From Dokdonella sp. (GTDB taxonomy: Bacteria; Pseudomonadota; Gammaproteobacteria; Xanthomonadales; Rhodanobacteraceae), in contig NZ_JAHCAQ010000001.1 in NCBI RefSeq assembly GCF_019634845.1, positions 186,001 to 250,000 of the forward strand: a DNA stretch of 64,000 nt, written 5' to 3'. Shown here piece after piece: positions 1 through 64,000 of this stretch. The notes beneath the pieces were generated by a model that was not told where the DNA came from, made no database searches, and saw only the letters and a list, made by a program, of their open reading frames with translations. The position numbers and the translations under genes are program-made. Every line of letters starts with the position of its first letter. Position 1 is the stretch's first letter.

Positions 1-1041
1 GTCGCGGGTCGCGAGGTGGTGCGTGCGCGCACGATCTACGCCGAGGCGTTGCGGCGCCATGCCGACAGCCGCCGCCTGCGCACCGGCTACGCCGCGTTGC
101 TGGGGCAGGATGGTGACAATGCCGCCGCCGCCGCGGTGCTGGCGGTCGGCAAGCAGGACCAGACCAGCTATGCCGCGCGGGCCGCCTACGCCGCGCGGGC
201 CGACGACAAGACGCTGATGAGTGCGCTGTACCGCGAACTGGAGGCGGCCAAGGGCCAGCGCGACGGCGAACGCCTGTACCTGCTCGGCCAGCTTGCCGAA
301 ATGCTCGACCGCCCGGCGGCGGCACTGGGCTGGTACCGTGCGATCGGCGACGACGACGAGCGCTACTTCGACGCGCAGTTGCGCAGCGCGATCGTGCTCG
401 ACGGATCCGCCCGCGGCGACGCCGCCGTCGCGACGCTGCACCGGCTGCTGGCGCAGAGCCAGGGCGATCCCGACCGGCAGCGCAACGTGCGTCTGCTCGA
501 GGCCGACATGCTTGGCAAGCGCGGGCGCGCGGCCGAGGCGCTGGCGGTCTACGCGCAGGCGCTGCAGGCCAGTCCCGACGACACGCGCGTGCTGTACGCG
601 CGGGCGCTGTACCGCATCAACCAGGGCGAGGTCGCGGCCGGCGAGGCCGACCTGCGCCGCATCGTCGAGTTGCAGCCCGACAATGCCGAGGCGCTCAACG
701 CGCTCGGTTACACCATCGCCGACCATGCCAAGGGTGACAGCGAGCGCCAGCACGAGGCGCTCGCACTGATCCGCCGCGCACTCGAACTCAAGCCCGACGA
801 GCCGGCCATCATCGACAGCCTCGGTTGGGTGCAGTACCGGCTCGGCGATCTCGAGGCCTCGCTGAGGGACCTGCGCCGCGCCTATGCCAAGCAGGCCGAT
901 CCCGACATCGCCGCGCATCTGGGCGAAGTGCTGTGGGTCAAGGGCGAACAGGCCGAGGCGCGCAAGGTATGGGATGAAGCGCGGCGGAAACACGCCGACA
1001 ACAAGGCGCTGCTCGAGACCATCGAGCGGCTGACGCGATGA
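1..1041 (+). CDS. TPR-repeat protein, C-terminal part (5' end outside window)
   Basis: The frame is open from the first base with no convincing start, so the gene begins upstream; 346 residues are visible. It is built of repeated helix pairs with tetratricopeptide signatures, clearest in the last half (for example NAEALNALGY and PAIIDSLGWVQYRLGD). TPR arrays bind other proteins; the partner is unknown. The stop overlaps the lolB start (ATGA at 1038-1041), so the two are co-translated. A TPR protein next to lolB is usual in Xanthomonadales, which suggests a role in outer-membrane lipoprotein handling, but that is inference from position only. Confidence 0.8.
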   Translation, partial: VAGREVVRARTIYAEALRRHADSRRLRTGYAALLGQDGDNAAAAAVLAVGKQDQTSYAARAAYAARADDKTLMSALYRELEAAKGQRDGERLYLLGQLAEMLDRPAAALGWYRAIGDDDERYFDAQLRSAIVLDGSARGDAAVATLHRLLAQSQGDPDRQRNVRLLEADMLGKRGRAAEALAVYAQALQASPDDTRVLYARALYRINQGEVAAGEADLRRIVELQPDNAEALNALGYTIADHAKGDSERQHEALALIRRALELKPDEPAIIDSLGWVQYRLGDLEASLRDLRRAYAKQADPDIAAHLGEVLWVKGEQAEARKVWDEARRKHADNKALLETIERLTR

Positions 1042-1640
1042 GGCGGCTCGGTGCGCGCCTGCTGCTGGCCGGGCTGCTGGCGAGTCTTGCCGCCTGCGTG
1101 ACGCCGCCGGCGCGCCGCAGCACCAGCAGCGCGATTCCGGCAGCGCAGAGCGAACGCGAACGCATACTGGCCGCGCGCACGCATTGGGTGCTCGAGGGGC
1201 GCCTGGGCGTGGCCAATGCACACGACAGCGGCAGTGGTTCGCTGAGTTGGCAGCAGGATGGGGCGAACTACCGTTTCACCGTGCACGCGCCGGTCACCGG
1301 CCGCACCTGGGTGCTGTCGGGTGATGCCGCGCAGGCGCGGCTCGACGGCCTGCGCGATGGCACGTTGCAGGGCCGCGATGCGGCGGACCTGCTGCAGCGC
1401 GAGCTCGGCTGGCAGGTGCCGTTCGCGCAACTGGTGGCCTGGGTGCGCGCATTGCGCGCGCCCGGACCGGCGCAGATGGCATTCGATGCGCAGGGACTGC
1501 CGGCGCAGATCGAGCAGGACGGCTGGACGATCCGTTACGGCGACTACGACATGACGCAGTCGCCACCGTTGCCGCGTCGCGTGTTCGCCAGTCGCGGTGA
1601 GGAGCGCGTGCGCCTGGCGATCCGCAGTTGGCAGCCGTGA
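1038..1640 (+). CDS. lolB: Outer-membrane lipoprotein LolB
   Basis: LolB takes lipoproteins from the periplasmic carrier LolA and inserts them in the inner leaflet of the outer membrane. The 200-residue product starts with a lipoprotein signal ending in the lipobox LAAC (Cys at residue 20). The body has the LolB pattern: HWVLEGRLGV strand, SLSWQQDG, and a late IRYGDYD. Length fits the family (about 200). It overlaps the TPR gene by 4 bases and ispE by 4 bases, the conserved lolB-ispE pair of many gammaproteobacteria. Confidence 0.9.
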   Translation: MRRLGARLLLAGLLASLAACVTPPARRSTSSAIPAAQSERERILAARTHWVLEGRLGVANAHDSGSGSLSWQQDGANYRFTVHAPVTGRTWVLSGDAAQARLDGLRDGTLQGRDAADLLQRELGWQVPFAQLVAWVRALRAPGPAQMAFDAQGLPAQIEQDGWTIRYGDYDMTQSPPLPRRVFASRGEERVRLAIRSWQP

Positions 1641-2506
1641 GCACGATGCCTGCGGCCTGGAGCCAATGGCCGGCACCGGCCAAGCTCAACCTGTTCCTGC
1701 ACATCACCGGTCGCCGTGAGGACGGTTATCACGAGCTCGAAACCGTGTTCCAACTGCTCGATCGCGGCGACCGGGTGCGACTGCGCCGGCGTGACGACGG
1801 GCAGGTGCGGCGCGTGCGCGCGCTGGCCGGAGTCGCCGAAGCCGACGACCTGACCGTGCGCGCGGCACAGGCGCTGCGCGCGGCCACCGGTTGTCGCTGG
1901 GGCGTGGACATCGAGCTCGACAAGCACATTCCGCTCGGCGGTGGACTCGGTGGCGGCAGCTCGGATGCGGCCAGCGTGCTGGTCGGGCTCGATGCGGTGT
2001 GGGACACGGCCCTGGGCGAGGATGCGCTGGCCGAACTGGGCAGGCGCCTGGGCGCCGATGTGCCGGTGTTCGTGCGCGGCCGCAGTGCCTGGGCAACCGG
2101 GGTGGGCGATCGCCTGACCGCGCTCGAGCTGCCTGCGCGCAGCTACGTGATCGTCGACCCGCAGTGCGCGGTGCCGACCGCCGCCTTGTTCCAGGTGCCT
2201 GAATTGACGCGCAATAGCACGCCAACGACAATAGCGGACTTCCGCGCCGGTGCGGTCAGCGGCAACGTGTTCGCGCCGGTGGTGCGGAAGCGGTTTGCGC
2301 CGGTCGCGGCGGCACTGGACTGGCTCGGCCGGTTTGGCGATGCGCAACTGTCGGGCAGTGGCGGTTGTGGTTTCGTCGCCGTGGCGTCGATGACGCAGGC
2401 CGAGGCGATTGCGCGGCAGTGTCCGCCGCAGTTCCGGGCCTGGGTGGCACAGGGCGTCGACGAGTCGCCGCTGCTGGCCGCGCGCCGCGCGTGGCGGCGC
2501 GACTGA
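1637..2506 (+). CDS. ispE: 4-diphosphocytidyl-2-C-methyl-D-erythritol kinase IspE
   Basis: IspE phosphorylates CDP-methylerythritol in the MEP route to isoprenoids. The GHMP-kinase ATP loop is seen as PLGGGLGGGSSDAA near residue 100, with an N-terminal PAPAKLNLFLH and a C-terminal SGSGGCGF loop. I chose GTG 1637, which overlaps the lolB stop (GTGA); ATG 1646 three codons later is an equal alternative, and neither has a clear ribosome site. Length is 289 residues, as expected. Followed by tRNA-Gln, as in Xanthomonas. Confidence 0.92.
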   Translation: MSTMPAAWSQWPAPAKLNLFLHITGRREDGYHELETVFQLLDRGDRVRLRRRDDGQVRRVRALAGVAEADDLTVRAAQALRAATGCRWGVDIELDKHIPLGGGLGGGSSDAASVLVGLDAVWDTALGEDALAELGRRLGADVPVFVRGRSAWATGVGDRLTALELPARSYVIVDPQCAVPTAALFQVPELTRNSTPTTIADFRAGAVSGNVFAPVVRKRFAPVAAALDWLGRFGDAQLSGSGGCGFVAVASMTQAEAIARQCPPQFRAWVAQGVDESPLLAARRAWRRD

Positions 2507-2619
2507 GGCGGCCCGCAGGTACACCGGGTGGCCGTCGGGCCGCGGCCCGGCGTGGTGGCAAGGCACGCGAGCGTGCCGCAGGTGCAGGTGGCAGGGGCGC
2601 AAGGCCCATGCCGATTCGG

Positions 2620-2694
2620 TGGGGCGTCGCCAAGCGGTAAGGCACCGGGTTTTGATCCCGGCATTCGCAGGTTCGAATCCTGCCGCCCCAGCCA
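2620..2694 (+). tRNA. tRNA-Gln (TTG)
   Basis: A complete 75-base cloverleaf: acceptor TGGGGCG paired near the 3' end with CGCCCCA, anticodon loop reading TTG, T-arm GGTTCGAATCC, and an encoded CCA at 2692-2694. In Xanthomonas this tRNA lies directly before prs; here an accessory block of about 6.6 kb follows it instead. Confidence 0.95.
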
Positions 2695-2769
2695 ACTCTG
2701 TTGCAGATCATCGTCGCGAGCTTCGCGTGGACCCGTGTCCAAGCCGCCCATCGATTGGCCGGCATTGTT

Positions 2770-2812
2770 TTGACATGGATCAATGTACAAACGGCGCCGG
2801 CCGGATCATCAT
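2770..2812 (+). promoter_or_regulatory. FNR/DNR-type box and class II promoter for norCB
   Basis: TTGACATGGATCAA at 2770-2783 matches the FNR/ANR/DNR consensus TTGAT-N4-ATCAA at 9 of 10 defined positions. A -10-like CATCAT lies at 2807-2812. If transcription starts near 2818, the box is centred at about -41.5, the standard position for FNR-type activation. This predicts induction by low oxygen or nitric oxide. The regulator is not encoded in the window. Confidence 0.7.
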
Positions 2813-2905
2813 GCACGGCACATCCGGTGTGGCCCCCGATCTCGCTCCTGCCAGCTCGTCTTCGGCCGCCGCAACCGCTGCTCAGCGAAGCGGAGGTGCA
2901 AACAC

Positions 2906-3496
2906 GTGGATATCGAGGATCCTTCCTTCTGGCGCGCCGGCGCCGTCAGCACGACCCTGGTCATGCTGGTCGTGCTCGCCTTCCTGTCGCTCGACAGCAT
3001 GCGCTACATCCGGGCCGGTGGCATCAATGTGCCGCCCTATGACGTGATCAACCGGCACATCGACTACCAGTACGACTGGAACCGGCGCGCCGACGTGCCC
3101 GTGATCGGCGCGCCCGAGCCGCTGTTCGGCCAGCCGGTGAGCGCCACCGAGGCTGCGGCGCTGATGCGTACCGGCAAACTCGTGATCCAGAGCCGGGCCT
3201 GCATGGACTGCCACACGATCTTCGGCAATGGCGCCTATTACGGCCCCGATCTCACCAAGGCCTGGCTCGATCCGGCCTGGTCGCAGATCTGGATGCCGAT
3301 GACCGGCAAGAGCACGCGCGAGGAGGCGATGGTCGCGTTCCTCATGCATCCGGACCGGTACCCGACCTGGACGCGCGCGATGCCCGATCTCGCCATTACC
3401 GAGAACGAGGCCCGCGCCACGGTGGCCTATCTCAAGTGGCTGTCGGCGATCGACACCAATGGCTTTCCGGCCAATTTCGGCAGGAGCATGCGATGA
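2906..3496 (+). CDS. norC: Nitric oxide reductase subunit C (membrane-anchored cytochrome c)
   Basis: NorC passes electrons from periplasmic donors to NorB for 2 NO to N2O. A GTG start at 2906 is chosen because GGAGG sits at 2892-2896 and the product then begins as a short cytoplasmic tail with one membrane anchor (about residues 12-30); an upstream ATG at 2783 would add a basic tail and fall inside the FNR promoter. The heme c site is CMDCH at residues 99-103, followed by HTIFGNGAYYGPDLT, typical of NorC; a methionine in AMPDLAIT is the likely sixth ligand. At 196 residues it is about 50 longer than Pseudomonas NorC, the extra part lying between anchor and heme domain. Its stop overlaps norB (ATGA). 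Confidence 0.9.
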   Translation: MDIEDPSFWRAGAVSTTLVMLVVLAFLSLDSMRYIRAGGINVPPYDVINRHIDYQYDWNRRADVPVIGAPEPLFGQPVSATEAAALMRTGKLVIQSRACMDCHTIFGNGAYYGPDLTKAWLDPAWSQIWMPMTGKSTREEAMVAFLMHPDRYPTWTRAMPDLAITENEARATVAYLKWLSAIDTNGFPANFGRSMR

Positions 3497-4920
3497 GCGT
3501 CGACACCATGCCTGCCGCCGAACCGCTGTACCGCTCGCAGCGACTCGCGCTGCGCTACTTCACCGCGGCGATCGCGTTGTTCGGCGTGATGATCGTGTTC
3601 GGCCTGCTGTCGGCGGCGTACTACCTGTTCCCGTCGATGCTGTTCAACACGCTCAACTTCAATACCTCCAAGATCATGCACATCGACGTGCTCGTGATCT
3701 GGCTGCTGATGGCATTTGTCGGCGCGGTGTACTGGTATCTGCCCAAGGAACTGGGCCGCGAAATGGCCGGCATTCGAGCTGCCGAAATCACGTTCTGGGT
3801 GTTCTGCGTGGCGGTGGCGCTGGTAGCGGCGACGTTCCTGTTGGTGCAGTACGGCAGCGCCAGCGAATTCACGCTGTGGTTCATCAACCAGGGGCGCAAG
3901 TACGTGGAGGCGCCGCGCTGGGCCGCGATCGGCATCGTGGCGATCCTGCTGGTGTTTTCGTGGAACGTGGTCGGCACCTGCGTCAAGGCGCGTCGCATGA
4001 CCGGCATCATGTGGGTGATGGTGCTCGACCTCATTCCGCTGGTGGTGGTGTACCTGGATGCGTTTCCCGCCGACACCAACATGTCGACCGACCTGTACTG
4101 GTGGTGGTGGCTGGTGCACATGTGGGTGGAGAGCACCTGGGAGGTGTTGATCGGCTGCATCATGGCGCTGGTGCTGATGGACGTGATGGGCACCTCGCGG
4201 CGCATCGTGGAGGCGTGGCTGTACATCGAGGTCATGCTCGTGCTCGGCGCCGGCATCCTCGGTCTTGGCCATCACTACTTCTGGATCGGCACGCCGCAGT
4301 ACTGGCTCGCGATCGGCGGCTTCTTCTCGGCGCTGGAGCCGTTGCCGCTGCTGGGCATGGTCGTGCATGCGGTGTACGACGCCGGCATGCACCGGCTCAA
4401 GACCAACAACCAGCCGGCGTTCTACTGGATCACCGCCGAGGCTTTGGGCAACTTCATCGGTGCTGGCATCTGGGGCTTCATGATGACGCTGCCACAAATC
4501 AACCTGTTTTCGCATGGCACGCAGTGGACTGTGTCGCATGGCCACTTTGCGTTCTATGGCGCCTACGTCTGCGGCGTGATCGCGGTGATGTACGTGGCCA
4601 GGCAGCGCGTGACTGGCGTGCCGATGCTGGCCGGGCGCACCTGGCGCTGGGGCTTTGGCCTGCTCAACCTCGGCATGGTCGGCATGGTGATGGCGCTGTT
4701 GCTCGCCGGCATGGCGCAAGCGTTCTATGGCCGCGCGATCGGCGGCTCGACGCTGATGGCATTCACCACGGCGTCGGAGAACCTGTGGTTCAAGTCCGGC
4801 ATGTATGCGCGCATGTTGTTTGGCGTGGTGTTCGCGGCCGGCTACGTCGCGCTGGTGTACGACCTGCTGCGCTCGCCACGCCGCGCGCCGGCCATCGCGG
4901 CCGCGCCGGAGCCGGCATGA
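3493..4920 (+). CDS. norB: Nitric oxide reductase subunit B (cNOR catalytic subunit)
   Basis: A 475-residue, about 12-helix heme-copper-family enzyme that reduces NO in the inner membrane. The ligands fit cNorB with an offset of two from Pseudomonas: H63 and H351 for heme b, H349 for heme b3, H209, H260 and H261 for FeB, with glutamates E213, E217 and E282 in the places of E211, E215 and E280. The short N-terminus and the separate NorC mark it as cNOR rather than the quinol-dependent qNOR. The start ATG overlaps the norC stop and the stop overlaps the next gene. No norQ, norD or norE partner is visible nearby. Confidence 0.95.
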   Translation: MSVDTMPAAEPLYRSQRLALRYFTAAIALFGVMIVFGLLSAAYYLFPSMLFNTLNFNTSKIMHIDVLVIWLLMAFVGAVYWYLPKELGREMAGIRAAEITFWVFCVAVALVAATFLLVQYGSASEFTLWFINQGRKYVEAPRWAAIGIVAILLVFSWNVVGTCVKARRMTGIMWVMVLDLIPLVVVYLDAFPADTNMSTDLYWWWWLVHMWVESTWEVLIGCIMALVLMDVMGTSRRIVEAWLYIEVMLVLGAGILGLGHHYFWIGTPQYWLAIGGFFSALEPLPLLGMVVHAVYDAGMHRLKTNNQPAFYWITAEALGNFIGAGIWGFMMTLPQINLFSHGTQWTVSHGHFAFYGAYVCGVIAVMYVARQRVTGVPMLAGRTWRWGFGLLNLGMVGMVMALLLAGMAQAFYGRAIGGSTLMAFTTASENLWFKSGMYARMLFGVVFAAGYVALVYDLLRSPRRAPAIAAAPEPA

Positions 4921-5216
4921 ACCCTGCCGCGCTGCTCGAGACGGCGGCCTTGATGGGCCTGCTGGTGCTGGCCGGTGGCGGCTACGGCGGCCTCTACGGC
5001 GCTGGCCGGCTGTGGTCGCGCCCGGCCCTGGTGCGCGCCGGTCAGGCGTGCTGGCTGCTGGCCTTCGCGATCGCGCTGCTGATCGCGGTACGTACTCCGC
5101 TCGATGTGGGCTGGAAACTGCTGATCCTCGCCAGCGCGCTGGTCTATGCGGTGATCCCGCCGGCCACCTGGCGTTTTCTGCAACGTCTGCATGGCGATGA
5201 GGAGTCGCGCCCATGA
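4917..5216 (+). CDS. Small three-helix membrane protein of the nor operon
   Basis: A 99-residue hydrophobic protein whose ATG overlaps the norB stop and whose own stop overlaps the next start, so it belongs to the nor operon. Three membrane segments are likely (about residues 10-30, 40-60 and 65-85), and the tail is charged ([10 protein letters not shown]). I do not recognise a family. Position suggests help in assembling or supporting the reductase, by analogy with other small membrane proteins in nor operons; no residue supports a specific activity. Confidence 0.7.
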   Translation: MNPAALLETAALMGLLVLAGGGYGGLYGAGRLWSRPALVRAGQACWLLAFAIALLIAVRTPLDVGWKLLILASALVYAVIPPATWRFLQRLHGDEESRP

Positions 5217-5899
5217 TTCCCAACCTCATCAACACACTGGTCGGTCTCGTGCTCGCCTGGGCAACGATCCTGCATCCAACCTGGGTGGAGCGGCGCTTCC
5301 TGCCGCTGGGCGCGTTCGCGCTGGCGATCCTCGTGCTCGCGCTGTGGGCGCGGCGCAGCGATCCGGCGCGCTGGTTCAGCAACGTCAACATCGCGCTGGC
5401 CATCGCGCTCGGAGTGCTGTCGCTGCTGCCGCTGGCGACCCTGCCCAACCTCACCTTCTGGGGTGGCTTCTGGGCCGGCTGCCTGGTCCCGACGGTCGCG
5501 TTGTGGGCAGCGCTGTACCGACCCGCCGCCACGACGCACGCCGACGAGGCGCCGTCCCACCGAGTCGGCGCCGGAGCCGCTACGATGAACAAGTCCGCGA
5601 TGATCGCCGCCTGCGCACTGGCTGCCGGTTGTTTCGCCGGCGCCGCGCGGGCGGCCGACCCGGCGGCCGGCAAGGCCCGCTACGAGACGACCTGCGTCGC
5701 GTGCCACGGGCCGACCGGCATTTCGGTGGCCCCGATTTACCCGAACCTGGCCGGCCAGAAGCAGGAATACCTGGTGTCGACGCTGCAGCAGTTCCGCGAT
5801 GGCGAGCGCCCGAATCCGATCATGGCGCCGATGGCCAGGGATCTGAGCGACACCGACATCGCCAACCTCGCGCTGTACCTGTCGGCGCTCAAGCCATGA
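5213..5899 (+). CDS. Membrane domain joined in frame to a secreted-type cytochrome c
   Basis: The open frame gives 228 residues. Residues 1-108 hold four hydrophobic segments, loosely like SPW-type membrane proteins. From Met125 (ATG at 5585) the sequence reads as a normal signal peptide ending [10 protein letters not shown], then a class I cytochrome c with heme site CVACH and a late methionine in [12 protein letters not shown]. No stop separates the two halves. Either this is a true fusion or ATG 5585 is an internal start producing a soluble periplasmic cytochrome; the ribosome site before it is weak. The cytochrome could feed electrons to NorC. It ends the nor operon. Confidence 0.75.
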
Positions 5900-5934
5900 G
5901 CGAGGCGATGACCCACTGCGCGCGGGCAGCGTAT

Positions 5935-5940
5935 TAGAAT
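5935..5940 (+). promoter_or_regulatory. Candidate -10 element before fdxA-lipA
   Basis: TAGAAT lies 37 bases before the fdxA GTG, in the gap after the nor operon. The same hexamer stands before the aminotransferase (42484) and prpB (51824). No clear -35 is seen. Confidence 0.4.
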
Positions 5941-5976
5941 TGCGCGCTGCCGCATGCTGGCTCCAAGGAGATGGCC

Positions 5977-6312
5977 GTGACGCACGTCGTCACCGACAAC
6001 TGCATCAAGTGCAAGTACACCGACTGTGTCGAGGTCTGTCCGGTCGACTGTTTCCACGAAGGCGCCAACTTCCTCGCGATCGACCCGCTCGAGTGCATCG
6101 ATTGCACGCTGTGCGTGGCCGAATGCCCGGCCGAGGCGATCTTCGCCGAGGACGATGTGCCCGCAGGGCAGGAGAACTTCCTGCAGATCAACGCCGAACT
6201 GGCGCCGTCGTGGCCGGTGATCGCCGCCCGCATCGAGCCGCCGGCGGATGCCGATCAATGGAACGGCGTCGCCAACAAGCTGCCGATGCTCGAACGCCAG
6301 GGGACCAAGTGA
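5977..6312 (+). CDS. fdxA: Seven-iron ferredoxin FdxA
   Basis: A small cytoplasmic electron carrier with one 3Fe-4S and one 4Fe-4S cluster. N-terminal cysteines follow [19 protein letters not shown], and the second motif is [15 protein letters not shown] 5977 is preferred over ATG 5971: AAGGAG at 5965-5970 touches the ATG but is six bases from the GTG, and the product then starts (M)THVVTDNC as in known FdxA. Length 111 fits. The stop overlaps the lipA start (GTGA), an unusual partnership. Confidence 0.92.
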
Positions 6313-7295
6313 GCCACGAATCCAGCAAACGCGCGCTGCACAGCGGCGAGAAGTACACCACGCCGGAAGGCATCCGCGCCGTGCATGGCGGCATGCGGCC
6401 CAACGACAACACCGGCAAGCCCGATGTCGGGCGCAAGCCGCCATGGCTGCGCATCCGCTTGCCGGCCGGTGCGCGCTACGAGGCGGTGCATGACATCGTC
6501 AGGGGCCACAAGCTGCACACCGTCTGCGAGGAATCGCGCTGCCCGAACATCGCCGAGTGCTGGAGCAGCGGTACCGCGACGATGATGCTGATGGGCTCGG
6601 TATGCACGCGTGCGTGCAGGTTCTGCGCGGTCAGCACCGGCAACCCGCATGGTTGGCTCGATCCGCTCGAGCCGGTGCAGGTGGCCGATGCGGTGGCGCT
6701 GATGAAGCTCAAGTACGTCGTGTTGACCTCGGTCGACCGCGACGATCTGCCCGATGGCGGCGCTGGCCACTACGCCGCCTGCATCCGCATGATCCACCAG
6801 CGCGCGCCCGAGACCGCGGTCGAGGCGCTCACGCCCGATTTTTGCGGTCGGCACGAGGACGTGGCCGCGGTGCTCGATGCCGGCCTGGCGACCTATGCGC
6901 AGAACCTGGAAACGGTCGAACGGCTGACCCGCCGCGTGCGTGATCCGCGCGCCGGTTACGCGCGCACGCTCGACGTGCTGGCCTTTGCCAAGCGCCACGC
7001 ACCGCAGACACTGACCAAGACCAGCCTCATGCTGGGCCTGGGCGAGACCGATGCGGAGATCGAGCAGGCGTTCGACGACATGCGTTCGGCCGGTGTCGAT
7101 ATCGTGACGCTGGGCCAATACCTGCGGCCGACCGAACACCACCTGCCGGTGGAGCGCTTCGTCAGCCCCGACGAGTTCCGCAGCTACCGCGATCTGGCCC
7201 TGGCCAAGGGTTTCGTCGAGGCGGTATCGGGACCGCTGGTACGTTCAAGTTACCGCGCCGAACGCGTGCTGGAGCGCAACAACGCCGGACTGTGA
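6309..7295 (+). CDS. lipA: Lipoyl synthase LipA
   Basis: A radical-SAM enzyme that inserts two sulfurs into protein-bound octanoyl groups to make lipoate. The auxiliary cluster motif is C73-X4-C78-X5-C84 and the radical-SAM motif is C99-X3-C103-X2-C106; the C-terminal RSSYRAE serine ligand region is present. Length 328 fits. The GTG start overlaps the fdxA stop, so translation of the two is coupled; the ferredoxin may supply electrons for SAM cleavage (inference). In Xanthomonas lipA is usually beside lipB; no lipB is here. Confidence 0.94.
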
Positions 7296-7376
7296 GCCGG
7301 CGCAGCGCAGGCGCCTTCACCAGGGCATCGCTGGCACGCAACGGACCCTGCCGGCATGGCCACCAGGAGTACCGTC

Positions 7377-7721
7377 ATGGATCAGTCGATGTATCCGCAG
7401 GCAAGCCTCGACATCGCGCGCAAGCGGCGCGAACTCGCCCCCGCGCCACTCGAGGCGTTCAAGGCCTTCAGCGCCGCCGTGTTCGCCGAGGGCGCCTTGC
7501 CGACCAAGACCAAGCAGCTCATCGCCGTCGCGGTCGCCCACGTCACGCAGTGTCCATACTGCATCCGCGGCCATACCGAGGCCGCGCTCAGGCACGGCGC
7601 GAGCGAGCAGGAGATCATGGAGGCGATCTGGGTCGCGGCCGAGATGCGTGCCGGCGGCGCCTATGCCCATTCGGCCCTGGCGATCGATGCCATGCACCAG
7701 CACGCCACCGCCGAGCGCTGA
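7377..7721 (+). CDS. AhpD/carboxymuconolactone-decarboxylase-like protein
   Basis: A 114-residue all-helical protein with the AhpD-like CPYCIRGH redox pair (CxxC followed by His). Such proteins act as thiol peroxidase partners or gamma-carboxymuconolactone decarboxylases; the CxxC favours a redox role. ATG 7377 is chosen because AGGAG lies at 7365-7369; an upstream ATG at 7356 lacks a site. It sits after fdxA-lipA and before a cysteine-synthase-like gene, compatible with a thiol or oxidative-stress function. Confidence 0.85.
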   Translation: MDQSMYPQASLDIARKRRELAPAPLEAFKAFSAAVFAEGALPTKTKQLIAVAVAHVTQCPYCIRGHTEAALRHGASEQEIMEAIWVAAEMRAGGAYAHSALAIDAMHQHATAER

Positions 7722-7729
7722 GACCAGCC

Positions 7730-8689
7730 ATGGACCCGCGCCCGAAACGCCACACCACGCTGTCGACCAGCATCCTCGATGCGATCGGTGACACGCCGCT
7801 GCTCGAGATCGACGGCATCTACGCCAAGTGCGAATTCCTCAACCCGTCGGGATCGATCAAGGCGCGCATCGCCAAGTACATCATCGAGCGCGCCGAGCAG
7901 AGCGGCCAGCTCCGGCCCGGCGACACCATCGTCGAGGCGACCAGCGGCAACACCGGCAATGCGTTCTCGATGGTGGCGGCGGTCAAGGGCTACCGCATGA
8001 TCGTGGTGATGCCCGAGGGCCTGTCGAGCGAGCGCGTGGCGATCTCGCGCGCGTTCGGCGCCGAGGTGCTGTTCTGCGGCACGTTCCACGTCAACGATGC
8101 GCTCGAGCGCGCCCGCGAGCTCGGCCGTCAGCCCGGCTTCTTCTTCCCGGGCCAGTTCGAGTCGGAATGGAACGTGGAGGAAAACCGCGAGTGGCTCGGC
8201 CCGGAAATCCTCGCCCAGCTGCCCGCAGGTCGCGTGCCCGACGCGTTCGTGCACGGGGTGGGAACCGGCGGCACGCTGATCGGCGTCGGCCAGGCCTTCC
8301 GCAAGGTCAACCCGAACGTGCGCCTGTTCGCGATGGAGCCGACCGAATCGCGCACGATCCTGTGCGGCGAGGTCGCGCTGCATCAGATCGAGGGAATCTC
8401 CGATGGCTTCGTGCCTGGCATCTTCGCCAAGCATCGCACACTGGTGGGCGACACCACCAGCGTGGCCAGTTCCGACGCGGTGGCGATGATGCGGCAACTG
8501 GCGCGCACGCGCGGCCTGTTCTGCGGGCCCAGTTCCGGCGCGCACCTGCTTGCCGCGCGCCACATCCGTGAGCAGTTCCCCGAGCTCAGGACCGTGGTGA
8601 CGATCTTCGACGACGAGGGCGAGAAGTACCTGCACGATTTCTTCATGCGCCCCACTGCCAGCAGCGACGGCCCGGTGCCGTTCCACTGA
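7730..8689 (+). CDS. PLP-dependent cysteine-synthase-family enzyme
   Basis: A 319-residue fold-type II PLP protein. The Schiff-base lysine lies in NPSGSIKAR, the substrate loop is TSGNTGN, the phosphate loop is GVGTGGTLIG, and a C-terminal GPSSGAH is present. This fits the CysK/CysM/cystathionine beta-synthase family. The N-terminus is short: only a few residues separate GDTPLLEI from the lysine strand, where CysK has more, and FNPGGSVKDR is replaced. The exact substrate therefore cannot be given. It starts 8 bases after the AhpD-like gene, likely same operon. Confidence 0.85.
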   Translation: MDPRPKRHTTLSTSILDAIGDTPLLEIDGIYAKCEFLNPSGSIKARIAKYIIERAEQSGQLRPGDTIVEATSGNTGNAFSMVAAVKGYRMIVVMPEGLSSERVAISRAFGAEVLFCGTFHVNDALERARELGRQPGFFFPGQFESEWNVEENREWLGPEILAQLPAGRVPDAFVHGVGTGGTLIGVGQAFRKVNPNVRLFAMEPTESRTILCGEVALHQIEGISDGFVPGIFAKHRTLVGDTTSVASSDAVAMMRQLARTRGLFCGPSSGAHLLAARHIREQFPELRTVVTIFDDEGEKYLHDFFMRPTASSDGPVPFH

Positions 8690-8693
8690 TGCC

Positions 8694-9344
8694 ATGCTGC
8701 TGCTCGATGCGCTCAGTCCCGCCCCGCGCAGCGTGCGCATGTTTCTGCTCGAGAAGGGTCTGCGCCTGCCCGTGCAGCAGGTCGACGTGTTCACGGGCGA
8801 GAATCGGCAAGCGCCGTACCTCGCGCGCAATCCGGCCGGGCAGACGCCGGCGCTGCTGCTCGACGACGGCAGCGCGATCGCCGAATCGATCGCGATCATG
8901 GAGTACCTGGAGGAACTGCACCCCGCGCCAGCGCTGATCGGCGCGACCGCGCTCGAGCGGGCGCTTGCGCGTCAATGGCAGCGGCGCGCGGAGCTCAACA
9001 TCACCGAGTACATCCACAACGCCTATCACTACGGCGAAGGCCTGGCACGGTTCCAGGGCCGCATCCCGGTCGCACCCGAGGCCGCGGTCGGGCTCAAACG
9101 GGTGGCGCAGGATCGCATCGCCTGGTTCGACGGCCTGCTCGGCGGCGGCGAATTTCTTGCCGGGGCGCGTTTCACGCTGGCCGACATCTGGCTTTATGTG
9201 TGGCTCGACTTCGCCGCGTCGGTCGGCCAGGACTTCGACCGCAGCTTGCCGCGGCTGGGGCCTTGGTTCGAGCGCGTCGCCACGCGGCCGGCAGCGGCGG
9301 CCAGCCTGCATCCGGGCTGCCGGCCCGGCGCTGTCCGCGGTTGA
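8694..9344 (+). CDS. Glutathione S-transferase
   Basis: A 216-residue cytosolic GST. The N-terminal thioredoxin-like half contains [14 protein letters not shown] and [14 protein letters not shown] (the glutathione gamma-glutamyl site), and the C-terminal half is helical with [10 protein letters not shown]. It starts 4 bases after the stop of the cysteine-synthase-like gene. Substrate unknown; conjugation or thiol reduction is expected. It is the last gene of the block placed between tRNA-Gln and prs. Confidence 0.85.
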
Positions 9345-9383
9345 CCGCGGCGCCGTGGTTGCGGCGGCGCAGCATCGTTTTCG

Positions 9384-9392
9384 TGCTAGACT
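9384..9392 (+). promoter_or_regulatory. Candidate extended -10 promoter of prs
   Basis: TGCTAGACT is an extended -10 (TGn plus TAGACT) in the 218-base gap before prs. It leaves a leader of about 165 bases. No good -35 is seen. Confidence 0.4.
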
Positions 9393-9562
9393 TTCGGGCT
9401 CGCTGCAATGGTCGCTTACCCCATCGCAGCGGTTCCGGTGCAGTCAGCCTCGATGTTGTCCGCAGCCTTGCCTGCGGCGGCGCGGGTGCGGGCGCCGGAC
9501 TCGAGCCCGGGTGCACTCCGCAAGCCACGGAGCGCCGGCAGTCGAACCAGCGGAGCGCGGCC

Positions 9563-10534
9563 GTGAACACCAACTTGGACACCTCCAGGATGCTCGTCTT
9601 CTCGGGCAACGCGCATCGCGCGCTGGCGGCAGCCACTTGCGAAGAGCTCAACCTGCCGCTGGGCAAGGCGCTGGTGGGGCGCTTCAGCGATGGCGAGGTG
9701 CAGATCGAGATCGAGGAGAACGTGCGTCAGCAGGACGTGTTCGTGATCCAACCGACCTGTGCTCCGACCGCTGACAACTTCATGGAACTGCTGGCCCTGG
9801 TGGATGCGCTCAAGCGCGCCTCGGCCGGCAGCGTCACGGCCGTGATCCCGTACCTGGGCTATGCGCGGCAGGACCGGCGGCCACGCTCGGCTCGCGTGCC
9901 GATCACGGCCAAGGTGGCGGCACAGATGATCGGCGTGGTCGGTACCGACCGCGTGCTCACGATCGACCTGCATGCCGACCAGATCCAGGGCTTTTTCGAC
10001 ATGCCGCTGGACAACGTCTATGCCTCGCCGATCCTGCTCGCCGACATCTGGCGCCATTACTACGCCAAGGGCGAGCTGATCGTGGTGTCGCCCGACATCG
10101 GTGGCGTGGCGCGCGCACGCGCGGTCGCCAAGCGCCTCGATGACGCGGATCTGGCCATCATCGACAAGCGTCGTCCGCGCGCCAACGAGGCGACCGTGAT
10201 GAACATCATCGGCGAGGTCAAGGACAAGGTGTGCGTGCTCGTCGACGATATCGTCGACACCGCCGGCACGCTGTGTGCCGCGGCGGTGGCGCTGAAGAAG
10301 AACGGCGCGCGCAAGGTGGTCGCCTACTGCACGCATCCGGTGCTGTCGGGCGCGGCGATCACCAACATCGAGAATTCACAGCTCGACGAGCTGGTCGTCA
10401 CCGACACGATCCCGCTGCGCGAGGAAGCCCGGCGCTGTCGGCGGATCCGCCAGTTGTCGGTGGCCGAACTGCTGGCCGAGACGATCCGTCGCATCGCGAT
10501 CGGGCAGTCGGTCAGTTCGTTGTACGTGGATTGA
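9563..10534 (+). CDS. prs: Ribose-phosphate pyrophosphokinase (PRPP synthase)
   Basis: Makes PRPP from ribose 5-phosphate and ATP for nucleotide, histidine and tryptophan synthesis. Seen are [12 protein letters not shown], the ATP-loop YARQDRR, the metal site [11 protein letters not shown], and the PRPP loop [10 protein letters not shown]. The end (SVSSLYVD) is as in Xanthomonas Prs. GTG 9563 gives 323 residues with a short N-terminal addition; GGAGCG lies upstream at 9552-9557. prs-rplY-pth-ychF is a conserved order. Confidence 0.95.
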
Positions 10535-10634
10535 GGAATACACGGGCGCCAGCGCGGACTCGGCAATCGGCCAACGCGGGCAACCGCCCACGTTGACCGC
10601 CGACTGCACCGGGCCACGTTCCCGCCACAGCACC

Positions 10635-10677
10635 GCTCTCCTGGTCGCGGGAGAGCATCCAGCCGCCGCGAGGCGGC
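10635..10677 (+). promoter_or_regulatory. Two hairpins in the rplY leader
   Basis: GCTCTCC (10635-10641) pairs with GGAGAGC (10650-10656), and GCCGCC (10662-10667) pairs with GGCGGC (10672-10677) around a GCGA tetraloop. They lie just before the rplY ribosome site. L25 represses its own mRNA in some gammaproteobacteria through leader RNA that resembles its 5S rRNA site, so these could be such a control element (inference). Confidence 0.5.
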
Positions 10678-10704
10678 ATCACTCGAAGGAAAGGCAATAC
10701 CAAA

Positions 10705-11379
10705 ATGGCAACTACACATACGATCAATGTCGAAAAGCGCAATGACGAGGGCAAGGGTGCGAGCCGCCGCCTGCGTCGTGCCGGCTTCGTGCCCGCCATC
10801 GTCTATGGCGGCGAGCTCCAGCCGGTCAGCATCCAGATCCAGCACAAGGACGTCTGGCACGCCAGCCAGAACGAATGGTTCTATTCCTCGATCCTCGACC
10901 TGAGCCTGGGCGGCGACGTGCAGAAGGTCCTGCTGCGTGACATGCAGCGCCACCCGTTCAAGCAGCTCGTGATGCATCTGGACTTCCAGCGCGTCAACGA
11001 GAACGAGGCCCTGCGTGTGCGCGTGCCGCTGCACTTCCTCAACCAGGAAGTCTCGCCGGCCGGCAAGACCTCGGGCGTCGTCGTCATGCGCGAGCTGACC
11101 GAGGTCGAAGTGTCGTGCCTGCCGCGCGACCTGCCCGAGTTCATCGCCGTCGACCTGTCGGCGCTCAACATCGGCGACATCGTGCATCTGTCCGCCATCA
11201 AGCTGCCCAAGGGCGTCGAGATTCCGTCGCTGCGCCTGGGCAAGGAGCACGACATCGCCGTGGTGGTGGTGCGCGAGATGCGCGAGGAAGCCGAGTCTGC
11301 GGCCACGACCGAAGGCGATGCCGCCGCGGCGCCCGCCGCCGCTGCTGCACCGGCCGCCAAGAAGGACGACAAGAAGTGA
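10705..11379 (+). CDS. rplY: 50S ribosomal protein L25 (CTC/TL5 type)
   Basis: Binds 5S rRNA in the large subunit. The 224 residues comprise the L25 domain (about 1-95, with EKRNDEGKGASRRLRRAGFVPAIVYGG) and a second TL5/CTC beta domain (about 100-195), as in the long form typical of Xanthomonas. The tail is alanine-rich ending AAKKDDKK. Ribosome site GAAGGAAAGG lies upstream. Confidence 0.93.
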   Translation: MATTHTINVEKRNDEGKGASRRLRRAGFVPAIVYGGELQPVSIQIQHKDVWHASQNEWFYSSILDLSLGGDVQKVLLRDMQRHPFKQLVMHLDFQRVNENEALRVRVPLHFLNQEVSPAGKTSGVVVMRELTEVEVSCLPRDLPEFIAVDLSALNIGDIVHLSAIKLPKGVEIPSLRLGKEHDIAVVVVREMREEAESAATTEGDAAAAPAAAAAPAAKKDDKK

Positions 11380-11381
11380 TG

Positions 11382-11418
11382 CCGCGATGGCGCCATCGCG
11401 GACGGTGCCCGCAGGCAC
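11382..11418 (+). repeat. Perfect palindrome and small hairpin after rplY
   Basis: A 20-base perfect palindrome (arms CCGCGATGGC/GCCATCGCGG, 11382-11401) stands two bases after the rplY stop, followed by GTGCC...GGCAC (11405-11418). There is no T-run, so factor-independent termination is doubtful; it may protect the mRNA 3' end or be a protein site. Confidence 0.45.
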
Positions 11419-11559
11419 GCTGAGCCGGGATCCGGTGCTGTCCGGTTGCGCAGCATGGCCCGAGGAATGCCGGCACCGGCCGGCTTCCTCGTGGCCAGCG
11501 CCGGCATGAGCGCCGGATCAATGGCACATCGATGCTGGTTCGTGCCGGGAATGCCCTGA

Positions 11560-12150
11560 ATGTCGGACCCTCTGCGCCTCATCGTCGGACTCGGCAATCC
11601 CGGTGCCGAGCACCTGCGCACGCGCCACAATGCCGGGTTCTGGTTCGCCGATGCGCTTGCCGCCCGCGAGGGTGTGCGCTTTGGCGTCGAGTCGAAGCTG
11701 CGCGGCGAGGTCGCCAAGGTCGTCGTGGCCGAGCGCCCGGTGTGGCTGCTCAAGCCGCTGACGTTCATGAACGCGAGCGGCGCATCGGTCGGCGCAGCAT
11801 TGCGCTACTGGAAGATCGAGCCCGAGCAGATGCTTGTCGTGCATGACGACCTCGACCTTCCGGCCGGCACGGCACGACTCAAGTTCGACGGTGGCCATGG
11901 CGGCCAGAACGGCCTGCGCGACCTGTTCGCGCAGCTGGGCCATGGCCGTTTTCACCGCCTGCGCATCGGCATTGGCCACCCCGGCAACAAGGATCGCGTG
12001 CTGGGATGGGTGCTGGGGCGGCCGTCGGCTTCCGACGAGGCCGCCATGTTGCGCGCGATCGCCGATGCGCTCGACGTGTTGCCGCTGGCGACGGCCGGCG
12101 ACTTCAGTGCGGCCATGAAGCGACTGCACACGGCGGCAGCCGCAGAGTAG
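11560..12150 (+). CDS. pth: Peptidyl-tRNA hydrolase
   Basis: Releases peptides from peptidyl-tRNA that drops off ribosomes. The 196-residue product has the catalytic His/Asn region [50 protein letters not shown] and the late [10 protein letters not shown]. Length and motifs are standard. It lies 180 bases after rplY and 137 before ychF. Confidence 0.95.
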
Positions 12151-12287
12151 CGCGGCTGGCATGGCGCGCGCGGCCGAGCGGCGAGCCGAAGCCGCTGCCC
12201 GCGTCGTGGCGCAGCACCAGCGCGCCGCGTCGTGGACCTTGGTTGTTGCCGATTCCCGCTTCCCTTTTCCTCAATTCGGACCAAGTC

Positions 12288-13379
12288 ATGGGTATCAAAT
12301 GCGGCATCGTCGGCCTGCCCAACGTCGGCAAGTCGACCCTGTTCAACGCGCTCACCAATGCCGGCATCGCTGCGGCCAATTTTCCGTTCTGCACGATCGA
12401 GCCGAACGTAGGCGTGGTGCCGGTGCCTGACCCGCGGCTTGCCGCGCTGGCCGGGATCGCCAAGCCGCTCAAGATCATTCCCACCTCGATCGAGTTCGTC
12501 GACATCGCCGGTCTCGTCGCGGGCGCCTCCAAGGGCGAGGGACTGGGCAACAAGTTCCTTGCCCACATCCGCGAGGTCGATGCGATCGCGCACGTGGTGC
12601 GCTGCTTCGAGCACGATGACATCGTGCATGTGGCCGGTCGCGTCGATCCGATCGCCGACATCGAGACCATCGACACCGAGTTGGCACTGGCCGACCTGGA
12701 GTCGGTGGAGAAGGCGCTGGCGCGGGTCGAACGCGCCGCCAAGGCCAACGACAAGGAAGCGCTGGCGCGGCGGCCCGTGCTGCAAAAGCTGGCGGCGGGC
12801 CTCAATGAAGGGCGCGGGGCGCGCAGCCTGGGTCTGGACGAGGAGGAGAAGGCACTCGTGCGCGACCTGTTCCTGCTCACGCTCAAACCGCTCATGTACA
12901 TCGCCAACGTGCGCGAGGATGGCTTCGAGGGCAACCCGCACCTGGATCGCGTGCGCGAGCGCGCGGCCGGCGAGGGCGCCGAGGTGGTGCCGGTCTGTGC
13001 GGCGATCGAGGAGGAAATGGCCCAGCTCGAGGAAGCCGACCGCGACGAGTTCCTCAAGGACCTCGGTCTGGACGAGCCTGGGCTCAACCGCGTCATCCGC
13101 GCCGGCTACAAGCTGCTCGGCCTGCAGACCTATTTCACTGCCGGTGAGAAGGAGGTGCGCGCCTGGCAGGTGAGGAAAGGCGCCACCGCGCCGCAGGCGG
13201 CAGGCGTGATCCATACCGACTTCGAGCGCGGCTTCATCCGCGCCGAAACCATCGCCTACGACGACTACATCAAGTACCGCGGCGAGAGCGGGGCGCGTGA
13301 TGCCGGTCGCTTGCGCCTGGAAGGCAAGGACTACATCGTGCAGGAAGGCGACGTGTTGCACTTCCGTTTCAACGTCTGA
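12288..13379 (+). CDS. ychF: Ribosome-binding ATPase YchF (Obg-like)
   Basis: A P-loop protein of the OLA1/YchF group that prefers ATP and binds ribosomes. G1 is [10 protein letters not shown], the G3 region is [17 protein letters not shown], and the C-terminal TGS domain begins near [18 protein letters not shown] 12288 gives 363 residues, the exact usual length; a longer in-frame extension upstream is not needed. pth-ychF is a widely conserved pair. Confidence 0.96.
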
Positions 13380-13458
13380 GCGGGCGCCGCCGCACGCTCG
13401 GTGCGGTGGTCGCCAGTCGCCGCGGTACGATCGATGGAGCGGGGCGAGGAGAGAAGCG

Positions 13459-13950
13459 ATGCCGGGACAACAGCGCGAGGTCGAGTTCAGGTTCCTGGCC
13501 GAGCCGACCGATGTGAACTTCGGTGGCAAGGTTCACGGCGGCATGGTCATGAAGTGGATCGACCAGGCCGGTTATGCGGCGGCCGTCGGCTGGAGTGGCC
13601 GCTATTGCGTCACGGTGGCGGTGGGTGGCATCCAGTTCGTGGCGCCGATCCTCATCGGTGATCTCGTGACCGTGCGCGCCACCCTCGTGCACACCGGCAC
13701 CTCGAGCATGCATTTCGCCGTCGATGTGGTCGCGCGCGACCTCAAGGGGTCGGTCGAGCGCAGGGCCACCCGCTGTGTGATCGTGTTTGTCGCGCTCGAT
13801 GCGCCCGACGGCAAGCCGGCGCCGGTGCCACCCTGGCAGCCGGTCAGCCCGGACGATCGGCGTTTGGCCGAGTACGCGCAGCGCCTGCTGGCGCTGTCGA
13901 CGACGATCGAGGCGGAGGATTCCGGGCAGACCACGGGCCACGGCGGCTGA
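13459..13950 (+). CDS. Acyl-CoA thioesterase, hotdog fold (YciA-like)
   Basis: Hydrolyses acyl-CoA to acid and CoA. The 163-residue sequence has the signature NFGGKVHGGMVMKWIDQAGYAAA, whose HGG and Asp are the YciA/cytosolic thioesterase catalytic region, then FVAPILIGDLV and a basic strand ERRATRCVIVFVAL. GGCGAGGAGAG before ATG 13459 is a strong ribosome site. Chain-length choice cannot be read from sequence. Confidence 0.88.
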   Translation: MPGQQREVEFRFLAEPTDVNFGGKVHGGMVMKWIDQAGYAAAVGWSGRYCVTVAVGGIQFVAPILIGDLVTVRATLVHTGTSSMHFAVDVVARDLKGSVERRATRCVIVFVALDAPDGKPAPVPPWQPVSPDDRRLAEYAQRLLALSTTIEAEDSGQTTGHGG

Positions 13951-13999
13951 GTCGCCGCGCGCGCCGCACCGAGCGCTTGGTTGAGCGACAGCCGCCGCC

Positions 14000-14038
14000 T
14001 TGACAGTGGTGGCGATCTGCCACGAAAATGCGCGGCTC
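14000..14038 (+). promoter_or_regulatory. Promoter of the tRNA-Tyr/Gly/Thr-tuf operon
   Basis: TTGACA (14000-14005) and GAAAAT (14024-14029) are 18 bases apart, followed by GCGCGGCTC at 14030-14038. A GC-rich discriminator is typical of stable-RNA promoters under stringent control. The same nine bases follow the S10 -10 element at 16191. Confidence 0.65.
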
Positions 14039-14117
14039 GCTCGACGCGATGGTGTGCGCGCAGGACAGCTGGAGCGAGGAAGGTCGCAGGACAACGACAG
14101 GAACGAAAGAGATTTTC

Positions 14118-14185
14118 GGAGGGATACCCAAGCGGCCAACGGGGGCAGACTGTAAATCTGCTGGCTCACGCCTTCGGTGGTTCGA
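14118..14185 (+). pseudogene. Interrupted tRNA-Tyr copy
   Basis: Identical to the intact tRNA-Tyr from its first base to TTCGA in the T-loop, then broken by about 77 bases starting with a hairpin (CAAGTTCGC/GCGAACTTG, 14186-14208). The next part of the tRNA, ATCCACCTCCCT, reappears at 14263-14274, but the final CCACCA is missing. The acceptor stem and T-arm cannot form normally, so it should not be a working tRNA. Confidence 0.85.
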
Positions 14186-14227
14186 CAAGTTCGCCGGGAG
14201 CGAACTTGAACGCGACGCGAAGCGGCG

Positions 14228-14274
14228 CGGCCCGGAGGGCGAAGGGCAGGAGGCCCGGAGTCATCCACCTCCCT
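14228..14274 (+). repeat. tRNA-Tyr 3'-end repeat unit, copy 1
   Basis: A segment rich in CCCGGAGGG and AGGGCAGGA, ending CCCGGAGTC and followed by 12 bases of the tRNA-Tyr 3' end (14263-14274). It matches the unit at 14440-14492. The layout resembles the rtT repeats of the E. coli tyrT operon, where each unit carries the last 19 bases of tRNA-Tyr. Confidence 0.7.
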
Positions 14275-14341
14275 GGCGATGCGCAGCATCGCAGGCGTGA
14301 GGCGAGCAACAGGACAACGACAGGAACGAAAGAGATTTTCC

Positions 14342-14427
14342 GGAGGGATACCCAAGCGGCCAACGGGGGCAGACTGTAAATCTGCTGGCTCACGCCTTCG
14401 GTGGTTCGAATCCACCTCCCTCCACCA
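14342..14427 (+). tRNA. tRNA-Tyr (GTA)
   Basis: A complete 86-base class II tRNA: acceptor GGAGGGA/TCCCTCC, anticodon GTA in CTGTAAATC, long variable arm, T-arm GGTTCGAATCC, discriminator A and encoded CCA (14425-14427). It is the only intact tyrosine tRNA in the window and is flanked on both sides by pieces of itself. Confidence 0.96.
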
Positions 14428-14439
14428 ATCACCAAGGAC

Positions 14440-14492
14440 ACCCCGGAGGGGCGGAGGGCAGGACGCCCGGAGTCATCCACCTTCCTCCACCA
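14440..14492 (+). repeat. tRNA-Tyr 3'-end repeat unit, copy 2
   Basis: The same unit as 14228-14274 (about 85% alike by eye), here ending with ATCCACCTTCCTCCACCA at 14475-14492, which matches 17 of the last 18 bases of tRNA-Tyr. The copied tRNA end includes CCA and looks like an attachment-site-style duplication. Confidence 0.75.
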
Positions 14493-14546
14493 GCTACACG
14501 AAGTGACAAGGCGTTGCCCCGGCGGCGCGGCTCCACCTGATGCAAG

Positions 14547-14620
<74 letters not shown>

Positions 14621-14724
14621 CTGAACATCGCGCAAGGTTGGTGGTTCCAGCTTCAACGGTCTTGAAATGTCCGGCATGGATGTCGGTCTGTTCTTTGCGG
14701 TCAGGAGCGGCCGCGCAAGCAACT

Positions 14725-14800
14725 GCTCACGTAGCTCAGTCGGTAGAGCACCTCCTTGGTAAGGAGGAGGTCACTGGTTCGATTCCAGTCGTGAGCACCA
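14725..14800 (+). tRNA. tRNA-Thr (GGT)
   Basis: A 76-base cloverleaf with acceptor GCTCACG/CGTGAGC, anticodon GGT in CTTGGTAAG, T-arm GGTTCGATTCC and encoded CCA. It lies 87 bases before tuf. Tyr-Gly-Thr-tuf is the tufB-type arrangement of gammaproteobacteria. Confidence 0.95.
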
Positions 14801-14887
14801 TTTCACCGACGGCGGGTCGCGCAGACGGGTCGTTGCCCGATTTCGCCAGCACTTAGATCAGCTTCCATCAGATCGAGGTTTGAAGAC

Positions 14888-16078
<1,191 letters not shown>

Positions 16079-16097
16079 CGGATACGGGCACCGGAAT

Positions 16098-16134
16098 CCG
16101 GGCGTGCCGGCGATCGTTTGCCGGCGCCGCCCGG
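16098..16134 (+). terminator. Hairpin after tuf, possible weak terminator
   Basis: CCGGGCG-TG-CCGGC pairs with GCCGG-CGC-CGCCCGG around the loop GATCGTTT, then TTTG. It is a strong stem without a full T-run, 20 bases after the tuf stop. Confidence 0.45.
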
Positions 16135-16184
16135 TTTGCCGGATTTCCTGCATCAAGGGGCTTTTCTTTTGCCGCGGACTGCAC

Positions 16185-16200
16185 TATAGTGCGCGGCTCC
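16185..16200 (+). promoter_or_regulatory. Candidate promoter of the S10 operon
   Basis: The -10-like TATAGT (16185-16190) is followed by GCGCGGCTCC (16191-16200), the same discriminator as in the tRNA-tuf promoter and nearly that of typA. The -35 (TTTTCT at 16162, 17 bases away) is weak. A start near 16197 would give a leader of about 325 bases. Confidence 0.55.
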
Positions 16201-16284
16201 TTGCTGACGCGGCCAGTTGCCGTGACAGCGACAACAGCGAAATGAGGCGCAGGACGTGCTTCGAGTTCGCAGACAGGGATTGTC

Positions 16285-16374
16285 GGCCGCGATGCTCGCG
16301 GCCACGGAACGGCAACACGGTTCCGTCTTGTTGCACATTTCAGGATTGGGCGGCCGGCAGCGGTCCGCCCAATC
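16285..16374 (+). promoter_or_regulatory. Structured S10 leader with three hairpins
   Basis: Three perfect stems follow one another: GGCCGCGA/TCGCGGCC (16285-16303), ACGGAAC/GTTCCGT (16304-16326) and GATTGGGCGG/CCGCCCAATC (16344-16374), the last followed by TTTG. In E. coli the S10 leader lets protein L4 (rplD, in this operon) stop transcription and translation. A similar role here is plausible; the 150 bases from the last stem to rpsJ are unexplained. Confidence 0.55.
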
Positions 16375-16522
16375 TTTGTAGTTGGGCGACTGGCTTGCGA
16401 CACGGCTGGTCGCCGACGCTTGCAAGGGTCGGCCGGCGGCACCGTATCAAGCACCGGCGGGCGGGGTTCAGAGAGCCTCGCTGTCACCGAACACTGTTCT
16501 TTCAGATTCAAGGGACACGGCA

Positions 16523-16834
16523 ATGGCGGACCAGAAGATTCGTATCCGGCTCAAGGCGTTCGATCATCGATTGATCGATCGTTCGGCGAGCGAAATCGTC
16601 GAGACGGCCAAGCGCACCGGCGCGACCGTGCTCGGCCCGATCCCGCTGCCCACGAAGATCGAGCGCTACACGATCCTCGTTTCGCCGCATGCCGACAAGG
16701 ATGCGCGCGACCAGTACGAGACGCGCGTTCACAAGCGCGTGATGGACATCGTCGACCCGAATGACAAGACCGTGGACGCGCTGATGAAGCTCGATCTCGC
16801 GGCCGGCGTCGATGTACAGATCAAGCTGCACTGA
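16523..16834 (+). CDS. rpsJ: 30S ribosomal protein S10
   Basis: First gene of the S10 operon; 103 residues with [13 protein letters not shown] and [16 protein letters not shown]. Also serves NusA/NusB antitermination in known systems. The ATG at 16523 fits the family N-terminus ([14 protein letters not shown]); longer in-frame readings upstream are ignored. Confidence 0.97.
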
Positions 16835-16845
16835 GGCAATAGATC

Positions 16846-17490
16846 ATGAGTATCGGGTTGGTGGGTCGTAAATGCGGCATGAGCCGCGTCTTCACCGAAG
16901 ATGGTCGTTCGGTGCCGGTGACGCTGATCGAGGCGACGCCGAACCGCGTGACGCAGGTGAAGACCGTCGAAAACGATGGCTACAGCGCCGTGCAGGTCAC
17001 GGCCGGCAACAAGCGCGCGGGCTTGGTCAACAAGCCGCAGGCCGGCCACTACGCCAAGGCCAAGGTCACCGCCGGGCGCGGCCTGTGGGAGTTCCGCGTC
17101 GATGCGGACGACCTGGGCAAGTACGCGGTCGGTGGCGAACTCAAGGCTGACGAGATCTTCGCGGTCGGCCAGAAGGTCGATGTCGCCGGGGTCAGCAAGG
17201 GCAAGGGCTTCCAGGGCACGATCAAGCGTCACCATTTCACGATGGGCGACGCCACGCACGGCAACTCGCTGTCGCACCGCTCGCCGGGCTCGATCGGCCA
17301 GCGGCAGACGCCGGGCCGCGTGTTTCCGGGCAAGAAGATGGCCGGTCACATGGGCGCCGTGCGGCGTTCGTCGATCAACCTCGAAGTGGTGAAGATCGAC
17401 ACCGAGCGTCACCTGATCGCCGTCAAGGGTGCCGTCCCCGGCGCGCCCGGTGGCGATGTGGTGATCCGTCCTGCGGTCAAGTCGAAGTAA
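16846..17490 (+). CDS. rplC: 50S ribosomal protein L3
   Basis: 214 residues; large-subunit protein near the peptidyl-transferase centre. [17 protein letters not shown] at the start and [23 protein letters not shown] in the rRNA-reaching loop; the Gln in GQRQTP is the position methylated by PrmB in relatives. 11 bases after rpsJ. Confidence 0.97.
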
Positions 17491-17502
17491 GGAGCAGACG
17501 CC

Positions 17503-18105
17503 ATGGAACTCAATGTCATTGGCGCCAAGCCCGTCAGCGTTTCCGACGCGGTGTTCGGCAAGGATTTCCGCGAGGATCTCGTGCACCAGGTGGTGGTCGC
17601 CTACCGCAATGCGGGGCGTGCCGGCACCAAGAAGCAGAAGTCGCGCGCGGAAGTCAGCGGCACGACCAAGAAATCCAAGCGCCAGAAGGGCGGCGGTGCC
17701 CGTCACGGCGCGCTGACCGCGCCGATCTTCAGCGGCGGCGGTGTGACGTTCGCGGCGCGGCCGCGCAGTTTCGCCCAGAAGATCAACCGCAAGATGTTTC
17801 GCGGTGCGATGGCGTCGATTCTGTCGGAATTGGCGCGCCAGGACCGCATCACGGTCGTCGAGTCGATTGGCATCGAACAGCCCAAGACCAAGCAGATGGT
17901 CGCGCGGCTGGCCGAGCTGGCGGCGAGTGGCCGCGTGGTCATCGTCACCGAAAGCGGCAGCGAGGCGCTTTTCCTCGCGGCGCGCAATATCCCCTACCTG
18001 CAGATCGTCGATGTGGCTGCGCTCGACCCGGTGAGCCTGGTTGGAGCCGACAAGGTCGTGATGACGGTCGAGTCCCTCAAGCGTGTCGAGGAGTGGCTGG
18101 CGTGA
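17503..18105 (+). CDS. rplD: 50S ribosomal protein L4
   Basis: 200 residues, with the tunnel loop region [19 protein letters not shown] and [14 protein letters not shown]4 is the known autoregulator of S10 operons, acting on the mRNA leader; a leader with three stems precedes rpsJ here. The stop overlaps the rplW start (GTGA). Confidence 0.97.
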
Positions 18106-18392
18106 AAGAGCAACTTTTCAGCATCCTGCGTGCGCCGCACATCTCCGAAAAGAGCGCGCGTCTGCAGGAGAACAACCAGTACGTGTTCGAAGTCGTGCAA
18201 GCCGCCACCAAGGCCGATGTGAAGGCCGCGGTGGAAGGTCTGTTCAGCGTCGAAGTGGCGTCGGTCAACCTGGTCAACCTCAAGGGCAAGTCCAGGTCGT
18301 TCCGCAATCGCGCCGGTACGCGTGGCAACAAGCGCAAGGCCTACGTTCGACTCGCCGATGGTCACACCATCGACGTGACGGCCAAGCCCTAA
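18102..18392 (+). CDS. rplW: 50S ribosomal protein L23
   Basis: Docking protein at the tunnel exit for trigger factor and SRP. GTG 18102, overlapping the rplD stop, gives 96 residues beginning (M)[18 protein letters not shown] as in the family; GTG 18093 is an alternative three codons earlier. Confidence 0.95.
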
Positions 18393-18443
18393 GACGGTGG
18401 CCGTGGGCGCCTCCGGCGTGCACGGAAATCAGGAAAAGACATC

Positions 18444-19271
18444 ATGGCACTGATCACAGTCAAACCCACTTCCGCCGGACGCCGCGCCGTAGTGCGCGTG
18501 TCCACGCCGGGCTTGCACAAGGGCGCGCCGTATGCGCCGCTGACCGAGTCGCAGTCCAAGACCGGTGGCCGCAACCACTACGGGCGCATCACCACGCGCC
18601 ACAAGGGCGGTGGTTCCAAGCAGCATTACCGCATCATCGACTTCAAGCGCGACAAGGAAAACATCGCGTGCCGGATCGAGCGGATCGAGTACGATCCCAA
18701 CCGTACCGCGCACATCGCCTTGTTGTGCTTCGTCGATGGCGAGCGCCGCTACATCATCGCGCCCAAGGGCGCCAAGGTGGGTGACCAGCTCATGTCGGGC
18801 CGCGACGCGCCGATCAAGGTCGGCAATTCGCTGCCGCTGCGCAACATCCCGATCGGTTCGGTCGTGCATTGCATCGAAATGAAGCCCGGCAAGGGCGCGC
18901 AGATCGCGCGCTCGGCAGGCGCGTCGGCGCAGCTGGTCGCGCGTGAGCAGGGCTACGCGACGCTGCGCCTGCGTTCGGGCGAAATGCGCAAGGTGCCGGC
19001 CGATTGCCGCGCCACCATCGGCGAAGTCGGCAATTCCGAGCACAACCTCGAGAAGCTGGGCAAGGCCGGCGCATCGCGTTGGCGCGGCGTGCGTCCGACG
19101 GTGCGCGGCGCGGTGATGAACCCGGTCGACCATCCGCACGGCGGTGGTGAGGCCAAGGCAGGTCAGGGTAATCCCCACCCGGTGTCACCGTGGGGCATGC
19201 CGACCAAGGGTTACAAGACACGCAAGAACAAGCGCACGACGCAGTTCATCGTCCGCGATCGCAGGGGTTAA
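18444..19271 (+). CDS. rplB: 50S ribosomal protein L2
   Basis: 275 residues; needed for subunit joining and peptidyl transfer. Shows [16 protein letters not shown], the conserved [17 protein letters not shown] and the basic end [10 protein letters not shown]. 51 bases after rplW. Confidence 0.97.
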
Positions 19272-19274
19272 TCA

Positions 19275-19553
19275 ATGGCACGCTCACTGAAGAAGGGTCC
19301 GTTCGTCGACCACCACCTGATGAAGAAGGTGGAGACTGCGGGCAGCAGCAAGAAGCCGATCAAGACCTGGTCGCGCCGCTCGATGGTGGTGCCGGAAATG
19401 GTCGGCTTCACGCTGGCCATCCACAACGGTCGCCAGCACGTTCCGGTGCTGGTCAACGAAAACATGGTCGGGCACAAGCTCGGCGAATTCGCGGTGACGC
19501 GGACATTCAAGGCGCACGGCGGCGACAAGAAAGCCGCTGACGCCAAGAAGTGA
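19275..19553 (+). CDS. rpsS: 30S ribosomal protein S19
   Basis: 92 residues, head of the small subunit. [15 protein letters not shown] at the start, [14 protein letters not shown] and [11 protein letters not shown] inside, all standard. Three bases after rplB. An in-frame GTG codon (19550) overlaps its stop and could also start rplV. Confidence 0.97.
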
Positions 19554-19564
19554 CGGTGAATACG

Positions 19565-19894
19565 ATGGAAGCCAAAGCGATCCTGCGCAGCGCGCGCATC
19601 TCCCCGCAGAAGGCCCGCCTGGTCGCCGACCAGGTGCGTGGCCTGCCGGTTGGTCGGGCGACCAACCTGCTTCAATTCAGCGACAAGAAGGCGGCCCACC
19701 TGATCCGCAAGGTGCTGCTGTCGGCCGTGGCCAACGCCGAAAACAATCTCGGTGCCGATGTCGACGAGCTCAAGGTGGCGCGCATCTTCGTCGACGAAGG
19801 GGCGATCATCAAGCGCATGCATGCGCGTGCCAAGGGTCGCGGTTCGCGCATCTCCAAGCGTACCAGCCACATCACCGTGGTTGTCGGCGAATAA
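19565..19894 (+). CDS. rplV: 50S ribosomal protein L22
   Basis: 109 residues from ATG 19565 ([19 protein letters not shown], as in Xanthomonas); GTG 19550 overlapping the rpsS stop would add five residues. The tunnel-lining hairpin contains [14 protein letters not shown], site of macrolide resistance changes in other bacteria. Confidence 0.95.
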
Positions 19895-19908
19895 ACGGGA
19901 CGATACTC

Positions 19909-20610
19909 ATGGGTCATAAAGTCAATCCGATCGGCATCCGTCTTGGCATTTCCAAGGACTGGAACTCGAAGTGGTTCGCCGGCAAGCGCGAATACGCGCA
20001 GTACCTGGGTGCCGACCTCAAGGTGCGTGAGCTGCTCAAGAAGAAGCTGGCCCAGGCCGGTATCTCGAAGATCCAGATCGAGCGCCCCGCCAAGACCGCC
20101 CGCGTCACGATCTTCTCCGCGCGTCCGGGTGTCGTCATCGGCAAGAAGGGTGAGGACATCGAGAAGCTGCGCAAGGAAGTCTCCGACGTGATGGGCGTTC
20201 CTGCGCACATCAACGTGAGCGAAGTGCGCAAGCCAGAGCTTGACGCGCAGCTGGTCGCCGAATCGATCGCGCAGCAGCTCGAGCGCCGCATCATGTTCCG
20301 CCGCGCGATGAAGCGCTCGGTGCAAAACGCGATGCGTCTGGGTGCGCTGGGCATCAAGGTCAACGTTGCGGGTCGCCTCAACGGAGCGGAAATTGCCCGC
20401 TCGGAGTGGTACCGCGAAGGCCGCGTTCCGCTGCACACGCTGCGCGCCGACATCGACTATGGCTTTGCGGAAGCGTCGACCACCTACGGCATCATCGGCG
20501 TGAAAGTGTGGGTGTACAAGGGCGAGATCTTCGATCTGCACGCGGCCCAGCAGGAAGCCAAGGCCGAGGCGGCCGACGAGCGCCCGCAGCGCCGCGCGCC
20601 GAAGAGCTGA
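19909..20610 (+). CDS. rpsC: 30S ribosomal protein S3
   Basis: 233 residues with a KH domain ([16 protein letters not shown]) and the C-terminal S3 domain ([20 protein letters not shown]). Part of the mRNA entry helicase. The tail is basic and glutamate/alanine rich. An unusual 141-base repeat-bearing gap follows. Confidence 0.97.
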
Positions 20611-20630
20611 CGATCTGAATCCCGCGATCA

Positions 20631-20733
20631 GGATGATCGCCTGGTGAGTTTCGCGGCCCGGATGGTCGCATGAAGAATACTGAAATGCGGTCGGGACGAT
20701 CGCTTCTTGATTATCGCGATCCTGGACGATCGC
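20631..20733 (+). repeat. Four GGAYGRTCGC direct repeats between rpsC and rplP
   Basis: GGATGATCGC (20631), GGATGGTCGC (20660), GGACGATCGC (20694) and GGACGATCGC (20724) recur at 29-34 base steps, filling a gap that is only a few bases in most S10 operons. The first and last are also preceded by GCGATC. Function unknown; a regulator site, mRNA processing site or replication slippage product are possible. Confidence 0.7.
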
Positions 20734-20751
20734 ACAGGCAGAGACCAAGTC

Positions 20752-21165
20752 ATGCTGCAACCCAAGCGCACCAAGTTTCGCAAGGTCCAGAAGGCCCGCA
20801 ACCGCGGTCTGTCCTATGTATCCAACAAGGTCAGCTTCGGTGAGTTCGGCCTCAAGGCGACCACCCACGGACATCTGACCGCGCGTCAGATCGAGGCGGC
20901 TCGTCGCTGCATCACGCGCTATGTAAAGCGCGGTGGCAAGTTGTGGATTCGCGTGTTCCCGGACAAGCCGATCACCAAGAAGCCGATCGAGGTCCGCATG
21001 GGCAGCGGCAAGGGCAACGTGGAGTACTGGGTGGCGCCGATCCAGCCCGGTCGCATGTTGTACGAAATCGAAGGCGTCGCCGAGAGCGATGCGCGCGAGG
21101 CGTTCCGCCTGGCCGCGGCCAAGCTGTCGATCCAAACCCAATTCGTTGCGCGTACGGTGCTGTGA
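20752..21165 (+). CDS. rplP: 50S ribosomal protein L16
   Basis: 137 residues, near the A-site of the large subunit. [19 protein letters not shown] start and [20 protein letters not shown] core are standard. The residue at the position of E. coli Arg81, hydroxylated by YcfD there, lies in this core. Stop overlaps rpmC by one base. Confidence 0.96.
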
Positions 21166-21359
21166 TGGAACTCAAGGAACTCCGCCAACAGAGCGAGCAG
21201 CAGCTCACCGAGCATCTTCGCGAGCTGCGTCGCGAGCAATTCAACCTGCGCATGCAGAAGGGCTCCGGCCAGCTGCCGCAGACCCACCAGTTCGGCCGTG
21301 TGCGCCGCGAGATCGCGCAGGTCAAGCACCTGCTCGGCGCGAAGAAGCAGGGGCAGTGA
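21165..21359 (+). CDS. rpmC: 50S ribosomal protein L29
   Basis: 64 residues forming two helices, with [18 protein letters not shown] and [13 protein letters not shown]. Sits at the tunnel exit beside L23. The ATG at 21165 shares an A with the rplP stop. Confidence 0.95.
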
Positions 21360-21360
21360 A

Positions 21361-21624
21361 ATGAGCGATACCGAGAAGAAAACCCGCACCCTGGAAGGAC
21401 GCGTCGTGTCCAACAAGATGGCCAAGACGGTCACCGTGCTGCTCGAGCGCCAGGTGCAGCACCCGCTGTACGGCAAGATCGTGCGCCGCTCGACCAAGGT
21501 GCATGCGCATGACGAAGCCGGTGAGTGCCGCGAAGGCGACGTCGTTCGCATTGCCGAGTGCCGGCCGCTTTCCAAGACCAAGAACTGGCGCGTGGTGAAG
21601 GTCGTCACGCGCGCCGAAGCCTGA
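21361..21624 (+). CDS. rpsQ: 30S ribosomal protein S17
   Basis: 87 residues, OB-fold; [33 protein letters not shown] and [14 protein letters not shown] are standard S17 blocks. Last gene of the S10 set, one base after rpmC. Confidence 0.96.
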
Positions 21625-21649
21625 GCGTGGGGCAAAGGGAGACAGCGAC

Positions 21650-22018
21650 ATGATCCAGATGCAGACCACGCTGGCCGCGGCGGACAACAGCGGCGCCAAG
21701 GAACTGATGTGCATCAAGGTGCTGGGTGGTTCCAAGCGCCGCTATGCGCAGATCGGTGACGTCATCAAGGTATCGGTGCGTGACGCGATTCCGCGTGGCA
21801 AGGTCAAGAAGGGTGAGGTCTATGACGCCGTGGTGGTGCGCACGCGCAAGGGTGTGCGTCGCGCCGACGGTTCGTTGATCCGCTTTGACGGCAACGCCGC
21901 CGTCCTGCTCAACAACAAGCTCGAGCCGATCGGGACCCGTATCTTCGGGCCGGTGACGCGCGAGCTGCGCAGCGAACGATTCATGAAAATCGTCTCGCTG
22001 GCGCCGGAAGTACTGTAA
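21650..22018 (+). CDS. rplN: 50S ribosomal protein L14
   Basis: 122 residues; [28 protein letters not shown] and the [13 protein letters not shown] end fit L14. First gene of the spc set, 25 bases after rpsQ with no separate promoter that I can see. Confidence 0.97.
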
Positions 22019-22029
22019 GAGGTGATGTC

Positions 22030-22344
22030 ATGAACCGTATCCGCAAGGGCGACCAGGTTCTGGTGATCGCCGGCAAGAACAAGGGCCAGAAAGGCACGGT
22101 CGCGCGCGTCACGGGTGATTCCGTGTTCGTCGAGAACGTGAACATGGTCAAGCGGCACACCAAGCCGAATCCGCAGGCCAACCAGCCTGGTGGCATCGTC
22201 GAGCGTGAAGCTGCGATCCACATTTCCAATGTTATGTTGTTCAACTCCGCCACCGGCAAGGGTGAGCGCGTGGGCTTCAAGACGCTCCAGACGGGGCGCA
22301 AGGTCCGCGTGTACCGCTCCACCGGTGAAGTGGTCGACGCCTGA
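22030..22344 (+). CDS. rplX: 50S ribosomal protein L24
   Basis: 104 residues with the KOW motif [20 protein letters not shown]. Starts assembly of the large subunit in known systems. Confidence 0.96.
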
Positions 22345-22355
22345 GGTCTGCTGCC

Positions 22356-22895
22356 GTGACTCGTCTTGAGACAATCTACAAAGAACAGGTCGTGCCGAAG
22401 CTGACCGAGCGCTTCAAGTACACCAACCCGATGCAGGTGCCGCGCCTGACCAAGATCACGCTCAACATGGGCGTGGGCGAGGCGGTCGGCAACAAGAAGG
22501 TGCTGGAGAACGCGGTGGCCGACATGGCCAAGATCTGCGGCCAGAAGCCGGTCGTGACTCTGTCGCGCAAGGCGCATGCCACGTTCAAGATCCGCGAGAA
22601 CTGGCCGATCGGCTGCAAGGTCACCCTGCGCCGCGCCAACATGTTCGAGTTCCTCGACCGCTTCATCAACATTGCGTTGCCGCGCGTGCGCGATTTTCGC
22701 GGCATTTCGGGCCGATCGTTCGACGGCCGCGGCAATTTCAACATGGGCATCAAGGAACAGATCATCTTCCCCGAGATCGATTTCGACCAGATCGATGCCC
22801 TGCGCGGCATGGACATCGCGATCACCACGACCGCGCGCACCAACGAAGAAGCCAAGGCGCTGCTCGAGGCCTTCAACTTCCCGTTCCGCAACTAA
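22356..22895 (+). CDS. rplE: 50S ribosomal protein L5
   Basis: 179 residues, binds 5S rRNA. GTG start at 22356; [14 protein letters not shown] and [21 protein letters not shown] are the family blocks. Confidence 0.97.
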
Positions 22896-22910
22896 TCGCA
22901 GGCGACACCG

Positions 22911-23216
22911 ATGGCCAAGCGTTCAATGATCAACCGCGACATCAAGCGTACCAAGCTGGTGAAGCGCCATGCCGCCAAGCGGGCGGAGCTCAAGAAGATC
23001 GTGGCAAGCACGACGGCGTCGTACGACGACAAGATCGCCGCCGCGGTCAAGCTGCAAAAGCTGCCGCGCGACTCGAGCCCCTCGCGTCAGCGCAATCGCT
23101 GCGAACTGACCGGCCGCTCGCGCGGCGTGTACAAGAAGTTCGGTCTGGCCCGCCACAAGCTGCGCGAAGCCACCATGCGTGGCGACGTGCCGGGCTTGCG
23201 CAAAGCGAGCTGGTAA
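22911..23216 (+). CDS. rpsN: 30S ribosomal protein S14 (zinc-free type)
   Basis: 101 residues. The long form lacking the CxxC zinc pairs (only one Cys, in RNRCELTGR), as in most proteobacteria. A 101-base repeat-bearing gap follows. Confidence 0.97.
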
Positions 23217-23222
23217 CAGACC

Positions 23223-23283
23223 GGGAATCGTGGCTCGGGAATCGCGCGAGCGCCTTCCGAAGCACCAATCCCCACTCCCGCAT
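23223..23283 (+). repeat. GGGAATCG ... ACCAATCCC element between rpsN and rpsH
   Basis: GGGAATCG occurs at 23223-23230 and 23237-23244, and ACCAATCCCC at 23264-23273 with CTCCCG after it. A related arrangement lies between rpoA and rplQ (29942-30017). Looks like a small dispersed repeat of the kind common between genes in Xanthomonas. Confidence 0.5.
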
Positions 23284-23317
23284 CCAGCGGATATCGATGC
23301 CAATCAGGAATTGAAAC

Positions 23318-23713
23318 ATGAGCATGACTGATCCCATCGCCGACATGTTTACGCGCATTCGCAATGCGCAGGCCACGGGCAAGCGTTCCGTGGCCATGCC
23401 GGCTTCCCGCGTCAAGCAGGCGATCGCCAAGCTGCTCAAGGACGAGGGCTACGTGGCCGACGTCCAGGCCAGCACGGTTGAAGGCAAGCCGCGCCTCGAG
23501 ATCGCCCTCAAGTACCACGAAGGCAAGCCGGTCATCGAGCGCATCGAGCGCGTCAGCCGCTCGGGCCTGCGCGTGTATCGCGGCAAGGACGAACTGCCGA
23601 AGATCCTCAACGGACTGGGCATTTCGATCGTTTCCACCTCGTCGGGCATCATGACCGACGCGCAGGCACGCAAGAAGGGCCTGGGCGGCGAAGTCATCGG
23701 CCTGGTCGCCTGA
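23318..23713 (+). CDS. rpsH: 30S ribosomal protein S8
   Basis: 131 residues; [16 protein letters not shown] start and [20 protein letters not shown] end. In E. coli S8 represses the spc operon by binding near rplE; no clear site was sought here. Confidence 0.97.
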
Positions 23714-23733
23714 GGCTTCCTGGAGGATTCACC

Positions 23734-24261
23734 ATGTCACGCGTTGCCAAGAAGCCCGTCCACCTGCCCAAGGGCGTGGAGTGCCAGGTCAAGTCCGATA
23801 CGATCACCGTCAAGGGGCCGAAGGGTAGCCTGTCGATGGCGCCGTTGCGCGGCGTCGCCGTCACGGTCGACAACGGCACGGTCACGTTTGCCGCGCAGGA
23901 TGCCGATACGATCAAGATGGCCGGTACCAGTCGCGCGCTGCTGGCCAGCATGGTCACGGGCGTCACCGAAGGCTACCAGCGCAAGCTGGAGCTGGTCGGC
24001 GTCGGTTTCCGTGCCGCGCTGCAGGGCAAGGACCTCAACCTGACCTTGGGTTTTTCGCACCCGGTCGTGTTCAAGGCGCCCGAGGGCATCACCATCACGG
24101 TGCCGGCGCAGACCGAAATCCTCGTGGCTGGCGCCGACAAGCAGCAGGTCGGTCAGGTCGCGGCCAAGATCCGCGGATTCCGTCCGCCCGAGCCCTACAA
24201 GGGCAAGGGTGTGCGTTACGCGGGCGAGCAGATCACCCTCAAGGAAGCCAAGAAGGCGTAG
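23734..24261 (+). CDS. rplF: 50S ribosomal protein L6
   Basis: 175 residues in two similar domains; [10 protein letters not shown] near the start and the [18 protein letters not shown] end are standard. Confidence 0.97.
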
Positions 24262-24362
24262 TGGTCCGATACGCGGCCTGCGTGTGTCCTGGCGACCCTC
24301 TGCGGTCGGCACCCACGAAGGCAGCCTAACCCCCAAGCCGATCCGCTTCTGGAGTCACAGCA

Positions 24363-24716
24363 ATGGAAAAGAACATCGCAAGACTGCGCCGCGCCAAGTC
24401 CACGCGCGCGCACATCCGCACTCTGGGCGTGCCGCGTCTGTCGGTGCATCGCAGCGCGCAGCACATCTACGCCCAGGTGCAAAGCGCCGATGGCAGCAAG
24501 GTCATCGCGGCTGCATCGACGTTGCAGAAGGCCGTCAAGGATGGTCTCAAGGGCACCAAGAACAAGAGCGCGGCCGCGGCCGTGGGCAAGGCGGTCGCCG
24601 AGGCCGCACTCAAGGCCGGCGTCGACACGGTTGCGTTCGACCGCTCCGGTTTCCGTTATCACGGTCGTATCCAGGCTCTGGCCGATGCGGCGCGCGAGGC
24701 GGGCCTGAAGTTCTGA
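24363..24716 (+). CDS. rplR: 50S ribosomal protein L18
   Basis: 117 residues, 5S rRNA binder; [24 protein letters not shown] and [26 protein letters not shown] fit. Gaps of 101 and 122 bases on either side are wide for this operon. Confidence 0.96.
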
Positions 24717-24838
24717 TTGACCTGCGCGGGCGGTTTGATGCGCCCACGCAGTGCGTTCCTGCGCAGTACCCACAACTCCAAGCGACCCAGTCGCAAGCAA
24801 AAGTCCGCTCTGCCTTGCAGGCGGCACACAGGTGAATC

Positions 24839-25351
24839 ATGGCAACGAACAACGAACGTGAAAACAGCGATGGCTTCCTCGAGAAGCTGATCGCCGTCAA
24901 CCGCGTGGCCAAGACCGTCAAGGGCGGCCGGCAGATGAGCTTCACCGCGCTGACCGTGGTCGGCGACGGCGAGGGTCGGGTCGGATTCGGCTACGGCAAG
25001 GCGCGCGAGGTGCCGGTCGCGATCTCCAAGGCGATGGAGCATGCGCGCAAGGGCATGGTCAAGGTGCAGCTCAACAACGGCACGCTGTTCCATGCGGTCA
25101 AGGCCAATCATGGTGCGGCGCGCGTGTTCATGCAGCCGGCCTCCGAAGGTACCGGCGTCATCGCCGGTGGCGCGATGCGCGCCGTGCTCGAGGTGGTCGG
25201 GGTGAAGAACGTGCTGGCCAAGGCGGTGGGTTCGCGCAATCCCATCAATCTGGTGCGCGCGACGATCAATGGCCTGCAGGCCATGGTGTCGCCGGAGCGC
25301 ATTGCCTCCAAGCGCGGCAAGACGGTCGACGAGGTGCTGGGCAATGAGTAA
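24839..25351 (+). CDS. rpsE: 30S ribosomal protein S5
   Basis: 170 residues; [35 protein letters not shown] is the family core and covers the spectinomycin-resistance loop. The stop overlaps the rpmD start by eight bases. Confidence 0.97.
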
Positions 25352-25550
25352 GAACACGACCGCCGCCGGCAAGAAGATTCGCGTGCGGCTGTACAAGAGC
25401 ATCAACAGTTGCCAGGGGCGTCACCGCACCAGCGTGCGCGCGCTCGGCCTGCGCAAGATCAACGACGTGCGCGAGCTGGTCGACTCACCCTCGGTGCGTG
25501 GCCTGATCAATCAGGTCAGCTACCTCGTGCGCATCGAAGAGAGCGCGTAA
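25344..25550 (+). CDS. rpmD: 50S ribosomal protein L30
   Basis: 68 residues from ATG 25344 inside the end of rps[26 protein letters not shown] is the family signature region. Longer in-frame readings upstream are not needed. Confidence 0.95.
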
Positions 25551-25578
25551 CTCGCCACAGCATCCGGAGTTTCCAGTC

Positions 25579-26013
25579 ATGCGTCTCAATACCATCAAGC
25601 CAGCCGCCGGTGCCCGCAAGAGCGGTGTCCGTGTCGGCCGCGGGATCGGCTCCGGCCTGGGCAAGACTGCCGGCCGCGGCCACAAGGGTCAGTTCGCGCG
25701 TTCGGGCAAGGGCAAGGTCAAGGCCGGTTTCGAAGGCGGCCAGATGCCGCTGCAGCGCCGCCTGCCGAAGATCGGCTTCCGTTCGCGGATGTCGCACGAG
25801 GTGAGCGAGGTTCTGCTGTACAAGCTCGAGGCGCTTGCGGCCGACGTCGTCGATTTCGACGCACTCAAGGCAGCGGGCCTGGTCGAGAAGCGTGCCGAGC
25901 GGGCCAAGGTCGTCAAGAAGGGCGACATCAAGCGCGCCATCAAGCTCAAGGGCGTGGCGGTGACCGCCGGCGCCAAGGCCGCGATCGAGGCTGCCGGCGG
26001 CAGCGTGGAGTAA
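25579..26013 (+). CDS. rplO: 50S ribosomal protein L15
   Basis: 144 residues; glycine-rich N-terminus ([19 protein letters not shown]) and [15 protein letters not shown] are standard. Confidence 0.97.
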
Positions 26014-26016
26014 GCC

Positions 26017-27327
26017 GTGGCGACGCAGTCCAACCCGTTGGCCTCACTGGGCAAGCTAACCGAGCTCAAGCAGCGCCTGCTGTTTGTCGTCGGCGCGTTG
26101 TTCGTGTTTCGTCTGGGCACGTTCATCCCGCTGCCCGGCGTCGACCCGGTGAGGATGGCCGACCTGATCGGTCGGTCGGGTGGTCTGCTCGACATGTTCA
26201 ACATGTTCTCGGGCGGTGCGCTCGAGCGCATGTCGGTGTTTGCGCTGGGCGTCATCCCCTACATCTCCGCCTCGATCATCGTGCAGATGTTCGCGGCGGT
26301 GATTCCGAGCTGGCAGGCGTTGCGCAAGGAAGGCGAGTCCGGCCGGCGCAAACTCACGACCTATACGCGCGCGGGTACCGTCGCGCTGGGTCTGTTCCAG
26401 TCCTTCGGTGTGGCGACGATGCTGCAGCAGCAGGGCGGAGTGGTCATCGCGCCGGGCCCCAGCTTCATCCTCAGCACCGTGGTCGGCCTGACTGCCGGTA
26501 CGTTGTTCCTGATGTGGCTCGGCGAGCAGGTCACCGAGCGCGGCGTCGGCAACGGCATCTCGCTGCTGATCTTCGCCGGCATCGTGGCCGGCCTGCCGGC
26601 GGCGGTCGTGCATACGCTCGGCATGGCGCAGACAGGCGAAATGCCGGTATTGCGCGTGTTGATCGTGTTCGCGATCGTGCTTGCGGTCACTGCCTTCGTC
26701 GTGTTCATGGAGAGCGGCCAGCGTCGCATCACCGTGAACTACGCGCGGCGCCAAGGCGGCGCCGGCAAGGCCTACATGAACCAGAGTTCGCACCTGCCGC
26801 TCAAGATCAACATGTCGGGCGTGATCCCGCCGATCTTCGCCTCGTCGCTGCTGATGTTCCCGGCGACGGCCGCGAGCTGGTTCAACAATGCCAACGAAAT
26901 CCACTGGCTGCAGGTGCTGACTTCGTCGCTCAGTCCCGGTGAGCCGTTGCACATGATGCTGTACGGGCTGTTGATCGTCATCTTCACCTACTTCTACACG
27001 ATGCTGACGTTCAACTCGCAGGAGACGGCCGACAACCTCAAGCGTTCGGGCGCGTTGATCCCTGGGCTGCGGCCTGGCCGCGCGACCGCGGACTACATCG
27101 AGGGCGTGCTGACCCGCTTGACGGGCGTCGCGGCGGTGTACCTGGTGGCGGTGTGTCTGATCCCCGACATCCTGCGCAACGCGTGGCACGTTCCGTTCTA
27201 TTTCGGTGGTACCTCGCTCCTGATCGTGGTCGTCGTGGTCATGGACTTCACGGCTCAGATCCAGGCGCACCTGGTCTCGCACCAGTATGAAAGTCTGCTC
27301 AAGAAGGCGAATTTGCGCGGCCGTTGA
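26017..27327 (+). CDS. secY: Preprotein translocase subunit SecY
   Basis: 436 residues with ten membrane helices, the channel for Sec export and membrane insertion. GTG start three bases after rplO. Seen: plug region with FNMFSGGALERMSVFALGVIPYISASII, and the cytosolic loop with RRITVNYARRQ. No rpmJ follows before rpsM, unlike in E. coli. SecE, its partner, would normally lie beyond tuf but is outside the window. Confidence 0.97.
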   Translation: MATQSNPLASLGKLTELKQRLLFVVGALFVFRLGTFIPLPGVDPVRMADLIGRSGGLLDMFNMFSGGALERMSVFALGVIPYISASIIVQMFAAVIPSWQALRKEGESGRRKLTTYTRAGTVALGLFQSFGVATMLQQQGGVVIAPGPSFILSTVVGLTAGTLFLMWLGEQVTERGVGNGISLLIFAGIVAGLPAAVVHTLGMAQTGEMPVLRVLIVFAIVLAVTAFVVFMESGQRRITVNYARRQGGAGKAYMNQSSHLPLKINMSGVIPPIFASSLLMFPATAASWFNNANEIHWLQVLTSSLSPGEPLHMMLYGLLIVIFTYFYTMLTFNSQETADNLKRSGALIPGLRPGRATADYIEGVLTRLTGVAAVYLVAVCLIPDILRNAWHVPFYFGGTSLLIVVVVVMDFTAQIQAHLVSHQYESLLKKANLRGR

Positions 27328-27388
27328 GTGGCGAGACGCTAGAGGGTTAGCCGCGGTTCGGGGGCTTTTCGCAGCATCCCGATCCGGC

Positions 27389-27394
27389 TACAAT
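27389..27394 (+). promoter_or_regulatory. Candidate -10 for the alpha operon
   Basis: TACAAT stands 48 bases before rpsM in the 114-base secY-rpsM gap. TTTTCG 17 bases upstream is a weak -35. It may give the alpha genes separate expression. Confidence 0.4.
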
Positions 27395-27441
27395 GTCAAG
27401 TTCCCTGCGCATCCAGAAACACAGTTTGGAGAATTTCCAGC

Positions 27442-27798
27442 ATGGCACGCATTGCGGGTGTCAATTTGCCGACCCAAAAGCACGTCGTCATCGGCTTGCA
27501 GAGCATTTTTGGTCTCGGCCGCTCACGGGCAAAGACGGTATGCGTCGGCGCCGGCGTCGATCCAACCACCAAGATCAAGGACTTGAGCGAGGCCGAGGTC
27601 GACAAGCTGCGCCATGAGATCGCCAAGTTCACGGTCGAGGGTGACCTGCGTCGTGAGGTGGGCATGTCGATCAAGCGCCTGATCGATCTGGGCACCTATC
27701 GTGGCCTGCGCCATCGCCGCGGCCTGCCGCTGCGTGGTCAGCGCACTCGCACCAACGCGCGTACCCGCAAGGGACCGCGGCGTGCGATCAAGAAATAA
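27442..27798 (+). CDS. rpsM: 30S ribosomal protein S13
   Basis: 118 residues; [19 protein letters not shown] start, [30 protein letters not shown] end. First alpha-operon gene; GGAG lies in the leader. Confidence 0.97.
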
Positions 27799-27828
27799 GT
27801 CGTAAGCGAATTCAGGATATCCGGGCCA

Positions 27829-28221
27829 ATGAACAAACCCGCTGCAGCCAAAACCAAGAAGAAGATCAAGCGCGTGGTGACCGATGCGGTCGCTCATGTG
27901 CAGGCTTCATTCAACAACACGATCGTGACGATCACCGACCGTCAGGGCAATGCCCTGTCGTGGGCCACCGCGGGTGGCGCCGGCTTCCGCGGTTCGCGCA
28001 AGTCGACCCCGTTTGCCGCCCAGGTCGCCGCCGACAAGGCTGCACGCGTGGCCGCCGACTACGGTGTCAAGACCGTCGAGGTACGCATCAAGGGGCCGGG
28101 CCCGGGTCGTGAATCGGCCGTGCGTTCGCTCAACAACGCCGGTTTCAAGGTCACCAACATCATCGACGTCACGCCGATTCCGCACAACGGCTGCCGTCCG
28201 CCCAAAAAGCGCAGGGTTTGA
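27829..28221 (+). CDS. rpsK: 30S ribosomal protein S11
   Basis: 130 residues; [20 protein letters not shown] and the RPPKKRRV end are typical S11. Platform protein of the small subunit. Confidence 0.97.
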
Positions 28222-28224
28222 CAC

Positions 28225-28857
28225 ATGGCTCGCTACCTCGGTCCCACATGCAAACTGGCGCGTCGCGAAGGCGCCGATCTCAGTCTCAAGAGTCCGGCGC
28301 GCGCGCTGGATTCCAAGTGCAAGCTGGAGCAGAAGCCCGGCCAGCACGGTGCTGCCGGCGCCAAGCGCGGCCGCCTGTCCGACTACGGCGTGCAGCTGCG
28401 CGAGAAGCAGAAGGTCAAGCGCATCTACGGCCTGCTCGAGCGGCAGTTCCGTTCGTACTACCAGAAGGCCTCGAGCCAGAAGGGCAATGCCGGCGAGAAC
28501 CTGCTGCGCCTGCTCGAAGGGCGGCTCGACAACGTCGTCTACCGCATGGGTTTTGCGGTGACGCGCGCCTCCGCCCGCCAGCTGGTGTCGCATGCCGGTG
28601 TGCAGGTCAACGGCAAGAAGGTCAACTTGCCTTCGTACCAGGTGCGCCCGGGTGACGAAATCGCGCTGTCGGAACGTGCCAAGAGCCAGCTGCGCGTGCA
28701 GGAGGCTCTGACCGTCGCCCAGCAGATGGATCTGACGCCGGCGTGGGTCGAGGTCGACGTGAAGAAGGCGAGCGGCCTGCTCAAGGCGCTGCCCGAGCGT
28801 TCGGACCTGCCGTCCGACATCAACGAAAGCCTCATCATCGAACTTTACTCGAAGTAG
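28225..28857 (+). CDS. rpsD: 30S ribosomal protein S4
   Basis: 210 residues; [16 protein letters not shown] start, KPGQHG, and an S4 RNA-binding domain ([31 protein letters not shown]). S4 is the alpha-operon repressor in E. coli. Confidence 0.97.
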
Positions 28858-28933
28858 AAGCGCTCCCTCGTCGGGACTGCTTCGGCAACACCACTTCACT
28901 GTGCGGGATCCGCGAGGATTCCTGGAGTATGCA

Positions 28934-29932
28934 ATGGCGGGATCGTCCACCAACGTGCTGCGTCCGCGCGGCATTCGAGTCGAGCGTGCCGGCAACGGCG
29001 TGGCCAAGGTATATGCCGAGCCACTCGAACGTGGTTTTGGCCACACCCTCGGCAATGCGCTGCGTCGCGTGCTGCTGTCGTCCATTCCCGGCTGCGCGAT
29101 CATCGAGGTCGAGATCGACGGCGTGCTGCACGAGTACACCACGCTCGAGGGTCTGCAGGAAGACGTCATCGAGGTGCTGCTCAACCTCAAGGACGTCGCG
29201 ATCCGCATGCATGGCGTCGACGAAACCACGCTCACGCTCAGCAAGAAGGGCAAGGGCGTCGTGACGGCTGCCGACATCACGGTTGACCACACCGTCGAAA
29301 TCGTCAACCCCGAGCACGTGATCTGCCACCTGACCAAGGACATCGCGCTCAACATGCGCCTGAAGGTGGCGCGCGGCGTCGGCTACCAGCCGGCCACCGC
29401 CCGTCGTCATCCCGACGAGGAGGCCAGCCCGATCGGCCGCCTGCAGCTCGATGCCTCCTTCTCGCCGGTGCGCCGCGTCGCCTACAACGTCGAGAATGCG
29501 CGCCTCGAGCAGCGCACCAACCTCGACCGTCTCGTGCTCGATATCGAGACCAACGGGGCGATCGAGCCAGAGGATGCGGTGCACAAGGCCGCCGAGATCC
29601 TGCAGGACCAGATTGGTGTGTTTGGTGAGTTCTCGCGCCGCGAGAGCGTCGATGCCAAGGCCGATAAGGGTGGTGTCGATCCGGTGCTGCTGCGCCCGAT
29701 CGACGATCTCGAACTGACCGTGCGCTCCGCCAACTGCCTCAAGGCCGAGAGCATCTACTACATCGGTGATCTCGTGCAGAAGACCGAGGTCGAACTGCTC
29801 AAGACGCCGAACCTGGGCAAGAAGTCGCTTACCGAGATCAAGGACGTGCTGTACCAGCGCGGACTGCAGTTGGGCATGAAGCTCGACAACTGGCCGCCGC
29901 CGGGCATCAGCCACGGCATGCAGTTGGGTTGA
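28934..29932 (+). CDS. rpoA: RNA polymerase alpha subunit
   Basis: 332 residues from ATG 28934, chosen for GGAG at 28923 and because an earlier in-frame GTG at 28901 only adds unrelated residues. The N-terminal assembly domain has [20 protein letters not shown]; the C-terminal domain ([19 protein letters not shown]) contacts upstream DNA and activators. The only RNA polymerase gene in the window. Confidence 0.97.
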
Positions 29933-29941
29933 CGTAGTCGC

Positions 29942-30017
29942 GGGAATCGAGTGGCGGAACCGGGCATCGCTGGCATTGCGCAGCGTTGACCAATCCCACC
30001 GCCAGAAGTCGATTCCC
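29942..30017 (+). repeat. Inverted repeat element between rpoA and rplQ
   Basis: GGGAATCGA (29942-29950) and TCGATTCCC (30009-30017) are reverse complements, with GGCGG/CCGCC just inside and ACCAATCCC at 29989-29997. Shares GGGAATCG and ACCAATCCC with the element at 23223-23283. It fills much of a 163-base gap inside the operon. Confidence 0.6.
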
Positions 30018-30095
30018 ATACAAGAAGCGGGTAACCGCGGGATGCCGGACCTGAGTGCCGGCATCTCATAACAATCAAGATCGAGGGTTCCAGTC

Positions 30096-30482
30096 ATGCG
30101 TCACCAGAAGTCGGGTCGCAAGTTCAATCGCACCAGCAGCCATCGCGAAGCGATGTTCAAGAACATGGCGTCGTCGCTGTTCAAGCACGAGCTCATCCGC
30201 ACCACCTTGCCCAAGGCCAAGGAGCTGCGTCGTGTTGCCGAGCCGCTCATCACGCTGGCCAAGGTCGATGGCGTGGCCAATCGCCGCCTGGCCTTCGCGC
30301 GCCTGCGCGACAAGCAGGCGGTCGGCAAGCTGTTCGTCGAGCTCGGTCCGCGCTATCGCGAGCGCAAGGGCGGCTATCTGCGCATCCTCAAGTGCGGCAT
30401 GCGTGCCGGCGACAATGCGCCCATGGCCTATGTCGAGCTGGTCGATCGCCCGCGCACTGACGCGGCGCCGGCGGCGGATTGA
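30096..30482 (+). CDS. rplQ: 50S ribosomal protein L17
   Basis: 128 residues; [24 protein letters not shown] start, then the usual [14 protein letters not shown] helix. Last ribosomal gene; the tail is short and alanine-rich. Confidence 0.97.
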
Positions 30483-31762
30483 ACACGCAGCGGCCAGTTC
30501 CCGAAAAGCCCCGGCCTGTCCGGGGTTTTTCGTTTCTGGAGTCCGCGCGGCGCACGCCGTGCGAAAACTGGCTGCTCGGCATCGGTGCCGGGCTGTTGTA
30601 CGTGGCGGCCATCGTGGCGATGCGCTGGCTCGGTCCCTGCACCGACGAGATCACGCACTACTCGCAGGTTTGGCTGTTCACCCAGGGCGACTGGCGGCTG
30701 TTGCCGGAACTGACCACGCTTCCCGGCTACCACCTGCTGGTGGCGGCCCTACTCAAGGTGTCGGCCGCGGTGTCGCTGCAAGGCGCTCGCCTGGCCAGCG
30801 CCGCGTTTGGCTTGTGTGCGGCGGCAGGCTTCCATGCCTTGCGTACGCGGCTGTGGCCTGGCACGCAAACGCTGGCCACCGCCCAGATGCTCGCGCTGCC
30901 GATCCTGGCGCCGCTGTTTTTCGTCGCCTACACCGACGTGCTGGCGCTCGCTCTCCTGCTGTGGGCGACTTGGGCCAGCGTGTCGGCGCGCCATTGGCTG
31001 GCGGCGCTGTTGCTGCTGGCTTTGGTCGCCGTGCGTCAGCATCTGGTGCTGTGGAGTGGCCTGTTGGCTGTGCTCGCCTTGCCGCAGACGAGTCTGCGTG
31101 ACGCCATCGTCGAGTGGCGTGCGAGCCTGCGTTTGCTGGCGCCGTACCTGTTGCCGGTGGGTGGCTTCGCGGCCTTCTGGCTCGGTCACGGATCGATTTC
31201 GCTGTCGCCGAGCCAGGCCGCCCTGCATCCGGACCTCAGCCTGCATGCCGGCAATGTGCTGCTTGCGCTGGCGGTCCTCGGCGCCTTGCTGCCACTGCAG
31301 GTCGTGCCGGCACTGGTGCGCAGCTTGCGCGCAGGCTGCCAGCGGCCGTGGCCACCGTTGCTGGCGCTGGCGGCGCTGGCCGGGTTCTGGTTCGGCTTCG
31401 CCGCCAGCAATCCGTACAACGGCGTACTGCCCGACTTCTACCTGCACAATCGCCTCGTGCAGGCGATCGTGCAGGAGCCGTGGTTGCGCGCGCTGGCGGC
31501 GCTGCTTGCCGCGGCCGGCGCGGCGGCGCTGGCAGCGACCGTGCTGCGGCCGGCGCGGGCGCGTTGGCTGCATGTGCTGGCGGCGTTGTTCCTGGCCGCC
31601 TCATGGTTGATCGAGCTGCGCTACGTCATGGTGCCGCTGGTGTTGTGGCTGGCGTTGCGCGAACAGGCGTCGCGGCGCATCGAATGGGCCACGTTCGGCG
31701 GCTGGCTGTTGCTGACGTGCTGGATCATGCGCGGGGTCGTCGCGCAGCGGCTTTTCCTTTGA
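30479..31762 (+). CDS. Integral membrane glycosyltransferase, ALG10/DIE2-like
   Basis: Up to 427 residues with about ten membrane segments. Near the N-terminus the first loop reads [12 protein letters not shown] then [12 protein letters not shown], which resembles the DE.FH...Q and ITT.PGLY motifs of eukaryotic ALG10 (dolichol-phosphoglucose alpha-1,2-glucosyltransferase, GT59), and a late [10 protein letters not shown] resembles its RY..P motif. I infer a lipid-linked sugar transferase; substrate unknown. The start is uncertain: TTG 30479 overlaps the rplQ stop (TTGA) but puts a terminator-like hairpin inside the first 18 codons, and no ATG lies before the first helix. Confidence 0.55.
30509..30530 (+). 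terminator. Rho-independent terminator of the alpha operon
   Basis: CCCCGG (30509-30514), loop CCTGT, CCGGGG (30520-30525), then five T. Preceded by AAAA, so partly bidirectional. It ends the ribosomal operons 27 bases after rplQ and lies inside the 5' end of the longest reading of the next gene. Confidence 0.8.
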
Positions 31763-31808
31763 CCCGGTTGCCACCTAGACTTGGACGTTCGCAGTTCGTG
31801 GAGTGGAC

Positions 31809-32339
31809 ATGAGACTCAATCCTTTCCGATGGCCCTTCCGCGCCCAGTACCTGCTTGGCGCGGGCATCAGCCTGGCGCTGGTCGCCTATGCCTATTTCTG
31901 GGTCGAGCTGCACCAGGGCATCACGCCGTGCCCGAAGTGCATGTTCCAGCGCGGTGCCTTCGTCGGCATGGGCCTGTTCTTCCTGCTCGGCGCATTGCAC
32001 GGACCGGGCGCCCTCGGTCGCCGCATCTACGCGCTGCTGGTCGCCGTGTTCGCCGCGATCGGCGCCGCCATCGCGATTGATCATTTGCATATGCAGTTTT
32101 CTCCGCCCGATCCGTTCGCGTCCTGCGGCATGGACTTCTACACTCTGTTCGATAACCGCTTTCCGCTGTCGCAGGCTATCCGCAAAGCCTTCATGGCATC
32201 GGGCGACTGCTCGGATTCGCACTGGCGTCTGCTTGGCATCACGATGCCGGGCTGGACGCTGATCTCGTATCTGAGCCTTGGCGGTGCCGCCTTGTGGGCT
32301 GGTTTCCGCAAGCGCACAACGAGGATTTTCGGCCAGTAG
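31809..32339 (+). CDS. dsbB: Disulfide bond formation protein DsbB
   Basis: A four-helix inner-membrane protein that reoxidises DsbA and passes electrons to quinone. The first periplasmic pair is C41-P-K-C44 and the second is C106...C134. Length 176 fits. ATG 31809 is preferred over GTG 31803 because GTGGAG at 31798-31803 is correctly spaced. A TAGACT -10-like hexamer lies at 31774. It runs to within 51 bases of the DAHP synthase start. Confidence 0.92.
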   Translation: MRLNPFRWPFRAQYLLGAGISLALVAYAYFWVELHQGITPCPKCMFQRGAFVGMGLFFLLGALHGPGALGRRIYALLVAVFAAIGAAIAIDHLHMQFSPPDPFASCGMDFYTLFDNRFPLSQAIRKAFMASGDCSDSHWRLLGITMPGWTLISYLSLGGAALWAGFRKRTTRIFGQ

Positions 32340-32389
32340 GCGCGACCCGGAAGCTGTGGCATGATCGAATTTTCCGCGGTGCAGCAATC

Positions 32390-33781
32390 ATGAACCAGTT
32401 GGCGCAGGCACACATGAGTCCGCAGACGACGCGACTGGCATCCGACTGGGAGCCCGCGTCGTGGCAGACGCGCCCAAGCCTGCAACAGCCCACCTATGAT
32501 GATCCGCTGGAGTTGGCGCAGGCGCTGCACAAGCTGGGTCAGTTGCCACCGCTGGTGACCTCGTGGGAAATCCTCGCGCTCAAGAAGCTGCTCGGCGAAG
32601 CGGCCGCCGGCCGGCGCTTCCTGCTGCAGGGTGGCGATTGCGCCGAGAGTTTCGACGACTGCACCTCGCCGCTGATTTCAAACCGGCTCAAGGTCATGCT
32701 GCAGATGAGCCTCGTGCTCGTGCATGGCCTGCAGCTGCCGGTGGTGCGCGTGGGGCGCTTTGCGGGCCAGTATGCCAAGCCGCGCTCGGCCGACACCGAA
32801 ACCCGCGGCAGCGAGACGCTGCCGTGCTATCGCGGCGATCTCGTCAACGACAGCGCCTTCACCGCGCAGGCGCGCCGCGCCGATCCGCAGCGCCTCGTGC
32901 GCGGCCATGCGCATTCGGCGATGACGATGAATTTCGTGCGCGGCCTCATCGACGGCGGGTTTGCCGACCTGCACCATCCCGAATACTGGGACTTGGCCTG
33001 GGTCGACCATTCGCCGCTGCAGAACGAATACCGCGCGATGGTCGAATCGATCGGCCAGTCGCTGCGCTTCATGGAGACGCTGGCCGGCAACAGCATCGAC
33101 AGCTACCAGCGCATCGACTTCTACACTTCGCACGAGGCGTTGCTGCTGCATTACGAGCAGGCGCTCACGCGGCAGGTGCCACGGCAGCAGGGCTGGTTCA
33201 ACCTGTCCACGCACTTCCCGTGGATCGGCATGCGCACGGCGGCGCTCGACGGCGCGCATGTGGAATACTTCCGCGGCATCCGCAATCCGATCGCAATCAA
33301 GCTGGGTCCGTCGGTGACGCCCGACCAGTTGCTGCGCCTGTGCGACGTGCTCGATCCCGAGCGTGAACCGGGACGCCTCACGCTGATCCACCGCATGGGC
33401 ATTGCCAAGATCGATGTCGCGCTGCCGGCACTGCTGGCAGCGATCAAGGCCGAGGGGCGCAGTCCGTTGTGGGTGTGCGATCCGATGCACGGCAATACCG
33501 AGGCCGTCGCCAATGGCTACAAGACGCGCCGCTTCAAGAATATCCGCGCCGAACTCGAAACCGCCTTCGACGTGCATGCGGCGGCCGGGACCCACTTGGG
33601 CGGGGTGCATCTGGAGCTCACCGGTGAGAACGTCACCGAATGCCTCGGTGGCGCCCGAGGTCTGACCGAGGATGACCTCGCGCTCGCCTACAAGTCGCAG
33701 GTCGACCCGCGACTCAACTACGAGCAGTCGCTGGAACTGGCGATGCTGATCGTGCGCAAGCGCGGTCACGGCGGCGCCTGA
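32390..33781 (+). CDS. Class II DAHP synthase (3-deoxy-7-phosphoheptulonate synthase)
   Basis: First step of the shikimate route: phosphoenolpyruvate plus erythrose 4-phosphate. The 463-residue sequence has the plant/Mycobacterium-type signature LLQGGDCAESF, KPRSADTE, RGHAHSAMTMNFVRGL, and the metal-site regions LIHRMG and VCDPMHGNTE. ATG 32390 is used; longer in-frame starts reach into dsbB. It is unrelated in sequence to E. coli AroF/G/H, so no symbol is given. Confidence 0.93.
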   Translation: MNQLAQAHMSPQTTRLASDWEPASWQTRPSLQQPTYDDPLELAQALHKLGQLPPLVTSWEILALKKLLGEAAAGRRFLLQGGDCAESFDDCTSPLISNRLKVMLQMSLVLVHGLQLPVVRVGRFAGQYAKPRSADTETRGSETLPCYRGDLVNDSAFTAQARRADPQRLVRGHAHSAMTMNFVRGLIDGGFADLHHPEYWDLAWVDHSPLQNEYRAMVESIGQSLRFMETLAGNSIDSYQRIDFYTSHEALLLHYEQALTRQVPRQQGWFNLSTHFPWIGMRTAALDGAHVEYFRGIRNPIAIKLGPSVTPDQLLRLCDVLDPEREPGRLTLIHRMGIAKIDVALPALLAAIKAEGRSPLWVCDPMHGNTEAVANGYKTRRFKNIRAELETAFDVHAAAGTHLGGVHLELTGENVTECLGGARGLTEDDLALAYKSQVDPRLNYEQSLELAMLIVRKRGHGGA

Positions 33782-33825
33782 GGCCAATCGCAGGCCGGCA
33801 ATCGGCGCTCAGGATGAGCGCGACG

Positions 33826-35955
33826 TCAGGCTGGAGCGTGGCCGGTGATGTAGCGCTCGAGCTCGGCGGCGGTCAGCGCAGGTGCGCGCAGGAAACCCTG
33901 GAACTCATCGCACGAAGTCGTGCGCAACCACTGCAGTTGCTCCTCGGTCTCGACACCCTCGGCGACCACGCGCAGGCCGAGCATGTGCCCCAGGGCGATG
34001 ATGACTTCGGCCAGCGGTCGAGTCGGCGCCGCCTGGGCGACGAACGAGCGGTCGACCTTGAGGCAGGTCAGCGGAATCCGCTGCAGGTAGGCGAGGTTGG
34101 AATAGCCTGTTCCGAAGTCGTCGACGGTCACGCCACAACCGAGTGCGCGCAGGTCGTGCACGAGCTTGAGTGTCGCGGCGTCGTTGCCGAGCAGAACCGA
34201 TTCGGTGATTTCCAGTTCCAGGCCGGTGGGGTCGCAACCGCTGGTGTCGATGGCGCGGCGCAAGCTGGCGATCAGCGCGCTGTTGCTGAACTGGCGAGGT
34301 GAAAGGTTGACCGCGACCGTCGCCACGATGCCGCTGCGCTGCCAGCGTGCGAGGCAGTCGACGGCCTGCATCAGCACCTGCTCGCCGAGCGGCACGATGA
34401 GGCCGGTCTCCTCGCATGCCGGAATGAACTCGACTGGCGCGACCAGGCCACGCTGTGGGTGATTCCACCGCACGAGCGCCTCGACTCCGACCACCCGATC
34501 CGTGATGACGTCGTGACGCGGCTGGTAATGCAGCACGAATTCGCGCCGATCGAGGGCGCGCTGCAGTTCGATCTCGAGGGTGAGCCTCGACTGCGCCTTG
34601 GCCAGCATCGATTCGCAGTAGAAGGCCAGGGTGCCGCCGCCGGCATCCTTGGCGCTGTACATTGCCAGATCGGCCTGTCGCATCAACGCGCCCAGGTCGT
34701 TGCTGTCGCGCGGATACAGGGCCACGCCCATTGATGCGGTCACGGTCACTTCGTGGTGGCCCAATTTGAGCGGCTGGGCGATGATCTTCAGCAGGCGCTG
34801 GCACAGCACATGCGCGGTCGTTGCGGCGTCGTCGCTGCTGGCGAACATCATGAATTCGTCACCGCCCAGGCGTGCCACGAGATCGTTGCCGCCCACCGCT
34901 TCACGCAAGCGGCCAGCCATGACCAGCAGCAACTGATCGCCCGCCGTATGGCCGAGCGAGTCGTTGATCTTCTTGAAATTGTCGAGGTCGATGAAGATCA
35001 GCGTCGCCTGTTTGCCGGTCGGACGCAGTTCGTCGATGCGTTCGCGGAACGTTCTCTCGATGAAATGGCGGTTCGGCAGCCCGGTCAGGGAGTCGTGCAT
35101 GGCCAGGTAATTGGCGTGTGCCTCGACGCGCTTGAGGTCGCTGACGTCGATCTCGCTGAACAGCCAGGCCTCATGCCCGCTGACTGCATCACGGCAACGG
35201 CGCGCCGAGATGCGGTGCCAACGCTCTCCGGCCGCGCTGTTGACCCGGCACAGTTGCAGCGCCGATCCGTCGCTGCGCAACGCATTGACGAACCCGGCGC
35301 CTTCGCTCGCGTCGGCAAAGTGCTGTTGCAGCATGCTGCTGGCGCTGGCCACGTCATGGCGGGCAGCCGGGTTGCGATACAGCGCCACACCGCGCTGGTC
35401 GTAGAGAGTGATCATCACCGGCGTGTGCAGCAGGGCCTCCGCGCTGCGCAGCGTTTCCGGATCGGCCTGCTGCTCGCCCAGTGCCTCGCACAGCATCGCT
35501 ACGCGACCATCGTCCAGCCGTATGCCGCTGAACATCACGCGCATCGTGCGTGGGATGCCGCGTGGGTACAACGTCCACAGTTCGCTGAAGCGCGCGTCGC
35601 TGCTGGCGAAATCGAGCTGGTACTGGCGCAGGCGGCGCGCGACTGATTCGGACATGTCCTTGCCCAGGTCGCGCGTGGTCAGTTCTGCCAGCGATGGCGA
35701 CCGCCAGACTCCCAGCGCGGCCTCATTGGCCCAGTGCACGCGCGAGGCGTCGATATCGAAAATCCAAATCGGATTGCACAGCCGCGACAGCGTGGCGATC
35801 CGTTCGGAGTCGAGACCAGGCAGGGCAGGCACCGGCAGCGCGCCGGCAGCGGGAACGCAGGCAGACTGGGCCGCGTCGGTTTGCGCCGCCGCGTGTGGAT
35901 CACTGGTGAATGGGTTGGACATGCCCCGCATCATGGATGACACCGCTTGCGCCAT
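33826..35955 (-). CDS. PAS-GGDEF-EAL cyclic-di-GMP protein
   Basis: A 709-residue soluble protein. Two PAS-like sensor regions (about residues 55-170 and 175-285, the first with WIFDIDASRVHWANEAALGVW) precede a GGDEF domain (intact GGDEF at 364-368, no RxxD inhibition site just before) and an EAL domain (VEALVRW, ELEITES, DDFGTGYSN, AEGVET all intact). It could make and break cyclic-di-GMP; the EAL side looks fully catalytic. No membrane segment or signal peptide is seen. Starts at 35934 or 35922 are possible alternatives. Confidence 0.9.
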   Translation of the reverse strand: MAQAVSSMMRGMSNPFTSDPHAAAQTDAAQSACVPAAGALPVPALPGLDSERIATLSRLCNPIWIFDIDASRVHWANEAALGVWRSPSLAELTTRDLGKDMSESVARRLRQYQLDFASSDARFSELWTLYPRGIPRTMRVMFSGIRLDDGRVAMLCEALGEQQADPETLRSAEALLHTPVMITLYDQRGVALYRNPAARHDVASASSMLQQHFADASEGAGFVNALRSDGSALQLCRVNSAAGERWHRISARRCRDAVSGHEAWLFSEIDVSDLKRVEAHANYLAMHDSLTGLPNRHFIERTFRERIDELRPTGKQATLIFIDLDNFKKINDSLGHTAGDQLLLVMAGRLREAVGGNDLVARLGGDEFMMFASSDDAATTAHVLCQRLLKIIAQPLKLGHHEVTVTASMGVALYPRDSNDLGALMRQADLAMYSAKDAGGGTLAFYCESMLAKAQSRLTLEIELQRALDRREFVLHYQPRHDVITDRVVGVEALVRWNHPQRGLVAPVEFIPACEETGLIVPLGEQVLMQAVDCLARWQRSGIVATVAVNLSPRQFSNSALIASLRRAIDTSGCDPTGLELEITESVLLGNDAATLKLVHDLRALGCGVTVDDFGTGYSNLAYLQRIPLTCLKVDRSFVAQAAPTRPLAEVIIALGHMLGLRVVAEGVETEEQLQWLRTTSCDEFQGFLRAPALTAAELERYITGHAPA

Positions 35956-36128
35956 CGCTCCCCGCGTGCCGATTTACCACACTTCGCGCTGCCGCGGCAG
36001 GGGGGCGGCGTTGTCGTGCCAACTCCATGGCGCCCGCCAGCAGGGCTTCCTGGCGCGACCCCGCAGGGCGGTGCGTGTGGATACGCGATGTGGACCCATG
36101 GCGTGCATGGCAGCAGCGCGCCCGCGCA

Positions 36129-37205
36129 TCAATCGAAGCCGTTGGCAAAGATCCTTTCACGCGTGGATTCATATGCGCCGACGTCGATGATGCCCAGGTC
36201 CACGCGCGGGTTGCCGTCCAGATCGATTGACGGAACGCCGCCGTAAGGCGAGTTCAGGCCGAGGTTGACCAGCGGCGATCCCGCGGCGGGACGCAGATCG
36301 GTGGCACTGACGAATTTGGGATCGACGTTCGGGAAATTTCCGACGTCGGCCTGCGGCGCGATGCCGTTGAACATGCCGTTGACGTTGTAGGTGCCGATGT
36401 TGTTGTACATCCAGGTGCGGATGAGGTCGCTGGCATTGCGGCTGTTGAAAGCCAAGCCGTAGCCGCCGGCCGTGACGATCGCATTGTTGACGATGCGGTA
36501 CGCGGTGCCGTTGTTCGCATCGAGCAGGGTATTGAAGCCCGCGCCCGCGAGCGAAAGCGTGTTGTTGGTGAGGAACACCGTCTGGCTTGCGTTGACGGTA
36601 AAAATGCCGAGGTTGGCGTATTTGCTGCTCAGGCTGCTCAGCGCATTGTTGACGACGTAAACGTCGCCGTAGCCGATCAGCGTGACGGCGTTGTTGTAGA
36701 TCGATCCGTATAGATTGTGCGCATGGCCGGTCTGGATCGTGTTCTGGAGGCGCAGGGTCTGGTTGCCCGTTCCGATCAGCAATCCGGCGGCTTCGCCGTT
36801 CGTGTTGGTGTAGCCATTGCGCAGGGTGAGGTTGCTCAGCGACACCGTTGCCGCAGCACTGCCACTACCAAAGGCATAGGCGCTGATATCGAGTACGGCC
36901 GTGATGTGCTGCCCATCGAGAATGGTCGCCGATGCCGAGGGCGATTGGATCGAACAGAACAGGGTGAGCGAGTCCGACCAGCCGCCCGATATCGCGAGGC
37001 TTTTCGCTTCGGTCGAGGTCATCGAGAACTTCACGCCGCCGGTGTAGTAGGTGCCGACGCGCAGGCGGATTTCGTCGTTCTCCCCGTTTGTCGCCGCCGT
37101 CGCCAGTGCCTGGCGGAAATCGGCTTCGTTGCCGGGGCAGAAAATGGCCGCATGCGCGGCGCCCGACGCCAGGACCAGCAAAGAGGTGGCAAGGTGTTTC
37201 AGCAC
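36129..37205 (-). CDS. Secreted right-handed beta-helix protein with C-terminal IFANGFD motif
   Basis: GTG 37205 gives 358 residues that begin with a clean signal peptide (LKHLATSLLVLASGAAHA) and then about 300 residues of short strands rich in N, G and S turns, typical of parallel beta-helix surface proteins. A GTG at 37232 is an alternative start. The very end reads RERIFANGFD and stop; nearly the same motif (DSVFASGFE) follows the signal peptide of the beta-helix protein at 58389. It may be a sorting or modification tag. No enzyme residues are recognisable. Confidence 0.75.
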   Translation of the reverse strand: MLKHLATSLLVLASGAAHAAIFCPGNEADFRQALATAATNGENDEIRLRVGTYYTGGVKFSMTSTEAKSLAISGGWSDSLTLFCSIQSPSASATILDGQHITAVLDISAYAFGSGSAAATVSLSNLTLRNGYTNTNGEAAGLLIGTGNQTLRLQNTIQTGHAHNLYGSIYNNAVTLIGYGDVYVVNNALSSLSSKYANLGIFTVNASQTVFLTNNTLSLAGAGFNTLLDANNGTAYRIVNNAIVTAGGYGLAFNSRNASDLIRTWMYNNIGTYNVNGMFNGIAPQADVGNFPNVDPKFVSATDLRPAAGSPLVNLGLNSPYGGVPSIDLDGNPRVDLGIIDVGAYESTRERIFANGFD

Positions 37206-37317
37206 GGCGAACTTCCCGATGGACCCGTTCACACGGACCTTCCGGGGGGACTGATACGCAGTTCGGCGGTGAAAACCCCAACGCGAATCGCCGGCCGGGG
37301 CCGCCACAATCGGTTGG

Positions 37318-37342
37318 CGCGGGGTTTGCGGCAAACCCCGCG
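37318..37342 (-). terminator. Perfect 11-bp hairpin after typA
   Basis: CGCGGGGTTTG and CAAACCCCGCG with a three-base loop, 18 bases beyond the typA stop. No T-run follows on the typA strand, so it is a possible but weak terminator or mRNA-end stabiliser. Confidence 0.5.
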
Positions 37343-37359
37343 AACTGGAGGTGCGTTGA

Positions 37360-39192
<1,833 letters not shown>

Positions 39193-39234
39193 GCGAATGG
39201 GCGGCGCCCGCAAAGGCCCGCCTGGATGGAAAGG

Positions 39235-39250
39235 GGAGCCGCACATTATA
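39235..39250 (-). promoter_or_regulatory. Promoter of typA
   Basis: On the minus strand a consensus TATAAT (plus coordinates 39245-39250) is followed by GTGCGGCTCC, which differs by one base from the GCGCGGCTCC after the S10 -10. The -35 is poor. The leader would be about 40 bases. Confidence 0.65.
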
Positions 39251-39394
39251 GGGTCTGTGCGCCCGCACTGCAGCAAATTCCATCGCAGCCGGCGCGGGGG
39301 CGGTTCAGCGCCGGGACGGGCACGGCACCGGCGCCAGCGGGCAGGACGCGCGGCTCGGGTATCATCCACGTCCTTTTCGCTGCGGGATCGCACC

Positions 39395-39922
39395 ATGAGC
39401 AACGACCTCATCGCCAACATCCAGACCTCGAAGGGCCTGATCCGCGTGCGCTTGCATGCGCAGCAGACGCCGGTCACGGTCGCCAGCTTCGTCAATCTCG
39501 CCCAACGCGGCTATTACGATGGCCTCAACTTCCACCGCGTCATCGCCGATTTCATGATCCAGGGCGGCTGCCCGCATGGCAGCGGCACCGGCGGCCCCGG
39601 CTACCAGTTCGAGGACGAGACACGATCCGATCTCAGGCATGACCGTGGCGGCGTGCTGTCGATGGCCAACGCCGGCCCGCGCACCAATGGCAGCCAGTTC
39701 TTCATCACCCACGTCGCGACGCCGTGGCTCGACGGCAAGCACACGGTGTTCGGCGCCGTGGTCGACGCCAGTGACAAGGCCGTCGTCGACCAGATCCGTG
39801 GCGGCGACAGGATCGAGTCGATCCGCATCGAGGGCGATGCCAGCACTCTGCTCGCGGCGCAGCAGCCGCGCATCGAGCAGTGGAACGCCGCGCTCGACGC
39901 CGCCGGCTTCAAGGCGCGCTGA
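39395..39922 (+). CDS. Peptidyl-prolyl cis-trans isomerase, cyclophilin type
   Basis: A 175-residue cytoplasmic cyclophilin without signal peptide. Catalytic-site blocks are [31 protein letters not shown] and [16 protein letters not shown] 39395 fits the family start. TATCAT at 39360-39365 may be its -10. Divergent from typA. Confidence 0.93.
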
Positions 39923-39966
39923 GGCGGTTGGAGGGGCGCCGCGCGTTGGCGCAGCGCCCCGCCGGT

Positions 39967-40227
39967 TCAGGCGCGGCGCTTCACCGCGCGGTAGATGGCC
40001 AGCAGGATCAGTGCGCCGATCACGCCGCCGATGAAGCCGGAAGGCTGGATCGGGCCACCGATCGCACCGGTACCGAACACGAGGTTGGACAGGAACCCGC
40101 CAACGAACATGCCGCCGATGCCGAGCAGGCCGGTGACGATGAAGCCGCCCGGGTCGCGGCCCGGCATGAGGAACTTGGCGACGATGCCGACCAGCAGGCC
40201 GATCACGAACATCCATAACCAGTACAT
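39967..40227 (-). CDS. GlsB/YeaQ/YmgE-family membrane protein
   Basis: 86 residues, three hydrophobic segments with GLLVGIVAKFLMPGRDPGGFIVTGLLGIGGMFVGG, the hallmark of the small transglycosylase-associated family. Function not established; often stress-induced. Confidence 0.88.
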   Translation of the reverse strand: MYWLWMFVIGLLVGIVAKFLMPGRDPGGFIVTGLLGIGGMFVGGFLSNLVFGTGAIGGPIQPSGFIGGVIGALILLAIYRAVKRRA

Positions 40228-40295
40228 GGAACCTCCGCGCTGTCAGGAACTGGGCGACTGTAGCGCTGCGCGCATGTACCGGTTGTGACGATTGG

Positions 40296-40916
40296 TCACG
40301 GCGTGCGCAGGCCGCGCAGGAAGATCCGTGCAGCCTCCTGCACGAGCGCGTCGGCGTCGATCGGCGTGTCCAGGTGGGCATCGAGACGATGATCGAGGAC
40401 GAGCCGCGCCACACCGTGCGCGAAGGCCCAGGCGGCCAGGGTCTGGTGTGTCGCCGGGGCCGGCACCCCAAGCGCCTCGACCGTCGCGCGCAAGGTCGCC
40501 AGCACAAGGCGTGAGGCCTCGAGCAGGGCTGGATACTCGAGCTTGTCGAGGGCGTTGCCGAACATGAGCCGCCACAATTGCGGCTGTTGCCGCGCGAAGT
40601 CGACGTAGGCACGCGCCATGTCGACCAGGCGCCGGTCGGGCGTCGCCAGCGGCGGCAGCGCGGCAAAGCGGGCCGCGAGCTGCTCGAAGCCGATTGCGGC
40701 GAGGTCGGCCAGCAAGGCTTCGCGGCTCGCATAGTGGCGGTAGGGCGCTGCGTGCGAGACACTGGCGCGGCGCGCGATCTCGCGCATGCCGACGGCGTCG
40801 ATGCCACCGTTGGCAAGCAAGTCGGCGGCGGCGTCGAGCAGGGTCTGGCGCAGTTCGCCGTGATGGTAGGCCGTGCGCGCTGCGCGGGCGGGTGGCGATC
40901 GAAGCGTGCTGTTCAT
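40296..40916 (-). CDS. TetR-family repressor
   Basis: 206 residues. The helix-turn-helix (MREIARRASVSHAAPYRHYASREALLADL) is near residues 43-71; the C-terminal domain is of the WHG type. Divergent from the aldehyde dehydrogenase gene, with an 11-bp-arm palindrome between them, so it most likely controls that gene and itself. Ligand unknown; an aldehyde or aromatic acid is plausible. Confidence 0.9.
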   Translation of the reverse strand: MNSTLRSPPARAARTAYHHGELRQTLLDAAADLLANGGIDAVGMREIARRASVSHAAPYRHYASREALLADLAAIGFEQLAARFAALPPLATPDRRLVDMARAYVDFARQQPQLWRLMFGNALDKLEYPALLEASRLVLATLRATVEALGVPAPATHQTLAAWAFAHGVARLVLDHRLDAHLDTPIDADALVQEAARIFLRGLRTP

Positions 40917-40933
40917 CGCGCAAGGTTAGCGGG

Positions 40934-40968
40934 CCGATGTTGACAGCGTCAACATCGGGCATTAGGGT
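40934..40968 (+). promoter_or_regulatory. TetR operator overlapping the aldehyde dehydrogenase promoter
   Basis: CCGATGTTGAC (40934-40944) and GTCAACATCGG (40948-40958) form a perfect palindrome with a three-base centre. It contains a -35 TTGACA (40940-40945); TAGGGT (40963-40968) 17 bases on is a fair -10. A bound repressor would block RNA polymerase. Confidence 0.8.
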
Positions 40969-40996
40969 GAAGCATCCCCCGCTCCGGAGACGTGCC

Positions 40997-42451
40997 ATGG
41001 TCGCCGTCGTTGCCCCCGACTCGACACCGGTTGTCGCCGCAGGCCATGACCTGCAGGCGCTGTTGCGCGCCCAGCAGCAGGCCTTCGCGCGCGACATGCA
41101 GCCCTCGCGCGAACAGCGCCTGGATCGACTGGCCAGGCTCGAACGCCTGCTCGACGCCGACGCCGAGCGCGAGTTCGCGGCCAGCATCGCCGGCGATTTC
41201 GGCTGCCGCTCGCGGGTGGAGACGATCCTTGCCGAAGCGGTGTTCACGCGCAGCGCGCTGCGCCACGCGCGGCGCCAGCTGAAATCGTGGATGAAACCGC
41301 GCCGCGTACCGACGTCGCCGATCTATTGGCCTGGCCGTTCGCGCCTGCTGCGCCAGCCACTGGGCGTGGTCGGCATCATCAGTCCGTGGAACTACCCGCT
41401 GCAGCTCGCGCTGGCACCGTTGGTGGGGGCGCTGGCGGCCGGCAACCGTGCATTGCTCAAGCCATCCGAGCTCACGCCGCGCTTTTCGCAGGTACTGGCG
41501 CAGCGCATCGCGGCCGCGTTCGCGCCCGAGGAAGTCGCCGTCGTGATCGGCGATGCCGAGGTCGGCAAGGCTTTTGCGGCGCTGCCGTTCGACCATCTCG
41601 TGTTCACGGGTTCGACCGCAGTGGGTCGCAGCGTGGCGCAGGCGGCGGCGAAGAATCTCACCCCGGTGACGCTCGAGCTCGGCGGCAAGTCTCCGGCGAT
41701 CGTCGATGCCTCGGCCGACCTTGCGCTGGTCGCGCGGCGGCTGGCCTTCGGCAAGCTGCTCAATGCCGGTCAGACCTGCATCGCGCCCGACTACGTGCTG
41801 GTGCCGCGCGCGCTGCGCGATGAGTTCGTCGCCGAGCTGCGTCGTGCGGTTGCGGCCCTGTATCCCACGATCCATGACAATCCCGACTACACGAGCATCA
41901 TCAACGAGCGCCACTACCAGCGTCTGCAGGAGCTTCTCGCCGATGCGCGTGCGCGCGGCGCCCAGCTCGTCGAGTTGGCTGGCGACGCCGGCGGCGGCAA
42001 TGCGCTCACGCGCAAGCTGGCGCCGGTGCTGTTGCTCGACGTCGATGACTCGATGCGCGTCATGCAGGAGGAGATCTTCGGCCCGCTGCTGCCGGTCGTC
42101 GCCGTCGACGATGCGCAGGCGGCCCTGGATCATGTCAATGCACACGAGCGGCCGCTCGCGCTGTACTGGTTCGGCCGCGATCGCGCGGCACGCGAGCGCG
42201 TGCTGGCAGGCACGGTTGCCGGTGGCGTCACCATCAACGACACGCTGCTGCACATCGCGCAGGAGTCGTTGCCGTTCGGTGGCGTCGGTCCATCGGGGCA
42301 GGGGCACTACCACGGCGAATTCGGCTTTCGCCAGTTCTCGAAGGAAAAGCCCGTGTTCATCCAGTCGCGCTGGTCCGGCGTGAGCCTGCTGTATCCACCG
42401 TACGGGCCTTTCACCGAGAAAATGCTCAGGATTCTGGCGCGGATTTCATGA
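40997..42451 (+). CDS. Coniferyl-aldehyde-dehydrogenase-like aldehyde dehydrogenase
   Basis: 484-residue NAD(P)-dependent enzyme with general base E227 (LELGGKSP) and catalytic C261 (GQTCIAPDYVLV). The short length, SPWNYPLQLALAPL and C-terminal membrane-like tail GVSLLYPPYGPFTEKM match the CalB/ALDH3-like group that oxidises aromatic or fatty aldehydes. CCGGAGA precedes ATG 40997. Likely controlled by the divergent TetR protein. Confidence 0.88.
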   Translation: MVAVVAPDSTPVVAAGHDLQALLRAQQQAFARDMQPSREQRLDRLARLERLLDADAEREFAASIAGDFGCRSRVETILAEAVFTRSALRHARRQLKSWMKPRRVPTSPIYWPGRSRLLRQPLGVVGIISPWNYPLQLALAPLVGALAAGNRALLKPSELTPRFSQVLAQRIAAAFAPEEVAVVIGDAEVGKAFAALPFDHLVFTGSTAVGRSVAQAAAKNLTPVTLELGGKSPAIVDASADLALVARRLAFGKLLNAGQTCIAPDYVLVPRALRDEFVAELRRAVAALYPTIHDNPDYTSIINERHYQRLQELLADARARGAQLVELAGDAGGGNALTRKLAPVLLLDVDDSMRVMQEEIFGPLLPVVAVDDAQAALDHVNAHERPLALYWFGRDRAARERVLAGTVAGGVTINDTLLHIAQESLPFGGVGPSGQGHYHGEFGFRQFSKEKPVFIQSRWSGVSLLYPPYGPFTEKMLRILARIS

Positions 42452-42480
42452 GCCAGCGCGGCAGGGCGGCTGCTGCGCTG

Positions 42481-42494
42481 TGCTAGAATTGGCG
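42481..42494 (+). promoter_or_regulatory. Candidate extended -10 before the aminotransferase gene
   Basis: TGCTAGAAT followed by TGGCG; nearly the same string precedes prpB. Leader about 40 bases; no clear -35. Confidence 0.4.
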
Positions 42495-42534
42495 GTTGCC
42501 AGTTGCCGCATTTTCCCCTTCGAGCAGGATCGTC

Positions 42535-43731
42535 ATGCCCAAACTTGCCACGCGCATGGGGCGCGCCAAACCCAGTGCCATCATGGCCGTGGCCGACAAG
42601 GCCAAGGCACTCAAGGCCGCCGGCCGCGACATCGTGAGTTTCTCGATCGGCGTACCCAATTTCCTGCCGGGTGAACATGTCTACGTTGCCGCGCGTGAGG
42701 CGCTGGCGAGGGACAGCGGCCAGTACGGTTCCAACCGCGGCGCCGACGTCCTGCTCGACGCCTTCCTCACGCATCTGCACGGCAGCGGGCTGGACGGTTA
42801 CACGCGCAAGAACATCGCCGTCGGTATCGGCGCCAAGCATGTGCTGTACAACCTGGCCGAAGCGCTGCTCGACCCGGGCGACACGATCGCCTTCGCCGTG
42901 CCGTACTGGACCACCTATGTCGACATCGCCGAGATCGTCGACGCGAAGATGCGGCTGATGCCGTGTCCGGCAAGCCAGGACTACAAGCTCACGCCCGCCC
43001 AGCTCGATGCGGCGCTGGCGGGGGTCAAGGTGTTCCTGTTCAACAACCCCTGCAACCCGACCGGCATGGTCTACACGCGCGAGGAGATCGCCGCACTGGC
43101 CGCGGTGCTGGTCAAGCATCCGGACGTGTGGATCATCTGCGACGACATCTACAACCGCATGGTGTTCGACGGCGTCGGCTATCACAATTTCGTCACCGCG
43201 CGGCCCGAGCTGCGCGAGCGCACGATCCAGGTCGACTCGCTGTCCAAGACCTACGGCATGCCGGGCTGGCGTGTCGGTTTCATCGCCGCGCCCGAAAGCG
43301 TCGCGCAGGCCTTCACCACGCTCAACTCCAACCACATCACCAACCTGCCCGAGATCGTCACTGCCGCTGCAGTCGCCGCGCTGGCGGGGCCGCAGGACGT
43401 GCCCGAGCGCAAGTGCGCCGATTTCCAGGCGCGCCGCGACCAGGTCGTGGCCGCGTTGCGCGCGATCCCGGGCGTGGCCTGCCCGCAGCCGCAAGGGGCG
43501 TTCTACGTGTTTCCCGACATTTCCTGCGCATTCGGCAAGAGCCATGGCGGCCAGCGCATCGGCAACGACGTCGACTTCTGCAACGCCTTGCTCGAAGCCA
43601 AGGGCGTGGCCTGCGTGCCGGGCTCGGCCTTCGGTGACCCCAATGCGCTGCGGATTTCCTACACCTGTCCGGTGGAGCAGTTGCAACCGGGCATGGCGCG
43701 CATCGCCGAGTTCTTTGCCGAGCTGAAATGA
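42535..43731 (+). CDS. Class I/II pyridoxal-phosphate aminotransferase (aspartate type)
   Basis: 398 residues. Seen are FLFNNPCNPTGMVY, CDDIYNRMVFDG, the Schiff-base lysine in SLSKTYGMPGWRVGF and the substrate arginine in ALRISYTC. This fits the aspartate aminotransferase I-gamma group. ATG 42535 is used. mdh follows, so oxaloacetate made here could be used by malate dehydrogenase. Confidence 0.9.
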   Translation: MPKLATRMGRAKPSAIMAVADKAKALKAAGRDIVSFSIGVPNFLPGEHVYVAAREALARDSGQYGSNRGADVLLDAFLTHLHGSGLDGYTRKNIAVGIGAKHVLYNLAEALLDPGDTIAFAVPYWTTYVDIAEIVDAKMRLMPCPASQDYKLTPAQLDAALAGVKVFLFNNPCNPTGMVYTREEIAALAAVLVKHPDVWIICDDIYNRMVFDGVGYHNFVTARPELRERTIQVDSLSKTYGMPGWRVGFIAAPESVAQAFTTLNSNHITNLPEIVTAAAVAALAGPQDVPERKCADFQARRDQVVAALRAIPGVACPQPQGAFYVFPDISCAFGKSHGGQRIGNDVDFCNALLEAKGVACVPGSAFGDPNALRISYTCPVEQLQPGMARIAEFFAELK

Positions 43732-43834
43732 GGCCGGTGCAGCGTGCCGGTCGCCGCGCGGCAGCGGTGCCGTGGCGTGACCGGCGTGCCGTCCCCCGTT
43801 TCCCCGTCCCAGCCTTTCACTCCGAGGTATCGTC

Positions 43835-44821
43835 ATGAAAGCTCCCGTTCGAGTCGCCGTCACTGGCGCTGCCGGCCAGATCGGCTACGCCCTGCTGTTC
43901 CGCATCGCCGCCGGCGACATGCTCGGCCCCGACCAGCCCGTGATCCTGCACCTGCTCGAGATCACCCCGGCACTGCCGGCGCTGCAGGGTGTGGTGATGG
44001 AGCTCAACGACTGCGCGTTCCCGACGCTGGCCGGCGTTGTCGCCACCGATGACGCCAATGTCGCCTTCAAGGATGTCGACTACGCGCTGCTGGTCGGTGC
44101 GCGCCCGCGCGGCCCGGGCATGGAGCGCAAGGATCTGCTCGAGGCCAATGGCGCGATCTTCGCCCCGCAGGGCAAGGCGCTCAACGACCACGCCAAGCGC
44201 AACGTCAAGGTGCTGGTGGTCGGCAACCCCGCCAACACGAACGCGTTGATCGCGCAGCAGAATGCGCCCGATCTCGATCCGAACTGCTTTACCGCGATGG
44301 TGCGCCTCGACCACAACCGCGCCAAGAGCCAGCTTGCCGAGAAGACCGGCAAGCACTCCAGCCAGGTCAAGCGCATGACGATCTGGGGCAACCACAGTTC
44401 GACCCAGTTCCCGGACATCCATCACGCCAGCGTCGACGGCAAGGCCGCGACGGAGCTGGTCGACCAGGCCTGGTATCAGGACACGTTCATCCCGACCGTG
44501 CAGCAGCGCGGCGCGGCGATCATCAAGGCGCGCGGCGCCTCGTCGGCCGCCTCGGCCGCCTCGGCCGCGATCGACCACATGCGCAGCTGGGCGCTCGGCA
44601 CCGCCGACGGCGACTGGGTTTCGATGGGTATTCCGTCCGACGGCTCCTACGGCATCGCGCCGGGAGTGATCTACGGCTACCCGGTGACCTGCAAGGATGG
44701 CAAGTACGCGATCGTGCAGGGCCTGGGCATCAACGAGTTCTCGCGCGCGCGCATGGACGCGACCGACAAGGAACTGCGCGAGGAACGTGCCGGCGTCGAG
44801 CACCTGTTCGCCCGGCGCTGA
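43835..44821 (+). CDS. mdh: Malate dehydrogenase
   Basis: Interconverts malate and oxaloacetate with NAD. 328 residues with [19 protein letters not shown] (NAD site), substrate arginines in [15 protein letters not shown], and catalytic histidine in [13 protein letters not shown]. The length and [10 protein letters not shown] type match the cytosolic-like MDH of Xanthomonas rather than E. coli Mdh. Confidence 0.95.
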
Positions 44822-44942
44822 CGCGCTGGCTGCGCGACTCTCGCTCGCGCCATTCCATCCAACCCGATGCCCTCGACTCCGTCATGCCGGCTTGCCGGCA
44901 TGACGAGGCCGCGCGGGGCGTGCACACTCTACGGAGACATCG

Positions 44943-47018
44943 ATGAACAAGCTCGTGGTTTGCCTCGCGCTCGCGCTGGCCAGTGTCGGCGCGGTCGCCG
45001 GCGAAGGCATGTGGACACCGGACAACCTGCCCAAGGCACGGGTGCAGGCCAACCACGGCTTCACGCCGGATGCGAAGTGGGCCGAGCACGTGCAGAAGGC
45101 CGCGCTGCGCCTGGCCGGCGGCTGCTCGGGATCGTTCGTGTCGCCCAACGGCCTGGTGCTGACCAACCACCATTGCATCAATGCCTGCGTGCAACAGCTG
45201 TCGAGCGCCGAGCACGACTACATCAAGCATGGCTTCTTCGCCAAGGAAGCCAAGGACGAGCTGCGCTGCCCGGAGATCGAGCTGAACCGCCTCGACCGGA
45301 TCAGCGACGTCACCGCGCGCGTGAAGGCGGCGACCGCGGGCAAGTCCGGTGAGGCATACAGCAAGGCCGAGAAGGCGATCAAGTCGGCGATCGAGAAGGA
45401 ATGTGCCGGCAAGGACAGCGCGCGCACGCGCTGCGACGTGGTCGATCTCTATCACGGCGGCGTGTTCAGCCTGTACCAGTATCACCGCATCCAGGACGTG
45501 CGCCTGGCGTTTGCGCCCGAACTCGAAGCCGCGTTCTTCGGCGGCGATCCGGACAATTTCAACTTCCCGCGCTACGACCTCGACATGGGCCTGCTGCGCG
45601 CGTACGAGAACGGCAAGCCGGTCCGGCCGAAGGACTACTTCCCGTTCTCGAAGGACGGCGCCGCGGAAGGCGAGATGACGGTCATCGTCGGCAACCCCGG
45701 CGGCACCGACCGCCAGCTCACGGTCGCGCAGCTCGAGTTGGCGCGCGACGACGAGCTCGTCTCGTACCTGTTGTTCCTGGCCGAGCGTCGCGGCCTGCTG
45801 ACGCAGTTCCGCAACGAGAACGCCGAGAATTGGCGCGTTGCGCAGAGCGACCTGTTCGCTACCGAAAATTCCTACAAGGTGCTGCGCGGTCGTCTGTCCG
45901 CGCTGCAGGATCCGACCGTGTTCAACCTCAAGCGTGCGCAGGAAACCGAACTGCGCGACTTCGTTGCCGCCGATCCGGCGCGCCAACGGAAGTATGGTGC
46001 GGCGTGGGACGAGATCGCCGAGGCGGTTGCCGTCGAGCGCAACAATCTCGATCGCGACAGCTACCTCGAAGGTGGCCGCGGCTTCTACACGCGCTACTAC
46101 GACTATGCCCGCATGCTCGTGCGCGGCGCCGCCGAGCGCAACAAGCCCGATGCCGAGCGGCTGCGCGAATTCACCGATTCGAAACTGCCGGCGCTGACCC
46201 AGCGCCTGTTCTCGACCGCGCCGATCTATGCGAACTACGAGCAGGTCAAGTTCGGCTGGTCGCTGACCAAGCTGCGCGAGACCCTCGGCACGGGTGATGC
46301 GTTCGTCAAGAAGGTGCTGGGCAACGAGTCGCCCGAAGCGCTGGCCAAGCGCCTGGTCGAGGGCAGCAAGCTCGGCGATCCGGCGGTGCGCAAGGCACTG
46401 TGGGACGGCGGCGCGGACGCGATCGCGAAATCCGACGATCCGTTCATCGTGCTCGCTCGCGCGGTCGATGGCGACGCGCGTGCAATCCGCGCGCGCTACG
46501 AGAACGAAGTCGAATCGGTCATCGACAGCAATTCGGCGCTGATTGCCGCCGCGCGCTTCGAGAAGTACGGCACCAGCGTCTACCCGGACGCGACCTTCAC
46601 CCAACGCTTCTCGTTCGGCGAGGTCAAGGGCTGGGACGAAAAGGGTGTGCCGGTGGAACCGTTCACGACGATCGGCGGCGCGTTCGAGCACGCGACCGGA
46701 GCCTATCCGTTCGCGCTGCCGCAGAGCTGGCTCGACGCCAAGGCGAAGGGTGCCCTGAACCTGGCCCAGCGCTACAACTTCGTCAGCAGCAACGACATCA
46801 TCGGCGGCAATTCCGGCAGTCCCGTCATCAACGGCAAGGCACAAGTCGTCGGCCTCGTGTTCGACGGCAACATCCACTCGCTCGGCGGCAACTACTGGTA
46901 TGACGAGCGCCTCAACCGTACGGTTTCGGTGCACAGCGGCGCGATTATCGAGACGCTGCGCAACGTCTACCACGCCGACCGTCTGGTCGATGAGATCGAG
47001 GCGGCGGGCAAGCGCTGA
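44943..47018 (+). CDS. S46 dipeptidyl-peptidase, DPP7 type
   Basis: A 691-residue exported serine peptidase that removes dipeptides. Signal peptide with cleavage near AVAG. Catalytic His in LTNHHC, Asp in DPDNFNFPRYDLD, Ser in GGNSGSP. Eighteen residues after the catalytic serine stands Gly in VFDGN, where DPP11 has Arg (acidic P1); Gly is the DPP7 state, which prefers hydrophobic P1 residues. Confidence 0.92.
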   Translation: MNKLVVCLALALASVGAVAGEGMWTPDNLPKARVQANHGFTPDAKWAEHVQKAALRLAGGCSGSFVSPNGLVLTNHHCINACVQQLSSAEHDYIKHGFFAKEAKDELRCPEIELNRLDRISDVTARVKAATAGKSGEAYSKAEKAIKSAIEKECAGKDSARTRCDVVDLYHGGVFSLYQYHRIQDVRLAFAPELEAAFFGGDPDNFNFPRYDLDMGLLRAYENGKPVRPKDYFPFSKDGAAEGEMTVIVGNPGGTDRQLTVAQLELARDDELVSYLLFLAERRGLLTQFRNENAENWRVAQSDLFATENSYKVLRGRLSALQDPTVFNLKRAQETELRDFVAADPARQRKYGAAWDEIAEAVAVERNNLDRDSYLEGGRGFYTRYYDYARMLVRGAAERNKPDAERLREFTDSKLPALTQRLFSTAPIYANYEQVKFGWSLTKLRETLGTGDAFVKKVLGNESPEALAKRLVEGSKLGDPAVRKALWDGGADAIAKSDDPFIVLARAVDGDARAIRARYENEVESVIDSNSALIAAARFEKYGTSVYPDATFTQRFSFGEVKGWDEKGVPVEPFTTIGGAFEHATGAYPFALPQSWLDAKAKGALNLAQRYNFVSSNDIIGGNSGSPVINGKAQVVGLVFDGNIHSLGGNYWYDERLNRTVSVHSGAIIETLRNVYHADRLVDEIEAAGKR

Positions 47019-47232
47019 TCGCGCGGGGCGCCGCTCCCCGCTGGTCGGGGAACGGCGGCCTGCGCCAAGACATGCCGGGCCGGGAATCTCGCCCGGTCTG
47101 ACCTCGCCCGGCGCCGCGCCGGCCGGACCGCGGCGACGAGGATCGGGCACCGGTGCGCTCGTCTTGGCGATGCCACCGGCGGGCGTATCGGCGCCGGTCG
47201 CGCCGGCGGCGCAAACAGCGTAGGCTGCGCGC

Positions 47233-50226
47233 GTGGCGCAGACCGCAGCCATCGGGGCAGGGGCCGGATTGGCAAGTTCGGGTGCACATCGCGATGCAGG
47301 GGATCCAGTTGCCGCGGGCAGGCCCGGCGACAGCGTGCTTGCACGCACGCAGATCCAGCCCGATGGGTCGGCGTGGATGCTGCGCCTGGTCGAGGCGACC
47401 TCTCCGCACGCACTGGCGCAGCAGGTGGAGGCGTTCGCGCGCACGCTCACCGATGCGCAGCAAGTCGTCCTGCTGTGGCTCGACAGCGACCGCCTGCTGT
47501 GCGGCAACGATCTCGAGCTGCTCGACCTGACCGAACTCGGCGCCGCCACCGAGTTCCTGCTCGGCGCCGGCCTCGTCCAGGCGCGTGGCAGCACGCTGTT
47601 CCTGCGCGTGCCACCCAGCGCGCTGCTGCTGCTGCGCTGTGCCGGAGAGCGGCCGCCGCGCGGCGCCGAGGATCTGGCCGACTTCCTGCCGTTGATCGGC
47701 GCGCACCTCAAGCAGGCGCTCAAGTTCGCCTCGTTGCAGCGCGCCCACCGCCAGTTGCTGCGCTCGGAAGTGCTGCAGCGCGCGCTGTTCGCGATCTCCG
47801 ACCTGGCCGGTTCCACGCTCGACATGGGTGAGATGCTGGAGCGCATCCACGGCATCGTCGGCACGCTGATGTATGCCGCCAATTTCTTCATCGTGCGCCA
47901 CGACCCCGTGCGGCAGACGCTGCGTTTCCTGTATTTCTCGGACGTGGTCGACGCCGACAATCCGATTGGCGAGGACATTCCGCTGGCGGCCTGCGAAGGC
48001 ACCCTGACCTGGCACCTGCTGGTCACCGGGCAGCCGATCATGGGCAGCATGGAGCAGATCCAGGCCATGCTGCCCGATACCTTCCGCCGCAAGGGGCCGA
48101 TCAGCCGCGACTGGCTCGGCGTGCCGATGCTCAGCGAAGGGCAGGTGCATGGCGCACTGGTGGTGCAGAGCTACGAGGAAGGGATTCGCTACACCGACGA
48201 GGATCGCACCCTGCTCGAATTCGTCGGCAGCCATATCCTCACCGCGCTCGCGCGCAAGGAGCGCAAGGACGAGCTCGAAGCCCAGGTGCGCCAGCGCACG
48301 CTGGAGCTGGCGCAGGCCAATCGCGGCCTGCAGCAGGAGATCGTCGAGCGCGAGCGCGCCGAGCGGCTGCAGGCGAGCCTGTTTCACATTGCGCAGCTGG
48401 CCACCGTCGACATCGACGAGGAAACCTTCTACAAGCGCATGCACGAGGCCGTTGGTGAGCTCATCAACGCCGACAATTTCTTCATCGGCCTGCTGTCCGG
48501 GGACAAGGGTCTGCTCGACTTTCCGTACTATGTCGATGCCGGCGAGCGGCGCCAGGTGTCGCGCGAGGTGGGCCGCGGTCTGAGCGAGTACGTGATGCGG
48601 ACCGGTCGTCCGCTGCTCGGCAGCCGCAGCGAGCTCGACCAGCTCGGCATGCGCGGCGAGATCGAGGTCGGTCGTTTCGGTCGCCCGTCGTTGTGCTGGC
48701 TTGGGGTGCCGCTGCGGGTCGGCGACGATGTCATCGGCGTCGTCGTCGTGCAGAGTTACAGCGAAGAGTCGGCCTACGGGCCGGTCGAGCGCGACCTGCT
48801 CGGCTTCGTCGCAACCCAGATCGCCACCAGCATCCAGCGCCGCCGTGCTGCCATGGCCTTGCAGCAGGCCAATACCGATCTCGAACGCCGCGTGCTCGAG
48901 CGTACCCACGAATTGCGCGAGCAGATCGCCCGTCGCGAGTCGATGCAGAAGCAGCTCGAGCACCAGGTCATGCACGACACGCTGACGGGCCTGCCCAATC
49001 GTCGCGCGCTGCGCGAACGACTGGAGTTCGTGCTCGAACGCGAGCGCAACGATCCCGATGGTGCGTTCGCGCTGCTCTACCTCGATGTTGATCGCTTCAA
49101 GGTCATCAATGACAGTCTCGGCCACTTGGCCGGCGACAGCTTCCTCAAGGAGATCAGCAACCGCCTGCGCAGTTGTGCCGGCAGCGCCGATCTGGTCTCA
49201 AGGCTGTCCGGCGACGAGTTCGCCGTATTGCTCGACGATGCGCGCACCGCCGCCAGTGCGGCAGCGTTCGCGGCGCGATTGCTGGCCGCCCTGAACCGGC
49301 CCGTGCACCTGGCCGGACGTGACATCGAACCTTCGGTCAGCATCGGCATCGCCGTGGGCGACCCGCGCCACGAAACGCCCGACGACATCCTGCGCGAAGC
49401 CGACCTCGCGCTGTACCGTGCCAAGGAATTCGGGCGCAATCGTTATGTCGTATTCGACGACACCCTCGCGCGCAACATGATGGACGTGCTGCTGCTCGAG
49501 GCCGAGCTGCGTCATGGCCTGCAGCGCGGCGAATTCGAGCCGTATTTCCAGCCCGTGCAGCGCCTCGATGGTGGTCGCATCGTTGGCTACGAGGCGCTGT
49601 TGCGCTGGAATCATCCCGACCGTGGCGTGCTCGAACCGATCCTGTTCGTGAAGGCCGCCCAGGAAGCCGGCCTCATGGAAGCCATCGACTGGCAACTGTT
49701 CGAGCGCGCCTGCCGCACGATGGCCGGGCACAGCGACCCGCACACGTTCGTCACCGTCAACGTGGCCGCGCAGCACCTGCGCCACGACGATTTCGACGAG
49801 CGGTTGCTGGCCATGCTCGAGCGCAGCGGATTGGCGCCGGGCCGGCTCATCGTCGAGGTCACCGAGGGCTCGCTGCTCGATGATCCGATTTGCGTGCACG
49901 CCACGCTCGAACGCCTGCGCGCATTCGGCGTCGGCGCGGCGCTCGATGATTTCGGCACCGGCTATTCCTCGCTCAGCTACCTGCATTCGCTGCCGCTGCG
50001 CATGATCAAGATCGACCGTTCATTCGTGGTGTCGCTCAACGACAACCAGATCACTGCGCACTCGATCGTTGGTGCGATCCTCGCGCTGAGTCGAGCGTTG
50101 GGGATCGAAGTCATCGCCGAAGGCATCGAATCCGAACGCCAGCATGCCGCGTTGCGCGCCATGGGTTGCGAGTTCGGTCAGGGATTCCTGCTCGGCCGGC
50201 CCGCGCCGCTGCCCGGCGCGCTCTGA
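47233..50226 (+). CDS. GAF-GAF-GGDEF-EAL cyclic-di-GMP protein
   Basis: 997 residues from GTG 47233, without membrane segments; the true start may be later (first internal ATG 47377). Domains: poorly defined N-terminus to about 190, GAF 1 (195-350), coiled coil, GAF 2 (about 395-540), coiled coil, GGDEF (about 585-745) with SGDEF at 659-663 instead of GGDEF, EAL (about 755-990) with YEALLRW, EVTEGS, LDDFGTGYSS, AEGIES intact. The EAL domain should be active; cyclase activity is uncertain. Confidence 0.88.
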   Translation: MAQTAAIGAGAGLASSGAHRDAGDPVAAGRPGDSVLARTQIQPDGSAWMLRLVEATSPHALAQQVEAFARTLTDAQQVVLLWLDSDRLLCGNDLELLDLTELGAATEFLLGAGLVQARGSTLFLRVPPSALLLLRCAGERPPRGAEDLADFLPLIGAHLKQALKFASLQRAHRQLLRSEVLQRALFAISDLAGSTLDMGEMLERIHGIVGTLMYAANFFIVRHDPVRQTLRFLYFSDVVDADNPIGEDIPLAACEGTLTWHLLVTGQPIMGSMEQIQAMLPDTFRRKGPISRDWLGVPMLSEGQVHGALVVQSYEEGIRYTDEDRTLLEFVGSHILTALARKERKDELEAQVRQRTLELAQANRGLQQEIVERERAERLQASLFHIAQLATVDIDEETFYKRMHEAVGELINADNFFIGLLSGDKGLLDFPYYVDAGERRQVSREVGRGLSEYVMRTGRPLLGSRSELDQLGMRGEIEVGRFGRPSLCWLGVPLRVGDDVIGVVVVQSYSEESAYGPVERDLLGFVATQIATSIQRRRAAMALQQANTDLERRVLERTHELREQIARRESMQKQLEHQVMHDTLTGLPNRRALRERLEFVLERERNDPDGAFALLYLDVDRFKVINDSLGHLAGDSFLKEISNRLRSCAGSADLVSRLSGDEFAVLLDDARTAASAAAFAARLLAALNRPVHLAGRDIEPSVSIGIAVGDPRHETPDDILREADLALYRAKEFGRNRYVVFDDTLARNMMDVLLLEAELRHGLQRGEFEPYFQPVQRLDGGRIVGYEALLRWNHPDRGVLEPILFVKAAQEAGLMEAIDWQLFERACRTMAGHSDPHTFVTVNVAAQHLRHDDFDERLLAMLERSGLAPGRLIVEVTEGSLLDDPICVHATLERLRAFGVGAALDDFGTGYSSLSYLHSLPLRMIKIDRSFVVSLNDNQITAHSIVGAILALSRALGIEVIAEGIESERQHAALRAMGCEFGQGFLLGRPAPLPGAL

Positions 50227-50347
50227 TACCGCCGTCGCGGCAAGCGCGCTGCCGCATCGGACCGCGTTCGAACGGCAAGCCGCGCGCCGCCACCGAACCG
50301 GAGCCATGCGGACGTGGCCACGTCCGCGTGGTGCGGCCGGTCAGGCG

Positions 50348-51670
50348 TCAATCATCGCCGCCCACGAGGCCGGCGCGGCGCATCTGGTGATCGACCACCA
50401 CCGCAGTGGCGACGTCGCTACCGACGTTGACGGTGGTGCGCATCATGTCGAGGATGCGATCGACGCCGATGATGATGCCGATGCCTTCGGGAGGCACGCC
50501 GAAGGTCGCCAGCAGGCCGGCAATGAGCGGCAGGGACCCGCCCGGGATGCCGGCCACGGCCACCGCGCTGAGCACGGCCATCAGCATGAGGATGGTCTGC
50601 TGGGTCAGGGACAGCTCCACCCCGAAGACCTGGGCGATGAACAGCACGACGCAGCCTTCGAACAGGGCCGTGCCGCTCATGTTCATCGTCGTGCCCAGTG
50701 ACAGCACGAAGCTCGACGTGCTCTCGCTGAGCCTGAGGTCCTCGCGCGCAGCCGCCAGTGCAGTGGGCAGCGTGGCATTGCTCGAGCTGGTCGAAAACGC
50801 CGTCACCAGCACCGGGCGGATCTGGCGGAAGAACTGCAGCGGCGAGCGTTTGGCGAGGAAACGCATCCACAGCGACATCGTGCCGAACAGATGCAACGCG
50901 AACGCGATCGTGCAGCCGACGACGAACCACGCCAGCGCCGCCAGCACGCTGAGGCCGACCTTGACGATGACGCTGTAGATCATTGCCGGCACCGCATAGG
51001 GCGCCAGGCGCAAGGCGAAATCGACGATGCGCGTCATGATCTGGGCCAGTGTCTCCAGGCCTTCGAGCACGCGCTGTCGGCGCGCCTCGACGAGCTGGGT
51101 GGCAGCGGCACCGAACAGGATCGCGAACAGGATCAGCGGCAGCACTTCGCCGATCGAACCACGTTCGTGGCCGGTGATGGCGCCGAGAAGGTTGCGCGGC
51201 ATGAACATGTCGACGATGAGCGCCAGGCTCATCGTCGGCTGCGCCGCGCCGCGATCGGCAATGCCCTTGGCGGCGCCGCCATACTCGGCCAGCAACTGCT
51301 GCATGACGTCGGTGGGCAGGTGCCGGCCGGGTTCGAGCAGATTCATCATCACCAGGCCCAGCGTCACGCCGATGGCCATGTTGGCGAAGAACACCGCAAA
51401 CGTGCGCAGCGCCAGCGGCCCGAGTCGCCCGGGCCGCCCCAGTTGCACCACGCCGGCGGTCAGTGAGGCGAATACCAGCGGCATCACCACGAAGAACAGC
51501 ATGCGCAGGAACACCTGGCCAAACGGATCGAATACCGCGCTTGCGACCTTGCGCATGAAATCGAGCGTGGGCGGGTGGAAGTGGCCGATCCCGAGTGTGG
51601 CGACGGCGGCGACGATGCCGATCCCCATGCCGATGAGGATGCGGTTGGCGAGTGTCATTGGCTGGCTCAT
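50348..51670 (-). CDS. Dicarboxylate/amino acid:cation symporter (DAACS family)
   Basis: 440 residues with about eight to nine membrane segments. The substrate and ion loops are [20 protein letters not shown] and GIPGGSLPL, as in GltP/DctA-type carriers. It would bring C4-dicarboxylates or glutamate in with protons or sodium. ATG 51670 or 51658 starts it. Divergent from prpB. Confidence 0.9.
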
Positions 51671-51823
51671 CGGCGCGAATGTACGTGGCCGGCGCGCCGG
51701 AGTCACGCACCGCGAAGGCGCTGCGGCATCGCGACGCGGCGCCGCTGCTCGATCCGGTGCGCAGCCGGCGCGCGTTCCATGCCGGCCATGGCTGCCGGGG
51801 CGGGAGCGTGCCACGCGATCGGC

Positions 51824-51834
51824 TAGAATAGGCG
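51824..51834 (+). promoter_or_regulatory. Candidate -10 before prpB
   Basis: TAGAAT followed by AGGCG, 22 bases before the prpB ATG. Resembles the sequence before the aminotransferase gene (42484). A very short leader is implied. Confidence 0.45.
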
Positions 51835-51851
51835 TTCTTACGGGAGCTCCC

Positions 51852-52736
51852 ATGACTGCGATCGCACCGGCCGGCGCGCGTTTCCGCGCTGCCCTTGCCG
51901 AGGAAAACCCGCTGCAGGTGGTCGGCACGATAACGGCCTATGCCGCGTTGATGGCCAGGCGCGTCGGCTACCGCGCGCTGTACCTGTCCGGTGGCGGCGT
52001 TGCCGCCAACTCGCTGGGCATGCCCGATCTTGGCATCTCGACGATGGAGGACGTGCTGATCGACGCCCGCCGCATCGTCGAGGCCAGCGCACTGCCACTG
52101 CTGGTGGACATCGACACGGGCTGGGGCGGCGCCTTCAACATCGCGCGCACGATCCGCAGTTTCGAGCGTGTCGGTGTCGCCGCCGTGCACATGGAGGACC
52201 AGGTGGGGCAGAAGCGCTGCGGCCACCGCCCCGGCAAGGAAGTGGTGCCGGCGACCGAGATGGTCGATCGCGTCAAGGCCGCCGTCGATGCGCGCAGCGA
52301 TGCCTCGTTCGTCATCATGGCACGCACCGATGCGGCGGCGGTCGAGGGCATCGACAGCGCGATCGAGCGCGCGATGGCCTATGTCGAAGCCGGTGCCGAC
52401 ATGATCTTTCCCGAGGCGATGCGGACACTGGATGACTACCGCCGCTTCAAGGCCGCGGTGCAGGTGCCGATCCTCGCCAACTTGACCGAGTTCGGCTCGA
52501 CGCCGTTTTTCACGACCGACGAATTGAAATCAGCCAACGTCGACATTGCGCTGTACTGCTGCGGCGCCTATCGCGCGATGAACAAGGCGGCACTCAACGT
52601 CTACGAGACGATCCGCCGCGACGGCACGCAGGCGGCCGCCGTGGCGACCATGCAGACGCGCGAGGAGCTGTACGACGTCCTCGGCTACCACGACTACGAG
52701 CGCAAGCTCGATGAGTTGTTCGCTTCGACAAAATGA
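51852..52736 (+). CDS. prpB: 2-Methylisocitrate lyase PrpB
   Basis: Last step of the methylcitrate cycle: 2-methylisocitrate to succinate and pyruvate. 294 residues of the isocitrate lyase/PEP mutase family, with metal-binding DIDTGWG, catalytic [10 protein letters not shown], and ARTDAAA. ATG 51852; its stop overlaps an ATG of the prpC frame. No prpR regulator is visible nearby. Confidence 0.94.
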
Positions 52737-52750
52737 CTCTGGAGCATGCC

Positions 52751-53902
52751 ATGAGCGAGACCGCTGTCGCCTTCAAACCCAAGAAATCGGTTGCCCTGTC
52801 GGGCGTGGCCGCAGGCAATACCGCGTTGTGCACAGTGGGCCGCAGCGGCAACGACCTGCACTACCGCGGTTACGACATCCTCGACTTCGCGACCAGCTGC
52901 GAGTTCGAGGAAATCGCCCACCTGCTCGTGCACGGCAAGCTGCCCAATCGGGCCGAGCTGGCCGCGTACAAGACCAGGCTCAAGGCCATGCGCGGCATCC
53001 CGGCTGCAGTCAGGACCGTGCTGGAAAGCCTGCCTGCCGGCACCCATCCGATGGATGTGATGCGCACGGCGGTATCGGCACTGGGCTGCGCGCTGCCGGA
53101 AAAAGACGACCACAGCCATCCCGGCGCGCGCGACATCGCCGATCGACTCATGGCGAGCCTGGGCAGCATGTTGTTGTACTGGCATCACTTCGCCGTCAAC
53201 GGCAAGCGCATCGAGGTGGAGACCGACGACGATTCCATCGGTGGCCACTTCCTGCATCTGCTGCATGGTCGCGCGCCGAGCGAGCTGTGGGTGCGGGCGA
53301 TGCACACCTCGCTCATCCTCTACGCCGAGCATGAATTCAATGCCTCGACCTTCACCGCGCGCGTGATCGCCGGCACCGGCAGCGACATCTATTCAGCGAT
53401 TGCCGGCGCGATCGGCGCGCTGCGTGGCCCCAAGCACGGCGGCGCCAACGAGGTCGCGCTGGAGATCCAGCAGCGTTACGACACGCCTGACGCGGCCGAG
53501 GCCGACATCCGCGCCCGCATCGAGCGCAAGGAAGTCGTGATCGGCTTTGGCCATCCGGTGTATACGACCGGCGATCCACGCAATCAGGTCATCAAGGAAG
53601 TCGCGCGCGAGCTGTCGGCCGCGCAGCACGACATGCGGATCTTCGACATCGCCGCGCGGCTCGAGACGGTGATGTGGGACATCAAGAAGATGTTTCCCAA
53701 CCTCGACTGGTTCAGCGCGGTCAGCTACCACATGATGGGCGTGCCGACAGCGATGTTCACACCGCTGTTCGTGATTTCGCGCACCTCGGGTTGGAGCGCC
53801 CACGTGATCGAGCAGCGCATCGACGGCAAGATCATCCGCCCCAGTGCCAACTACACCGGCCCGGAAAACCTCGCGTTCGTACCGCTCGACCAGCGCGGCT
53901 GA
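52751..53902 (+). CDS. prpC: 2-Methylcitrate synthase PrpC
   Basis: Condenses propionyl-CoA with oxaloacetate. 383 residues of the citrate synthase fold; catalytic regions are [40 protein letters not shown] and the late [15 protein letters not shown] at 52741-52744 supports ATG 52751; ATG 52733, overlapping the prpB stop, would add six residues. Confidence 0.94.
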
Positions 53903-54041
53903 GCGCTGGGGCCGCGCGGTGGCCGCGCCGCGACCGCTCGCGCTGGCGCGTCAGGCGCCTGCGGCCGAGGCCACCGGGTCGCCTTGACTGCCCTGCGGAC
54001 CACCCCAATACTGGCCGTGAGCGGGTTTGCAAGGGGGTGTC

Positions 54042-54515
54042 ATGACGACCTATGTGAAGACCGATATCGGCCGTTCCGAAGTCAGCCAGCGCCAACACAA
54101 GCTGCCGCCGGCGGTGCGCTCGTTGCTGCTGCTGATCGACGGCCAGCGCGACGTGGCGACACTGCGGCATTTCGCGCTGTCGCTGCATGCGCCGGGCGAT
54201 GCGATCGAACAGTTGCAGCAGTTGGGGCTCATTGCGCTGGGTTCGGGCAAGGGCGAGGCGGCACCCGCCGACCCGGCAGGCCCGGCGCCGACCGATGCCG
54301 CCATCCGCTACATCACGCTCAGTGGCCTCATGTCCGAGGGCGTGCGTGCGTATCTGGGCATGCGCGGTTTCATGATGCAGCTGCGCATCGAGCGCTGCGG
54401 CAGCATCGACGAGCTGCTCGCACTGCTGCCCGACCTGGCCGCGGCGATCGGCAAGGCACGCTCGCGCGAGTTTGGCGCGCAGTGGGAATCGATCGTGCGC
54501 AGTTCGATCGCCTGA
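54042..54515 (+). CDS. Uncharacterised conserved protein with YVKT...G start
   Basis: 157 residues. The N-terminus (TTYVKTDIGRSEVSQRQHKLPPAVRSLLLLIDGQRDVATLR) looks like a small winged-helix-type unit that I have the impression of seeing in other proteobacterial hypotheticals. A low-complexity linker (about residues 75-90) leads to a helical C-terminal half. AAGGGGGTG before ATG 54042 is a good ribosome site. No membrane segment. Function unknown; it stands alone between prpC and a minus-strand GST. Confidence 0.65.
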   Translation: MTTYVKTDIGRSEVSQRQHKLPPAVRSLLLLIDGQRDVATLRHFALSLHAPGDAIEQLQQLGLIALGSGKGEAAPADPAGPAPTDAAIRYITLSGLMSEGVRAYLGMRGFMMQLRIERCGSIDELLALLPDLAAAIGKARSREFGAQWESIVRSSIA

Positions 54516-54589
54516 GGCGGCAGCAGCTCGGCCCGGCAGGATCGCGGCAGCCCCGCCGGGGGCTGCGCGATCGATTCCGGGTGCGCGGT

Positions 54590-55198
54590 TCAGGTCGTGA
54601 CCGCGAGCACCTTCTGCACCGCCGGATCGGCTTCCATGCGGGCGCAGAATCGCGCCAGATGTTCGTAGCCACCAAGGTCCACGCCGACGCCCTTGGTCCA
54701 GCGTGACGTGATGAACAGGTACGGGTCGGCGATCGAACGCGTCTTGCCGGCGATCCACTCGTGCTTGCCGAGCTGCTCATTGGCGCGGCCGAACAGCATG
54801 CGCAAGGTCGCGCGTGCATTGTCCTTGCTCTTGTCGATCGCGGCAGCGTCGTCGAGGTAGGCGGTGGCGCCGAACAGCGGCTTGAAGGCCGGATGCAGGT
54901 CGGCATTGACGAAGGCCAGCCAACGATTGACTTCGGCGCGGCCCCTGGGGGTGCCGTCGCCATCGAGTTTCGCTTCGGGGTTGAGATCGGTCAGGTAGTG
55001 CAGGATCGCCATGTTCTGGGTCAGGACCCAGCCATCGTCCTCGAGCACGGGCACCGCGCCAGCCGGATTGAGTGCACGGAACTCGGGCGTGGCGCGCATC
55101 TCGCGCGTGACAACCTGCACTTGGTAGGGTTTGCCGATCCATTCCAGCACGATGTGGTCGGCGGTCGAGCAGGCGCCTGGCGAGGTATACAGTTTCAT
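54590..55198 (-). CDS. Glutathione S-transferase, beta class (GstA-like)
   Basis: 202 residues. The start MKLYTSPGACSTADHIVLEWI has the beta-class cysteine (PGACS) that forms the mixed disulfide with glutathione; NPAGAVPVLEDDGWVLTQNMAIL is the glutathione site. ATG 55198 fits the family exactly. Different subtype from the GST at 8694. Confidence 0.9.
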   Translation of the reverse strand: MKLYTSPGACSTADHIVLEWIGKPYQVQVVTREMRATPEFRALNPAGAVPVLEDDGWVLTQNMAILHYLTDLNPEAKLDGDGTPRGRAEVNRWLAFVNADLHPAFKPLFGATAYLDDAAAIDKSKDNARATLRMLFGRANEQLGKHEWIAGKTRSIADPYLFITSRWTKGVGVDLGGYEHLARFCARMEADPAVQKVLAVTT

Positions 55199-55378
55199 CG
55201 GATGTCCTTGGGTGGTGGAAAGTCGAGTGCGCAAAGCACGGCTCAAATGGTGGTACGCGCTGGCGGATGCAAGGGCGCAGGCGCGCCAAGGCGCTTCGTC
55301 CCGCACGCGCGGCGCAGCGCTGCGTCGACGCGGTGAAGGTCAGGGCGCGACGCAGGCGGCCTCGCCGCGAGGCGGCGC

Positions 55379-56119
55379 TCAGCGCGCGCCAAGGTCTTCG
55401 AAGCGCTGGTTGCCGATCGGCCAGGCTTGCCAGCCGCGATAGTCGAAGTGCCACCATTCGTACTGGTAGACGGTGAAACCCTCGCGTTCCATGTGCTGCC
55501 GCAGGCGGTCGCGGTTGGCCCGCGCCGTCGCGCTGCCGCCGCTCCAGTCGGGGTAGGCACGCTCGGAGAATTCGTCGTACAGGCTCGGCATTTCGAGTTC
55601 CTTGCCGGTGCTCAGATCGACGAGGGTCAGGTCGACCGCGCAGCCGCGATTGTGGCGCGACCCCTTGGCGGGATCGGCGACGAATCGGTGCTGTTCGACC
55701 GGTGTCGCGTCCCAGAACATCTTGGTGACGTACCAGGGCCGATAGCCGTCGTGGACCAGCAGGCCCAGCCCCTCGGTCGCCAACGCACGCTGCACGCGCG
55801 CCAGCGCCTCGGCAGCCGGGCGCTGCAGGAAGGCGCGCGGCTGGCTGTACAGCGCCACGCCGAGAAAGTTGCGGGTGCCGGCATAGCGGATGTCGAGCCG
55901 CAGCGTGGGGTCGAGCGTGACGAGCTCGACGAGATCACTGGGATGGAACTCGCCCGTCTCGTGCGGCGGCGTTGCCGCCAGTGCCAGCGGCAGCAGTTGT
56001 TCGACCGGCCGCGCCGGCTCGATGCGGAACACCGCATCCGCGGGCGCGGCGCGCTGCTGCGCGGTGGCGCTGCAGGCGCCAAGCAGCGCCAGCAGGAAAC
56101 AGGTCAAGAGGCGTTGCAT
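55379..56119 (-). CDS. D-alanyl-D-alanine dipeptidase, VanX family lipoprotein
   Basis: Cleaves D-Ala-D-Ala, possibly for wall recycling. 246 residues with a lipoprotein signal ending LLGAC, so it is anchored in an outer or inner membrane leaflet facing the periplasm. Zinc and catalytic motifs are SRHNRGCAVDLTLVD (His and Asp) and EWWHFDY (Glu and His). The substrate region YRPWYVTKMFW is present. VanX in vancomycin clusters is cytoplasmic; this one stands alone, so resistance is not implied. Confidence 0.9.
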   Translation of the reverse strand: MQRLLTCFLLALLGACSATAQQRAAPADAVFRIEPARPVEQLLPLALAATPPHETGEFHPSDLVELVTLDPTLRLDIRYAGTRNFLGVALYSQPRAFLQRPAAEALARVQRALATEGLGLLVHDGYRPWYVTKMFWDATPVEQHRFVADPAKGSRHNRGCAVDLTLVDLSTGKELEMPSLYDEFSERAYPDWSGGSATARANRDRLRQHMEREGFTVYQYEWWHFDYRGWQAWPIGNQRFEDLGAR

Positions 56120-56219
56120 GGAGTTTCCCCGTTGGGTTGACGTGACCGGTCGATGATAACCGGCCGAGTGTGGCGCGCCCGCCGCGGCCGTGGCGGCCGA
56201 TTCGCGTTCGGGCATCGCG

Positions 56220-58286
<2,067 letters not shown>

Positions 58287-58388
58287 TCACGGCAAGCGCC
58301 GGCATCGGCGCACCGCCGCGTCGGCGCTGCCAGTGCCATTGCGCCGGCGCTGGTGGCATGCTGCGGCATCGTCGTGAGGGAGGCCCGG

Positions 58389-59927
58389 ATGCGCGCGTGG
58401 GTTCTGCTGCTGATCGTCACGAGCGGCGCGGCCGTCGCCGGCGAATGTGAACGCGCCGGCGACAGCGTGTTCGCGAGTGGCTTCGAGCGCGTGCCGCTGG
58501 CGGCGCGCTACGTTGCGCTCGATGGCAACGACGCTGCCGCTGGCGGGGTGGCGGCGCCGTGGCGCACGCTGCAGCACGCGGTCGACACGGTGGCGCCAGG
58601 TACGGCGGTATGCGTGCGCGGCGGCGTCTACAACGCGCTCGTCACGGTGACGCGCTCGGGCTCGGCGGACGCCGGGCCGATCGTGCTGCAGGCAGTGCCG
58701 GGCGAGACGGTGGTGATCGACGGCGCCGGTCTGCCGATCCCGAGTGGCCAGCACGGACTCGTCACGCTCAGCGATGTGAGCCCCGTCGTGGTGCGTGGCC
58801 TGGAGCTGCGCAACTACGTGACCGCCTCGACCAGCAAGGTGCCGATCGGGCTGTATGTGACCGGCGCCGGCAGCCAGATCCGCATCGAGCGCAACCACAT
58901 CCACGACATTCGCAACACCGGCAACGGCTGCGCGGCCAATGCGTTCGGCCTCAAGGTCGACGGCACCCGCGCACCCGCCTCGATCAACCAGCTCGTGATC
59001 GCCGGCAACGAGATCGACCACCTCGTGCTCGGCTGCAGCGAGTCGTTCTCGCTCGACGGCAATGTCGAGCATTGGGTGATCAGCGACAACCTCGTGCACG
59101 ACACCAACAACATCGGCATCGGCGCGATCGGTTTCGAGGGCGTCGCGCCCGACCCGGCCTACGACCAGGCCCGCGACGGCGTCATCGTCGGCAACACCGT
59201 CCACGCGATCAGCTCCTACGGCAACCCGGCCTACGGCAACGAATACGCGGCTGACGGCATCTACGTCGATGGCGGCACGCGCATCCTCATCGAACGCAAC
59301 CGCGTGCATCACGTCGACATCGGCATCGAAGTTGCCAGCGAGCATGCCGGCCACACCAGCAGCGAGGTCGTCGTGCGCAACAACCTCGTCTACTTCGGCC
59401 ACTCGGCCGGCATCTCGATCGGCGGCTATGCGGCCAGCGTCGGCGGCAGCGAGGCGGTGACCATCCTCGGCAACACGCTCTATCGCAACGACCAGGCCGG
59501 CACCGGTTCGGGCGAGTTCCAGATCCAGTACCACGCCAGCAACAACCGGTTCGCCAACAATCTCGTGTACGCCGGCACCGACGGCGTGCTGCTGAGCGCC
59601 TACACGGGCGATGTGCCGCAGCCGGCCACACTCGATAACAACCTGTATTTCACTGCAGCGGGCGCGGCTGGCGCGAGCTGGGTCTGGCTCGGCAGCGAGT
59701 ATGCGAGCCTGGCGGCATTTCGCGCCGCTTCGGGGCAGGACGCGCAGTCGCTGATCGCCGATCCGCTCATCGTCGACGCGATCGCGCCCGATCTGCGCGT
59801 GGCCGCGGGTTCGCCCGCGATCGATGCCGGCGCCGATCCCGGCAGTGGCCTGGCCGGTGCGCTCGACTTCGCGGGCCGGCCGCGCATCAACGGCACCGCG
59901 CTCGACATCGGCGCCTACGAGCACTGA
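58389..59927 (+). CDS. Secreted beta-helix protein with VFASGFE motif after signal peptide
   Basis: 512 residues. A short signal peptide (MRAWVLLLIVTSGAAVAG) is followed at once by ECERAGDSVFASGFER, then a pectate-lyase-like parallel beta-helix: repeated N-[HETR]-[IV]-H-D turns such as IRIERNHIHDI and VISDNLVHDT, and a closing DIGAYEH. The VFASGFE motif nearly equals the IFANGFD tail of the protein at 36129. No catalytic set is clear. Enzymatic or adhesive roles on polysaccharide are possible. Confidence 0.78.
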   Translation: MRAWVLLLIVTSGAAVAGECERAGDSVFASGFERVPLAARYVALDGNDAAAGGVAAPWRTLQHAVDTVAPGTAVCVRGGVYNALVTVTRSGSADAGPIVLQAVPGETVVIDGAGLPIPSGQHGLVTLSDVSPVVVRGLELRNYVTASTSKVPIGLYVTGAGSQIRIERNHIHDIRNTGNGCAANAFGLKVDGTRAPASINQLVIAGNEIDHLVLGCSESFSLDGNVEHWVISDNLVHDTNNIGIGAIGFEGVAPDPAYDQARDGVIVGNTVHAISSYGNPAYGNEYAADGIYVDGGTRILIERNRVHHVDIGIEVASEHAGHTSSEVVVRNNLVYFGHSAGISIGGYAASVGGSEAVTILGNTLYRNDQAGTGSGEFQIQYHASNNRFANNLVYAGTDGVLLSAYTGDVPQPATLDNNLYFTAAGAAGASWVWLGSEYASLAAFRAASGQDAQSLIADPLIVDAIAPDLRVAAGSPAIDAGADPGSGLAGALDFAGRPRINGTALDIGAYEH

Positions 59928-59947
59928 CGCCGACGCGCCGCGGCTGG

Positions 59948-59957
59948 CAAAATGGCG
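59948..59957 (+). promoter_or_regulatory. Candidate -10 before acnD
   Basis: GGCAAAATGGCG contains CAAAAT then GGCG, similar to the TAGAATNGGCG before prpB and the aminotransferase gene. 110 bases before acnD. Confidence 0.3.
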
Positions 59958-60062
59958 CCCCGGCGCCGGCGCGCATCGCGCCCGGGGCCACTCCCCGCAG
60001 TCGTGTTGCCGGCGATCGGTCATGCCGGTCGCGACGCCGCCCAGCCGCCAAGGATCACCGCC

Positions 60063-62675
60063 ATGAACCGACTCCACCGCAAGCCCTTGCCGGGCACCAC
60101 GCTCGACTGGTACGACGCGCGCGAGGTGGTCGAGGCGTTGCAACCGGGCGCATGGGCGGGCCTGCCCTACACCGCACGCGTGCACGCCGAGAACATCGTG
60201 CGCTGTGCCGATCCGGTGCGCATCGACGCCTTTCTCGGACAACTCATCGAACGGCGCCGCGATGTCGATTTCCCGTGGTTTCCGGCCCGCGTGGTGTGCC
60301 ACGACATCCTCGGCCAGACTGCGCTGGTCGACCTGGCCGGCCTGCGCGAGGCGATCGCCGCCGCCGGCGGCGATCCGGCCAAGGTCAACCCGGTGGTGCC
60401 GGTGCAGCTCATCGTCGATCATTCGCTGGCCGTGGAGGCGCCCGGTTTCGACAAGGATGCCTTTGCCAGGAACCGCGCGATCGAGGACCGCCGCAACGCC
60501 GACCGCTTCCATTTCATCGACTGGTGCAAGCGCGCTTTCGACAATGTCGACGTGATCCCGGCCGGCAACGGCATCATGCACCAGATCAATCTCGAGAAGA
60601 TGTCGCCGGTCGTGTACGTGCGCGACGGCGTCGCCTTCCCCGACACCTGCGTCGGCACCGATTCGCACACGCCGCACGTCGATGCGCTTGGCGTCATCGC
60701 GATCGGCGTCGGTGGCCTGGAGGCCGAGAGCGTCATGCTGGGACGCGCCTCGATGATGCGCCTGCCCGACATCGTGGCGGTGGAGCTGGCCGGCCGGCCC
60801 GGTGCTGGCATCACCGCCACCGACGTGGTGCTGGCGCTGACCGAGTTCCTGCGCAAGGAAAAGGTCGTCGGCGCGTATCTGGAACTGCGCGGACCCGGCG
60901 CGGCGGCGCTCACGATCGGTGATCGCGCCACGATCTCGAACATGGCGCCCGAGTATGGCGCCACCGCGGCGATGTTCGCGATCGATGCCAACACGCTCGA
61001 CTACCTGCGCCTGACCGGCCGCAGCGACGAACAGGTGGCGCTGGTGGAAACCTATGCCAGGGCCGCCGGCCTGTGGGCCGACGATCTGGCCCAGGCGCGC
61101 TACGAGCGCACGCTGCATTTCGACCTCGGCAGCGTGGTGCGCAACCTGGCCGGGCCGAGCAATCCGCATCGGCGCCTGCCGGTGAGTGCATTGCGCGACC
61201 GCGGCGTGGCCGACGAGGCCAAGCTCGCTGCCGCGCGCGGCGAAGAGGCGCGCGGCCTCATCCCCGACGGCGCGGTCATCATTGCCGCGATCACCTCGTG
61301 CACCAATACCTCCAATCCGCGCAACGTGATCGCTGCCGGCCTGCTCGCGCGCAACGCCAACCAGCGCGGACTGGTGCGCAAGCCGTGGGTCAAGACCTCG
61401 CTCGCGCCGGGATCGCGCGCGGTCGAGTTGTACCTGCGCGAAGCCGGGCTGCTCGGCGAGCTCGAACGACTCGGCTTCGGCATCGTCGGCTTCGCCTGCA
61501 CCACCTGCAATGGCATGAGCGGCGCGCTTGATCCGGCGATCCAGCGCGAAGTCCTCGAGCGCGACCTGTACACCACGGCGGTGCTGAGCGGCAATCGCAA
61601 TTTCGACGGGCGCATCCACCCCTACGCGAAGCAGGCGTTCCTGGCCTCGCCGCCGCTCGTGATCGCCTATGCGATCGCCGGCAGCGTGCGCTTCGACATC
61701 GAGAAGGACGTGCTCGGCGTCGATGCGCAGGGCAACGAGGTTCGCCTGCGCGACATCTGGCCGAGCGATGCCGAGATCGATGCGGTGGTCAAGTCCAGCG
61801 TCAAACCCGAACAGTTCCGCAGCATCTACGAGCCGATGTTCGCGCGTCATGGCAGCGTGGCGCGGGCCCGGCCGCTGTATGAGTGGCGCGCAGCGAGCAC
61901 CTACATCCGCTGCCCGCCGTACTGGGAAGGCGCGCTGGCCGGGGCGCGCACACTGCGCGGCATGCGGGCGCTCGCCGTGCTCGGCGACAACATCACCACC
62001 GACCACCTGTCGCCGTCGAACGCGATCCTGCCCGCCAGCGCGGCCGGTGAATACCTTGCCCGCATGGGGCTGCCGGAGGAGGACTTCAATTCCTACGCCA
62101 CCCATCGCGGCGACCACCTCACCGCGCAGCGCGCAACCTTCGCCAACCCCAAGCTCGTCAACGAAATGGCCGTGGTCGATGGCACGGTCGTGCAGGGTTC
62201 GCTGGCGCGGGTGGAGCCTGATGGCGTGGTCATGCGCATGTGGGAGGCGATCGAAACCTACATGGAGCGCAAGCAGCCCCTCATCATCATCGCCGGCGCC
62301 GACTACGGCCAGGGTTCGAGCCGCGACTGGGCGGCCAAGGGCGTGCGGCTGGCCGGGGTCGAGGCGATCGTGGCCGAAGGTTTCGAACGCATCCACCGCA
62401 CCAACCTCGTCGGCATGGGTGTGCTGCCGTTGCAGTTCGAGCCCGGCACCACGCGCCGGACGCTGGGGATCGATGGCAGCGAGACCTTCAGCGTGCGCGG
62501 CGAGCGCGCGCCCGGTGCCACCCTCACGCTCGTGATCGAGCGCCGCGATGGCAGCGCGGTCGAGGTCCGCGTCACCTGTCGCCTCGATTCGGACGAAGAC
62601 CTGCTGATCTACGAGGCCGGTGGCGTGCTGCAGCGCTTTGCGCAGGATTTCATGGCCGCCAGCAGCGCGGCCTGA
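60063..62675 (+). CDS. acnD: Fe/S-dependent 2-methylcitrate dehydratase AcnD
   Basis: Dehydrates 2-methylcitrate in the methylcitrate cycle. 870 residues of the aconitase family; cluster cysteines are in TSCTNTSNP and ACTTCNG, with GTDSHTPHVDALGV, NITTDHLSPS and the swivel-domain motif DYGQGSSRDW. Its N-terminus (RKPLPGTTLDWYDAREVVEAL) and lack of AcnA-type leader distinguish AcnD. AcnD normally works with PrpF, which would lie past the window end if present. Confidence 0.93.
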   Translation: MNRLHRKPLPGTTLDWYDAREVVEALQPGAWAGLPYTARVHAENIVRCADPVRIDAFLGQLIERRRDVDFPWFPARVVCHDILGQTALVDLAGLREAIAAAGGDPAKVNPVVPVQLIVDHSLAVEAPGFDKDAFARNRAIEDRRNADRFHFIDWCKRAFDNVDVIPAGNGIMHQINLEKMSPVVYVRDGVAFPDTCVGTDSHTPHVDALGVIAIGVGGLEAESVMLGRASMMRLPDIVAVELAGRPGAGITATDVVLALTEFLRKEKVVGAYLELRGPGAAALTIGDRATISNMAPEYGATAAMFAIDANTLDYLRLTGRSDEQVALVETYARAAGLWADDLAQARYERTLHFDLGSVVRNLAGPSNPHRRLPVSALRDRGVADEAKLAAARGEEARGLIPDGAVIIAAITSCTNTSNPRNVIAAGLLARNANQRGLVRKPWVKTSLAPGSRAVELYLREAGLLGELERLGFGIVGFACTTCNGMSGALDPAIQREVLERDLYTTAVLSGNRNFDGRIHPYAKQAFLASPPLVIAYAIAGSVRFDIEKDVLGVDAQGNEVRLRDIWPSDAEIDAVVKSSVKPEQFRSIYEPMFARHGSVARARPLYEWRAASTYIRCPPYWEGALAGARTLRGMRALAVLGDNITTDHLSPSNAILPASAAGEYLARMGLPEEDFNSYATHRGDHLTAQRATFANPKLVNEMAVVDGTVVQGSLARVEPDGVVMRMWEAIETYMERKQPLIIIAGADYGQGSSRDWAAKGVRLAGVEAIVAEGFERIHRTNLVGMGVLPLQFEPGTTRRTLGIDGSETFSVRGERAPGATLTLVIERRDGSAVEVRVTCRLDSDEDLLIYEAGGVLQRFAQDFMAASSAA

Positions 62676-63015
62676 GCGCATGGAACGGCTGGCGCCGGCC
62701 TTGCCGGCGCCGCATGACCGCGCTCGGAAGGGTTCAAGACCGTTGGCGAAGATGCGCTCGGCCAAGCGCAGGCGCCAATCCATCGGAGCGGCGCGCAGGG
62801 CGCCGAGGTGGTCGAACCGACTCGCAGCCCAGTCGCCCGAGCGGCCATGGACCTCGCCAGGTGAGGATTGACCTGCGCTCGCCGCCTCGCCATGGCGACC
62901 GCTTCGGGTCGGCGGCGTTCATCCAGACCGGCGCATCATGCCGGGTTGCGGCAGATCGGTGCCGCCGCCGCGGGCAGCGTGCCGGCGCGCGGATGCGGGT
63001 GGGAGGCCAACCACG
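62676..63015. other. acnD-prpD gap with a possible relic on the minus strand
   Basis: 340 bases without a convincing gene. On the minus strand, about 62731-62783 reads MDWRLRLAERIFANGLEPF, whose ERIFANG equals the end of the protein at 36129; an in-frame stop stands about 50 codons upstream and no stop follows the motif. The DNA (CCGTTGGCGAAGAT at 62740) matches 36137 closely. Nothing else was recognised. Confidence 0.4.
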
Positions 63016-64000
63016 ATGACATCGATTGCTGTCCAGGGGCGCGCCGATTGGGACGAGGTGCTTGTCGCGATCGTCGATTACGTCGAGCGTTTCGAACCGC
63101 GCAACGAACTGGCCTGGCATACCGCGCGCCACATGCTGCTCGATTCGCTCGGCTGCGCGTTCGAGGCGCTGCAATACCCGGCCTGCACCAAGTTGCTCGG
63201 GCCGGTCGTGCCCGGCGCCACGCTCGCCAACGGGGCGCGCGTGCCGGGCACCGGGTTCGAACTCGACCCGGTCAAGGCCGCGTTCGACATCGGCACGACG
63301 ATCCGCTGGCTCGACTTCAACGACACCTGGCTCGCGGCGGAGTGGGGGCATCCTTCGGACAATCTCGGTGCGATCCTGGCGCTGGCCGACTGGCGCAGCC
63401 GCAATGGCGCCGCGCTGACGATGCGCGACGTGCTCGAATGCGCGATCAAGGCGCATGAGATCCAGGGTGTGCTCGCGCTGCGCAATTCGTTCAACCAGGT
63501 CGGTCTCGATCATGTCGCCCTCGTCAAGCTTGCCTCGACGGCGGTCGCCTGCCGCCTGCTCGAGCTCGACCGCGCGCAATCGCTGGCCGCGCTGTCACAG
63601 GTGTTCGTCGATGGACAGGCGCTGCGCACCTATCGCCACGCGCCCAACACGGGTTCGCGCAAGAGCTGGGCCGCCGGCGATGCGACCAGTCGCGCCGTGC
63701 GCCTGGCGCTGATCGCACGCAGCGGCGAGATGGGCTACCCGAGCGCGCTCACGGCGCCCGCTTGGGGGTTCTACGATGTCTCGTTCCAGGGACGGCCATT
63801 CCGCTTCGAACGCGAGTTCGCCAGCTACGTGATCGAGAACGTGCTGTTCAAGATCAGCTATCCGGCCGAGTTTCATGCGCAGAGCGCGGTCGAAGCCGCG
63901 CTGACGCTGCAGGCGCGGCTCGCGGCGATGGGGCGCGGCAGTGACGACATCGCCGCGATCGTGATCCGCACCCAGGCCGCCTGCATGCGCATCATCGACA
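63016..64000 (+). CDS. prpD: 2-Methylcitrate dehydratase PrpD (3' end outside window)
   Basis: 328 residues are visible, with no stop before the window ends (family about 480). It begins [19 protein letters not shown] and shows [71 protein letters not shown], all MmgE/PrpD-family blocks. GGGAGG upstream supports ATG 63016. Having both AcnD and PrpD means two routes for the dehydration step. Confidence 0.92.

Follow-up and report, generated by a model that had tools for sequence, protein, structure and literature searches.

What lies on either side of the tRNA-Tyr gene of this Dokdonella genome, and how did it come to be there? In the window (the whole stretch of 64,000 nucleotides that was analysed), a preliminary description had noted an intact tRNA-Tyr preceded by a copy that is identical through TTCGA, broken there by about 77 bases and resumed for 12 tRNA bases, and followed by a unit whose end carries 17 of the tRNA's last 18 bases, the two inserted pieces being alike. 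The arrangement had been likened to the rtT repeats of E. coli, linked through them to the stringent response, and thought undescribed. We report a comparison of genomes which suggests that the tRNA-linked repeats (TLRs), to which both units are related, may have arisen by precise insertion, with a preference for loops in genes of stable RNAs. The locus is composed as follows.

14000..14029, + strand: sigma-70-like promoter, TTGACA-18-GAAAAT, 5' of both tRNA-Tyr copies, by pattern match only
14118..14185, + strand: extra tRNA-Tyr, first 68 nt, as far as TTCGA in the T-loop, equal to the intact copy
14186..14262, + strand: inserted TLR/RtT-type core of 77 nt, CAAGTT...GGAGTC, from covariance model, boundary fits and fold
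14263..14274, + strand: continuation of the split tRNA-Tyr, 12 nt ATCCACCTCCCT, acceptor end and CCA missing
14275..14341, + strand: spacer whose 3' end repeats the leader 5' of the split copy, from repeat analysis
14342..14427, + strand: intact tRNA-Tyr (GUA), from ARAGORN
14428..14492, + strand: truncated TLR unit, the 3' part of a core plus a copy of the last 18 nt of tRNA-Tyr, from repeats and covariance model
14547..14620, + strand: tRNA-Gly (UCC), from ARAGORN
14725..14800, + strand: tRNA-Thr (GGU), from ARAGORN
14888..16078, + strand: ORF of 396 aa, putative EF-Tu (tuf), which we take it to be from reading its translation by eye

The structural part of the preliminary description was borne out throughout. 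A 73-nt repeat (14113-14185 and 14337-14409, 99% identity) ends at TTCGA, and the tRNA part of the split copy, which begins at 14118, equals the intact tRNA-Tyr exactly over its 68 nt; the break then measures 77 nt, a core with several predicted hairpins, before the 12 tRNA bases follow. The leader is repeated 5' of both tRNA-Tyr copies (60 nt, 80%). Behind the intact gene, 14475-14492 agree with the last 18 nt of tRNA-Tyr at 17 of 18 positions, with one substitution, and the two stretches of insert (14237-14274 and 14449-14486) show 92% similarity; a GGTTCGA box was sought in the truncated unit, 14428-14492, and not found there. The putative promoter at 14000-14029 has 10 of 12 consensus matches, and shuffles gave a mean of 0.0 (sd 0.2). 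An intron-containing tRNA was considered and is rejected because the CCA is lost: removal of the insert leaves no complete tRNA, since only 12 nt follow it and CCACCA is absent.

An assembly artefact confined to this genome is not the explanation, since the split copy is found in relatives and the window's two copies differ to their right. Comparison of tRNA-Tyr loci across relatives finds split copies again in G002, G005, G009 and G014, and in MAGs named Rhodanobacter and Lysobacteraceae. A named collection of 84,980 species, scanned for tRNA-Tyr with GGTTCGAC[AC], yielded 12 records, five of which (L144, L147, L149, L150 and L152) are true split copies, the names being Dokdonella (two), Rhodanobacter, Lysobacterales and Lysobacteraceae; the two samples seem to overlap, with L144 resembling G005, L149 resembling G002 and L152 resembling G014. 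Variants like the one in G009 escape the pattern, and the collection may leave out records of the window's own genome. The split copy of G014 lies directly 3' of a promoter-like sequence, in the position that the intact gene holds in G013 and G015.

To what, then, is the inserted core related? We built a covariance model that spans the core and the 3' end. It rests on 24 tRNA-linked units, all from genomes other than the window's, three of these belonging to the same genus (34 candidates less eight near-duplicates, L019 and L084); four units without a GGTTCGA box, the window's downstream unit included, and one over-long unit had been dropped before the model was built. This model, which includes a generic tRNA-like 3' end, matches the window at 14179-14279 (68.6 bits, E 4.7e-12) and at 14403-14492 (45.2 bits, E 2.9e-7), the next-best match reaching 17.9 bits. 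These E-values, from a model built without the window, place both units beyond chance. The same model gives four units of the E. coli tyrT region 52-61 bits, and the Rfam RtT model also detects related loci 3' of tRNA genes in relatives, with a match in 44 of 61 genomes at E <=10 and above its cut-off in six of the 61. The resemblance to rtT thus stands as kinship at the level of TLRs, but fails at the level of the Rfam family, whose model gives the window 21.9 bits (E 0.73) against a cut-off of 45.

The first description of TLRs dates from 1978; the class (Rudd 1999) includes rrA, rrB, rrF and the tyrT unit, and 22 of them are known at ten loci of E. coli K-12, each with 18-19 bp of the 3' end of the upstream gene (PMC8144298, cited here, like the other papers below, from the parts available to us). 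As of 2021, those parts report no function beyond the work on RrA, RrB and RrF, and state that an early claim of a role for the tyrT-tyrV unit in recovery from starvation was later retracted by its authors (PMC8144298). We reject a role in the stringent response on account of that reported retraction.

Units of this kind are widespread. In the window's own genome the model has 12 matches at E <=10, among them two units 3' of tRNA-Gln(CUG) (E 5.8e-6 and 0.05) and four 5' of tRNA-Ser(CGA) (E 9.1e-5 twice, 0.06 and 0.9), the repeated Ser(CGA) units being evident from the sequence itself. The latter stand as four tandem cores at G000:C21:103793-104332, with three D-loop splits and a first core that has no 5' part of a tRNA. 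When the 44 distinct tRNAs of this genome were each compared with up to 900 nt downstream, a tRNA's own last 18 nt (with <=3 substitutions) recurred behind tRNA-Tyr only; the window's tRNA-Gln(UUG), at 2620-2694, has no copy of its own 3' end behind it, while in the relatives G004 and G005 one and two such units, respectively, lie behind that tRNA. Further afield, matches occur in at least 44 of 61 genomes of relatives (E <=0.01), at least 94 of 274 genomes of the class sample (E <=1e-4) and at least 38 of 200 genomes of the phylum sample, all of them lower bounds from genome scans with stricter filters in which 15-67 candidates were scored per genome.

The loci fetched for context, which are the better matches, hold 170 distinct core contexts. 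Relative to the nearest tRNA, 100 cores lie downstream and 42 upstream on the same strand, so that 142 share the orientation of the RNA gene; two are on the opposite strand, and for 26 the stretch that was fetched contains no tRNA. These nearest-tRNA labels are mechanical, L057, L066, L084 and L130 being credited to the next tRNA and relabelled by hand for the comparison of core identities below. Another 46 loci from class and phylum, all detected by the model with its generic tRNA-like 3' end and one of which (L295) duplicates a relative's locus, hold 63 units: 51 downstream and three upstream on the same strand, one on the opposite strand and eight without a tRNA. Candidates for clean opposite-strand cases did not hold up, L113 and L181 being inverted pairs of cores and the 3' end of L276 reading as that of tRNA-Glu. 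Such back-to-back inverted pairs, with almost no gap, are seen at L113, L181 and L230, in three genomes.

The end of a unit tracks its host gene. A score of at least 16 against the host's own last 18 nt is reached by 55 of 94 first downstream units, and in 61 of 2426 comparisons with the last 18 nt of other isoacceptors; among the downstream units of the class and phylum loci, 45 of 51 end in the last 18 nt of the host tRNA with <=4 substitutions. The fetched loci have units at Ser, Gln, Tyr, Arg, Glu, Asp and Thr tRNAs, and no repeated ends from Leu, Ala, Val or Met tRNAs were seen among the fetched relatives and class loci.

The window's upstream unit had also been taken for an rtT-like repeat. 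Its core is indeed homologous, but instead of following a tRNA gene the unit is itself such a gene, which the core splits in the T-loop. Among the upstream same-strand units, 33 of 45 fit the form tRNA(1..k) + core + tRNA(k+1..), with loops named by reading the tRNA sequences. The split falls in the T-loop in 17 (tRNA-Tyr 10, tRNA-Ser(GGA) six, tRNA-Ser(UGA) one), in the anticodon loop of tRNA-Ser(UGA) in 11 and in the D-loop in four (tRNA-Ser(CGA) three, tRNA-Ser(GCU) one), one split (L242) being doubtful. A first analysis had allowed only cuts after GA; when it was rerun without that condition, GA^A fitted 32 of the 33, as the single best cut in 17 and with a slide of 1-2 nt in 15, and 12 of the 45 upstream units had no left match. 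The core is bounded by a recurring cut, in contexts that include GTTCGA^ATCC, TCTTGA^AAAC, GGTCGA^ATGC and GGCTGA^AGGC; at the sliding cuts one A may have been duplicated at insertion, and the right ends of L236 and of one L205 unit are uncertain. In 31 of the 33 split copies the tRNA resumes for 6-17 nt 3' of the core and then ends, a length sufficient for a large part of the interrupted arm's 3' strand.

With its upstream unit the window offers an example of a kind of split RNA gene that we did not find described in the literature searched. That search covered few subscription journals, and in it no title or start of an abstract described split tRNAs or the GA^A cut rule. The supposition that the arrangement is undescribed is accordingly upheld for the split form within that literature, but not for the downstream kind, which is known as tRNA-linked repeats.

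Displaced pieces of tRNA genes bring integrative islands to mind, and the units might be remnants of miniature tyrosine-recombinase islands at tRNA genes, each of which left an intact tRNA and a displaced fragment. The downstream units bear a 3' fragment and the upstream units a 5' fragment, as in the window, and in Islander's count the displaced piece is a 3' tRNA fragment in 3760 islands and a 5' fragment in 159, the crossovers falling in the anticodon loop, in the T loop or at the junction of T and acceptor stem (PMC4383910). However, the span from intact to displaced tRNA is mostly 140-240 bp in the units inspected (224 bp from start to start for the window's tRNA-Tyr), which is too short for an integrase gene. 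Islands do not predict the extra 6-17 tRNA nucleotides after the core in most split copies, nor do they fit the dispersed repeats described below, in which the core stands alone without a duplicated part of a gene. We hold such an origin to be distinctly improbable.

Stable-RNA genes other than those of tRNAs carry the core as well. In rrnA and rrnB of E. coli K-12 it lies after 5S and T1, with the 3' end of 5S repeated behind it, and 57 of 77 columns match between the window core and the rrnB core; it is absent from rrnE and rrnC, these four being the operons examined among the seven. Two units initially counted among those without a tRNA (L224 and L293) lie 3' of tmRNA and end in a near-copy of the tmRNA 3' end. 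BLAST of the window core also returned 13 plasmid and four phage records; these were rejected as a sign of horizontal mobility, the six of 17 inspected all being rrn terminator regions and some of the plasmids chromosome-sized.

Some of the cores without a tRNA are hosted by a dispersed repeat of G023. When the flanks of the core were joined, the resulting sequence was found 14 times exactly and 47 times within three mismatches, with 0 in the control. In an alignment of eight uninterrupted with four occupied copies, the occupied ones have 73-75 bp inserted between (C/T)GA and A and show no visible target duplication; L128 and L241 deviate beside the right end, and all four occupied copies may be one insertion amplified with its host repeat. 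The repeat that hosts the core here (L304, 1516-1592) resembles Rfam sX9 at 39.2 bits, below the cut-off of 44. A palindromic repeat of G006, cut at GCCGGA^ATCCAG in its two occupied copies, has 37 uninterrupted copies within three mismatches, none of them exact, of which seven read GGAATCC as expected of the occupied sites. Host repeats thus exist in both interrupted and uninterrupted form.

Are the cores of one genome related to each other, or is each tied to its own tRNA gene? We compared 83 genome-isoacceptor entries from 41 genomes, with one core per genome and isoacceptor and a locus-to-genome table compiled by hand. Mean core identity is 0.655 between different tRNAs of the same genome (80 pairs), 0.608 between the same tRNA in different genera (362 pairs) and 0.590 between different tRNAs in different genera (2497 pairs), and both differences were reached in 0 of 1000 permutations. 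The cores of different tRNA genes within one genome are thus alike, most strikingly those of Ser(UGA) and Gln(CUG) in G056 (92%) and of Ser(GCU) and Ser(GGA) in G042 (96%). The nearest core lies at the same tRNA type of another genome for 48 of the 83 entries, so that descent is mostly vertical, and at another tRNA of the same genome for 13.

Such vertical descent is what would be expected had local accidents alone (tandem duplication, slippage and template switching at a tRNA gene) built the array around a core that was merely an old, immobile neighbour. That account also draws on the sequence after the last unit, which at several loci repeats the sequence after the tRNA; on a C/T variant common to the split and intact copies in all six loci that have both; and on an inverted copy of the host T-arm before the core, which scores at least 10 in 51 of 94 units against their own tRNA and in 296 of 2426 comparisons with others. 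Against it, one family of cores is found in T-, D- and anticodon loops and after 5S and tmRNA, cores lie inside unrelated repeats that also exist uninterrupted, and cores are alike across the tRNAs of one genome, all of which leaves local accidents as a very unlikely sole explanation.

The question remains whether the core is kept as RNA or as DNA. An account in terms of RNA would make the units functional modules, co-transcribed with the tRNA or rRNA, excised by the same ribonucleases by way of the repeated 3' end and acting as small RNAs, for instance in titrating CsrA through GGA loops; the split tRNA would be a version headed by the 5' part of a tRNA. The E. coli TLRs RrA, RrB and RrF are processed RNAs that bind Hfq and CsrA, RrB having been found to bind both, although altered levels of rrA, rrB and rrF had only modest effects (PMC8144298). 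For RtT RNA, covariation support and a tandem-GA motif are reported, with one helix unsupported (PMC7657543, PMC8250186). In our own data, the promoter-like site 5' of both tRNA-Tyr copies and the strand bias (142 to 2 among the 170 contexts, 54 to 1 among the 63 further units) are in keeping with transcription as part of an RNA gene. The bias is strong despite a T-loop target, TTCGAA, that is palindromic, and so plain DNA insertion is not enough to explain it.

A core maintained as RNA would be expected to accept G.U in its stems more readily than A.C. Across 157 non-redundant cores, 2422 standard stem pairs are accompanied by 10 internal G.U and 25 A.C, unlike the stems of the tRNA control (13 G.U, 5 A.C); shuffled cores gave 607 standard pairs, 13.7 G.U and 21.4 A.C. 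The numbers are small and the cores scanned on the reverse strand gave 17 G.U to 10 A.C, so that these counts argue only against a clear RNA signature. An earlier stem finder was dropped as uncalibrated, its tRNA control having shown more A.C than G.U, and RNAalifold on the core alignment predicts only 10 pairs, too weak a result to argue from. The split unit does not fold unusually well (z -1.0, with 34 of 200 shuffles doing as well); among 95 first downstream units, 37 are separated from the tRNA by a run of at least five T, so that some may follow a terminator; and the dispersed repeats, interrupted and uninterrupted, also speak against RNA modules. We consider it unlikely, though far from negligible, that the units arose as such modules. 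An RNA role of the cores would be secondary or acquired, and we retain it in that form because of the published covariation, the orientation bias and the binding of CsrA and Hfq by RrB.

We therefore return to insertion, which is itself supported. In our judgement it is somewhat more likely than not that the 77-nt core represents a TLR-type insertion element of minimal size, precise at GA^A, without visible target duplication and mostly directed to the loops of stable-RNA genes, and that a second tRNA copy keeps the cell alive. At the present locus the core would have entered the T-loop of a tRNA-Tyr gene, and the intact tRNA-Tyr would have arisen by duplication together with its leader or been restored by the insertion; we infer that such duplication served as rescue. 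As an intact tRNA-Tyr lies just downstream, the cell keeps a working gene, and the split copy would then have been free to lose its acceptor end and, in some relatives, to be amplified in tandem. The truncated unit behind the intact tRNA would be an eroded TLR of the ordinary type. The core would presumably be copied as DNA and inserted as a folded single strand, the enzyme for this being provided in trans. A Y1 transposase as the mover is not supported, Y1_Tnp (PF01797, E 1e-5) having 0 matches in the window's own genome (G000, a 90%-complete assembly) and none in 13 of 44 core-bearing genomes (Fisher p 0.14). No recent jump of a core was seen in the genomes compared, and no transposase or recombinase for the cores was identified in the genomes searched.

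More tentatively, and with somewhat less than even confidence, we propose that the TLR core represents an unrecognised class of minimal insertion element, occurring in at least about one genome in three of the class sample, which enters the loops of tRNA genes and sites in tmRNA and 5S rRNA genes at GA^A and without target duplication; the repeated ends of RNA genes would then be traces of gene rescue and not processing signals.

How does such an element compare with systems already known? IS200/IS605 derivatives and REP/RAYT elements have no target duplication and no terminal inverted repeats, have hairpins near both ends and recognise a short conserved 5' target. The cores are like them in these features, terminal inverted repeats being judged by eye; they differ in that the window's own genome has no Y1 match and that they mostly target stable-RNA genes. 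With the islands at tRNA genes they share an intact tRNA, a displaced 5' or 3' fragment and sites in the T-loop and anticodon loop (PMC4383910, PMC9897764), but differ in their short spans, in having no integrase and in the insertions of the core alone elsewhere. With Rfam RtT (RF00391) the likeness extends to units of relatives that score up to 60.7 bits, where the E. coli tyrT units score 133-138 bits, whereas the window falls below the cut-off and the rrnB unit (L298) has no match at E 0.01.

The closest comparison is with the TLRs themselves, which lie directly 3' of a tRNA or rRNA gene, end in the last 18-19 nt of that gene and have a homologous core. The unit at 14428-14492 lies directly downstream of its tRNA on the same strand, repeats the 3' end in near-identical form and has a homologous core by its model score, of which it keeps the 3' part only, the 5' part of the model falling on the tRNA. 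The unit at 14118-14274 has a homologous core too but lies upstream, splits the tRNA in the T-loop and carries 12 nt of 3' sequence without CCA in place of a full 3' end. What is new is that the core also interrupts additional tRNA copies of relatives in their D-loops and anticodon loops. The forms in D-loops, in anticodon loops, at tmRNA and standing alone are absent from the account of TLRs in the available parts of PMC8144298. Taken together, the split tRNAs, the shared GA^A cut and the uninterrupted host repeats make the origin of TLRs testable, turn an old and unexplained family of repeats into a testable insertion-element hypothesis, and offer a case of stable-RNA genes that are hit yet kept working through a second copy. 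In many laboratory vectors a TLR core lies between the rrnB T1 and T2 terminators, and our comparison suggests that this stretch of common expression vectors descends from a mobile element.
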